Of a stretch of DNA of 41,830 nt, positions 1 to 41,830 are shown one piece after another. Numbering within the stretch: position 1 is the stretch's first letter; every line of letters starts with the position of its first letter. Source of the DNA: Pseudomonadota bacterium (GTDB taxonomy: Bacteria; Pseudomonadota; Alphaproteobacteria; Geminicoccales; Geminicoccaceae). The position numbers were made by a program, and so were the translations under genes. Where the stretch lies: assembly GCA_030549795.1 (NCBI GenBank), contig JAUQQO010000007.1, positions 1-41,830 on the forward strand, in the 5' to 3' direction. The notes under the pieces were generated by a model that made no database searches, was not told where the DNA came from, and saw only the letters and a program-made list of their open reading frames with translations.

Positions 1-252
1 GACACCTCGTCCAAGGCGCCGGCTGCGCGCGCGGTGCAAAACAAACTCCAAATCAAGAAAGCCAAAAAACCCGACACATCCGAACCGACGATAGAAAGAC
101 GATCGATCGGCGCGCGAGCAGGAGCGCAAAACAGGGCCACCACTCGACCATTCGCTTCACCCATTCCTTGAAGGGCCGACCATCGTTTTCCGCCCGCCCA
201 GTTGCTTTCTCCGGCGCTGTGCTGCGGATCCGAGGCCTTGCGCGGAAACGCC
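1..252. other. non-coding left edge
   Basis: No reading frame here looks like a protein. The sequence has an A-rich patch (about 40-80) and ends in the 3' flank of the flavin reductase gene. I see no RNA gene, repeat or convincing terminator. A gene might begin to the left of the window. Confidence 0.4.
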
Positions 253-813
253 TCAGAGCATGTCGGGGCGGAAGAGCGAACTGCGGTCGAGGATCTCACC
301 CGCCACCATGAACCGCCCCTCGCCCAGATAGTGCACCGTCCGCGGATGCTCCGGCGCGGTCGCGACCCGGGCGCGAACGACCTCGAAAACGAAAAAATTG
401 TACCGGTCGACGAGCGCGTCGTCGTAGAGCCGGCACTCGAAATGAGCGTGGCATTCGGCGATCGCGGGGGCTGCGACTTCGAGTGAGGGTTCGGCCGTCA
501 GACCGAAGCCTTGGAATTTGTCGATCTCCGCCCCGCTCGTGTTGCCGACGCCTACGACGGCATCGAGCAGCTCCACGGTCGGCAGGTTGATCACGCATTG
601 CCCGCTCTCGCGGATCATCGAAAAGCTGTGATTGGAAGCGGCGATCACGCAGCCGACAAGCGAGGGCGTGAACTCCATCACCGTATGCCAGCCCAAAGTC
701 ATGACGTTGGCGCGGCCCTGCCAGCGCGAAGACACGAGCACAACGGGACCTGGCTCGAGCCAGCGGCGTATTCCGCTCACCGGAACTTCGTGTTTCTCAA
801 TCCTTCCGCCCAT
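253..813 (-). CDS. flavin reductase family protein
   Basis: This 186-residue protein has the FMN-binding split-barrel fold of flavin reductases (DIM6/NTAB type). The family binds FMN and either reduces free flavin for a partner monooxygenase or acts as a flavoprotein itself. Typical elements are the early P-VVLVSSRW strand, the NVMTLGWHTVMEFTP segment and the later QCVINLP strand. The frame opens further upstream, to 873, but I place the start at the internal ATG, 813, because it alone has a good ribosome binding site (GGGGAGG, 6 bases away) and the residues upstream are not family-like. It lies alone, about 785 bases beyond the end of the amine-type operon on the same strand, so it is probably transcribed separately. 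The partner enzyme is not evident nearby. Confidence 0.85.
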   Translation of the reverse strand: MGGRIEKHEVPVSGIRRWLEPGPVVLVSSRWQGRANVMTLGWHTVMEFTPSLVGCVIAASNHSFSMIRESGQCVINLPTVELLDAVVGVGNTSGAEIDKFQGFGLTAEPSLEVAAPAIAECHAHFECRLYDDALVDRYNFFVFEVVRARVATAPEHPRTVHYLGEGRFMVAGEILDRSSLFRPDML

Positions 814-1598
814 CGCATCCTCCCCAAACGCCAAAAGTCGCGATGCTGTGGCCCGAAACGAGCGGCTCACCACGCTCGGCGAGGATCGCCGCCCGTAGCC
901 GGTAAGCTATGGTTGGTCCGCCCTCGTGCGCGCAACCGGTTGCCGTGACCTAACTATCTCTTCTCTCTGAGGCCGAATACAGTTTTCGAAAGAGGATTGG
1001 GACGGTTGCCCCTCGAGCAATCGGCTGCGGGACATCGATCACAGCCGAAGAATGCAACGACCATCGGTTCTCATGTGCAACGGGCCATCACCACACAGGT
1101 CTTCCTTTTAGCAATACACGAGCGTTAGCTGTTGATGGGAGCATGTAGCAAATTGCCACCAAGCGAGCGCGCTTTCTCCCGCAAAGTCCTGTCATTGCTC
1201 AACGATGAGCAGGATCCGCATGAGCACTTGTGAACGGAGCGGGCGTTGCGGCCACTTGTGGTGAGGATGCGCGCACGAGTCGAAACATGTCGGCCCGCGC
1301 GGCTCGCGACCTTGCTCCCCTCCCCCTTCCCGCACGCGCCTTGTGTACGAGGGGATGCCCACACAGGGCCGCGTGAGCTTCGCACGGGTGGCTCGTCTTT
1401 TCCTTCCGAACCTCCGTTCAGGCCAGGTCGTGAGCCTTCTCGCACTCCGCTCGCGTTCGTCGCAACCTTTGAGCGACTGCGCACAGCGCGCGCAGCCTCC
1501 CTCTGTCTTCCAAGAGGCGACGCGAGCCCTCTTTGGTGAGGACGATTGGGCGTTTCGACTCGGCCCTCGAGGTCGCCCCTGCCCTGCTCGCCCCGGGC
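814..1598. other. long intergenic region, no gene seen
   Basis: About 785 bases between the flavin reductase and the HisD-family gene. Several frames stay open by chance because the DNA is GC-rich, but their translations are Arg/Ser/Pro-rich, lack recognisable motifs and have no convincing ribosome binding sites. I found no tRNA, clear terminator or repeat. It probably holds the promoter of the flavin reductase gene and the 3' end of the long operon; a small RNA cannot be excluded. Confidence 0.5.
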
Positions 1599-2921
1599 TC
1601 AGCCGCCCGAGCCTTGGCGCGCGCGAAGGGCGGCGGCGTGCGCCGGAAACCCTTCGTACTCGGCTAAGAGCATGGCTGGACGGGCAAGGGTCGAAAAGGC
1701 CTCGGCTGTGACGAAACCGATCGAACTGCGCTTCATGAAGTCGAGTACCGACAGCGGCCCGAAGCTCTTGGCCCAACCGCCGGTGGGCAGCACACAGTTG
1801 GGACCGAGCACGAAATTGCCGAGCGTGATCGGGGTCCATGCCCCCAAAAGGATCTCGGCGGCATCCCAAAGATGACCGAGATGGGCCCAAGGATCACTCG
1901 AGAGCACCTCGAGATGCTCGGGCGCATAAGCGTTGATGAAGGCGTAGGCCGCCTCGAGCGAAGGAGCGAGGAGGATACCGCCACGTGGGCCCTCGAGCAC
2001 GGTCTTGACGAAGCCGCGGCGCGGCTCGGGCAAATCCGCCCAGCGGCGAACCAGCGCGCTCCTCGCCCCTTCAGCCACGGTACGCGAGGGTGTGACGAGA
2101 TAGGCCGAGCTGTCGGGCCCGTGCTCGGCCTCGATGAGGAGATCGGAAGCGGCCAATTCGGGATCGGCGGTCGCGTCGGCGAAGACAATCGACTCGGAGG
2201 GTCCCGCCGGTGGCCCGGTGTCGATCAGATGGGCGACAAGCCGCTTGGCGGCCACCACCCAGGGACTACCGGGACCGACGATCTTCGTGGCTTTGGGCAC
2301 GCTCTCGGTACCATAGGCGGCTGCCGCCACCGCCTGGGCGCCTCCGGCTTTGACGATCCGCTTCACCCCGGCCTCGTTCGCAGCGACCAAAGTCGCGGCG
2401 TCGATTCCACCCTCAAGGGTGGGCGGCGTGAGAATTGTGATCTCGGGAACACCGGCCACCACGGCCGGCACCGAGGTCATCATGGTGACCGAGGGAAACG
2501 CTCCCTTGCCGCGCGGCACGTAGAGCGCGACAGAGGGAATGGGCGTCCAGCGGTCACCGGCAAAAGCACCGGGGCAGATCTCGTGCAGCCACATGGGCTC
2601 GGGTTTTTGCCGCTCGTGGAAGGCGCGAATGTGGGCGATCGCGAAGCGGATCGCCTCGATCAACCCATCGCTGAGTTGTTCGTAAGCCTGGGCGATCTCC
2701 GCCTCGCTCGCCACGAGCGACTGCAGCTCGCCCTTCACCCCGTCGAGCTCGCGCGCGAATCGGAACAGCGCCGCGTCGCCTTCGCGGCGTACCGCCTCGA
2801 CGATCGGCCGCACGCGCTCGAGAATCGGCTCGATGTCTTGATCCGCACGACGCAGAAGAGCCGCGCGGTCGTCCGCTGAGAGACGTTCGAGCTCGAGAAA
2901 GCGGGGAGAGAAGGTAGCCAT
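1599..2921 (-). CDS. histidinol dehydrogenase-family protein, probably not biosynthetic HisD
   Basis: This 440-residue protein has the full HisD fold (NAD-dependent, four-electron oxidation of a primary alcohol to an acid): the KIVGPGSPWV segment (213-222), AEHGPD (265-270), APEHLE (333-338), a VLPT-G motif (377-382) and a closing HAAALR (428-433). The catalytic Glu-His pair is kept (E335, H336). The zinc-ligand positions of E. coli HisD (Gln259, His262, Asp360, His419) here read Glu264, His267, Asn369, His428, and the substrate-side His367 position is Cys376. The usual IDMPAGPSE is IDTGPPAGPSE, two residues longer. Paralogues of HisD such as sulfopropanediol dehydrogenase HpsN act on other alcohols, and no other his gene is nearby. 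It is the last gene of the amine-type operon, 11 bases after the permease, so a catabolic alcohol dehydrogenase is the likely role. Start: ATG with AAAGGA upstream; a longer open frame is ignored because it overlaps the permease. Confidence 0.88.
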   Translation of the reverse strand: MATFSPRFLELERLSADDRAALLRRADQDIEPILERVRPIVEAVRREGDAALFRFARELDGVKGELQSLVASEAEIAQAYEQLSDGLIEAIRFAIAHIRAFHERQKPEPMWLHEICPGAFAGDRWTPIPSVALYVPRGKGAFPSVTMMTSVPAVVAGVPEITILTPPTLEGGIDAATLVAANEAGVKRIVKAGGAQAVAAAAYGTESVPKATKIVGPGSPWVVAAKRLVAHLIDTGPPAGPSESIVFADATADPELAASDLLIEAEHGPDSSAYLVTPSRTVAEGARSALVRRWADLPEPRRGFVKTVLEGPRGGILLAPSLEAAYAFINAYAPEHLEVLSSDPWAHLGHLWDAAEILLGAWTPITLGNFVLGPNCVLPTGGWAKSFGPLSVLDFMKRSSIGFVTAEAFSTLARPAMLLAEYEGFPAHAAALRARQGSGG

Positions 2922-2932
2922 CGTTAATCCTT

Positions 2933-3721
2933 TCAGCGCGCGCGCAAGAAGAGGTCGAGCCCTACGAGCCGGTCGAGCACGAGCACGGCCGCCGCCGCTA
3001 CCAGAACGTAAACGGTCGAGACAGCAGCGAGATCCGGGGTGATCACACCGCGGATCTGGGTGTACATCTGCACCGGCAGCGTCACCGTCCGCGCGTCGAC
3101 GAGGAGAAGGCTCACGAGGAACTCGTTGAGGGCGAGGACGAACATGATGAGCGCACCCGCCACGATGCCCGGTGCGACGGCCGGGAGCGTGACGAGGACG
3201 AAAGTCTGAACGGGCCCCGCACCGCAACTCGCAGCCGCGCGCTCGAGCTCGGGGTCGAGGGCGTTCACCGAAGCCGCTACGGCCCAGATCATGAAAGGGA
3301 GGTTGATCACGCAGCAGGCCACGCCCACAGGCCAAACCCGGCCGAGCAACCCGAGCTCGCCAAACAGCAGCATGAGCCCGATACCCGAGCCGATGAGCGG
3401 AACCGTAAACGGCAGCAGAAGGTAGAGCTGGATGGCAAGTGCCGCACGGAAGCGAAAACGCGCGAGCGCAATCGCAGCGAGCGTGCCGCTGGGGACCGCA
3501 AGCGCGGTGCAGACGAACGCCACTTCGAGCGAGCGCAACAACGCGTCGCGCAGCTCGCTGGCGTCGAGGATCCGGCTGTACCAGCGTAAGCTTAGCCCGT
3601 CGGGTGGAAAGCGGACGATCTCGCCTGCGGTCAAGGAAGCGCCGGCGACGACGAGCGAGGGAGCGGCGAGCAGGACGAGCAGCGCCACCGCAACTGTCGT
3701 GTACGCGCTGAGCCTCTTCAA
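2933..3721 (-). CDS. polyamine-type ABC transporter permease (PotC-like)
   Basis: This 262-residue inner-membrane protein has about six hydrophobic segments and the binding-protein-dependent permease loop (EAA motif) near residues 160-180, with the form ELERAAASCGAG...LPAVAPGI. This loop docks on the ATPase. The sequence type matches the spermidine/putrescine (PotC) family. The start codon appears to be TTG at 3721; it overlaps the stop of the upstream permease (TTGA, 4 bases), so translation is probably coupled, and no better start exists nearby. With the other permease it forms the channel of the importer encoded in the same operon. The transported compound cannot be read from the sequence. 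Confidence 0.88.
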   Translation of the reverse strand: MKRLSAYTTVAVALLVLLAAPSLVVAGASLTAGEIVRFPPDGLSLRWYSRILDASELRDALLRSLEVAFVCTALAVPSGTLAAIALARFRFRAALAIQLYLLLPFTVPLIGSGIGLMLLFGELGLLGRVWPVGVACCVINLPFMIWAVAASVNALDPELERAAASCGAGPVQTFVLVTLPAVAPGIVAGALIMFVLALNEFLVSLLLVDARTVTLPVQMYTQIRGVITPDLAAVSTVYVLVAAAAVLVLDRLVGLDLFLRAR

Positions 3722-4689
3722 GACGTCCCCCGTAGGCCGAAGGCTTGTGTTCCGGCGCGAGTCAAGAGCAGCCCGGCGATGGTGGTGCCCAAGAAGGTGA
3801 GGACGAGCGCGATCGCCGAGCCGAGGCCGGCGTTGGATGTCCTAAAGAACTGGTCGTGGACCAGGTTCGCGAGAAAATCGTTGGTGCCGCCACCAAGAAT
3901 TGCCGGCATCGCGAAGTCGGTGAGTGTTAAGGTGGCGACCACGAGCGCTGCGGCGATCAACCCGGGCCGGGCCATCGGCAGAATGACGCGGAGAACCGCC
4001 CGCAGCGGCGAGGCGCCACAGCTCGCCGCAGCCCGTTCGATCTCTTCGGGGATGGCCGCGAGTGCCGGCATGAGCATCAGGACAGCAAAGGGCAACATGT
4101 ACTGCACGAGCCCAAAGAGAACTGCCGGGTAGGAAAAGAGCAGGCGGTAAGGCCCGAGACCAAAAACCGCGAGGGCCTTGTTCACGATGCCTTCATAGCC
4201 CAGGATCACGAGCCAACCATAGGCGCGCACGACCTGACCGACGAAGAACGGAAGAAACAAGCCGACGAGCAGCACGCGCCGCAACCGCCGATTCGGCGTA
4301 CGGGTAAGAGCCCAAGCATAGGGAAAAGCGAGCACGAGGCAGATGAGGGTGACGAGCAGAGCCGCTCCGAGGCTGCGCCACAGAGTGGCCCAGAAGGCGC
4401 CCCAGCCCCAAAGCCGCACGTAGTTGGCGGTCGAATAATGCTCGGAGAGCTGATAGGTGCGGAAGTCCATGACCCTGAAGCTGGCATCGGCCATAACCAC
4501 GAGGCCGAAGATGAGAAGGCCTACGATGAGCAGGGCCGGCAGGAGCAAGAACCATTTGACCAGCCCCATGGCGCGGGCAGGCCATTGCGCCGCTAGGGCC
4601 TCGAGGACATCGAAGACCCGCCAAGAGAAGCGGTAGGAAGCCAGCGCAGGGCCGGTCCTACGATCGGACCGGCCCGAAAAGGGCGCCAA
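3718..4689 (-). CDS. polyamine-type ABC transporter permease (PotB-like)
   Basis: This 323-residue permease of the PotB class has a hydrophobic N-terminal segment (about 44-67), five more membrane spans and the EAA-type loop EEIERAAASCGASPLRAV. It pairs with the following PotC-like permease. The open frame starts with TTG at 4689, preceded by GAGGTGG at a good distance. The first in-frame ATG is at 4569 (MGLVKWFLLL), directly before the first span, but without a visible ribosome binding site. I keep the TTG start with moderate confidence. A perfect 10-bp stem-loop (4649-4675) lies inside this 5' part, which also leaves open that translation begins downstream of it. Confidence 0.85.
   Translation of the reverse strand: MAPFSGRSDRRTGPALASYRFSWRVFDVLEALAAQWPARAMGLVKWFLLLPALLIVGLLIFGLVVMADASFRVMDFRTYQLSEHYSTANYVRLWGWGAFWATLWRSLGAALLVTLICLVLAFPYAWALTRTPNRRLRRVLLVGLFLPFFVGQVVRAYGWLVILGYEGIVNKALAVFGLGPYRLLFSYPAVLFGLVQYMLPFAVLMLMPALAAIPEEIERAAASCGASPLRAVLRVILPMARPGLIAAALVVATLTLTDFAMPAILGGGTNDFLANLVHDQFFRTSNAGLGSAIALVLTFLGTTIAGLLLTRAGTQAFGLRGTS
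4649..4675. repeat. intercistronic stem-loop after the binding-protein gene
   Basis: Perfect inverted repeat: GGGCCGGTCC, 7-base loop, GGACCGGCCC. It sits 23 bases beyond the end of the binding-protein gene, at the very start of the next permease frame, and is not followed by a T-run in the direction of transcription. Hairpins at this place in ABC operons commonly protect the binding-protein mRNA and lower permease expression; that role is inferred here. Confidence 0.55.
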
Positions 4690-4697
4690 AGTCCACC

Positions 4698-5792
4698 TCA
4701 GCTCTGCATGATCTCCTTAAAACGCGCGAACCACTCGGGAGTGTGCTCGGCCTGGATTCGCGGCGGGATCAGGATCAGCCGCTCGAAATCTTTTTCGCTC
4801 ATCGGATAGGACGGATCGCCGACAAGATCGGCGGGCGGTTTAAGACCCGGAGCCACGCCCGGCAGACCAAGACCGTCGAGCCAGACTTGCTGGGCTTCGG
4901 TCGAGAGCGCGAAGTCGATGTAGCGCTTGGCCCAATAGAGCTCATTGGCTGGCAGGCCTTTGGGAATCCACATGCCATCGGTGTCGACCTTCGCGCCTTC
5001 TTTCGGCACTGTCCAGGCCACGTTGACGCCCTTGAGCTTGGCTTCGCGGGCATTGGACGAGATGGTACAGGCGACGTCGATCTCACCTTTTTGAAACCAG
5101 TTGGTGAAGTCGGGATCTTCACCCAGAAGCGGCTTCTGTTCTTTGAGCTTGCGGATGAAGGCCCAACAGGGCTCCATATTGTGCGGGATGTCCGAGATCT
5201 TGCCGCCGCCGAGCACCTGCGCAACGGGATGGAATCCGATCCCGTCGTTGTAGAGGGCGATCCGCCCCTTAAAGCGCGGCTCTAACAAGACCATCCAACT
5301 ATCCGGTGCTCCACCGGGGAAAGCTTCCGGACGATAGGCGAGCACGTACACATAGGAATAGAGATTGACGATCGGCACACCGGTAAATCCGATCGGCTTC
5401 GCAAGGGGCATCACTTTTGCGAGGTTGGGTAGATCCGAGAGGTCCTCGCACACGCCCCGAAGCGCCGACGACGTGGCGTTGGCCGTTGTATCCCAGTTGA
5501 CGTGGATAGGCGGGGTCCGCCCTTGCGCGACCGCAGCCCAAATGCGCGGCTTGATCTCATTGTCCTCGGTGAGATCGTGGCGGATGCGGATGCCGGTCTT
5601 TGCCGTGAAGGGATCGGAGACGCCCTTTTTGAGGCTTTCGACCCAGACCCCGCCCCAGGCGCGGACGATGAGCTCGGCCGGCTTGGGAGGTTCCTGGGCG
5701 CGCAGAACAGCCGGCATGGCAACGCCGGCCGCAAGGGCCGCACCCGTACCGAGAAGTTTACGACGCGAGGTGTGGTGTCTCATCTCGTTCAT
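4698..5792 (-). CDS. extracellular solute-binding protein (PotD-like), Tat signal
   Basis: This 364-residue periplasmic binding protein belongs to the spermidine/putrescine group (family 1 type). The N-terminus carries a twin-arginine signal (SRRKLLG, residues 9-15), a hydrophobic stretch and a likely cleavage site after AVLRAQ, so the protein is probably exported folded. The mature part starts with ELIVRAWGGVWVESLKKGV, the usual first strand and helix of this family. It delivers the substrate to the two permeases. The ATG start overlaps the ATPase stop (ATGA) and has AGGGAG upstream. The ligand is unknown: this family binds polyamines but also many other cationic or amino compounds. Confidence 0.9.
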   Translation of the reverse strand: MNEMRHHTSRRKLLGTGAALAAGVAMPAVLRAQEPPKPAELIVRAWGGVWVESLKKGVSDPFTAKTGIRIRHDLTEDNEIKPRIWAAVAQGRTPPIHVNWDTTANATSSALRGVCEDLSDLPNLAKVMPLAKPIGFTGVPIVNLYSYVYVLAYRPEAFPGGAPDSWMVLLEPRFKGRIALYNDGIGFHPVAQVLGGGKISDIPHNMEPCWAFIRKLKEQKPLLGEDPDFTNWFQKGEIDVACTISSNAREAKLKGVNVAWTVPKEGAKVDTDGMWIPKGLPANELYWAKRYIDFALSTEAQQVWLDGLGLPGVAPGLKPPADLVGDPSYPMSEKDFERLILIPPRIQAEHTPEWFARFKEIMQS

Positions 5793-6940
5793 GAGTCGCT
5801 CCCTGGGTCGAGGCTCGCATCGAAGAGAAGCAGGTCGTCGGGGCTCCAGCTTACGGTGATCTCGGCTCCCGGCCGATGGCGGGCGTGACTACCCGGGTCG
5901 AGATCGACCGCCCGCAACTGCGCCTCCCCCAGCTCCGGGACCACGAGCTCGTAGAGCACCCGCTCACCCTCGAACACGACGTCGGCGACGCGCGCCGCAA
6001 GGCGCGTGCCATTTTCGGTGAGGGCTCCGGTCGTGCCGATCCGGACACGCTCGGCGCGCAAGGCCGCAACCGCCGGCTGGCCGGGTCGCGGCGCGGTCAG
6101 CGGGTTCGGTGCCCGACCGGGCAGCAGCCGATCACCGATGCGGATCGCCGGTCCGGGCTCCGCTTGCCCGCGCAGCATTGTGCCCACGCCCAAAAAACGG
6201 GCAACGAAGGGATGTGCCGGGTTACGCCAGACGGTCTCGGGATCCCCCTCCTGGAGGATCCGTCCGCGAGCCATCACGATCACCCGATCGGAGAGTACGA
6301 GTGCCTCGCGCTGATCGTGGGTGACGTTGATGGTGGTGACGCCCAGCTCGCGCTGGATGCGGCGGAACTCGAGCTGCATCTCTTCTTTGAGCCGAACGTC
6401 CAGCGAGGCGAGCGGCTCATCGAGCAGCAGAAGTTCGGGTTCGAACACGAGCGCGCGCGCAATCGCCACGCGTTGTTGCTGACCGCCCGAGAGTTCGTGC
6501 GGTCGGCGATCGCCCAGTCCCTCAAGGCGCACGAGTTTTAAAAAGCGCGCTACCCGCGCTGGGATCTCGCGCGGATCGAAGCGCCGCATCTCAAGTGGGA
6601 ACGCGATATTGCCCGCAGCTGTCATGTGCGGGAACAGGGCTAGGCGCTGGAAGACCATCCCGATCGGGCGCCGGTGGGCCGGCACACCGTCCATGTTGGC
6701 GCCAAATAAGCGCAGCTGACCTCGATCCGGGCGCTCGAACCCGGCGATCAGCTTCAAAAGCGTCGACTTTCCGGATCCGGAAGGGCCGAGGATGGTGAGG
6801 AACTGACCGCGCTCGAGCCGAAAGGAGGCGTCGTGAACCGCCCAAACCGTCCCATAGCGCCGAGCCAGACCTTGCGCTTCGACGGCGGGAGCCGATGTCT
6901 CCCCCGCGCGCCCCCGCGCGGCTACGACGGTGGATGCCAC
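5789..6940 (-). CDS. ABC transporter ATP-binding protein (PotA-like)
   Basis: This 383-residue ATPase energises the importer. Visible motifs are Walker A GPSGSGKST (52-60), Q-loop VFQRL, signature LSGGQ (150-154), Walker B LLLLDEP (170-176) and the switch histidine in NVTHDQ. The C-terminal third (from about residue 250) is the TOBE-type regulatory domain usual for PotA. An ATG at 6991 would overlap the upstream dehydrogenase gene by 40 bases; I prefer GTG at 6940, with AGGGAAGA just upstream and a 12-base gap to the preceding stop. The stop overlaps the binding-protein start. Confidence 0.92.
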   Translation of the reverse strand: MASTVVAARGRAGETSAPAVEAQGLARRYGTVWAVHDASFRLERGQFLTILGPSGSGKSTLLKLIAGFERPDRGQLRLFGANMDGVPAHRRPIGMVFQRLALFPHMTAAGNIAFPLEMRRFDPREIPARVARFLKLVRLEGLGDRRPHELSGGQQQRVAIARALVFEPELLLLDEPLASLDVRLKEEMQLEFRRIQRELGVTTINVTHDQREALVLSDRVIVMARGRILQEGDPETVWRNPAHPFVARFLGVGTMLRGQAEPGPAIRIGDRLLPGRAPNPLTAPRPGQPAVAALRAERVRIGTTGALTENGTRLAARVADVVFEGERVLYELVVPELGEAQLRAVDLDPGSHARHRPGAEITVSWSPDDLLLFDASLDPGSDS

Positions 6941-6951
6941 GTCTTCTTCCC

Positions 6952-7725
6952 TCAGATCGCTGCGAGATATCCCCCGTCCACCGCAAGACATTGTCCCGTG
7001 ACATAAGCGGCCGCGTCACTTGCAAGAAAAATGCACGCACCAACGAGATCGTCGAGCATTCCAAAGCGTCCCATCGGAATTTTAGCCAACATGCGCGCTT
7101 GCCAAGCAGAGTCCTCGAAAAACGGCTCGGTTAGGGCGGTACGGAAATAGCCTGGAGCGATCGCATTCACCCGGATCCCGTGCGGCGACCATTCGGTGGA
7201 GAGGGCGCGCACGAGCCCCAAAAGGCCGCTTTTCGAGGCGGTATAGGGTGCTGCCGTCGGCACACCGACGAACGAAGTCAAGGATGCGATCGCCACGATG
7301 GCGCCGCGCCGCCCGCACGCGAGCCACCGACGCGCGGCAGCCTGCATGGCGAAGAAAGCTCCCTCGAGATTGACCCCTTGGATCTTCTCCCACAGCGCCC
7401 GGTCGACCGCGACCGAGGGCCGGACCTCTTCGATCCCGGCATTGACCACCAAGATGTCGAGCGGCCCAAGCGCGGCCTCGATGCGCTCGACTACAGCCGC
7501 AGCGGCCTCGACCTCGGCTGCGTCGTGAGCGATCGCCAGTGCACGCCTTCCCAAAGCTTCGATCGCGCGCACGGTTTCGGATAGTGCCGCCACGTTTCGC
7601 GCGGTGACCGCCACATCGGCACCAGCTTCCGCGAGGCCACGAGCGAGCCGGGCGCCGATGCCGCGGCTGGCTCCCGTAACGAGCGCGATGCGACCGGAAA
7701 GATCGAAAAGGGAAAGCGCGCTCAT
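6952..7725 (-). CDS. short-chain dehydrogenase/reductase (SDR)
   Basis: This 257-residue classical SDR has the NAD(P)-binding motif TGASRGIG (about 17-24), the structural NAG motif (VVNAGIE), catalytic Ser in IASLTSF and the YxxxK pair in YTASK, and it ends with the usual GQCLAVDGGYLA. Such enzymes interconvert an alcohol and a ketone or aldehyde with NAD(P)H in the cytoplasm. The ATG at 7725 has GGAGG four bases upstream and overlaps the kinase stop (ATGA), so I prefer it to the ATG at 7743. Within the operon it probably oxidises a hydroxyl of the imported compound or an intermediate; the substrate is not predictable. Confidence 0.92.
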   Translation of the reverse strand: MSALSLFDLSGRIALVTGASRGIGARLARGLAEAGADVAVTARNVAALSETVRAIEALGRRALAIAHDAAEVEAAAAVVERIEAALGPLDILVVNAGIEEVRPSVAVDRALWEKIQGVNLEGAFFAMQAAARRWLACGRRGAIVAIASLTSFVGVPTAAPYTASKSGLLGLVRALSTEWSPHGIRVNAIAPGYFRTALTEPFFEDSAWQARMLAKIPMGRFGMLDDLVGACIFLASDAAAYVTGQCLAVDGGYLAAI

Positions 7726-9059
7726 GGCACCTCCACGGGCCACAGATCATGAGCTGCCCGGCCGTCCGAGCTCGGGTCGATCGCATCGAGAAAGCGAGAG
7801 ACTGCATCCGAGCCGTCCTCCGCCGGGCTACCCGCGGCAACTGCGACAGCGAGGCCAATGGCCGAGGCGATGGGCGGCCGGTTGGGACCACTTCGAAGAT
7901 TCATGACGAGCATCGGGCACAGGAAGAGCGCGAGGCGGATCACTTCCCGCCAGTCGTCTGGTAAGAGGCCGCGCTCGGCGAGCAGCTTCAAAAGAGGCCG
8001 CCACAGCCGCTCGGCTTTGACCCGCAGGAGCGCACGACGGATCGCGCTCGGTTGCCAATTGCTCGTGAATTCGATGGTACCAGGAGCCAGCTGGACTTCG
8101 GCATAGAAGTGCGTGGCCGCCTCGCCCGGCTCGTAAAGCCAAAGCGGGTGCGCGAGTACATTGTGGAAGGTGGGCTTAATCTCGGCCAAAAGAGTGGGCA
8201 CGTGTTGACCCGCAAAGGCCGGGTCGAAGAGCACGAGCCCGCGTTCGGGGTCGATCCAAAGATTGGCCGCGTGGGCATCGCCGTGCGCGGTGACGCCGCC
8301 GGCCTCAGCGAGCCGATGGGGTGCCAGTCGATCGGCTGCCCGGTCGAACAGCTCGATGATGCTGTGCTCATGCATGCGGCCGGCGATGCGCCAGCGCCGC
8401 TGGGCCAGATCCTCGAAGGCAAGCGTGGCACCCGGCAACGCGCATTCTCGACCCCGATAGAAGGAAATCAGCCGTCCGCCCGGATAACGCCGCCCTCCAT
8501 CGGCCCGGACATCGGTCAGCCGCGCATAGAAGAGCCGATGGATCGGCTCGGCGGCTGATTGCTCGCTCGTTATTGGGTGCAGTGTGCGCCGATAGACAGC
8601 AAGGAGCGTGTCGCACAGCTGTGCCTCGAGCGCGAGAGCCTGCTTGGCTTCAGTCGGATTCCACGCGAAGTCGAGCCGACGCAAGAGATCGGCAAAGCGT
8701 AGCCAACGCCTACGCGGATAGACGGGGAACTGTTCACCGGCATCGGTCACAGCGAATGCGGGTAGATCGACCGGTAAACCAACCTCGGCCAAAAGCCCTG
8801 CGCGGTAGTATTCTCCAGGACCTTTCTCTTCGCCCTCCTCTTGGTGGAACTTGAAGAACCACTCGCGCCCTAGCGCACAAAACGTACCGGAGAGCGAGTT
8901 CAGAGCGTAAGAGTCGAGGATGAAGCGGATGTCGCTCGCCTCGAGGCCGAAGCGATCGCGCACCAGCGCTCCGACCTCGCGCACAGCGGCCTCGGGTGCC
9001 TCGCGGGCGAGCCGCCGGATGCGGCCGGTCCGGCTGTCGCGCGCCGGTGCCGTGGCCAT
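7722..9059 (-). CDS. APH/choline-kinase-fold phosphotransferase
   Basis: This 445-residue protein has the protein-kinase-like fold of aminoglycoside phosphotransferases. Lys70 in WFFKFHQEE is the probable ATP-binding lysine. The catalytic loop is HGDAHAANL (259-267), followed by the metal-binding LFDPAFAG (277-284), where the family more often has IDWE or a similar sequence. The APH superfamily includes kinases for choline, ethanolamine, homoserine, methylthioribose and other small hydroxylated amines. Sitting between a glutamine-synthetase-like ligase and an SDR, it most likely phosphorylates a small hydroxylated metabolite, not an antibiotic. The start ATG at 9059 lies 6 bases after the ligase gene with GAGCGGGA upstream. 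It is longer than most APH proteins, with about 100 extra C-terminal residues. Confidence 0.82.
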   Translation of the reverse strand: MATAPARDSRTGRIRRLAREAPEAAVREVGALVRDRFGLEASDIRFILDSYALNSLSGTFCALGREWFFKFHQEEGEEKGPGEYYRAGLLAEVGLPVDLPAFAVTDAGEQFPVYPRRRWLRFADLLRRLDFAWNPTEAKQALALEAQLCDTLLAVYRRTLHPITSEQSAAEPIHRLFYARLTDVRADGGRRYPGGRLISFYRGRECALPGATLAFEDLAQRRWRIAGRMHEHSIIELFDRAADRLAPHRLAEAGGVTAHGDAHAANLWIDPERGLVLFDPAFAGQHVPTLLAEIKPTFHNVLAHPLWLYEPGEAATHFYAEVQLAPGTIEFTSNWQPSAIRRALLRVKAERLWRPLLKLLAERGLLPDDWREVIRLALFLCPMLVMNLRSGPNRPPIASAIGLAVAVAAGSPAEDGSDAVSRFLDAIDPSSDGRAAHDLWPVEVP

Positions 9060-9065
9060 TCCCGC

Positions 9066-10433
9066 TCACCCGCGCTCGAAATAGCGTATGAGCTCCCAGT
9101 CGGTAACCGCGCGCTCGAAGCAGGAGAGTTCCCAGCGCGCAGCGTGTAAATAATGTTCGATGACCTCGTCGCCGAAGGCAGCGCGCAGCACTTCCGAACG
9201 TTCAAGACGCGCGATCGCCTCGGCGAGCGTGCGCGGTACACTTGGAATATTGGGATCCTTGTAGGCGTCGCCCACGTAAGCAGGCGGGGCTTCGAGATTA
9301 TGTTCGATCCCGTAGAGGGCGCCGGCCAATAGAGCCGCATAGGCGAGATAGGGATTTACGTCCGCGCCGGGTATGCGGCACTCGATACGCGTCGACGGAC
9401 CGTGCCCGAGCGCACGGAAACCGGCGGTGCGATTGTCGCGGCTCCACACGATCCGCGTGGGCGCAAATGACCCAGCTTGGAACCGCTTGTAGCTGTTGAT
9501 GTTGGGGGCGAGGAATAGCGTCGCCTCCGCAGCCGTGGCGAGCATGCCGGCGAGCGCCTGGCGGAATAGAGTCGAGACTCCCTCCGGATCGCGGTCGTCA
9601 GCGAACAGCGGACGATGATCCGGACTCCAAAGAGAGAGGTGTATATGGCAGGACGAACCAGCGAGATCGGCACGCCATTTGGCCATGAAGGTCACGCAAC
9701 GGCCCTGCTGGAAGGCGACCTCTTTGACCGCCGTTTTGAGGATGACGTGGCGGTCGGCCATTTCCAAGGCCTCGGCGTAGAGGACATTCAGCTCTTCCTG
9801 ACCCGGTCCCCATTCGCCCTTACTCTCTTGAATAGGAATACCTGCCGCCTCGAGCGCGTTTCTGAGCGTGCGCATCAACGGCTCGCGCTTGGTGGTTTCG
9901 AAGATGTGGTAGTCTTCGATGTACCAACCGGCGGTGCGCAGATCCTGGTAACGCTGATCGCGGGCTGAGCGATAGTCGTCGTCGAACACGTAGAACTCGA
10001 GCTCCGAAGCCGCTTTCGCCAAAAAGCCGTGCTCTTTGAGGCGAGCGAGCTGACGCTTGAGGATGGCGCGCGGGCTGTGCGGCAAATCGTGACCGTGGTG
10101 GTCGACGACGTCGCCGAGAACGAGCGCGGTGCCGGGAAGCCAAGGCGCGCGCCGCAACGTTGCGAGATCCGGCTTGACGACGAAGTCGCCGTACCCTCTC
10201 TCCCAAGAAGCGGCTTTGAACCCGGGCACGGGTTCCATGTCCATATCAACGGTAAGGAGATAGTCGCAGGCGTGCCACTCTGCGTGCGCGACCTCGAGGA
10301 AATGGCGCGCAGTGACGCGCTTGCCGACCAGGCGCCCCTGCATGTCGGTAAAAGCGCAGACCACGGTGTCGATGTTCCCCTCGCGCGCCTCGCGCGCGAG
10401 CTCTTCGAGCGTCAGGGTGGCAGGTGGCGCCAT
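9066..10433 (-). CDS. glutamine synthetase-family ligase (gamma-glutamylamine synthetase-like)
   Basis: This 455-residue protein has the glutamine synthetase fold: N-terminal beta-grasp (VVCAFTDMQGRLVGKR, 24-39), metal-binding ELEFYVF (144-150), Glu cluster GEWGPGQEE (206-214), ATP-site CHIHLS (262-267), NINSYKR (311-317) and the arginine region ECRIPGADVNPY (351-362). It resembles the PuuA/GlnA3 group, which joins glutamate to amines such as putrescine, ethanolamine or isopropylamine with ATP, rather than ammonia-assimilating GlnA, whose adenylylation-site segment I do not see. As first gene of the operon, with GGAGGAGG just upstream and a divergent gene 89 bases away, it probably sets the pathway's first step: gamma-glutamylation of the imported amine. 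Confidence 0.88.
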   Translation of the reverse strand: MAPPATLTLEELAREAREGNIDTVVCAFTDMQGRLVGKRVTARHFLEVAHAEWHACDYLLTVDMDMEPVPGFKAASWERGYGDFVVKPDLATLRRAPWLPGTALVLGDVVDHHGHDLPHSPRAILKRQLARLKEHGFLAKAASELEFYVFDDDYRSARDQRYQDLRTAGWYIEDYHIFETTKREPLMRTLRNALEAAGIPIQESKGEWGPGQEELNVLYAEALEMADRHVILKTAVKEVAFQQGRCVTFMAKWRADLAGSSCHIHLSLWSPDHRPLFADDRDPEGVSTLFRQALAGMLATAAEATLFLAPNINSYKRFQAGSFAPTRIVWSRDNRTAGFRALGHGPSTRIECRIPGADVNPYLAYAALLAGALYGIEHNLEAPPAYVGDAYKDPNIPSVPRTLAEAIARLERSEVLRAAFGDEVIEHYLHAARWELSCFERAVTDWELIRYFERG

Positions 10434-10522
10434 CCGTTCCTCCTCCGCCGTTCGAACGCGCAGCAGAGCATGCCGACCTTCACGAGCGCGGCCAAGACCG
10501 ACGATAGGGTGAGCAAGACAGG

Positions 10523-11314
10523 GTGAGTTGGTTATTCGGCAAGATCGCCTTTATCGTCCTGCGGCCGAGCAACCTGCTCCTGTTGCTCGCTGTGCTCGGT
10601 TTCGTGGTTTCGCTGCGGGGTCGACGGTGGGGTCTTTGGCTCCTTGCGACCGCGCTCGGAGCGATGGTCCTGGTCACGCTTGTGCCCGTCGGTCTGTGGC
10701 TCACATCGCCGCTCGAGCGACGCTTTCCCATTCCTTCGCCGATGCCCGAGCGGGTGGACGGTTTCGTGGTCTTAGGCGGCGGCACCGAACCCCATCTCTT
10801 CGCTGTCAACGGCCGGCCGGATTTCGACGATGCCGGCGATCGCTTTTTCGCCCTACTCGAACTCGCCCGCCGCTATCCGCAGGCACGCGTCATCTTCACC
10901 GGCGGTCCCGCAGCTGATCGAGGGTCGGCTACCGAAGCGGATGTGATCGCGGATCTCTGGAGCCGTCACGGCCTTCCCTTCGAACGGCTCGTGCTCGATC
11001 GCGAGGCCCGCAACACGATCGAGAACGCGCGCAACGCCTTCGCGCTCGCTCGGCCTCGGCCGGGCGAGGTCTGGCTCCTCGTCACTTCCGCCAAGCATAT
11101 GCCGCGATCGGTGGGGTGCTTTCGCGCCGTGGGCTTTCCCGTCGTCCCCTTCCCTGTCGATTTCCGTACCGGAGGTCCCCGCCCCTTGTTTGATGAGCTT
11201 CACGTATCCCGGCGACTCTACGAACTGGACGAGGCGATCTACGAATGGTTCGGTCTTTTCTACTATCGTCTGTTGGGACACACGCCGGAGCTTTTGCCTG
11301 GGGCCGGGCCATAA
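10523..11314 (+). CDS. YdcF/ElyC-family membrane protein (DUF218)
   Basis: This 263-residue protein has two N-terminal membrane spans (about 5-28 and 37-60) followed by the DUF218 domain: VDGFVVLGGG (78-87), FTGG, the T-IENARNA segment and VTSAKHMPRS. The family includes E. coli ElyC, which affects peptidoglycan precursor metabolism, and SanA. The exact activity is unknown for most members. The start is GTG, with only a weak AGG nearby. It is transcribed divergently from the amine operon and its 3' end overlaps the mepA start by 70 bases, so the two envelope genes are probably co-transcribed. Confidence 0.85.
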   Translation: MSWLFGKIAFIVLRPSNLLLLLAVLGFVVSLRGRRWGLWLLATALGAMVLVTLVPVGLWLTSPLERRFPIPSPMPERVDGFVVLGGGTEPHLFAVNGRPDFDDAGDRFFALLELARRYPQARVIFTGGPAADRGSATEADVIADLWSRHGLPFERLVLDREARNTIENARNAFALARPRPGEVWLLVTSAKHMPRSVGCFRAVGFPVVPFPVDFRTGGPRPLFDELHVSRRLYELDEAIYEWFGLFYYRLLGHTPELLPGAGP

Positions 11315-12171
11315 TTGCGCTGCTTGCGGCGTTCGCTTGGATCCCCCTCGGCCCTGTGCGGGCTGCCGAAGACATGGTTGCGGCCAAAGAGCTCTTCGGT
11401 CGGCTCGCGGCACCTTCGCCGCCGCTTGCGGCCACTGTGCGCGCCATCGGCTCGCACGCCCGCGGCTGTCTTGCGGGAGCCGTTCAGCTCCCGCTCGATA
11501 CCCCAAACTGGCAAGTCATGCGGCCCTCGCGGCAACGAGTCTACGCTCATCCGCGCCTCGTTTCGGTGATCGAACGCCTAGCGCGCGAGGCGCGCGCCGA
11601 CGGTTGGCCGGGCCTGCTTGTAGGCGACCTCGCCCAGCCCAGGGGTGGCCCGATGCTAAGCGGCCACAGCTCGCATCAGACCGGCCTCGACGCCGATATC
11701 TGGCTCGAGCCGATGCCGCCGCGTCTTTTGAGCGAAGAGGAACGCGAGACGATCGCTGCGCGCTCGGTGCTGCGGGCGGGCACGCGAACCGTCGACCCGG
11801 AGCGGTTCGGGCCGTCGCATGTCGCATTGATCCGCCGCGCCGCCAGCTATCCCGAGGTGGCGCGGATCTTCGTTCATCCGGGGATCAAACAGGCTCTGTG
11901 CGCCGCGGCGGGCGCCGACCGCGCCTGGCTGCGCAAAGTGCGTCCCTGGTGGGGACACGACAGCCATTTCCATATTCGGCTGCGCTGCCCCGAGGACGAG
12001 CCGCTTTGTCAAGACCAAGAACCCCCTCCCGAGGGAGACGGTTGCGGAGCCGAGCTCACCTGGTGGCTCTCCGACGAGCCTTGGCGGCCGCAGCCGCCGA
12101 GCGCGCCGCCTCCTCCTCTCACGCTGCGCGACCTGCCACCAGAATGCCGCGCAGTCCTCACCGCCCGCTGA
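11245..12171 (+). CDS. mepA: penicillin-insensitive murein DD-endopeptidase
   Basis: This 308-residue periplasmic zinc peptidase of the LAS family (M74) cleaves D-Ala-meso-DAP cross-links in peptidoglycan. The zinc and active-site motifs are visible: SGHSSHQTGLDADIW (zinc His and Asp) and WGHDSHFHIRL near the C-terminus. A signal peptide is present (hydrophobic AIIALLAAFAWI, cleavage near VRAAED). The assigned ATG at 11245 overlaps the ydcF-type gene by 70 bases and gives a longer-than-usual pre-signal segment, so the true start may be a later non-ATG codon; none with a good ribosome binding site stood out. A Pro-rich tail (PQPPSAPPPPL) precedes the C-terminus. Confidence 0.9.
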   Translation: MVRSFLLSSVGTHAGAFAWGRAIIALLAAFAWIPLGPVRAAEDMVAAKELFGRLAAPSPPLAATVRAIGSHARGCLAGAVQLPLDTPNWQVMRPSRQRVYAHPRLVSVIERLAREARADGWPGLLVGDLAQPRGGPMLSGHSSHQTGLDADIWLEPMPPRLLSEEERETIAARSVLRAGTRTVDPERFGPSHVALIRRAASYPEVARIFVHPGIKQALCAAAGADRAWLRKVRPWWGHDSHFHIRLRCPEDEPLCQDQEPPPEGDGCGAELTWWLSDEPWRPQPPSAPPPPLTLRDLPPECRAVLTAR

Positions 12172-12565
12172 CAGTTGGGCGTCGAGACCTCAGCCGAAAG
12201 CGCCTCTCGAGGGCGACGGCTGTGGGTCCGTTGAGCAGGGTAACGCGGCCGCTGCCCTCCTTCGCACGCACAGCGCGGCGAATGGCCAAGAGCGCAAAAC
12301 TCCTTCTCCTTCTTTGGCACGACTTCCGCACGATGCGGCCATAGTCGCCCGCTTTTTTGCCGAGCGATGGAGAACGCGCGGTGGGCCCGCCTGCACCACA
12401 GGTGCCGCGCCGCGCCCACGGAGTCGGCAAGGATCTGGCTCCTCACCCGCCGAATGGGGTGCCGTCTTGCTCCCCCTCTCGCTTCTGCGCAGCGGCGCCG
12501 CGTCACGGCACCGTGACGCGGTTCGCCATAAAGAGGGCCGTTGAGCGAGCCTTTCCCCAACCTCC
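12172..12565. other. convergent intergenic region with dyads
   Basis: This region of nearly 400 bases lies between the ends of mepA (plus) and a small membrane-protein gene (minus). Open frames here have no recognisable motifs. It contains a short hairpin (12326-12338, CCGCA/TGCGG) followed some bases later by a TTTTTT run at about 12352, which may terminate mepA, and a striking 24-bp dyad (12498-12521) listed separately. Nothing else is recognised. Confidence 0.45.
12498..12521. repeat. 24-bp perfect dyad
   Basis: CCGCGTCACGG and its exact reverse complement CCGTGACGCGG are separated by CA. It lies 45 bases beyond the stop of the small membrane-protein gene in a convergent region. No T-run follows, so it is not a classic terminator. 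A protein-binding site, an mRNA-end stabilising hairpin or a dispersed palindrome are all possible. Confidence 0.6.
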
Positions 12566-12745
12566 CTAGCCTGTCTTTCGACCGGGTTCGGTGAGCTTTC
12601 GGATGAGCGCGAAGATATTCACTACACCAAACAAAAACAAAAGGAAGCCTGCAATGTGCAACGCTTGGTCCTTAGCTGCGGAAGCGAGCATGAGCCCAAG
12701 GATCGCCAGGATCCCCATTACCGCTCCGTAGATCGCATGAGCCAT
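12566..12745 (-). CDS. small (59 aa) membrane protein
   Basis: A short gene, easily missed by length cut-offs. The protein starts MAHAIYGAVMGILAILGLML and ends RKLTEPGRKTG. It has two hydrophobic segments (about 5-22 and 31-47) joined by a short polar turn (SAAKDQAL), so it should be a two-span inner-membrane hairpin. The ATG has GGAGAAGG just upstream, and the gene lies 37 bases after the DUF2189 gene on the same strand. I cannot assign a function. Its place beside the cbb3 oxidase operon suggests a respiratory or membrane role, but that is inference only. Confidence 0.72.
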   Translation of the reverse strand: MAHAIYGAVMGILAILGLMLASAAKDQALHIAGFLLFLFGVVNIFALIRKLTEPGRKTG

Positions 12746-12782
12746 GATGCCTTCTCCGGCTCCAGCACTGATCAGCTACGAG

Positions 12783-13577
12783 TTAGCGTCCCTCACGCTC
12801 GACGAGATCACAGTAGGCGTGCCACGAAGCAAATCCTAACAGCGGCAGCACCACCACGAGGCCCAAGAAGAAGGTGACGAGCCCCGCAATGATGAAGATG
12901 ACGATCAACGCAGCCCACAACAGGAGCGGGAAAAAGTTAAACTGGACCGCCTCGAAACTCTTGATGATCGCTTCGATGACGTTGGCCTCGGGACGGTCGA
13001 GGAGGAGTGGGATCGAAATCACGCTCATCGAATAGGCTAAAAAGGCGAGGATTCCACCTACCGCTGTACCGATAACGAGGAACGGGAGCGCATCCGGCTC
13101 GAGGAAGGTTTCCGCGAAGAGGTTGGCGAACGATGGCGGATTGCCGCCGAAGTAAAGCATAAAGAGCATCGCCGCTAGACGTACCCAGGCGAACATCAAC
13201 AAGAGCAGCGCCACCCCCATGAGGGCGATCTGGGTCGGGTTGCGCTGGAAGGCGGCGAGAGCTTCGAAGAAGGTAGTCCCTTGGCCTCGTTCCCGACGTC
13301 GCGCCGCCTCGTACAAGCCCACGGTGAGTATTGGACCGACGATCAAAAAGCCCCCCAACAGCGGCAAAATGAGATACAGCATACCGGCCCACCATAGGCC
13401 AAAGAGTATCAGGTAGCCGGTCACCGCCGCGAGCAGGCCGTAAAACAAACCAAGTGCAGGGTTCGCCCGGAAGTCCTGCCAGCCTTTCGTGAGCCACTGC
13501 CAGGGCTGGTCGAGCTCGATCCGTCGAATGCGGATCGCCGCTGCTGTGCTTGCGCCCACCGAGGTCGTTTCGGCCAT
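12783..13577 (-). CDS. DUF2189 integral membrane protein
   Basis: This roughly 264-residue protein has about six hydrophobic segments and the DUF2189 layout: an N-terminal I-RIELDQPWQWLTKGWQDFR stretch, first spans with GLLAAVTGYLI, a P-L-GGFLIVGPILTVGLYE segment and a C-terminal WHAYCDLV. The function of the family is unknown; members often lie beside terminal oxidase genes. I choose the ATG at 13577, with AGGAGAGG upstream, over the one at 13616. It is divergent from ccoN, and the FNR box between them (13671-13684) could control both. The 59-residue membrane protein follows in the same direction. Confidence 0.85.
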   Translation of the reverse strand: MAETTSVGASTAAAIRIRRIELDQPWQWLTKGWQDFRANPALGLFYGLLAAVTGYLILFGLWWAGMLYLILPLLGGFLIVGPILTVGLYEAARRRERGQGTTFFEALAAFQRNPTQIALMGVALLLLMFAWVRLAAMLFMLYFGGNPPSFANLFAETFLEPDALPFLVIGTAVGGILAFLAYSMSVISIPLLLDRPEANVIEAIIKSFEAVQFNFFPLLLWAALIVIFIIAGLVTFFLGLVVVLPLLGFASWHAYCDLVEREGR

Positions 13578-13670
13578 CTCGCCCTCTCCTTTCCTGCCCG
13601 GCGCCGTCGTCGCCATTGCCGGCGCGGCCCCTCGCCGCCCCGCTCTTAGCGCGAATGGTCGCAGGGGATT

Positions 13671-13684
13671 TTGATACAGATCAA
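13671..13684. promoter_or_regulatory. FNR/Anr/FnrL box
   Basis: TTGATACAGATCAA matches the FNR-family consensus TTGAT-N4-ATCAA perfectly. It is 89 bases before the ccoN start and 94 bases before the DUF2189 start, in the divergent spacer. Regulation of cbb3 oxidase operons by oxygen-sensing FNR proteins is well established, so low-oxygen activation of ccoNOQP is very likely. I did not identify reliable -10 or -35 elements. Confidence 0.9.
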
Positions 13685-13772
13685 GGCGTGCCTAGCCTTC
13701 TTCGGCAAGAGACCAAAGGCGTCCGGCCGGCCGCGCGCCGGCTCGGCGCGCCAAAACGTCGGGATATCGCGC

Positions 13773-15254
13773 ATGGCCATCGCCACAGCAATCTCTGCCA
13801 GAAGCGAACCGGCTGCGACCGCCTACAACGAAGACGTGGTTCGCTGGTTCGCGATCGCAACCATCTTTTGGGGTGTGGTGGGTTTCGTCGTCGGCACGTT
13901 CATCGCCTTCCAACTCGCCTTCCCGTCTCTCAATTTCGATCTCGAGTGGACGACGTTCGGGCGGCTACGCCCCCTTCACACCTCCGCGGTCATCTTCGCC
14001 TTCGGCGGCAACGCTTTGCTCGCCACCTCGCTTTATGTCGTGCAGCGGACGTGCCGAGCCCCGCTCTTCGGCGGACCTCTGCTCGCGACCTTTCTGTTCT
14101 GGGGCTATCAATTGTTCATCGTGCTCGCGGCGCTCGGCTATGTGATGGGAATCACCCAGAGCCGGGAGTACGCCGAACCCGAATGGTTCGCCGATCTCTG
14201 GTTGACGATCGTCTGGGTGGTATATTTCATCATCTTTTTCGGCACGATCTTGCGGCGAAAGGAGCCCCATATTTACGTGGCCAACTGGTTTTATCTCGCA
14301 TTCATCGTCACCATAGCGATGCTCCACATCGTCAACAATCTGGCCCTGCCGGTATCGCTCCTCGGTGCCAAATCTTACTCGCTCTTCGCTGGGGTGCAGG
14401 ACGCGCTCACGCAGTGGTGGTATGGACACAATGCCGTCGGCTTCTTCCTGACCGCCGGCTTCCTCGGCATCATGTACTACTTCGTACCAAAACAGGCCGA
14501 GCGGCCCGTGTACTCCTACCGGCTCTCGATCATTCATTTCTGGGCCTTGATCTTCCTTTACATCTGGGCTGGCCCGCATCACCTGCATTTCACCGCGCTG
14601 CCCGACTGGGCCCAGGTGCTCGGCATGACCTTCTCGGTGATGCTGTGGATGCCCTCCTGGGGCGGCATGATCAACGGTTTGATGACCCTTTCCGGCGCCT
14701 GGGACAAGCTCAGAACCGATCCTGTTCTACGCTTTCTGGTCGTGTCGGTAGCGTTCTACGGCATGAGCACGTTTGAAGGCCCGCTCATGTCGATCCGCCA
14801 GGTGAACGCGCTCTCGCATTACACGGACTGGACGGTCGGACACGTCCACTCGGGAGCGCTCGGGTGGGTCGCCTTCGTGACCTTCGGTGCGATGTACTAT
14901 CTCTTCCCGCGCCTGTTCAAAGTTCAGCGTCTTTACTCCTTGCGTCTCGTCGAGTGGCACTTCTGGATCGCCACGCTTGGGATCGTCCTTTACATCACGG
15001 CGATGTGGGTGTCGGGGATCATGCAGGGCCTCATGTGGCGGTCCTACGACAGCCTCGGCTTCTTGCAGTATTCGTTCATCGAGACGGTCGAGGCGATGCA
15101 TCCCTTCTACGTAATCCGTGCCTTCGGCGGCGTGTTGTTCACGCTCGGGGCGCTGATCATGGTCTACAACCTCTACCGAACGGCGCGCGGTGATGTCCGC
15201 GTTGAAGAGGCCGTGCCCGTGGCCGCTCCGGCTCGCCTCGCGCCGGCCGAGTGA
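13773..15254 (+). CDS. ccoN: cbb3-type cytochrome c oxidase subunit I
   Basis: This 493-residue catalytic subunit reduces oxygen with high affinity and pumps protons. It has about 12 membrane spans and the expected ligands: an early heme-b histidine in [11 protein letters not shown], CuB ligands in [10 protein letters not shown] and AGPHHLHFT, and the [12 protein letters not shown] pair for the two hemes. I choose the ATG at 13773; the frame is open back to 13671, but that part contains the FNR box and is not family-like. It is first gene of ccoNOQP and its stop overlaps a possible GTG start of ccoO. The accessory ccoGHIS genes are not in the window. Confidence 0.97.
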
Positions 15255-15271
15255 AAGGGGAGGGCGGCGCC

Positions 15272-15997
15272 GTGCTCATCCGTCATCATGAGCAAGTCGA
15301 AACCCGCGGTCTGCTCCTGTTGCTGCTGATCCTCATCACTGTATCGATCGGTGGCATCGTGCAGATCGCACCGTTGTTCACGATCGAGAGCACGATCGAG
15401 CGGGTGCAAGGCGTACGCCCTTACAGCCCGCTCGAGCTCGCCGGTCGCAACATCTACATTCGGGAGGGGTGTTACGTCTGTCACAGCCAGATGATTCGCC
15501 CCTTCCGCGACGAGGTCGAGCGCTACGGCCACTATAGCCTCGCCGCGGAGAGCATGTACGACCATCCGTTTCAATGGGGCTCGAAACGTACGGGCCCCGA
15601 CCTCGCCCGCGTCGGTGGCAAATATTCGAACGAATGGCACGTGGCGCACATGGTCAACCCGCGCAGCGTCGTGCCCGAGAGCGTGATGCCCGGCTATCCC
15701 TTCCTGCTCCAGCGCGAACTTCGCTTCGAGGATGTCGCCGATCACCTCCGTACTCTCAGAGCTTTGGGCGTTCCTTATACCGACGAGATGATCGAGCAGG
15801 CCCGCGCTGATCTCTATGCGCAGGCCAGTTCCGAAGGGCACGAAGGAGTTCTGGCCCGGTATCCGAAAGCAGCAGTCGGCGACTTTGACGGGCAGCCGGA
15901 CAAACTCACCGAGATGGACGCCCTCATCGCCTATTTGCAGATCCTAGGGCGGATGGTCGATTTCACGAACGTGCGCAAAGAAGACTTGCTCCAGTGA
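15272..15997 (+). CDS. ccoO: cbb3-type cytochrome c oxidase subunit II
   Basis: This roughly 241-residue monoheme cytochrome c subunit is anchored by one N-terminal span ([20 protein letters not shown]). It has a single heme c site, CYVCH, within [15 protein letters not shown], and the later methionine region [10 protein letters not shown] gives the axial ligand. It passes electrons from CcoP to CcoN. Start: GTG at 15272 has AAAGGGGAGGG seven bases upstream. A GTG at 15251 would overlap the ccoN stop and add seven residues, and cannot be excluded. Confidence 0.96.
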
Positions 15998-16007
15998 GAG
16001 ACGGTTC

Positions 16008-16169
16008 GTGAACGAGCTCTTGAACATCCTGAGACAGCTGTGGGTGGTCTGGCTCGTGGTCCTGTTCCTGGCGATCGTCGCCTGGACCTTCTGGCCCTCG
16101 CGCAAGCAGCGACTGGAACGCCACGCGCGGATCCCCTTCGAGGACGAGGATCGCCCCAATGCCCGTTAA
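16008..16169 (+). CDS. ccoQ: cbb3-type oxidase small subunit
   Basis: A 53-residue gene starting with GTG (NELLNILRQLWVVWLV...). It has one membrane span (about 12-29) and a short charged tail beginning WPSRKQRLERHAR, the typical CcoQ layout. It stabilises the CcoP-CcoNO complex and in some bacteria transmits an electron-flow signal. It starts 10 bases after ccoO and its last 11 bases overlap the ccoP start. Recognition rests on position, length and topology. Confidence 0.88.
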   Translation: MNELLNILRQLWVVWLVVLFLAIVAWTFWPSRKQRLERHARIPFEDEDRPNAR

Positions 16170-17031
16170 GATCGAGAAAGACGAGCTCTCCGGGACCCTG
16201 ACCACGGGACATGAGTGGGACGGCATCAAGGAGCTCGACACTCCGCTCCCGAAATGGTGGCTGTTCCTCTTCTACGCCACCATAGCTTTCTCTATCCTTT
16301 GGTGGATCCTCTATCCCTCTTGGCCGAGCCTGACTGGTTACACGAAGGGAATTCTCGGCTCCAATCAGCGTCTCGAGGTCGAGGAACGCCTGGCCGAGGC
16401 GCGCGCTCGCCAAGCTGTCTGGCTCGAGCGTATCGCCGCAAAAACGCCGAGCGAAATCGCCGCCGACCCCGAGCTCCTGCGCTTTGCGATGGTGGGAGGG
16501 CAAGCGGCGTTCGCGACGAATTGCGCTCCTTGCCACGGCGCCGGCGGCGCTGGTCAAGGCTTCTTCCCGGCTCTCGTCGACGACGAGTGGATTTGGGGCG
16601 GGACGATGGAGGACATCGAATATACGATTCGCCATGGCATCCGCAACGCCGATGACCCCGAAGCCCGCTCGTCACTTATGCCCGCCTTCGGCGCCGACGG
16701 GATCCTCGACCGCGCTCAGATCCGCGATCTCGCTCAGTTCGTGCTGCACTGGAGCGGTCGCGCTACGGATCCGGCTGCGGTCGAGCGTGGTCGCCCTCTT
16801 TACGCCGAGCATTGCGCCTCTTGCCACGGCGAGGACGGCGAGGGCATGACAGCTGTGGGTGCGCCGCGGTTAAACGACGCTATATGGCTGTATGGTGGAA
16901 AACCCGAGCAGATCGAGGCGCAGATCTGGCGGCCGCGGCACGGAGTCATGCCTCCATGGCAAGGGCGGCTGAGCGACGAGACGATCAAGATGCTCACCGT
17001 CTACGTGCACAGTCTCGGAGGTGGACAGTAA
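16159..17031 (+). CDS. ccoP: cbb3-type cytochrome c oxidase diheme subunit III
   Basis: This 290-residue membrane-anchored diheme cytochrome c accepts electrons from soluble cytochrome c or the bc1 complex. There is an N-terminal CcoP domain (WDGIKELDTPLPKWWLFLFY), a membrane span at about 33-53, and two cytochrome c domains with heme sites CAPCH (122-126) and CASCH (219-223). Axial methionines are likely in SLMPAFG and GVMPPW. It is the last gene of the operon, with a strong terminator 24 bases beyond its stop. Confidence 0.97.
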   Translation: MPVKIEKDELSGTLTTGHEWDGIKELDTPLPKWWLFLFYATIAFSILWWILYPSWPSLTGYTKGILGSNQRLEVEERLAEARARQAVWLERIAAKTPSEIAADPELLRFAMVGGQAAFATNCAPCHGAGGAGQGFFPALVDDEWIWGGTMEDIEYTIRHGIRNADDPEARSSLMPAFGADGILDRAQIRDLAQFVLHWSGRATDPAAVERGRPLYAEHCASCHGEDGEGMTAVGAPRLNDAIWLYGGKPEQIEAQIWRPRHGVMPPWQGRLSDETIKMLTVYVHSLGGGQ

Positions 17032-17054
17032 GTTTTGCATTCCTCCGCATCTCG

Positions 17055-17084
17055 GGGCGGGCTTTGGCCCGCCCTTTTCTTTTC
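17055..17084 (+). terminator. Rho-independent terminator of ccoNOQP
   Basis: A perfect 8-bp stem, GGGCGGGC/GCCCGCCC, with a TTTG loop is followed directly by TTTTCTTTT. It lies 24 bases after the ccoP stop. Confidence 0.92.
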
Positions 17085-17347
17085 ATGTTCTAAGCCTGAA
17101 GCTCGAGAGGGTGTTCACCCGCGCGCTCCATCCCTGCTCTGCCCCTCCCATCCGCGCAGGCTTCTCCGCCGCCAAAAGGAGAGATGCGGCGGCGAGAGGC
17201 CGCTCGGGCCCCATTCCCGTTGGCCCTCCAAAAGCTAATGGGGATGGCATTGTCCTGCGTAGCGCGCCCCCTGGATCGATGCGAGTCTCGATCGAGAGGA
17301 GCTTGCCCTTGCTCTAAGGCCTTCAGGCGAGCACATCGATCGATGCT
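17085..17347. other. structured spacer before the deacetylase-fold gene
   Basis: Two potential hairpins stand in a row: CGCCGC/GCGGCG around 17168-17195 and CCCCATT/AATGGGG around 17211-17245. Repeated ATCGAT-rich segments then run up to the start codon at 17348. No tRNA or protein gene is seen. The deacetylase-fold gene has no clear ribosome binding site, so a structured leader is conceivable. Confidence 0.35.
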
Positions 17348-18286
17348 ATGGATGTTCCGATCGTCCACCACCCGGTCTATAGCATCGCGCTGCCTGCGCC
17401 CCATCACTTCCCGATGGGGAAATTTGCGGCTCTTGCTGCACTTCTGCGTGCGCGTGGCTTGCTCGCAGAGCGGAATCTCTTCCTGCCCGAGCCGGTTTCA
17501 CCCGAACTGCTCGAGCTAGCCCACGCCTCGTGCTGGGTCCGGGCGCTGCTCGAGGGAACCGTCGATCCGGCATCGCAGCGCCGCGTTGGACTGCCGATCA
17601 CACCAACGCTCGTGCAGCGTGCGCTCGCATCGGCGGGGGGTACGCTCAAAGCTGCGCGCCTCGCTCTCGACTATGGAATCGCCTGCAACACCGCGGGAGG
17701 CAGCCACCACGCCGGTCGCGAGGCAGGGGCAGGGTTTTGCCTGTTCAACGACGTTGCCGTCGCGAGCTTAGCCCTTTTGGCCGAAGGACGGGTGCAGCGC
17801 ATTCTCGTCGTTGACCTCGACGTCCATCAAGGAGACGGGACGGCAGCGATCTTGGCCAATGAGCCACAAGTCTTCACCTTCTCGATGCATTGTCGCTGCA
17901 ACTATCCGGCCCGCAAGCAACAAAGTGATTTGGATATTTCTCTTGATCCCGGTACCGAAGACCGCAGCTATCTTGCGATACTGCAAAATCTGCTGCCACA
18001 CCTGCTGTGCGGCGTGCGACCGCAACTCGTCTTCTACAACGCTGGCGTCGATCCGCACATTCGCGATCGCTTGGGGCGACTGAATTTAAGCGATCGCGGA
18101 ATTGCCGAACGTGACCGTGTCGTGCTCGAGACCTGCCTTGCGGCCGGTATCCCCGTCGCCACGGTCCTCGGCGGCGGCTATGATCGCGATCTTGCCGCAC
18201 TGGCGGCCCGCCATGCGCTCGTCTTCGAAGTCGCGGCCGATCTCATGCGGCGACGGTATAGCCGAAGATCTTCCTCGGATTCATGA
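17348..18286 (+). CDS. histone deacetylase-fold amidohydrolase (class IV-like)
   Basis: This 312-residue zinc amidohydrolase of the arginase/deacetylase superfamily shows the tandem histidines in GGSHHAGREAGAGFCLFND, zinc ligands in VDLDVHQGDGTA and AGVDPH, and the glycine/tyrosine loop LGGGYDRD. The family removes acyl groups from lysines, polyamines or other amines; the short single-domain form is common in proteobacteria and its substrates are mostly unknown. The ATG lacks a visible ribosome binding site. The last 44 bases overlap the 3' end of the convergent flavoprotein gene, so the Arg/Ser-rich C-terminus is read from the other gene's antisense strand. Confidence 0.9.
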   Translation: MDVPIVHHPVYSIALPAPHHFPMGKFAALAALLRARGLLAERNLFLPEPVSPELLELAHASCWVRALLEGTVDPASQRRVGLPITPTLVQRALASAGGTLKAARLALDYGIACNTAGGSHHAGREAGAGFCLFNDVAVASLALLAEGRVQRILVVDLDVHQGDGTAAILANEPQVFTFSMHCRCNYPARKQQSDLDISLDPGTEDRSYLAILQNLLPHLLCGVRPQLVFYNAGVDPHIRDRLGRLNLSDRGIAERDRVVLETCLAAGIPVATVLGGGYDRDLAALAARHALVFEVAADLMRRRYSRRSSSDS

Positions 18287-19652
18287 TCCCAAGGGGATCG
18301 AGCGCCTTCTTGATCGCCGCCATCACATCTACAGCCCTACCGTGTTCCGCCGCGAGGCTCTCGATCTTGGCCATACCAATGCCGTGTTCGCCGGTACAGG
18401 TACCTCCCATGGCCAGCGCACGCCGCACCAGGCGCTCGTTGACCAGCTTGGCACGGGCGATTTCGTCCTCGTCGTTGGGATCGACCAACAACAACAGATG
18501 GAAATTCCCGTCTCCGACGTGCCCGACGATGGGCGCAGTAACCCGCGCTTCCCTAAGATCCCGTCGCGTCTCCTCGATGCAGTCGGCAAGCCGCGAGATC
18601 GGAACGCACACATCGGTCGCCCACCCTTGCGCCCCGGGTTTGAGTGCGAGCGCCGCATAATAGGCATCGTGGCGAGCCTGCCAGAGCCGGTTACGCTCTT
18701 CCGGCCGCAACGCCCAGCGAAAGGCCGAGCCGCCCTGTTCGCGGGCGATCGCTCCCACCATTTCCGCTTGCTCGGCGACTGCGCGCTCACTGCCGTGGAA
18801 TTCGAGGAACAACGTCGGCGCCGGTGTAAAGCCTTCGAGCTTCGAGAACCGGATGCAGGCTTCCATCTGCACTTCGTCGAGGAGCTCGATCCGGGCGACG
18901 GGGATGGCCTGTTGGATGGTTTCGATCACCGTTCGCACCGCCGCTTCGACGCTTGGAAAGGTGCACACCGCGGCCGAGATCGCCTCAGGCAGTGGATGCA
19001 CGCGCAACCTGAGCTCGGTGATGACCCCAAGCGTTCCCTCGGAACCGACGAAGAGCCGGGTGAGATCGTAGCCAGCAGCCGACTTGCGCGCCCGCCCTCC
19101 GGTGTGGATGACACGGCCGTCGGCCAACACCACCGTAAGGCCCATGACCGCCTCGCGCATCGTCCCATAGCGCACGGCGTTGGTTCCCGAGGCCCGGGTG
19201 GCGGCCATGCCACCGAGCGTGGCATCTGCACCGGGGTCGATCGGGAAGAATAGTCCGAGATCGCGCAGATGCGCGTTGAGCTGCTTGCGCGTCACGCCGG
19301 CTTCAACGAGCACGTCATGATCCTCAGCGTTGGTCTCGAGGATCCGGTTCATTCGCGAGAGGTTGATGGTAAGCCCGCCCAGCGGGGCTGCCACGTGGCC
19401 TTCAAGAGAGGTTCCAACTCCGAACGGCACCACGGGCAACCGATGGGCGCTGCAGATCTCGAGCGCGAGCGCGACCTCGGAAGTATCTTCGACGAACAGA
19501 ACCGCATCCGGGGGCAAACAGGGCCGAAACGCCTCGCCACGGCCGTGCTGTTCCCGCACCGTCCGATTGGTCGAGAGCTTGCCCGCGAATCTTGAGCGCA
19601 AGGCCGCGATCGCCGCCTCAACCCTTTCCTGCTCCTCCCGCGTGCGCTCCAT
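18243..19652 (-). CDS. FAD-linked oxidase, D-lactate dehydrogenase type
   Basis: This 469-residue flavoprotein has an FAD-binding PCMH domain (VVPFGVGTSLEGHVAAP, the DPGADATLGGMAATRASGTNA segment and GSEGTLGVIT) and the C-terminal oxidase domain with GHVGDGNFH and TGEHGIG. This matches D-lactate dehydrogenase (cytochrome)/GlcD-like enzymes, which oxidise 2-hydroxyacids and feed electrons to cytochrome c or quinone. The exact substrate (D-lactate, glycolate, D-2-hydroxyglutarate) is unsure. The ATG at 19652 has GGAGG six bases upstream; the frame is open to a TTG at 19664, which is less likely. Confidence 0.9.
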   Translation of the reverse strand: MERTREEQERVEAAIAALRSRFAGKLSTNRTVREQHGRGEAFRPCLPPDAVLFVEDTSEVALALEICSAHRLPVVPFGVGTSLEGHVAAPLGGLTINLSRMNRILETNAEDHDVLVEAGVTRKQLNAHLRDLGLFFPIDPGADATLGGMAATRASGTNAVRYGTMREAVMGLTVVLADGRVIHTGGRARKSAAGYDLTRLFVGSEGTLGVITELRLRVHPLPEAISAAVCTFPSVEAAVRTVIETIQQAIPVARIELLDEVQMEACIRFSKLEGFTPAPTLFLEFHGSERAVAEQAEMVGAIAREQGGSAFRWALRPEERNRLWQARHDAYYAALALKPGAQGWATDVCVPISRLADCIEETRRDLREARVTAPIVGHVGDGNFHLLLLVDPNDEDEIARAKLVNERLVRRALAMGGTCTGEHGIGMAKIESLAAEHGRAVDVMAAIKKALDPLGIMNPRKIFGYTVAA

Positions 19653-19782
19653 CCGATCCTCCAACCCGATCTCGGGGCTTCATGCGCGTGCTGCCGTGCG
19701 TCGTCGATTCGTTGAACCAGTTGCGACTGCAAGCAAGGTGGTGGACGCATCGCATGGTTTCGCAGAGCTGACACCGCTTCGT

Positions 19783-20604
19783 TCAGCTGCGGGCGAAGCT
19801 CTCGACGAGGCTTCCGACCAAGAGGTACCAGCCGTCGACCAGAACGAAGAAAATCAATTTGAAGGGGAGTGATATCATTACAGGAGGAAGCATCATCATA
19901 CCCATCGCCATCAAGAGACAGGCTATGACCATGTCGATGATGAGAAATGGGATGAAGACGATGAAGCCGATCTCGAATGCACGCCGCAGTTCGCTGATCA
20001 TGAAAGCGGGAGCGAGCACGCGCCAGGGCAGTTGTTCGGCTTTTTCAGGTGGTTCGAGCCCGGCGATGTCGAGGAACAAGGCGACGTCCTTCTCACGTAC
20101 CTGACGGCGCATGAATTCATGAAAGGGGCGGGCCACGCGCTCGAGCGCTACTTCCTCTTCGATTTCCTCCTCGATCAGCGGCACCACTCCCTCGCGCCAG
20201 GCGGTCTCGAAGGTCGGCATCATCACGAAGAGGGTAAGAAACAGAGCTAGAGCGACGAGAACCGGATTGGGAGGCGATTGCTGCAAGCCGATCGCCGTCC
20301 GCAACAAAGACAGCACGATCACGATACGCACGAACGAGGTCACCATCACGAGGATCGAGGGTGCCAAGCTCAAGACGGTGACGAGCAGAACGAGCTTGAC
20401 CACCTGGCCCGTGAAGGACCCGAAACCGCCCCAATCGATCTGCAACGATTGCGCGAGCGCCGGCCGGATCGGGGAGAGCGCGCTAAAGAGCAGGCAGAGC
20501 CCGAGCATACCGATCAACCGAAGTGCGCGGCTGTTCGCCCGCGCAGCCGCCCGCAAGGCGCGCGGACGCGGCGCGTGGTGGTGAAAACGAGCCCGAGCGA
20601 GCAT
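19783..20604 (-). CDS. fliP: flagellar export apparatus protein FliP
   Basis: This 273-residue core protein of the flagellar type III export gate carries a cleavable signal sequence (GMLGLCLLFSALSPIRPALAQ) and the FliP hallmarks: LSLAPSILVMVTSFVRIVIVLSLLR, TAIGLQQSPPNPVL, LFLTLFVMMP and, near the C-terminus, FEIGFIVFIPFLIIDMV. I start it at the ATG 20604, which overlaps the fliO stop (TGATG); the frame is open much further upstream, but that part is fliO in another frame. The partners fliQ and fliR are not in the window. Confidence 0.95.
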   Translation of the reverse strand: MLARARFHHHAPRPRALRAAARANSRALRLIGMLGLCLLFSALSPIRPALAQSLQIDWGGFGSFTGQVVKLVLLVTVLSLAPSILVMVTSFVRIVIVLSLLRTAIGLQQSPPNPVLVALALFLTLFVMMPTFETAWREGVVPLIEEEIEEEVALERVARPFHEFMRRQVREKDVALFLDIAGLEPPEKAEQLPWRVLAPAFMISELRRAFEIGFIVFIPFLIIDMVIACLLMAMGMMMLPPVMISLPFKLIFFVLVDGWYLLVGSLVESFARS

Positions 20605-20903
20605 CAGAGGCCACCCTGCGCGGGTCCGGGGCGCGAGCCCGCCGTTAGCGAGCGGTCGAGCAGATGGGCCCCGGCGGGGCTTATCAACAGAAGGTGCTCG
20701 ACCTCGCCATAGCGCAGGAGCACAAGGCGCGTTCGCGGATCGAGCCATCGCGTTTCGAGGACCCGAAGCCGCCCCGCGTCGCTCCCGCCCAAACGGCCAG
20801 GCAGGCCCAGCCGGCGGGTGACCCACGCTAAGATGAGCATCGCTCCTAACACCGCCGCGAGGGCGCCTGCGGTCCGCAGGAACATCATCATCTCCGGGAG
20901 CAT
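20604..20903 (-). CDS. fliO: flagellar biosynthesis protein FliO
   Basis: This 99-residue protein has one membrane span (about 8-28, AGALAAVLGAMLILAWV) and a cytoplasmic FliO domain (RLRVLETRWLDPRTRLVLLRYGEVEHLLLISP). FliO helps assemble the FliP ring of the export gate. The ATG has GGAGAA upstream and the stop overlaps fliP. It sits 27 bases after the small unknown gene of the same operon. Confidence 0.9.
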   Translation of the reverse strand: MLPEMMMFLRTAGALAAVLGAMLILAWVTRRLGLPGRLGGSDAGRLRVLETRWLDPRTRLVLLRYGEVEHLLLISPAGAHLLDRSLTAGSRPGPAQGGL

Positions 20904-20930
20904 TCAGCCGTTCTCCTCCCTCGCGGCATC

Positions 20931-21224
20931 TCAGCGTGAATGGGCGCGGAAGCCGAGGCGGGCTTTGCGCACCCGCTCGAGCGCTTGGAGCTCCTCCCGC
21001 ACCTGCGCACATGCGCGCGCGAGTTCTTGGGCGAGGGCCTCGAACTCGTCGGCCACCGCGAGATACGCCTCTTCATCGAGCGGTTCCGCCTGCGCTAGTT
21101 GCGTGCGGATCTCGGCGAGCGCTTGGGCGAGGCGATCGGGGTCGAGTGTGCCATCGGCGCGCCAGCGCGCCCGCAACAGGTCCAGGATGAGGCGCCCGCG
21201 TACCGAGCCGCCGTCGCGTGTCAC
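20931..21224 (-). CDS. unknown small protein in flagellar operon
   Basis: This 97-residue, largely helical, charged protein (for example QALAEIRTQLAQAEPLDEEAYLAVADEFEALAQELARA) has likely coiled coil over much of its length, no membrane span and no signal peptide. The GTG start overlaps the stop of the flhB-like gene (GTGA), so it belongs to the operon. Size, helicity and context resemble flagellar export chaperones of the FlgN/FliT kind, but I see no diagnostic motif. The function is unassigned. Confidence 0.68.
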   Translation of the reverse strand: MTRDGGSVRGRLILDLLRARWRADGTLDPDRLAQALAEIRTQLAQAEPLDEEAYLAVADEFEALAQELARACAQVREELQALERVRKARLGFRAHSR

Positions 21225-21511
21225 GACGCCGGCCTCCCCGCTCGGCGCGCCGCCAACTCCGCATCGAGCCGGTAGAGATGGACCAGGATTTCGGCCACGG
21301 CCGCGAACGCGGCGCTCGGAATGGGTGCGCCGAGCTCGAAGCGGGCGAGGAGTTGGGCGAGCGCGCGATCCTCACGCACGGGGACCCCGTGCGCGCGCGC
21401 GAGCGAAAGAATGCGCTCGGCGAGCGCGCCCCGCCCCTTGGCGGTGATTCGGGGAACACCCCCCTCTTCAGGTGTCCAGCGCAGCGCTACCGCGATCGGT
21501 TCCCGCTCCAT
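21221..21511 (-). CDS. FlhB C-terminal domain-like protein
   Basis: This 96-residue protein corresponds to the cytoplasmic C-terminal domain of the FlhB/YscU export switch: PIAVALRWTPEEGGVPRITAKGRGALAERI, then HGVPVREDRALAQLLARFELGAPIP and AVAEILVHLY. The membrane domain and the autocleaving NPTH are absent. Stand-alone copies (FlhX/FhlB type) can partly replace the cleaved FlhB fragment in substrate switching. The ATG has GGAGAGGGG just upstream. It is the first gene of the minus-strand flagellar unit and diverges from the moeB-like gene 81 bases away. Confidence 0.9.
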   Translation of the reverse strand: MEREPIAVALRWTPEEGGVPRITAKGRGALAERILSLARAHGVPVREDRALAQLLARFELGAPIPSAAFAAVAEILVHLYRLDAELAARRAGRPAS

Positions 21512-21592
21512 TGCCCCTCTCCGGCCTGCACGCTTCCAACCCTAGCCACCCTGTGGTTAACGAAGCGTTGAAACGGAGAGGTTCGATCGGCC

Positions 21593-22396
21593 GTGCGCGA
21601 ACTGAGCGAAGAGGAGATCCGCCGCTACGCCCGCCACATCGTCTTGCCCGAGGTCGGCGGTGAAGGACAAAGGCGGCTGTTGGCGGCGCGCGTGCTCGTC
21701 ATCGGCGCCGGCGGCTTGGGCTCGCCGCTCCTGCTCTATCTCGCCGCAGCCGGCGTCGGCACCTTGGGCGTGGTCGATTGCGACCGCGTCGATCCCACCA
21801 ATCTGCAACGCCAGGTGGTGTTCGACGATGCCGATGCCGGAGTACCCAAGGTGGTTGCCGCGGCCCGTCGTGTCATCGCCCTCAATCCGTCGGTGCGCGT
21901 TCTCGCGCTCGGACTACGGCTCGACCGAAGCAACGCGCGAAGCTTGGTGCGGGGCTGGGATCTCGTCGCCGATGGCACCGACGACCCCGAGACCCGGCGT
22001 CTTGTGCACGATGCGTGTCTGGCGGAAGGCAAGCCGCTCGTTTCGGCGAGCGTCCAGGGCACCGACGGACAGCTGACCACCTTTAAAGCCTTTTTGGGAC
22101 CGCCACACCCCTGCATGCGCTGCCTCTTTCCGCAGCTTCCCGATCGCGATGCGCTCCCCTCTTGTGCTCAGGCGGGCGTGTTGGGGCCCGCCGCCGGGGT
22201 GGTCGGGTGCTTGCAGGCGGTCGAAGTCGTCAAAGAACTTCTATCAGGCGATTCTTCGCTTTCGCTAAGTGGCACGCTGTTGCTCTACGACGCTCTTGGA
22301 GCTCGTCTGGAACGGGTGCGAATCCCGCGCCGACCGGAGTGCGCATCCGGTTGCGTCCACGCCGAGACGAGTCCACACGACGATTGCCGGCCGTGA
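21593..22396 (+). CDS. moeB: MoeB/ThiF-family adenylyltransferase
   Basis: This 267-residue E1-like enzyme activates the C-terminus of a ubiquitin-like sulfur carrier (MoaD or ThiS) with ATP. Seen are the nucleotide-binding VIGAGGLGSP, DCDRVDPTNLQRQ with the conserved Arg/Gln pair, VADGTDDPETR and two zinc Cys pairs (CMRC near 177 and CASGC near the C-terminus). There is no rhodanese domain, so it is the short bacterial MoeB form; ThiF and HesA are alternatives, because no moa or thi gene is adjacent. The GTG start has GGAGAGG about 11 bases upstream. Confidence 0.88.
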   Translation: MRELSEEEIRRYARHIVLPEVGGEGQRRLLAARVLVIGAGGLGSPLLLYLAAAGVGTLGVVDCDRVDPTNLQRQVVFDDADAGVPKVVAAARRVIALNPSVRVLALGLRLDRSNARSLVRGWDLVADGTDDPETRRLVHDACLAEGKPLVSASVQGTDGQLTTFKAFLGPPHPCMRCLFPQLPDRDALPSCAQAGVLGPAAGVVGCLQAVEVVKELLSGDSSLSLSGTLLLYDALGARLERVRIPRRPECASGCVHAETSPHDDCRP

Positions 22397-22539
22397 GCAC
22401 GTGGTGTGTACACTCATCGTTTTCGAGCCCGCCGAACGGTTCTCGGTTGCCGGCCGCGGGTCGCTTGCGCTAAGGAGCCGGCGCGTGCTGATGAGGGGGA
22501 GGCGCGAGGCTTAGCGACCGGTTCTCGGCAGGAGGTGGG

Positions 22540-22950
22540 ATGGATATCCTTCCCGACGACTATCGCCCGTCCGAAGACGAGCCCTACATGAATCCGCGAC
22601 AACTCGCTTATTTCAAGCGCAAGCTCTTGAAATGGCGGGAAGAAATCCTGGCAGGTTCGGGCTCGACCTTAAAACATCTCCAGGAAGAAGAAAGCCGCGT
22701 GCCGGACCAGACTGACTGGGCCTCGATCGAAATGCAGCGGGCATTTGAACTCCGTACGCGCGACCGCGAGCGCAAGCTGCTCGCCAAGATCGATGCAGCG
22801 CTCAAGCGGATCGAGGACGGCACCTACGGCTATTGCGAGGAAACCAACGAGCCTATCGGCATTAAACGCTTGGAAGCCCGACCGATCGCTACTTTGAGCA
22901 TCGAAGCGCAGGAGCGCCACGAGCGCCGCGAACGCATTTACCGCGAGTGA
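22540..22950 (+). CDS. dksA: RNA polymerase-binding transcription factor DksA
   Basis: This 136-residue protein has the DksA coiled coil with acidic tip (around DQTDWASIEMQR) and the C-terminal globular finger. It binds the RNA polymerase secondary channel and works with ppGpp. Of the four zinc cysteines in E. coli DksA only the first remains (GYCEETNEP); the other positions are Thr, Ser and Ala (RPIATLSIEAQER), as is usual for alphaproteobacterial DksA. GGAGGTGGG lies just before the ATG. It stands alone between the moeB-like gene and the HNH gene, close to the flagellar genes. Confidence 0.93.
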   Translation: MDILPDDYRPSEDEPYMNPRQLAYFKRKLLKWREEILAGSGSTLKHLQEEESRVPDQTDWASIEMQRAFELRTRDRERKLLAKIDAALKRIEDGTYGYCEETNEPIGIKRLEARPIATLSIEAQERHERRERIYRE

Positions 22951-22979
22951 GGCTGTGCGTCGGACGCGATCGAGCCCAT

Positions 22980-23549
22980 TTAGGGTTCGAGCTCGACGTC
23001 CCAATAGAGATAATCCCGCCAGCTCTCATGCAAATAATTGGGCGGGAAGAGTCGGCCATTGCGCTGCAGTTGAGCCATAGTCGGCGCATATGGTCGAGTG
23101 GCCGGGTACATCCCGCATTCTTCGGGAAGACGATCGCCTTTTGTGAGATTACATTGAGTGCAAGCAGTAACGATGTTGAGCCAATGGGTGCGTCCGCCGC
23201 GCGAGCGCGGCACCACATGGTCGAACGTGAGCTCGTGCGCGGGAAATTGACCTAAACAATATTGGCAGGTGAAGCGATCCCGGAGGAACACATTGAACCG
23301 TGTGAAGGGTGGTCGTCGGTTTTGCGGCACATATTGCTTGAGAGCGACGACCGAAGGCAGACGGAATTCGCAGCGGGCGGAGCGGATGGTCCGGTCGTAA
23401 TGGGAGACGACGTCTACGCGCCCGAGAAAGATCGCTTTGATCGTTTCCTGCCAGCTCCACACCGAGAGCGGGAAATAGGAGAGCGGTTGGTAGTCAGCGT
23501 TGAGGACAAGAGCCGGAAAACCGCTCAGCGGGAGCATGGGCGAGTCCAT
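22980..23549 (-). CDS. HNH endonuclease family protein
   Basis: This 189-residue protein has a Zn/HNH nuclease centre: two Cys pairs (CQYC and CTQC) flanking the LTFDHVVPRSRGGRTHWLNIVTA core (D-H and N of HNH). It belongs to a conserved single-copy group with a long N-terminal extension (ALVLNADYQPLSYFPLSVWSWQETI) found widely in proteobacteria and cyanobacteria, with unknown cellular role. There is no sign of a mobile element or restriction partner. I choose the ATG at 23549 (GGAGCGGAAG upstream) over a GTG at 23570. Confidence 0.88.
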   Translation of the reverse strand: MDSPMLPLSGFPALVLNADYQPLSYFPLSVWSWQETIKAIFLGRVDVVSHYDRTIRSARCEFRLPSVVALKQYVPQNRRPPFTRFNVFLRDRFTCQYCLGQFPAHELTFDHVVPRSRGGRTHWLNIVTACTQCNLTKGDRLPEECGMYPATRPYAPTMAQLQRNGRLFPPNYLHESWRDYLYWDVELEP

Positions 23550-23863
23550 CGCTTCCGCTCCGCTCTGCACGGAACGTGACGCCCTCGCTGTTGCTCGGCT
23601 ACAAACGCCTTTGAGGCCATCCGCCCGAAAGGCCCGCCCTTCGAGGTTCGCCCCTGCGCGATAGCCTAGTTCCGTAACAGTTGCGAGGCAACGGGCTGCA
23701 CCTGCGCGTCCTCTCGCGCAACGTTGAACTGTTCAAAACAAAAAGTGAGCTCGCGCGGCCTTCCGGCGTCGCAGCGCCCTTGGTTGGGGCAGCCGCACGC
23801 ACTAGAAGCCACCTCGGCCAGCACGAGAGCAACGCGAGCGCCAAGGGACCGTGACCTGCGACC
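23550..23863. other. divergent intergenic region
   Basis: This 314-base spacer lies between the HNH gene (minus) and the iron permease gene (plus). It contains a small hairpin, GTTGC/GCAAC, at 23680-23692. I see no Fur-type box, tRNA or coding frame I can defend. Promoters of both genes must lie here. Confidence 0.4.
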
Positions 23864-25609
23864 ATGGCGATCTCTGAGCACACGATCGCCCGCATCGACC
23901 GTTTGCGAGACACGGCGCCTTTGGGGCTGCGGGAGGGCGTTCTGCGCCTTTTGGCGGCGATTGTCTTGGCCTCGGCGATCGCTGCACCCGTCTTCGTGCT
24001 CTTCGCCTATGTGGGCCAGCCCGATGAGGGGCTCTGGGGCCACTTCGTGCGCACGGTCCTATGGGACCATGTGCGCGACACGGTACTGCTCGCCGCTGGT
24101 ACCGCTCTCGGCACGCTCGTGATCGGCGCCGGCACCGCCTGGCTCGTGACCCTTTACCGTTTCCCTGGGCGTCGGGTTCTGAACTGGGCTCTCGTCCTGC
24201 CGTTGGCCATGCCGACCTACGTCCTGGCCTACGCTTGGACCGATCTGTTGCAGGTCACTGGGCCGATTCCGACCACCCTCGCCTCCCTTCTGGGTCGCGA
24301 GCCGACGCAGCTGTGGTTGCCGGAAATGCGCTCGCTCGGCGGCGCCATTTTCGTGCTCACGCTCGCGCTCTACCCCTACGTCTATCTTTTGGCGCGCGCT
24401 GCGTTCCTCGAACAATCGCAGTGCGCGCTCGAGGTTAGTCGTACCTTGGGATGCAGTTCGGCGGAAGCCTTTCGTCGCGTCGGTTTACCGCTGGCGCGGC
24501 CGGCTATTGCCGCTGGGCTTGCATTTGTTGTCATGGAGACGTTGGCCGATTTCGGAGCGGTCAAACATTTCGAAGTACGCACGTTAACGACAGCCATTTA
24601 TCGCGCCTGGTACGCGCTCAACAGTCCGGTCGTCGCAGCCCAGCTTGCGCTGCTCTTAGTCGGAGCGGTTGCCTTGGTGCTGGCGCTCGAGCGCCGCGCG
24701 CGCCGTCGCGTGCGCTACGCTACCGCAACCGTGCACGTCTTCCGCAAGCGGCGTGAACCCTTGACGGGTATCAAGGGTTGGCTGGCGGCGCTTGCCTGCG
24801 CTCTGCCCGTCGGTGCCGGTTTCTTGCTGCCGGCGATCGGGTTGATCTTTATGGCCCTGGGCGAGCAGCATGAGCTATCCGCGGCGCGGCTCTTCGAGCT
24901 TACCGTGAACACGGTGCAGCTCGCTTTCTGGGCCAGTGTGCTGGTCGTCGGGACGGCGCTTTTGGGCGTGCACATCGTCAGCCGCGACCGTGCGGGGCTG
25001 GCGGCGCGGCTGGTTCGCCTCGCCACCCTCGGCTATGCGGTACCGGGTGCAGTGGTTGGGGTCGGGCTCCTTCTCTTCTTGGGCTGGCTCGACCGGAGCC
25101 TCGATGGATTGGCCCGAATCGTTACCGACCAGGGTCTGCCCTGGTTGCTCACCGGCTCGCTTACCGCTGTCCTCTACGGCTATCTCGTTCGTTTCTATGC
25201 GATCGCGCATAATCCCCTCGATGCTGGCATGGCCAAAGTGTCTCCGGCACTTGTCGATGTCGCTCGAGTCCTCGGCAGCCGCCCCAGCCGGATCCTTGGC
25301 CGAATTCACCTTCCACTCTTGCGCCCCAACCTGCTCACCGCCCTCCTCCTCGTCTTTGTCGAAACGATGAAGGAGCTGCCGGCCACCCTCATCTTACGGC
25401 CGTTCGATTTCGATACGCTTGCGATCGAAGCCTACCATCTTGCGAGCACGGAACGCCTTTACGCCGCTGGCTTGCCGTCGCTCGTGATCGTCGCCGCGGG
25501 ATTGGCCCCGGTCATCTTGCTCTGCCGCATGCTCGACCGCCGCCGGCCGAACATCGGCCGTGCGGCGGCCGAAGCCCTTACTTCCAGCCGCACTGATCCG
25601 CGAGCATGA
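23864..25609 (+). CDS. ferric iron ABC transporter permease (FbpB-like, two fused halves)
   Basis: This 581-residue permease has about 12 membrane spans made of two homologous permease halves, the layout of FbpB/SfuB iron(III) transporters. Each half has its EAA loop: LEVSRTLGCSSAEAFRRVGLPLARPAIAAG and LVDVARVLGSRPSRILGRIHLPLLRPNLL. It should move ferric iron delivered by the periplasmic protein encoded convergently next door. No ATPase gene lies beside it, so it must use one encoded elsewhere. The 3' end overlaps that of the binding-protein gene by 32 bases. Confidence 0.92.
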   Translation: MAISEHTIARIDRLRDTAPLGLREGVLRLLAAIVLASAIAAPVFVLFAYVGQPDEGLWGHFVRTVLWDHVRDTVLLAAGTALGTLVIGAGTAWLVTLYRFPGRRVLNWALVLPLAMPTYVLAYAWTDLLQVTGPIPTTLASLLGREPTQLWLPEMRSLGGAIFVLTLALYPYVYLLARAAFLEQSQCALEVSRTLGCSSAEAFRRVGLPLARPAIAAGLAFVVMETLADFGAVKHFEVRTLTTAIYRAWYALNSPVVAAQLALLLVGAVALVLALERRARRRVRYATATVHVFRKRREPLTGIKGWLAALACALPVGAGFLLPAIGLIFMALGEQHELSAARLFELTVNTVQLAFWASVLVVGTALLGVHIVSRDRAGLAARLVRLATLGYAVPGAVVGVGLLLFLGWLDRSLDGLARIVTDQGLPWLLTGSLTAVLYGYLVRFYAIAHNPLDAGMAKVSPALVDVARVLGSRPSRILGRIHLPLLRPNLLTALLLVFVETMKELPATLILRPFDFDTLAIEAYHLASTERLYAAGLPSLVIVAAGLAPVILLCRMLDRRRPNIGRAAAEALTSSRTDPRA

Positions 25610-26600
25610 GCGCTTCGCGGCTACGGCGCGCGTAGACCGCGGCGTTCATGGTATCCTGTTTGAAGCTACCCCAGCTCGCGACGACTTTGCCCGGCGGGAC
25701 TTGCGGATTTGCCGGATATTCGTAGTTGACATCGGCAAGATAGCGTTGCGCCTCGGGCGATATCAAATACTCGATCAATTTGACGGCGTTGGCGCGATTG
25801 GGCGCATGTGCGAGGAGCCCTACTCCACTCACGTTGACATGCGTGCCGCGGTCGTTCTGGTTCGGGAAGAAAATCCCCACTTTTTCTGCCACCGCACGGT
25901 CTTCGGGTTTGTCGGATCCGACGAGACGACCCAGATAGTAGCTATTGGAGATCGCGACATCGCCGACTCCCGCCGCCACGGCTCGGATCTGATCGGTATC
26001 GCCGCCCTGCGGCGGACGGGCGAGATTGGCCACGAACCCGCGGCACCAGGCGAGCGTCTTGTCGTATCCGTTGGCTTCGATCAGCGAGCCCAACAGGCCG
26101 AGATTATAGATGTTGGTGCTGGACCGGGTGAGAATCCTGCCCCTCCACTTCGGATCGGCGAGGTCTTCGTAGGTCGAAAGCTCCTCCGGCTTCACTCGCT
26201 CTTTGTTGTAAATGAGAACGCGGGCGCGCACGGAAAGCCCGACCCACCGGTCTCCCGGATCGCGTAGATGCGCAGGAATGGTGCGGTGGACGAGTTCGGA
26301 ACCGATCGGCTGAAAGAGCCCCTTTTCCACCGCCACGTGCAAACGCCCGGCATCGACAGTGATGAACAGATCAGCCGGCGATCGCTGCCCTTCGCTCGCC
26401 AGGCGCTGCAGCAAAGGGTCGTGGTCGCCCGAAACCACCCGGACCTCGATGCCGGTGGCGGCCTTAAAGCCGTCCCAGAGTTGTTGGTCGCTGCCATAGT
26501 GGCGGGCGTTGTAGACGTTGACCACCTGCTGGGCTTCAACGTTCGTCCACCAAAGCGTCGATGCCGCGCAGGCGCCTAAGAGAATACGACGCAGCAGCAT
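25578..26600 (-). CDS. ferric iron-binding periplasmic protein (FutA/IdiA-like)
   Basis: This 340-residue ABC binding protein of the iron(III) group has a Sec signal peptide (LLRRILLGACAASTLWW, cleavage near VEAQ). The mature start is VVNVYNARHYGSDQQLW with the iron-ligand region NARHY, and the later SNSYYLGRL supplies the conserved paired tyrosines. It captures ferric iron in the periplasm for the FbpB-like permease. The ATG is preceded by AAGGGGAAAAAGG. The gene is convergent with the permease and divergent from the thiocyanate hydrolase-like operon. Confidence 0.92.
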   Translation of the reverse strand: MLLRRILLGACAASTLWWTNVEAQQVVNVYNARHYGSDQQLWDGFKAATGIEVRVVSGDHDPLLQRLASEGQRSPADLFITVDAGRLHVAVEKGLFQPIGSELVHRTIPAHLRDPGDRWVGLSVRARVLIYNKERVKPEELSTYEDLADPKWRGRILTRSSTNIYNLGLLGSLIEANGYDKTLAWCRGFVANLARPPQGGDTDQIRAVAAGVGDVAISNSYYLGRLVGSDKPEDRAVAEKVGIFFPNQNDRGTHVNVSGVGLLAHAPNRANAVKLIEYLISPEAQRYLADVNYEYPANPQVPPGKVVASWGSFKQDTMNAAVYARRSREALMLADQCGWK

Positions 26601-26619
26601 GCCTTTTTCCCCTTGACAA

Positions 26620-26638
26620 CGATCGCTGGTCGCGATCG
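26620..26638. promoter_or_regulatory. dyad between iron-binding protein and scn-like genes
   Basis: A perfect inverted repeat, CGATCGC, five-base spacer, GCGATCG, lies 19 bases upstream of the iron-binding protein start. A TTGACA hexamer (26613-26618) directly abuts it on the plus strand, but a matching -10 element is not clear. It could be an operator serving one or both divergent units. CGATCG-containing words are common in this DNA, so chance is a real alternative. Confidence 0.35.
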
Positions 26639-26815
26639 ACGGTCGGCGCGTTTGGATAGATGATCGAGAGAAATCATGGAAGCTATTTCTGCTTTTTTTA
26701 GCGATCTTTTTACCCGTTCTTGTTTTGGATCGAGAGAGGCAGGCCCCCCAGTTGCTCTTGCGCCCGCAGCGCCTTCGCTGCAGCCTCGGGTGCGGCAGAA
26801 AGGAGCGAACAGGCC

Positions 26816-27151
26816 GTGCGACGTCACCACGACATGGGCGGGCTCGAGGCGGGGCCGATCGATCGCAGCGAACATGAGCTCGCCCCCTGGGAAAAGAAGG
26901 TCGATGCGATCTTGCGCCTGCTCATGGCCAAACAGATCATGACCCTTGATGAGCTTCGGTGCGGGATCGAAGATCTCGGACCCGGAGCTTATGACCAATT
27001 GTCGTATTTCGAGCGGTGGATCGCCTCGATCGCTAATATCCTCGTGGAGAAGGGTGTTCTAACCGTACAGGAACTCGGCGAGGCCATCGAAGCCGCGCGC
27101 GCGCGACGCGCCGCCGTGGCAGCCTGTACACCCGGGCAGTCACGATCATGA
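26816..27151 (+). CDS. scnB: thiocyanate hydrolase beta / nitrile hydratase beta N-terminal half
   Basis: This 111-residue protein matches the N-terminal helical half of nitrile hydratase beta: HHDMGGLEAGPIDRSEHELAPWEKKVDAILRLL, then YFERWIASIANILVEKGVLT. In thiocyanate hydrolase this half is a separate subunit (beta, ScnB), and the order scnB-scnA-scnC seen here is that of Thiobacillus thioparus. The start is set at GTG 26816, with AGGAG ten bases upstream; the ATG 18 bases later is an alternative. The stop overlaps the next start (ATGA). The subunit wraps the metal subunit and contributes to the active-site cavity. Confidence 0.82.
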   Translation: MRRHHDMGGLEAGPIDRSEHELAPWEKKVDAILRLLMAKQIMTLDELRCGIEDLGPGAYDQLSYFERWIASIANILVEKGVLTVQELGEAIEAARARRAAVAACTPGQSRS

Positions 27152-27444
27152 GCACGCGTTTTCAACCAGGCCAGCTGGTCCGGGTAAAGGCCCTCTATCC
27201 GCCCGGCCATTGCCGAACTCCGTTTTACACCCGCGGCAAATGCGGCCGTATCGTCGATCTCCTCGACGTCGAACCTGATCCGCAGGAGCGGGCTTACGGA
27301 CGCCCGGGGCTTCCGCCGATCCCGGTCTGGCGCGTCGTCTTCGCTCAGCGCGAGCTCTGGCCCGATTACCAGGGCCCCACCCACGACAGTCTCATCGTCG
27401 GCATCTTCGAGAATTGGCTCGAGCCTGTGGAGGAGGAGCCGTGA
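27148..27444 (+). CDS. scnA: thiocyanate hydrolase alpha / nitrile hydratase beta C-terminal half
   Basis: This 98-residue protein equals the SH3-like C-terminal barrel of nitrile hydratase beta: FQPGQLVRVKALYPPGHCRTPFYTRGKCGRIVDL, with the conserved GH-R-P-Y-RG-G motif whose arginines contact the modified cysteines of the metal centre, then PVWRVVFAQRELWP and a closing FENWLEP. It overlaps both neighbours (ATGA before, GTGA after). Whether the complex uses thiocyanate or nitriles cannot be decided from this subunit. Confidence 0.85.
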   Translation: MSTRFQPGQLVRVKALYPPGHCRTPFYTRGKCGRIVDLLDVEPDPQERAYGRPGLPPIPVWRVVFAQRELWPDYQGPTHDSLIVGIFENWLEPVEEEP

Positions 27445-28100
27445 GCGCCCACCGCGAACACGACCACGATCACGAGCCGGGTGCGGGACACCGCCATCCC
27501 TTCCAACCCGATCTCGAGGACGGCCCCTACACCTGGCATATGGCGCTTACCGACGCAGTCGCCGACCTTCTCCTCGCCAAGGGCATCGTCACACCCGACG
27601 AGCTCAGGCGCACCCTCGAGGAGATCGATTCTAAGAATCCGGCGCTCGGCGCGCGTCTGGTCGCCCGCGCCTGGGTCGACCCTGCCTTCAAGGCGCGTTT
27701 GCTCGCCGACGTCAATGCCGCCGCTGCTGAACTCGGCATCGACGCCGGTGGTATTCCCATCCGAGCCATCGAATGCCGTCCTGGCGAGCATCACGTCGTC
27801 GTCTGTACGCTTTGTTCTTGTTATCCGCGTTTGTTGTTGGGTCCGCCGCCTGATTGGTACAAAGCGCGTGCCTATCGTTCGCGGGTGGTGCGCGAACCGC
27901 GCGCCGTGCTCGCCGAATTCGGCCTCGTCCTGCCCGAGGATGTGCGCGTGATCGTGCACGACAGCACGGCCGAGCTGCGCTTTATGGTCCTGCCCATGCG
28001 TCCTGAGGGCACCGAGGGTTGGGACGAAGAGCGGCTGGCGGCGCTTGTCACGCGCGACTGTCTGATCGGCGTGGCGGTTCCACGTCCGCCATCGGCATGA
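27441..28100 (+). CDS. scnC: thiocyanate hydrolase gamma / nitrile hydratase alpha (cobalt type)
   Basis: This 219-residue metal subunit has the claw VCTLCSC (121-127), the cobalt-type sequence; two of these cysteines become sulfinic and sulfenic acids in active enzymes. Nitrile hydratases normally continue YPW; here it is YPR (Arg130). The equivalent position in Thiobacillus thioparus thiocyanate hydrolase is, from memory, also arginine (gamma Arg136), thought to suit the anionic substrate, which favours thiocyanate hydrolysis to carbonyl sulfide and ammonia. Other motifs: PPDWYKARAYRSRVVREPRAVLAEFGL and LPMRPEGTEGWDEERLAALVTRD. A His-rich N-terminus (six His within 18 residues) may handle metal. 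The start is GTG 27441, overlapping the previous stop with AGGAGGAG upstream. Confidence 0.87.
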   Translation: MSAHREHDHDHEPGAGHRHPFQPDLEDGPYTWHMALTDAVADLLLAKGIVTPDELRRTLEEIDSKNPALGARLVARAWVDPAFKARLLADVNAAAAELGIDAGGIPIRAIECRPGEHHVVVCTLCSCYPRLLLGPPPDWYKARAYRSRVVREPRAVLAEFGLVLPEDVRVIVHDSTAELRFMVLPMRPEGTEGWDEERLAALVTRDCLIGVAVPRPPSA

Positions 28101-28636
28101 GGATCAGTTCCGCCTTCGCCCTCGCTCTTTTGCTCGCCGCTCGGCTCGCCGCGGCCGATCAGCGCGATCCGCGCCTTGAACCTCTGTTTTCGCGCCTGGC
28201 CGTGGCCGATGCCGTCGAAGCGCGCCACCTCGAAGCCCAGATCCTGACGATTTGGAGCGCGGTGGATGATCCCGAAGCGCAAGCGCTCCTTGAGCGCGGA
28301 AGCGTGGCGATGGCCAATCGCGACTACGCGACGGCCAAGACCGCATTCGATGCGCTCACTTCTCGATTCCCCCATTTCGCCGAAGGATGGAACCGCCGCG
28401 CCACCTTATTGTGGATTTTGGGCGAGCACCTGGCTGCGGTCGCTGACCTCGAGCGAACGCTCGCTCTTGAACCGCGCCATTTTGGAGCACTCAGTACGCT
28501 CGGGCTCGCGCTCTTGCGCTTGGGTGCGCGCGAGGCCGCCCAACGCGCCTTCGAGGCCGCCTTGGCGATCCATCCCACCTTTGCGGTGGCGCGCTACCAC
28601 GTTGCGCTGCTGCGGCACCCGGAGGGCGAACTCTAA
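28097..28636 (+). CDS. exported TPR-repeat protein coupled to scnC
   Basis: This 179-residue protein has a signal peptide (MRISSAFALALLLAARLAAA) and at least three TPR-like helical repeats between about 70 and 170 (for example AMANRDYATAKTAFDALTSRFPHFAEGW and EHLAAVADLERTLALEPRHFGALSTLG). TPR domains bind proteins. The start ATG overlaps the scnC stop (ATGA), so it is made together with the hydrolase. Similar small periplasmic TPR proteins are common in alphaproteobacteria. It does not resemble the known nitrile hydratase or thiocyanate hydrolase activator proteins, and a periplasmic location would separate it from the enzyme. The role is unknown. Confidence 0.85.
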   Translation: MRISSAFALALLLAARLAAADQRDPRLEPLFSRLAVADAVEARHLEAQILTIWSAVDDPEAQALLERGSVAMANRDYATAKTAFDALTSRFPHFAEGWNRRATLLWILGEHLAAVADLERTLALEPRHFGALSTLGLALLRLGAREAAQRAFEAALAIHPTFAVARYHVALLRHPEGEL

Positions 28637-29850
28637 GAGCTGCGCGCATCCGCGATTGCGCGCCGGGGTGGGGTTGCCGTCGCGAAACGATCGGGAAACA
28701 GCTGGGCGAGCAAGCGGGCGTGGTCGTCGACGTCGACATAGACCCGGCGCGGGAGCCGGGCGATGTGGCGGACGGTCGCCTGCCAACGCTCCTCACTTAA
28801 GGACTCGAGCAGCCGTTCGAGGTTCTCGGCAACCGGCTCGGCGAGCGTCCAGCCCGCTCCGTGCTCTAAGACGAACGAACCGAGCGCCGTGCCCTCCCGC
28901 ACCAGCATCGGGCGGTGGAAGCAGAGCGCGTCGTACATGCGGTTGAACCACGATAAGCGCGCGTTCTCTTCCCACTGATAGTGTACGATCCAGACGAGAT
29001 CGGCACCCGCCAAGATCACGCCGAGCTCGTCCGGGTGCCGGTAGGGGCCACCGAAGGAGACATTGGGCAGATCGCGGATGCGCGCTTCGAGCTCCGCGGC
29101 GACGACGCCTTGTGGGATGCCCCGGATGATCACGGAGACGAGATCGGGGCGGCGAGCCGCAAGAGCAGTTATGATCTCGAGACTGCGCGCACACCGCAAG
29201 TAGCCGAGCCATGCGATCTTCCAAGGCGGAGCGGGTCTGCGCTCGACGTGTGCCGCACTTAGGCCTCGGCGCGCGATTTCCACATCGTCCTGCGGCAATT
29301 TGTTTTCGAGCAGAAACCAAGGACCGCGATAGCCCATTCGTGTGGCATAGAATTTCTCGACGTAGAAGGGCGAGCTCACCACAAGCAAAGCGCATCGTCG
29401 CAAGACGAACTGCTCGAGCGCGCGCACGATCCGCGAGAACAGACCCGAGCCGGTCTGCAGCGGATGTAAATCCAGGACCTCATAGACGAGCGGTGGTCGG
29501 CTGCGGGCGAGCCAGCCAGCAACGAGCACAACCAGCGCTTGCTCAAGATTGCGGGCGATCACGACATGCGAAGCCGCCAGGAAATCCCGCGCCCGCCACA
29601 GCCGCACCGCGCCGATCAGCATCGCGATCAGACGTCGGCCGAAGGCCTGATCCGCGGTGCGGCCCAGGCACAGAATGTCGGCCTCGTCGGGAAGTGGGGT
29701 TTCGCGGCGGCTGAAGCCGGCAAGGAGCACCCGGCAGCCGAGACGTTCGAGCTGCCGGCGTCGGTGGCGGGCTCGCCCATCGCCGAGCACATGCACCACA
29801 TAAGCGACAATAGGCGAGCCCGACCCGCCGCCGGCAGGCATTCGGTTCAC
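28633..29850 (-). CDS. glycosyltransferase family 4-like protein
   Basis: This roughly 405-residue protein looks like a GT-B glycosyltransferase. The N-terminal half has IVAYVVHVLGDGRARHR and VVIARNLEQALV with LVYEVLDLHPLQTG; the C-terminal half has KIAWLGYLRCARSLEIITALAARRPDLVSVIIRG and the acceptor/donor region NRMYDALCFHRPMLVREGTALGSFV. It probably transfers a sugar in surface polysaccharide synthesis. It begins with GTG overlapping the mmsA stop (GTGA), or with an ATG three codons later; no clear ribosome binding site is seen, so coupling to mmsA is likely. Functionally the two genes do not obviously belong together. Confidence 0.78.
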   Translation of the reverse strand: MNRMPAGGGSGSPIVAYVVHVLGDGRARHRRRQLERLGCRVLLAGFSRRETPLPDEADILCLGRTADQAFGRRLIAMLIGAVRLWRARDFLAASHVVIARNLEQALVVLVAGWLARSRPPLVYEVLDLHPLQTGSGLFSRIVRALEQFVLRRCALLVVSSPFYVEKFYATRMGYRGPWFLLENKLPQDDVEIARRGLSAAHVERRPAPPWKIAWLGYLRCARSLEIITALAARRPDLVSVIIRGIPQGVVAAELEARIRDLPNVSFGGPYRHPDELGVILAGADLVWIVHYQWEENARLSWFNRMYDALCFHRPMLVREGTALGSFVLEHGAGWTLAEPVAENLERLLESLSEERWQATVRHIARLPRRVYVDVDDHARLLAQLFPDRFATATPPRRAIADARSS

Positions 29851-31343
29851 CGCAACAACGGCATGGTGAACTCAGCGCCGGCACGGATGCCGGTCGGCCA
29901 ACGCACGGTCACCGCCTTGAGCTTGGTGTAGAAGCGGATGCCCTCGAGCCCGTGGGTATGGTGATCGCCGAACAGCGACCGCTTCCAGCCGCCGAAACTG
30001 TGGAAGGCGACAGGGACGGGGATTGGAACGTTGATCCCGACCATGCCGATGTTGACGGCATTGGTGAACGCGCGCGCGGCATCACCATCGCGGGTGAAGA
30101 TCGCTACCCCGTTGCCATATTCGTGGGCGTTGATCATCGCCACCGCCTCGTCGAAGGATTTCACCCGCACCGTGCTCAACACCGGGCCGAAAATCTCCTC
30201 TTTATAGATCCGCATATTCGGCGTCACGCGGTCGAAGAGACAACCGCCGATAAAGAACCCGTTCTCGTAGCCCTGCATCGTGAAGTCGCGCCCGTCGACG
30301 ACGAGCTCGGCGCCTTCGCGCACCCCGAGGTCGACGTAGGAGCGCACCCGCTCGAGATGCTCACGGGTCACAAGCGGGCCCATCTCCACCCCCGGTTCGG
30401 TGCCCGGCCCGATCTTGAGCTGGCGTACGCGCGGTGCCAGGCGCTCGATGAGCGCGTCGGCGACCTTCTCGCCGACCGGAACGGCGACCGAAATCGCCAT
30501 GCAGCGCTCGCCCGCTGATCCGTAGGCCGCCCCGACCAAGGCATCGACCGCCATGTCGAGATCGGCATCGGGCATGATGACCATGTGGTTCTTGGCACCG
30601 CCGAGCGCTTGCACGCGTTTGCCGTAGGACGTTCCGGTACGATAGATGTACTCCGCGGTGGCGGTCGAGCCGACGAACGAGATCGCCGCCACATCGGGAT
30701 GCGCCAAGAGCGCGTCGACTGTCTCCTTGCCGCCATTGACGAGGTTGACGAGGCCTTCGGGCACGCCCGCTTCGAGGAAAAGTTCCATGAGGATCATGGG
30801 CGCGCTCGGGTCTTTCTCAGACGGCTTCAAAACGAAGCCGTTACCGCAGGCGATCGCAAGCGGTGCCATCCACAAGGGGATCATGACCGGGAAATTGAAC
30901 GGCGTGATCCCTACGCACACCCCGAGGGGCTGACGAACTGAAAAGATATCGATGCCGGTTCCGACCTGCTGACTGATCTCACCCTTCAAGAGTTGCGGCA
31001 GGCCGCAAGCGAACTCGACCACCTCGAGACCGCGCTGGACTTCACCGCGCGCGTCCTCGAGCGTTTTGCCGTGCTCGGCGGTGATCGCCCGCGCGAGCCG
31101 CTCCGCATTGCGCTCAATTACCTCCTTGAGCTTGAACATGACGCGCATGCGGCGCAGCACGGTCTGTTCGGCCCACGCCGGCTGCGCCGCTTTGGCCGCC
31201 TGCACGGCGGCATCGACCTCGGCGGGGGTAGCGAAGGCGACCCGCCCGGTCTGTTCGCCGGTAGCGGGATCAAAGACGGGTCCGAAGCGATCCCCCGCAC
31301 CCGGTATCGCCTTGCCCCGAATGAAATGGCCGATCTCCTTCAT
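29847..31343 (-). CDS. mmsA: methylmalonate-semialdehyde dehydrogenase (CoA-acylating)
   Basis: This 498-residue aldehyde dehydrogenase of the MmsA group forms propionyl-CoA or acetyl-CoA from methylmalonate or malonate semialdehyde with NAD and CoA, in valine, inositol and beta-alanine breakdown. Seen are NAD-binding SFVGSTATAEYIYRTG, the catalytic cysteine in GSAGERCMAIS and, diagnostic for MmsA, the VGINVPIPVPVAFHSFGGWKRSLFGD stretch. The ATG at 31343 has GGAGGTGGAG directly upstream, preferred over 31364. The 3-hydroxyisobutyrate-dehydrogenase-family gene at 35457 might act just before it in valine catabolism. Confidence 0.95.
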   Translation of the reverse strand: MKEIGHFIRGKAIPGAGDRFGPVFDPATGEQTGRVAFATPAEVDAAVQAAKAAQPAWAEQTVLRRMRVMFKLKEVIERNAERLARAITAEHGKTLEDARGEVQRGLEVVEFACGLPQLLKGEISQQVGTGIDIFSVRQPLGVCVGITPFNFPVMIPLWMAPLAIACGNGFVLKPSEKDPSAPMILMELFLEAGVPEGLVNLVNGGKETVDALLAHPDVAAISFVGSTATAEYIYRTGTSYGKRVQALGGAKNHMVIMPDADLDMAVDALVGAAYGSAGERCMAISVAVPVGEKVADALIERLAPRVRQLKIGPGTEPGVEMGPLVTREHLERVRSYVDLGVREGAELVVDGRDFTMQGYENGFFIGGCLFDRVTPNMRIYKEEIFGPVLSTVRVKSFDEAVAMINAHEYGNGVAIFTRDGDAARAFTNAVNIGMVGINVPIPVPVAFHSFGGWKRSLFGDHHTHGLEGIRFYTKLKAVTVRWPTGIRAGAEFTMPLLR

Positions 31344-31421
31344 CGCTCCACCTCCGCAGCGCACCCGGAAAGCATCCGATAGGCCGCGACCGGCCGATCG
31401 TCCAGCCGTAGCATCGGTGCC

Positions 31422-31982
31422 TCAACGAACGCGCTTTTTGCCGTGGATCATGGCGGCGACGAGATTCTCCCCGCCGCGCCAAGAGGTGAGGAGAACACCG
31501 CCCACGTGGAACACGATGAGGAAGAGAAGAAAGCGAGCCGAAAAGGCGTGCAGGGATTCAACGATGGCCGACCCCCAGAACCAATCCGTCGTAAGGAGCC
31601 ATCCCGTAACCGAGGTGGTGGCAATCGTCGCTAGCAGGGCGAGGATCATCCAACCGCCCAAAGGGTTGTGGCCGAGATAATGGGGCGCATCGCCGCGCAA
31701 CCATGCGCGCGCATATCGAGTCGTCTCCTCCACCCCGCGTACGAAATCTTTAAAGCGGCTGTGCGGGGGGCCGATGAATCCCCACAGCACCCGCAAGACC
31801 ACGATGCCGAGGGCGAGATAGCCGGCCCGATCGTGGAGCGCAGGAGGCCCTTCGTGCGTGAGCCAAGCGGTGAGCGTGCTCGCCACGAGCGCCCAGTGGC
31901 CGAGGCGGACGAACGGATCCCATACCTTGACCCGCACGCCTGCGGTCGGCGCGTCGGCACCGTCGCCTGCGGCCCCGATCAT
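31422..31982 (-). CDS. cytochrome b561-type membrane protein
   Basis: This 186-residue membrane protein has four spans and the layout of bacterial b-type cytochromes of the Ni/Fe-hydrogenase cytochrome b / b561 group: VWDPFVRLGHWALVAS with the first heme histidine, then HDRAGYLALGIVVLRVLWGFIG, and SLHAFSARFLLFLIVFHVGGVLL with two more. It likely moves electrons across the membrane. The start ATG overlaps the PepSY gene stop (ATGA). I start here and not further upstream because the upstream part of the frame is the PepSY gene. Confidence 0.9.
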   Translation of the reverse strand: MIGAAGDGADAPTAGVRVKVWDPFVRLGHWALVASTLTAWLTHEGPPALHDRAGYLALGIVVLRVLWGFIGPPHSRFKDFVRGVEETTRYARAWLRGDAPHYLGHNPLGGWMILALLATIATTSVTGWLLTTDWFWGSAIVESLHAFSARFLLFLIVFHVGGVLLTSWRGGENLVAAMIHGKKRVR

Positions 31983-32257
31983 CGCGTGAAACTCCGCAGA
32001 TGCTCGAGGCTCTCGGGATGGAAGTAGGCCTCCACCCGCCGGCCTTGGTCGTCGATGGCGTAGACTTCGTAGCATCCTCCATCGACTTTGATCCGCCGGA
32101 CCTGCCAGCCCTTGGCCTCGAGCCGTTGCTTGAGCTCGCTTTCCGGACGCCAGTTCTGCTCCGGCCCGGAGTTGCAGGTCATGAGCCCGGTCGCCCCCGG
32201 CTCGTGAGCGAAGGCCGCGAGGAGAGCAGCCGCCAATCCGAGTGCTCGCGTGCGCAT
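31979..32257 (-). CDS. PepSY domain-containing exported protein
   Basis: This 92-residue protein has an N-terminal signal (RALGLAAALLAAFAHEPGA) and one PepSY-like domain: LKQRLEAKGWQVRRIKVDGGCYEVYAIDDQGRRVEAYFHPESLE. Such small PepSY proteins are routinely encoded with a b561-type cytochrome, as here (4-base overlap), and may regulate it or bind a ligand in the periplasm. It has two cysteines, in MTCNSG and GGCYEV. The ATG at 32257 directly follows GGGAGACGGAGG. Confidence 0.87.
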   Translation of the reverse strand: MRTRALGLAAALLAAFAHEPGATGLMTCNSGPEQNWRPESELKQRLEAKGWQVRRIKVDGGCYEVYAIDDQGRRVEAYFHPESLEHLRSFTR

Positions 32258-32366
32258 CCTCCGTCTCCCGTGCGTTCTCGCGCGGGGCGGATGGGAGCAC
32301 GGCTCTGTCGCAAAACGATCCCTGCCCGCACGCCGCTCGGTCGCGTTTCGTCGCGCTGCGACAGGC

Positions 32367-35021
32367 TCAGGCCTCAAGAGCGCGGCTTACGATGTCCGCG
32401 CAGTCGCGCGAGAGCCCTGGGGTCGCGGCGAGCCGCTCGAGTTCGCTGCGCATGAGTTCGCGACGCGCCGGTTCAAAGCGTCGCCAGCGTCCGAACGCGC
32501 TTACAAGCCGTGCCGCCACCTGCGGGTTGATGCGATCGAGAGCGATCACTTGGTCCATGACCAACCGGTAGCCGGCACCGTCGGCGCGGTGGAAGCCGGG
32601 CAGGTTGCCCGACGCGAACGTCCCCAAAAGCGCGCGCACCCGGTTGGGATTGGTGAGCGTGAAGGCCGGATGGTCCAGAAGTCGCGCCACCCGCTCGACC
32701 GCCTGCTCGTCTTCGATCGTCGCCTGCAGAGCGAACCATTTGTCGACGACGAGCGCTTCCTCGCGGTAGCGAGCGTAGAAATCGGCGAGCACCGCATCGC
32801 GCTCGGATGACGGGCTGTCGGCGAGCGCGCGCAAAGCCGCCATGCGGTCGGTCATGTTACCGGCCGTGCGGTACTGCTCGAGCGCACGAGCCTCGCTCTC
32901 GCGATCGAAAGCAGCCAAGAGATAGCCGAGCGCGGTATTCTTGAGGGCGCGGCGGCCGACGGTCAGGGCGTCCACACACGCCGGATCCAAGGCGCGGTGC
33001 CGCTCGAAGAGCTCGCTCCAAAGCGACTTCAGCGCGCGCCCCATCCCCTCGCGCCAACTCCGCGCAATCGAAAACAGCGGGTCGATGTGGATCTCCCCCA
33101 TCTGTTGAGCGAGATAGGAGCGGCCGGGGAGCTGTGCGAAGCGGGCGCGAAACGCCGGATCGAGCGATTCGTCCGCAACGGTCGCGCGCCACGCCGCAAC
33201 GAGAAGCGCGTCCGGCTCTTTTGCCTGCTCCGCGGGAAAGGCCGCCATCGCCGCGAGCATCAAGCGCGAGGCGAGCGTTTGCGCTGCGTCCCAGCGCGCA
33301 AACGGATCGGGATCGCGCGCGGAAAGCAGGGCGAGTTCTTCATGCGTAAGCGGCATCTCGAGCCGCACCGGCGCCGAGAAGCCGCGCAACAGCGACGGCG
33401 CCGGCTCTTCCTCGAGCCCGACGAAGGTCCAACACGCGCTTGCTGTTGCGAGCTCGAGCACGCGCTCGTGCACACCGGGCTCGTTCTCGCCCTCAAGGCG
33501 AACCGGCAGCGGGTGGCCGCTCGTTTTGCCGACGAGGCCCAGCCGGATGGGGATCGGCATCGGCTCTTTGGTCGGCTGGCCGGGTGTGGGCGGCACCTCT
33601 TGCGAAAGCTCGAGCGTTAGGCTCCCACGCGCGGGATCCCAGCGCCGTTCGACCCGCACGATCGGCGTTCCCGCCTGACGGTACCAGATGAGAAAGCGCG
33701 AGAGGTCCTCGCCCGCCCCGTCCCCAATCGCAGCGACGAAGTCCTCGCAGGTGACCGCTTGGCCATCGTGCCGAGCGATGTAGGTGTCCATGCCCTTGCG
33801 CCACCGCTCGGGCCCGACCGTATTATAGAGCATGCGGATCACTTCCGCGCCCTTGTTGTAAACGGTAGCGGTGTAGAAATTGTTGATCTCGGCGTACGAA
33901 TCGGGCCGGATGGGGTGCGCGAGCGGTCCGGCATCTTCTGCGAACTGGACTTCGCGCAAGTGCACGACGTCTTGAATCCGCTTGACCGCGGCCGAGTGCA
34001 TATCGGCAGCGAACTGTTGGTCGCGAAAGACCGTGAGGCCCTCTTTCAGCGTGAGCTGGAACCAGTCGCGGCAGGTGATCCGATTGCCCGTCCAATTGTG
34101 GAAATATTCATGAGCGATGATCCGCTCGACGTTCTGGAAATCCGCATCGGTTGCCAATTCGGGATTTGCGAGTGCGGCCGACGCGTTGAAAATGTTGAGG
34201 CCCTTGTTCTCCATGGCCCCGAAATTGAAATCCGAAACGACGACAATCTGAAACAGATCGAGGTCGTATTCGAGCCCGTAGACCTCTTCGTCCCATTTCA
34301 TCGCTTTTTTGAGCGATGCCATGGCGTGGTGACATTGATCGATATGAGCACGGTCCGCCCAAATCCGCAGCGCGACGCGCCGACCGGATTTGGTGACGAA
34401 GTGATCTTCAAGACAAGCGAGATCACCCGCCACGAGAGCGAAGAGATAAGACGGCTTGGGGAAGGGATCCTCCCACAGCGCGAAATGCCGGCCGCCCGCG
34501 AGCTCTCCCTGCATCAGCAGATTGCCGTTGGAGAGCAGCACCGGGAACCGGGCGCGATCCGCCTCGAGCCGCACCCGAAAGCGCGCCATCACGTCGGGGC
34601 GGTCCTGGTACCAGGTGATGCGCCGGAAGCCCTCCGCTTCGCATTGCGTGCACAAAATACCGCTCGAGAGATAAAGGCCCATGAGCTTGGTGTTCGCCTC
34701 CGGGTGGATGCGCGTGACCACGTCGAGCGCGCACGTCTCGGGAAGGTTCGCGATGCGCATCGTCTCGCCGTCGGTCGAATAGTCGTCCGGGCCGAGCGCG
34801 CGGCCGTCGACTCCGAGGTGCAGCAATTCGAGTTCGTCACCGAAAAGAACGAGCTCGCGATCGTCAGGGTTGGCTTTGGGGTTACGCCGCAACCATTGGC
34901 GAGCAGTCACAATCGTCTCTTTTGGGTCGAGGGCAAAGGTCAGCTCGATCCGCTCGGTAAGAAACGCTGGCGGACGGTAATCGGCGAGATACACACGGCG
35001 CGGGCGCACCTCGACGCTCAT
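32367..35021 (-). CDS. pepN: aminopeptidase N (M1 family)
   Basis: This 884-residue zinc aminopeptidase removes N-terminal residues from peptides in the cytoplasm. Seen are the substrate-anchoring GAMEN (268-272), the zinc motif HEYFH (304-308) with NWTGNRITCRDW following, and the third zinc ligand Glu327 in LKEGL. The length is normal for the E. coli-type PepN. The frame stays open to 35804, but the ATG at 35021 has AAGGGAGAG upstream and matches the family N-terminus (VYLADYRPPAFLTERIELTF); the longer N-terminus would overlap the divergent dehydrogenase gene. Confidence 0.96.
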   Translation of the reverse strand: MSVEVRPRRVYLADYRPPAFLTERIELTFALDPKETIVTARQWLRRNPKANPDDRELVLFGDELELLHLGVDGRALGPDDYSTDGETMRIANLPETCALDVVTRIHPEANTKLMGLYLSSGILCTQCEAEGFRRITWYQDRPDVMARFRVRLEADRARFPVLLSNGNLLMQGELAGGRHFALWEDPFPKPSYLFALVAGDLACLEDHFVTKSGRRVALRIWADRAHIDQCHHAMASLKKAMKWDEEVYGLEYDLDLFQIVVVSDFNFGAMENKGLNIFNASAALANPELATDADFQNVERIIAHEYFHNWTGNRITCRDWFQLTLKEGLTVFRDQQFAADMHSAAVKRIQDVVHLREVQFAEDAGPLAHPIRPDSYAEINNFYTATVYNKGAEVIRMLYNTVGPERWRKGMDTYIARHDGQAVTCEDFVAAIGDGAGEDLSRFLIWYRQAGTPIVRVERRWDPARGSLTLELSQEVPPTPGQPTKEPMPIPIRLGLVGKTSGHPLPVRLEGENEPGVHERVLELATASACWTFVGLEEEPAPSLLRGFSAPVRLEMPLTHEELALLSARDPDPFARWDAAQTLASRLMLAAMAAFPAEQAKEPDALLVAAWRATVADESLDPAFRARFAQLPGRSYLAQQMGEIHIDPLFSIARSWREGMGRALKSLWSELFERHRALDPACVDALTVGRRALKNTALGYLLAAFDRESEARALEQYRTAGNMTDRMAALRALADSPSSERDAVLADFYARYREEALVVDKWFALQATIEDEQAVERVARLLDHPAFTLTNPNRVRALLGTFASGNLPGFHRADGAGYRLVMDQVIALDRINPQVAARLVSAFGRWRRFEPARRELMRSELERLAATPGLSRDCADIVSRALEA

Positions 35022-35456
35022 CCAGCTCTCCCTTCGGCTTCGCTTCTGCTCACCTAACGCGCACGACGCCCGGCCGCCACCCCCGGCCGCGTAAGAGCGC
35101 GCATCGAGGGCGGGGTCGTACTCCGCCTCGCCTTCGATCCACTGCCCCGCTCGGCGCTGCAACCACGCCCAAAACAGTTGTGATCGCATGGGAGGCGAAC
35201 GCTGGGACGAGACCCTTGCGACCGGTTGCCCGAACCGGATGCTGCGGCCCGAGCCTTGGCACTGCCCAGCGAGCTCGCGAACCCGCGCGCCGAAGCGGGG
35301 TGGGCCGAGTGCTCTTTCCCGCCGTTTCCTTGCGCCGTTGGTCGGATCGCCGGCTGTTGCTCGTGAGAAGAGTTGGGAAGTCCCTTCTCGGCCCGCCGCT
35401 TGCGGTACTGAGAGAGCACCTCTAGCCTGCGCGCCCGGCAAAAAGGGGAGGGAAGC
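35022..35456. other. divergent spacer between pepN and a dehydrogenase gene
   Basis: This spacer is 435 bases long. The pepN frame stays open through it but contains no family sequence. A small hairpin (CCGGTT/AACCGG, 35222-35238) is visible. On the plus strand the dehydrogenase gene's strong ribosome binding site (AAAGGGGAGGG) ends the region. I see no RNA gene or other convincing coding sequence. Confidence 0.45.
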
Positions 35457-36326
35457 ATGGCGCGAACCGCGTTCGTCGGCTTGGGAGTCATGGGCTTTCC
35501 GATGGCTGGCCACCTCGTCCGGCACGGGCACGAGGTGAAGGTCTTCAACCGTACGCCCGCCAAAGCGGAGGCGTGGGTCGCGCAGTACGGCGGCTCCTTT
35601 GCCCGCACGCCGCGCGAAGCGGCAGAAGGAGCCGAGATCGTGTTCTGCATGGTGGGCGACGATCCGGACGTGCGCGCCGTCGTCTACGGCGCCGATGGCA
35701 TCCTCGCCGGCATGGCGCCGGGCGCTATTCTCGTGGACCACACCACGGCCTCTGCCGATCTCGCGCGCGAGCTGTTCGCGGCCTGCAAGGCGCAGGGTAA
35801 GCACTTCCTCGATGCGCCGGTCTCAGGGGGCCAAGCCGGCGCAATCAATGGCGTGCTCACCATCATGTGCGGCGGTGAGGAAGAGGCGTTTGCGCGCGCC
35901 GAGCCGGTGATGCGCGCCTATGGTCGGCAGATCACCTTGATCGGCGGGCCGGGTGCGGGGCAACTCACGAAGATGGTCAATCAGATCTGCATCGCCGGTC
36001 TGGTTCAGGCTCTTGCGGAAGCGATCAACTTCGCCATCAAAGCTGGTCTGGACACGGATAAGGTCTTAGCCACGATTTCTAAGGGTGCTGCTCAGTCCTG
36101 GCAGATGGAAAATCGCTGGAAGACCATGGTCGAAGGCAAGTTCGACTTCGGTTTCGCGGTGGATTGGATGCGGAAGGACCTGCGCATCGCGATGGAGGAG
36201 GCGCGGCGCAACGGTGCACCGCTTCCGGTCACCGCACTCGTCGATCAATTCTATCGGCTCGTGCAGATGAAGGGCGGTGGCCGCTGGGACACCTCGAGCT
36301 TGATCCAGAATCTCCGCGACGGCTGA
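35457..36326 (+). CDS. 3-hydroxyisobutyrate dehydrogenase-family oxidoreductase
   Basis: This 289-residue beta-hydroxyacid dehydrogenase has the NAD(P)-binding FVGLGVMGFPMAGHL (6-20), substrate-binding DAPVSGGQAGAINGVLTIM with the conserved SGG, and the catalytic lysine region GAGQLTKMVNQI. The family reduces or oxidises small hydroxyacids and semialdehydes (3-hydroxyisobutyrate, tartronate semialdehyde, succinic semialdehyde). Motif details do not fix the substrate; the mmsA gene in the window makes 3-hydroxyisobutyrate possible. The ATG has GGGGAGGG immediately upstream. It is divergent from pepN. Confidence 0.9.
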   Translation: MARTAFVGLGVMGFPMAGHLVRHGHEVKVFNRTPAKAEAWVAQYGGSFARTPREAAEGAEIVFCMVGDDPDVRAVVYGADGILAGMAPGAILVDHTTASADLARELFAACKAQGKHFLDAPVSGGQAGAINGVLTIMCGGEEEAFARAEPVMRAYGRQITLIGGPGAGQLTKMVNQICIAGLVQALAEAINFAIKAGLDTDKVLATISKGAAQSWQMENRWKTMVEGKFDFGFAVDWMRKDLRIAMEEARRNGAPLPVTALVDQFYRLVQMKGGGRWDTSSLIQNLRDG

Positions 36327-36353
36327 AGAGGTGCGGCGACGACCCTGGAATCC

Positions 36354-36369
36354 GGCGCCGCGCGGCGCC
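36354..36369. repeat. 16-bp GC palindrome
   Basis: GGCGCCGCGCGGCGCC is a perfect palindrome between the dehydrogenase gene and hspQ, 28 bases after the stop. No T-run follows. It may form the end hairpin of the upstream mRNA, or be chance in GC-rich DNA. Confidence 0.35.
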
Positions 36370-36443
36370 ACATAGCGAGCGAAACGGGCGGCGCGGTCGA
36401 TGCCTGCCGCGCCGAACCGTGGTGGGTTGCGAGGTCGTTGACC

Positions 36444-36785
36444 ATGAACGACAGGATCCGTGTGCGCACAGCCAAGTTTCGGATCGGCCAGGTCGTCCGC
36501 CATCGTTTGTTCCCGTTCCGCGGCGTGATCTTCGATGTCGATCCGGAGTTCGCCAATACCGAGGAGTGGTACAACGCGATCCCTGAGGAAGTCCGACCGC
36601 GCAAGGATCAGCCTTTCTACCATCTGCTCGCCGAGAACGCCGACGCTTATTACGTCGCTTACGTCTCCGAGCAGAATCTCGTCCCGGATCTTTCGGGCGA
36701 GCCGGTCGAGCATCCCAAGGTCGCGGAGCTGTTCGGCAAGCTCGAGAACGGACGCTACGAGCCGCGTCGCTTCTACATGAACTGA
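36444..36785 (+). CDS. hspQ: heat shock protein HspQ
   Basis: This 113-residue protein of the HspQ (YccV) family matches over its whole length: KFRIGQVVRHRLFPFRGVIFDVDPEFANTEEWY, QPFYHLLAEN and YVAYVSEQNLVPDLSGEPVEHP. In E. coli HspQ binds hemimethylated DNA weakly and serves as specificity factor and substrate of the Lon protease under heat stress. I start at the ATG 36444; the frame also allows a TTG two codons earlier. A perfect stem-loop follows its stop. Confidence 0.93.
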   Translation: MNDRIRVRTAKFRIGQVVRHRLFPFRGVIFDVDPEFANTEEWYNAIPEEVRPRKDQPFYHLLAENADAYYVAYVSEQNLVPDLSGEPVEHPKVAELFGKLENGRYEPRRFYMN

Positions 36786-36790
36786 CGCGC

Positions 36791-36815
36791 GGGCCGGTCG
36801 GCGCTCGACCGGCCC
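36791..36815 (+). terminator. stem-loop after hspQ
   Basis: A perfect 10-bp stem, GGGCCGGTCG/CGACCGGCCC, has a 5-base loop and starts 5 bases after the hspQ stop. There is no T-run, so it may protect the mRNA end or attenuate transcription, not terminate fully. Its stem nearly matches that of the hairpin at 4649-4675. Confidence 0.45.
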
Positions 36816-36833
36816 CCGATATCGGGATCGCCC

Positions 36834-37490
36834 ATGAAGTTTTTCTTGGACAGCGCCGACCTGGCCGAGATCGCCGAGCTCGCGAGCACCGGCCTCGTCG
36901 ACGGTGTCACCACGAATCCGTCCCTCGTCGCCCGCACGGGCAAGCCTTTTCTCGCACTCCTGGAAGAGATCTGCCGCCTCGTGCCGGGGCCGGTGAGCGC
37001 CGAAGTCACCGCTACCGACCTTCAGGGCATGCTGCGCGAAGCAGCCCGGCTGCTCGAAGTGGCCCCCAATGTGTGCATCAAGCTGCCGCTCACCCGCGAG
37101 GGTCTTCAAGCCTGCCGCGCGCTTTCCGATCGTGGGGCAAAGGTCAACATCACGCTCTGCTTCTCCCCAGCTCAAGCGATTTTAGCTGCGAAAGCGGGCG
37201 CGAGCTTCGTCTCTCCCTTCGTTGGCCGGCTCGACGACGTCGGCCACGACGGCATGCAACTGATCGCCGACATCCTCACGATCTACCGTAACTATCCGAG
37301 CTTCCGCACCGAAGTCCTGGTCGCTTCGGTGCGCCATCCCAGGCACGTGGTCGAGGCGGCGCGTCTGGGCGCGCATGTCGCCACCATGCCGCCTGCGGTG
37401 CTCCGCCAGCTCTTGCGCCATCCGTTGACTGACAAAGGCCTCGAGGGATTCCTCGCCGATTGGGCCAAGACCGGACAGCGCATCACATGA
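36834..37490 (+). CDS. small transaldolase / fructose-6-phosphate aldolase
   Basis: This 218-residue protein is a short (subfamily 5) transaldolase of the TalC/FSA type: [23 protein letters not shown], the Schiff-base Lys83 in [36 protein letters not shown] and [11 protein letters not shown]. It transfers or cleaves three-carbon units of sugar phosphates in the pentose phosphate pathway. Sequence alone does not separate transaldolase from fructose-6-phosphate aldolase; most members without tested activity act as transaldolases. The stop overlaps the next gene's start (ATGA). Confidence 0.93.
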
Positions 37491-37942
37491 TCCGCATCCT
37501 CACCCTCGCGCTGTTGACGCTTGCGCTCGCGCGCGCGGCCATTGCTCAGTCTTTGGAAAGTCTGTTGCGCGGCGTGTCCCTTCCACCGGCGCGCACAGAA
37601 GCGTATGTGCGCGTGGAGGGTGCGATCCAAGAGCAGAAGGGAGCGCGCGCGCTCGTCGTACGGCTGACACCGGTTGGAGAGGCCAGGCTCGTCGCGGACC
37701 CGGGGATCCAAGCGATCGCGCTTCCCGGTCCTTCGGGTCCGTGGGCGGCGGTCGAGCGATTGGAGATCGTCGATCGCGAGCAGCGCTACTTTGACGGCCC
37801 GGTCGAACTCTCGGTGCCCGTACGCGATGGGGCGAGCGGCGAGGCCGCGGTTGCGGTCGAATACGCCTGGTGCCGCATCGAGCAGATCTGCCTGTTCGGG
37901 GGCGCTACGGTCGCAGTCCAGCTCCCGGCGCCGAGCGGCTAA
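37487..37942 (+). CDS. DsbD N-terminal (alpha)-domain-like periplasmic protein
   Basis: This 151-residue protein has a signal peptide ([20 protein letters not shown]). The mature part looks like an immunoglobulin-like beta-sandwich: [57 protein letters not shown]. The final segment has two cysteines five residues apart (C-x5-C) at the place and spacing of the redox pair in the N-terminal domain of DsbD. It would then pass reducing equivalents to periplasmic substrates, but the membrane and C-terminal DsbD domains are not encoded here. The assignment is by pattern and moderately sure. It is coupled to the transaldolase gene by a 4-base overlap. Confidence 0.75.
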
Positions 37943-37957
37943 GCGGAACGCCGTCCG

Positions 37958-38938
37958 GTGCCGCACATAGGCATCATCGGAGCCGGTGCCTGGGGGACGG
38001 CGCTTGCCGCGCACGCGGCGCGCATCGGCCATCGCGTGCATCTCGTGGCCCGCGATCGGCGGCTTGCCGCTGAGATCTCTCGATCGCGCGAGAACCCCCG
38101 CTATCTGCCGGGTATCCGGCTGCCCGAGGGCATCGCGGCGAGCAACGAGCCAAGCGCGCTGCGCGCGGTCGAGCTTCTCTTGCTGGCGGTGCCCACCCAG
38201 GCCCTGCGCAGCGTCGTCGCCGCCCTTCCCGCACCGACGCCGCCGCTTTTGCTGTGCTGCAAGGGGCTGGAGCTCGGCACCGGCTTCCGTCCCAGCGAAG
38301 TCGTTCGCGCGCTGCGCCCGAGCACCGAAGTTGGTGTTCTCTCCGGCCCCTCCTTCGCAACCGAGGTGGCGCGCGGCCTGCCGACCGCTGTGAGCGTCGC
38401 CTTTTCCGATCTCTCTCGGGCGCAGGCGGTGGCGAGCCTGCTCGCTGGTCCGACTTTCCGCCCCTATCCGACCGACGATCTCCTCGGTGTCGAGCTCGGC
38501 GGTGCCATGAAGAACGTGGTCGCGATCGCCGCCGGCATCGTCATGGGCAAGGGACTCGGCGAGAATGCGCGCGCAGCTGTGATCACCCGCGGCCTTGCCG
38601 AGCTCGCGCGGCTCGCCGAAGCGTTGGGTGCCCGCCGCACCACGCTTATGGGGCTCTCGGGTCTCGGCGATCTCGTGCTCACCGCCACGAGCCTGACGTC
38701 CCGCAACACGTCCCTCGGCTACGCCTTGGGACAGGGTGGCTCGCCGCGCGACCTCTTGAGTGCCGGGCGCGCGCTCGCCGAAGGAGCCTTCACAGCCGAA
38801 GCCGCCTGTACGCTCGCTGCCCGCCTCGGTCTCGAGCTCCCGATCACGGATGCCGTGCGCAGAGTGATCGCCGGTACGAGTTCGATCGATGCGGCGATCG
38901 AGGCGCTCTTGGCTCGCCCGCTGCCGGAACAGGAATAA
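37958..38938 (+). CDS. gpsA: NAD(P)-dependent glycerol-3-phosphate dehydrogenase
   Basis: This 326-residue enzyme makes sn-glycerol 3-phosphate from dihydroxyacetone phosphate for phospholipid synthesis. Seen are the dinucleotide motif GIIGAGAWGTALA (4-16), VPTQALR, the GPSFATEVARGLPTAV segment, catalytic Lys in GGAMKNVVAIAAGI and the C-terminal LMGLSGLGDLVLT. The GTG start lies 15 bases after the DsbD-alpha-like gene, so the genes from the transaldolase onward are probably one operon. The start codon is followed at once by the family N-terminus. Confidence 0.95.
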   Translation: MPHIGIIGAGAWGTALAAHAARIGHRVHLVARDRRLAAEISRSRENPRYLPGIRLPEGIAASNEPSALRAVELLLLAVPTQALRSVVAALPAPTPPLLLCCKGLELGTGFRPSEVVRALRPSTEVGVLSGPSFATEVARGLPTAVSVAFSDLSRAQAVASLLAGPTFRPYPTDDLLGVELGGAMKNVVAIAAGIVMGKGLGENARAAVITRGLAELARLAEALGARRTTLMGLSGLGDLVLTATSLTSRNTSLGYALGQGGSPRDLLSAGRALAEGAFTAEAACTLAARLGLELPITDAVRRVIAGTSSIDAAIEALLARPLPEQE

Positions 38939-38961
38939 AGCGGGGCTCTGGGTCGGCGCGC

Positions 38962-39837
38962 TTATTCGCTTCGGCGCGCCAGCAATTCCTTGGCCTGTTC
39001 GATCCAGCGCTCGCGTTCGACGCGGCCGGGAAAATCGATCGCCGCGTCGATCTCTTTGACCCGCTCCGGACTGAGCGCCGCGAGATCGGCAAGTGTGCGG
39101 ATTCCGAGCTCGTTCAAGCGCCGCTCGAGCACGGGACCGATGCCCTTGATCAACTTGAGGTCGTCACGCGGTGGCGGCGCGTCGCCCTGAGCTGCGGGGC
39201 CGGGTGCGATGGCGGTGGGTAGCGGTTCGGATCGCGGCGCCGGCGGGTGCTCTTCCCGCTCGACGGGCAAGTGCGGCTCGACCGGTTGCGGCAGCTCAGC
39301 GAGCTTGGCCACAAGCTCAGCGCGTCTTTGTTTGAGCAGCGCCGCCGCTGAAGAGCCGGCTGGTAACATCGCGAGCTTGGCCTCGAGCGCCCGCAGCTCG
39401 GCGCGCATAGCCGGCTCGGCCGATCGTGCCGGTGATGGCGGTGGCTGCGCCGGCGATTCGCTCGCCGCGCGCGCAGATGAACCTGCCCGCAGCGCAGAGA
39501 GTTCGCCCTCGAGCCGGGCGATGGTCGCCTGCGCTTCCCTTAGAGCGCGCTCGAGGTCTTCCTGGCTCGCCAAACGATGGCGCGCCGCGGTCGCTTCCTT
39601 CTGAGTGCGTTCCAGTTCGGCCTCAAGGCTCTGGAAGCGGAGCTGGAGTGCCAACAGCTGCTGCTTGGTTTCGGCGTGCGCCTGATCGGCATCGCGCGCC
39701 TCGGCGCGAGCGCGGGCGAGCTCGGCCGCCACCCGCTCTTCGGTTTCGCTCACTCGCCGATCGCACAGCCGCTGTAGGACGAGCCCGGCGCCGACCACAC
39801 CGGCGACGAGACCGACCAGGAACCACAGCATGTCCAC
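38962..39837 (-). CDS. membrane-anchored coiled-coil protein with C-terminal HhH domain
   Basis: This 291-residue protein has three parts: an N-terminal membrane anchor (MLWFLVGLVAGVVGAGLVL), a long Glu/Ala/Arg-rich coiled coil (about 28-115) and a second short helical part after a Pro/Ser/Ala linker. The C-terminal domain, DDLKLIKGIGPVLERRLNELGIRTLADLAALSPERV, is a helix-hairpin-helix fold like those in the end domains of some ribosomal and NADH dehydrogenase-associated proteins. Function unknown; a role in binding nucleic acid near the membrane is possible. The GTG start has AAGGAGATGGGAG upstream (an ATG follows two codons on). It is convergent with gpsA, 23 bases apart. Confidence 0.85.
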   Translation of the reverse strand: MDMLWFLVGLVAGVVGAGLVLQRLCDRRVSETEERVAAELARARAEARDADQAHAETKQQLLALQLRFQSLEAELERTQKEATAARHRLASQEDLERALREAQATIARLEGELSALRAGSSARAASESPAQPPPSPARSAEPAMRAELRALEAKLAMLPAGSSAAALLKQRRAELVAKLAELPQPVEPHLPVEREEHPPAPRSEPLPTAIAPGPAAQGDAPPPRDDLKLIKGIGPVLERRLNELGIRTLADLAALSPERVKEIDAAIDFPGRVERERWIEQAKELLARRSE

Positions 39838-39889
39838 GCTCCCATCTCCTTAAACCGCGACGTGGCGCGGAGCACGCGCGCCGCGTTGC

Positions 39890-41554
39890 TCAGCTCGCCA
39901 CGGCAATCGCCGGCCGCGAAGACCCCAGCCGCGCATCCTCGCGGATCATCTCAGCCGCTTTCTCGGCGATCATGATCACGGGCGCATTGGTGTTCCCGGA
40001 GGTGATCGTCGGCATGATCGAGGCGTCGACCACGCGCACACCCGCAAGTCCATGGACCCGCAAGCGCGGATCGACCACCGCCATGGGATCGCTCTCTGGC
40101 CCCATCTTGCAGGTGCCAACGGGATGAAAGATGGTGGTCGCGATGTCGCCCGCCGCGCGCACGAGGTCCTCGTCGCGTTGAACGTCCGCACCGGGTCGGT
40201 ATTCCTCGGGCCGGTAGCGCGCCATCGCGCGGGCGGCCATGATCCGGCGCGTCAGCCGGATGGCTTGGACGGCCACCCGACGGTCTTCTTCAGTCGACAG
40301 ATAGCGCGGCTGAATCGCCGGCGGGACGGTGGGATCGGGGCTAACAAGGCGAACGAAGCCACGGCTGGTGGGCCGCAGATTGCACACCGAGGCGGTGATC
40401 GCCGGGAAGCGATGCAGCGGCTCACCAAAGCGGTCGAGCGAGAGCGGCTGAACGTGGTACTCGAGGTTCGCGGTGGCGTAGGCCGGGTCGGATTTGGCGA
40501 AGGCGCCGAGCTGGGAGGGGGCCATGGTCAACGGCCCGCGGCGAAACAGCACATATTCGAGCCCCATCCACAGCTTCCAGAAGAGGCTGTGCGCCCGCTC
40601 GTTGAGCGTGGGCACCCCGTAGACTTTGTAGACGGTGCGGATCTGCAGATGATCCTGCAGATTTTCGCCCACCCCCGGCAGTTCGTGGCGGACCTCGATC
40701 CCGTACTTGTTCAGGAGTGCACCGGGTCCGATGCCCGAAACCTGCAACAGATGGGGCGAGGCGATGGCACCGGCGGCGAGGATCACTTCGCGACGCGCCC
40801 GAACCCGACGTAGAGCCCCCTCCCACCGGTACTCGAGGCCGACCACGCGGCGGCCTTCGAGAAGGAGGCGCAGCGCGAGCGCGCGGGTCCGAAGCTCGAG
40901 GTTCCGGCGATGCAGAACAGGTCGCAGGAAAGCCTTGGCAGCACTCACCCGCACGCCACGGCGCTGGTTGACCTGGAAATAGCCGCAACCCTCATTGTCG
41001 CCCGTGTTGAAATCGTCGCGCGGCGGTATGCCGACTTCGGCTGCGGCGGCGCGAAAGGCATCCAAGATCTCCCAGGAAAGCCGTTGACGTTCGACGCGCC
41101 ATTCACCGCCGGCGCCGTGGAACTCGCTCTCACCGTCGACATGGTCTTCGGAGCGTTTGAAATAGGGAAGGACCTCCTCCCACGACCAGCCGGGATTGCC
41201 GAGCTGTCGCCAATGATCGTAGTCGGCTGCTTGACCGCGCATGTAGATCATACCGTTGATCGCAGAGCAGCCGCCGATCACCTTCCCGCGCGGATAGTTG
41301 ATGGCGCGTCCGTTGAGACCGGGCTCCGGCTCCGTTTTAAGACACCAGTCCGCCCGTGGATTACCCTGGGCGAAGAGATATCCGACTGGGATGTGAAACC
41401 AGATCCAGTCGTCCTTGCCCCCTGCCTCGAGCAGGAGCACGCGCACCTCCGGATCGGCCGAAAGACGGTTGGCGAGCACGCATCCCGCCGTACCGGCACC
41501 AACGATGACGTAGTCGAACAGTTCGCCATTGAGCTCGCGCGAAGCCTCGCTCAC
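39890..41554 (-). CDS. GMC-family FAD oxidoreductase (choline dehydrogenase-like)
   Basis: This 554-residue flavoprotein of the glucose-methanol-choline family has the FAD motif VIVGAGTAGCVLANRLS (17-33), the PRGKVIGGCSAINGMIYMRG signature, the second signature GAIASPHLLQVSGIG and the catalytic histidine region FHPVGTCKMG, ending with SGNTNAPVIMIAEKAA. Members oxidise alcohols, including choline (BetA) and polyethylene glycol. No betaine aldehyde dehydrogenase or BetI regulator is nearby, so the substrate is open. The start is GTG with GGGGGAAG upstream. Confidence 0.92.
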   Translation of the reverse strand: MSEASRELNGELFDYVIVGAGTAGCVLANRLSADPEVRVLLLEAGGKDDWIWFHIPVGYLFAQGNPRADWCLKTEPEPGLNGRAINYPRGKVIGGCSAINGMIYMRGQAADYDHWRQLGNPGWSWEEVLPYFKRSEDHVDGESEFHGAGGEWRVERQRLSWEILDAFRAAAAEVGIPPRDDFNTGDNEGCGYFQVNQRRGVRVSAAKAFLRPVLHRRNLELRTRALALRLLLEGRRVVGLEYRWEGALRRVRARREVILAAGAIASPHLLQVSGIGPGALLNKYGIEVRHELPGVGENLQDHLQIRTVYKVYGVPTLNERAHSLFWKLWMGLEYVLFRRGPLTMAPSQLGAFAKSDPAYATANLEYHVQPLSLDRFGEPLHRFPAITASVCNLRPTSRGFVRLVSPDPTVPPAIQPRYLSTEEDRRVAVQAIRLTRRIMAARAMARYRPEEYRPGADVQRDEDLVRAAGDIATTIFHPVGTCKMGPESDPMAVVDPRLRVHGLAGVRVVDASIMPTITSGNTNAPVIMIAEKAAEMIREDARLGSSRPAIAVAS

Positions 41555-41692
41555 CGTCTTCCCCCACCTATCCGCGCCCCTTTAGGTTCTCTTCTCGATT
41601 AGGGATTGTGTGTGCCTTCGACAAGCCGGCGCCATGCGCGCGCGAAAATGGCCGGATAGCAAGGATCCGCTTATGTTCGAAACAGAGCATCG
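41555..41692. other. divergent promoter spacer
   Basis: This 138-base spacer lies between the GMC oxidoreductase gene and the exporter gene. It must hold promoters for both, but I identified no convincing -35/-10 pair or operator. A short ATG frame at 41673 stops after seven codons. Confidence 0.4.
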
Positions 41693-41830
41693 ATGATCGG
41701 ATCCGAGATGGAACAGCCTGCATCGCATAGGCCCGGGCCTTCGCAACGCAAAGCAGCTGCACGGTTGATTCGGCTCGTCCTGCCGCATCTGTGGCCAGCG
41801 GAGCCGCAGCTGCGGCTGCTTGTAGTTACC
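41693..41830 (+). CDS. ABC exporter, N-terminal fragment (Atm1/HMT-like), truncated by window end
   Basis: The first 46 residues of a gene running off the right edge: MIGSEMEQPASHRPGP at the start, then RLIRLVLPHLWPAEPQLRLLVV. The pattern of L-LVLPHLWP followed by a short polar turn and L-RLLVV is that of the N-terminus just before the first membrane span in alphaproteobacterial Atm1-type exporters (glutathione/persulfide or heavy-metal related). Only this short stretch is visible, so the family call is tentative. A second ATG lies five codons downstream. Confidence 0.6.
   Translation, partial: MIGSEMEQPASHRPGPSQRKAAARLIRLVLPHLWPAEPQLRLLVVT

Follow-up and report, generated by a model that had tools for sequence, protein, structure and literature searches.

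A likely three-subunit cobalt nitrile hydratase operon with a split beta chain and no activator-like gene in a genome of the Geminicoccaceae

Four overlapping frames at positions 26816-28636 of the forward strand of the window, the 41,830-nt stretch of DNA analyzed here, encode the N-terminal half of a nitrile hydratase beta chain (bN), its C-terminal half (bC), an alpha/gamma catalytic subunit and a TPR-repeat protein, in this order. It is likely that this operon codes for a cobalt nitrile hydratase of the AnhD-AnhE-AnhA type, made of three subunits and independent of an activator. An earlier note had read it as thiocyanate hydrolase-like; a thiocyanate hydrolase (SCNase) it probably is not, though it shares a part of the SCNase pocket. 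The split-beta arrangement is widespread and already described, and its representative in the window, though well conserved, is an ordinary relative of known three-subunit cobalt enzymes of this kind; the remaining interest lies in its mixed pocket and natural substrate.

The bN gene (26816..27151, forward strand) encodes a separate protein of 111 aa, which is AnhD/ScnB-like (NHase_beta_N, PF21006, 80.0 bits). Its start codon is the GTG at 26816, with an AGGAG sequence ten bases upstream. It is followed by bC (27148..27444, forward strand), which overlaps bN by ATGA and encodes an AnhE/ScnA-like protein of 98 aa (NHase_beta_C, PF02211, 60.9 bits), and by the gene of the catalytic subunit (27441..28100, forward strand), which has a GTG start and a product of 219 aa (NHase_alpha, PF02979, 250.4 bits). 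In this subunit the metal claw CTLCSC, followed by YPR instead of YPW as noted before, was read in the sequence at 27804..27830 (forward strand), Arg130 being encoded at 27828-27830. The TPR-repeat protein (28097..28636, forward strand; PF07719 and other TPR matches) has a signal-peptide-like start and is translationally coupled. Frames and Pfam matches agree with the earlier note on the division of the beta chain into two genes and on their order in front of the alpha/gamma gene, and the overlaps it had named were all found, ATGA at 27148, GTGA at 27441 and ATGA at 28097. Since all 6 genomes of the genus have a four-base overlap at each of the three junctions, and the set of three genes is found repeatedly in the family, the layout is not due to chance. 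Rfam gave just two sub-threshold, chance-like matches over 24000-32000, and no promoter- or terminator-like site was found in 26400-28900 (0.3 and 1.9 expected by chance).

A three-subunit nitrile hydratase has been described for Streptomyces canus CGMCC 13662, with the gene order anhD-anhE-anhA and the natural form AnhD2E2A2. Its substrates for hydration include acetamiprid, thiacloprid, and BN; the available part of the paper reports that an activator gene is lacking and describes AnhD as a metal and subunit-swapping chaperone (PMC7329996). By the published description, not by sequence, the window operon resembles it in gene order, in the number of subunits, in lacking an activator gene and in the metal, which is predicted to be cobalt here. 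It differs in that the S. canus enzyme is actinobacterial and that the same part of the paper mentions no TPR gene (PMC7329996). The published primer for S. canus anhD had no match in either of the two Streptomyces loci of our sample. The S. canus enzyme is cited in the available portions of PMC11573777 and PMC13243292, the former of which describes for the flonicamid degrader Microvirga flocculans a three-subunit enzyme with alpha encoded between two beta genes. A plasmid set of Microvirga terrae, in which two beta genes likewise flank that of alpha, reads YPR. A further likeness is to the toyocamycin nitrile hydratase of Streptomyces rimosus, whose name is presumably ToyJKL. By description it matches the window enzyme in having three subunits (ToyJ being alpha) of similar sizes, 21.2, 10, and 11.4 kDa in the accessible text (PMC8574189), and its alpha subunit is active alone according to work cited in the portion available of PMC7329996. 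On the model of such published relatives, from which metal, chaperone role and reaction are predicted, the CTLCSC claw of the alpha/gamma chain would hold non-corrin Co(III), bN and bC would together form the beta chain that closes the active site, and a small nitrile would be hydrated to its amide.

The two beta genes and the YPR had been taken as pointers to SCNase. The SCNase of Thiobacillus thioparus (2dd4) is indeed alike in its NHase-family domains, in CTLCSCYPR and in a beta chain made as two polypeptides, and its gene order is, as we assume, scnB-scnA-scnC. The order printed in a review, in the text available, is alpha-beta-gamma-activator (PMC7193024). Across 140 non-redundant rows drawn from 172 loci, collected with search patterns that excluded the residue after YP, this residue is arginine in 100 of 110 split-beta rows from several phyla (otherwise Lys 4, Trp 3, Ile 2, Gly 1), so that a split beta chain and YPR mark a large group and not SCNase. 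The 24 fused-beta rows have Trp 18, Phe 2, His 2, and Arg 2, the latter both being SCNases, and the six incomplete rows have Arg 5 and Trp 1. The sample leans to split sets because its largest scan, from which 80 of the 172 loci stem, was a genome scan with a split-type query (at least 592 stretches, 591 confirmed, best 80 kept). Among these best 80 of 591, bN, bC, and gamma lie in separate frames with bN first in 73, the order bC-gamma-bN is present in 2, and 5 are incomplete. The arrangement is widespread, since the record names of the scan cover Alpha-, Beta-, and Gammaproteobacteria, Rubrobacter, Streptomyces, Chloroflexi, Rokubacteria, and Binatota, with many metagenome bins, and the plasmid collection adds Planktothrix. 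Three loci (L002, L040, L150) have bN and bC in different frames yet read YPW and may be real splits, frameshifts or errors.

As further SCNase references two plasmids annotated with scnC were used, those found among 60 of 178 matching plasmid records that were spread down the ranking. They belong to Roseomonas marmotae (L087:5101-6750), whose gamma matches 2dd4_C with 358 bits, and to Azospirillum ramasamyi (L088:4985-6627). Unlike 2dd4 and the window, these two alphaproteobacterial SCNases have one fused beta gene, and a second bN-like gene lies alongside. Transporter genes are located near both, CbtA/CbtB in the former and HupE/UreJ in the latter. For genome annotation this is a warning that split beta genes together with YPR should not be read as thiocyanate hydrolase.

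Activators of Co-type nitrile hydratases are bN-like. The only NHase_beta_N match at E 0.01 in the genome of the window (G000) is the bN of the operon, and the earlier observation that no known activator gene is present thus extends genome-wide for the bN-like type, at a threshold that a much more divergent activator would escape. Exactly one NHase_beta_N match was found in 22 of 22 family genomes in which this operon is the only NHase_alpha locus (G011 with its broken gene included), and 2 to 4 matches occur in G001, G005, G028, and G030, which have enzymes of the two-gene type. A single bN alone is not decisive, because the two-gene genome G029 also shows one, on a 4.4-kb contig. Of the 110 split rows, 2 had a second bN nearby (L145 and the YPW-reading L040), vs 13 of the 24 fused rows, a count that covers the SCNases; among rows with a flank of at least 3 kb it was 0 of 58 split vs 2 of 2 fused. 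Two-gene Co-type nitrile hydratases (beta, alpha, activator), which have homologous domains and a metal claw, differ from the window by a fused beta chain and by YPW, which gives way in a minority to YPF or YPH; in 11 of their 22 rows, most of which have only ~1.5 kb of flank, an additional bN of the activator-like kind lies alongside. A global screen of nitrile hydratases has been published (PMC2603476, available in part). Five cobW-family matches occur elsewhere in the genome of the window, and this family is also present in 13 of 14 control genomes. Given the S. canus parallel and the single bN in 22 of 22 genomes, the missing activator is no anomaly. The bN of the window is most likely a cobalt chaperone as well, by analogy to AnhD; it would form one half of the beta chain and assist in cobalt insertion and subunit swapping, so that a separate activator would not be needed.

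The family sample comprises 31 genomes, identical to the 31 of its order. A match to NHase_alpha was found in 27 of them and none in 4. The window type of bN, bC, and gamma is carried by 22 of the 31 (in G016 bN is cut by a contig end), so that an enzyme apparently free of an activator is conserved in the majority of the genomes of this alphaproteobacterial family. G001 contains nothing but a divergent split set and one locus of the two-gene type, and in G028-G030 all loci are of the two-gene type, two of which are cut by contig ends. In G011 (L027) the coding sequence of gamma breaks into two frames, which may be due to a sequencing error or indicate a pseudogene. A literature search found no paper on a Geminicoccaceae nitrile hydratase.

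In 16 regions from 16 family genomes and the window, bN and gamma occur together in 17 of 17 and bC is clustered with them in 13 of 17; no further neighbor is constant, and neither an amidase nor a cobalt transporter is constantly linked to the operon in these 17 regions. An FmdA-type amidase and the two importer types sought, CbtA and NicO, had no match in the genome of the window. The genes downstream of related operons vary by lineage and resemble, by eye, a drug/metabolite exporter, a lipid A acyltransferase, an acyl-CoA dehydrogenase, HU, and DsbA. Upstream of the window operon a divergently oriented gene (25578-26600) seems by eye to encode an iron-uptake-type binding protein, with a relative in 5 of the 17 regions, the window included.

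Arginines at gamma 136 and beta 90 reportedly control the selectivity of SCNase. Arg130 after the window claw corresponds to gamma Arg136 of SCNase (Arg136 of 2dd4_C), a position at which classical nitrile hydratases have tryptophan. In the deposited SCNase chain 3vyg_C this place is Trp, which fits a mutant made for testing position 136. In bN, Leu47-Arg48-Cys49 (26954..26962, forward strand) aligns with the second place, Leu47 standing opposite SCNase beta Arg90 and Arg48 opposite beta Arg91; the placement of beta 90 comes from a sequence alignment with a gap nearby and not from a structure. The three SCNases 2dd4_B, L087, and L088 have Arg at beta 90 vs Leu in the window. Among 100 split YPR rows the residue is Leu in 76, Lys in 7, Asn in 6, Met in 3, His in 2, and Phe in 2, with Arg, Val, Thr, and Ser once each in the remaining rows; the beta 91 place is Arg in every row where it is readable. 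The aligned residues of the window pocket would thus form a Leu/Arg mixture that fits neither the nitrile hydratase nor the SCNase class. The two places, gamma 136 and beta 90, could be used for directly testing substrate choice in the superfamily. In the gamma tree one split set with YPR and Arg at beta 90 (L115:2168-2767) stands apart from the SCNases; by these residues it is a candidate for convergent thiocyanate activity.

In a different reading, another small substrate would be held by the arginine, such as a carboxylate nitrile (beta-cyanoalanine, cyanoacetate), cyanide or an isonitrile. A mixed Leu/Arg pocket outside both classes would agree with such a substrate, retention of the operon in most of the family beside no constant neighbor suits a stand-alone step, and on a plasmid of Planktothrix agardhii (L089:2469-5654) a related three-gene set immediately follows a gene for asparagine synthase. 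Against it stand the varying neighbors between lineages, and the candidate substrates are named by deduction; we consider this reading rather unlikely. A broader proposal, tentative and less likely than not, is that the split-beta YPR enzymes, those of this family included, form a third functional class next to nitrile hydratases and SCNases, in which a single anchoring Arg is combined with a greasy residue at beta 90 and the natural substrate is charged or very small. This class might be ancestral both to the fused-beta nitrile hydratases, by a change of Arg to Trp and an activator split off from bN, and to the SCNases, by the gain of the second Arg.

That the enzyme is a thiocyanate hydrolase in function, with Arg130 binding the anion and carbonyl sulfide and ammonia being made, is improbable. 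It would be suggested by the Arg at the gamma Arg136 place and the three-polypeptide architecture, by the deposited chain 3vyg with that residue changed to Trp, and by SCNase homologues in Alphaproteobacteria, for which trees of similarity-collected SCNase and nitrile hydratase homologues report an enrichment in the available text of PMC10098168. The Leu at the place of beta Arg90 speaks against it, as Arg is present in all three SCNases examined, and so does the lack of a second bN, which was found beside both plasmid SCNase genes.

The curated models give the same direction. On the SCNase gamma model TIGR03887 (cut-off 291.45 bits) the window gamma scores 211.7 bits, 80 under the cut-off, whereas the annotated plasmid SCNases, as positive controls, reach 359.2 (L087) and 356.8 bits (L088). 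Its score on the nitrile hydratase alpha model TIGR01323 (cut-off 249.85 bits) is higher, 238.6 bits, and also below the cut-off, as are three further family proteins with 239.9, 243.0, and 219 bits; two other split YPR enzymes exceed it, from Streptomyces (267.5) and Microvirga terrae (255.7). In 398 sampled genomes of the phylum TIGR03887 had a match in 58 and was above its cut-off in none. Among solved structures, cobalt nitrile hydratases are the top matches of the window gamma (2dpp 200.3 bits, duplicated 4ob1 207.8). The SCNase structure scores 177.8 bits, above several other solved nitrile hydratases, a point in favor of SCNase function. The top matches of bC and bN are nitrile hydratase beta chains with 49.2 and 56.2 bits vs 42.8 and 36.5 bits for SCNase, which for both halves still scores above several other nitrile hydratases.

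A gamma tree was calculated from 140 locus rows and 3 references, leaving out core-identical rows, rows whose gamma match was not strong, and L026, L027, L030, L032, L083, and L086. For a concatenated tree, 63 rows were chosen once the gamma tree was available; those of the two-gene type are uncharacterized loci, and L094-L096, L099-L101, and 9 of the family's 22 sets are absent. These L094-L096 and L099-L101 loci, from close named relatives, intermingle in the gamma tree with rows of the family. Separate clades are formed in the concatenated tree by the two-gene nitrile hydratase loci (100/100), the SCNases (100/100) and the family of the window (100/96). The SCNases are joined (99/93) by a group that has Lys at beta 90 and consists of two Streptomyces bN-bC-gamma and five alphaproteobacterial bC-gamma-bN sets. 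With a quick tree a joint clade of family and SCNases was rejected (p 0.0017), and a joint clade of family and two-gene loci was not rejected at 0.05 (p 0.079). In the gamma tree the solved nitrile hydratases 2dpp and 4ob1 group with the two-gene loci. A firm clustering of the window gamma with two-gene nitrile hydratases was not seen; a clustering with nitrile hydratases had been named in the earlier note as an argument against its own reading. The deep branches are weak, with bootstrap values of 40 to 72 in places. With the shortfall on the SCNase model, the Leu at beta 90 and the rejected joint clade, the SCNase assignment is not supported; what stands of it is the likeness in the split beta genes and in the arginine at the gamma 136 place, which are not marks of SCNase.

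The members of the Lys group (L028, L090, L091, L092, L161, L164, L167) are the nearest SCNase relatives in the concatenated tree, and three annotated ones are located near genes for CbtA/CbtB, a HoxN-type transporter, an aquaporin or a sulfite oxidase. A divergent split YPR set of the family genome G001 (L029:1507-2046) has a very long branch, lies weakly beside the SCNases in the gamma tree and scores 172.5 bits on the SCNase model.

The TPR gene is read as a passenger of one genus and not as a part of the enzyme; it would ride on the operon transcript there. The earlier note had described an exported, coupled TPR protein. The coupling stands by the ATGA overlap, while export is suggested by the signal-peptide-like N-terminus, judged by eye. 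Nitrile hydratase-type enzymes are cytoplasmic. That the TPR protein is a maturation factor replacing the activator, as its four-base overlap with the gamma gene in all six genus genomes might suggest, is very improbable, since the protein looks exported, its homologues in 13 genomes of other genera lie apart from the operon, 10 family genomes (one with a broken gamma gene) have the operon without a homologue at E 1e-6, and two have a homologue without any NHase_alpha match (G015 and the 70% complete G025). It is thus no general substitute for an activator. In total, TPR homologues were found at E 1e-6 in 19 of the 31 family genomes and adjoin the operon in the six of the genus; in G003 the homologue is located on the same contig as the operon, at a distance of ~10 kb.
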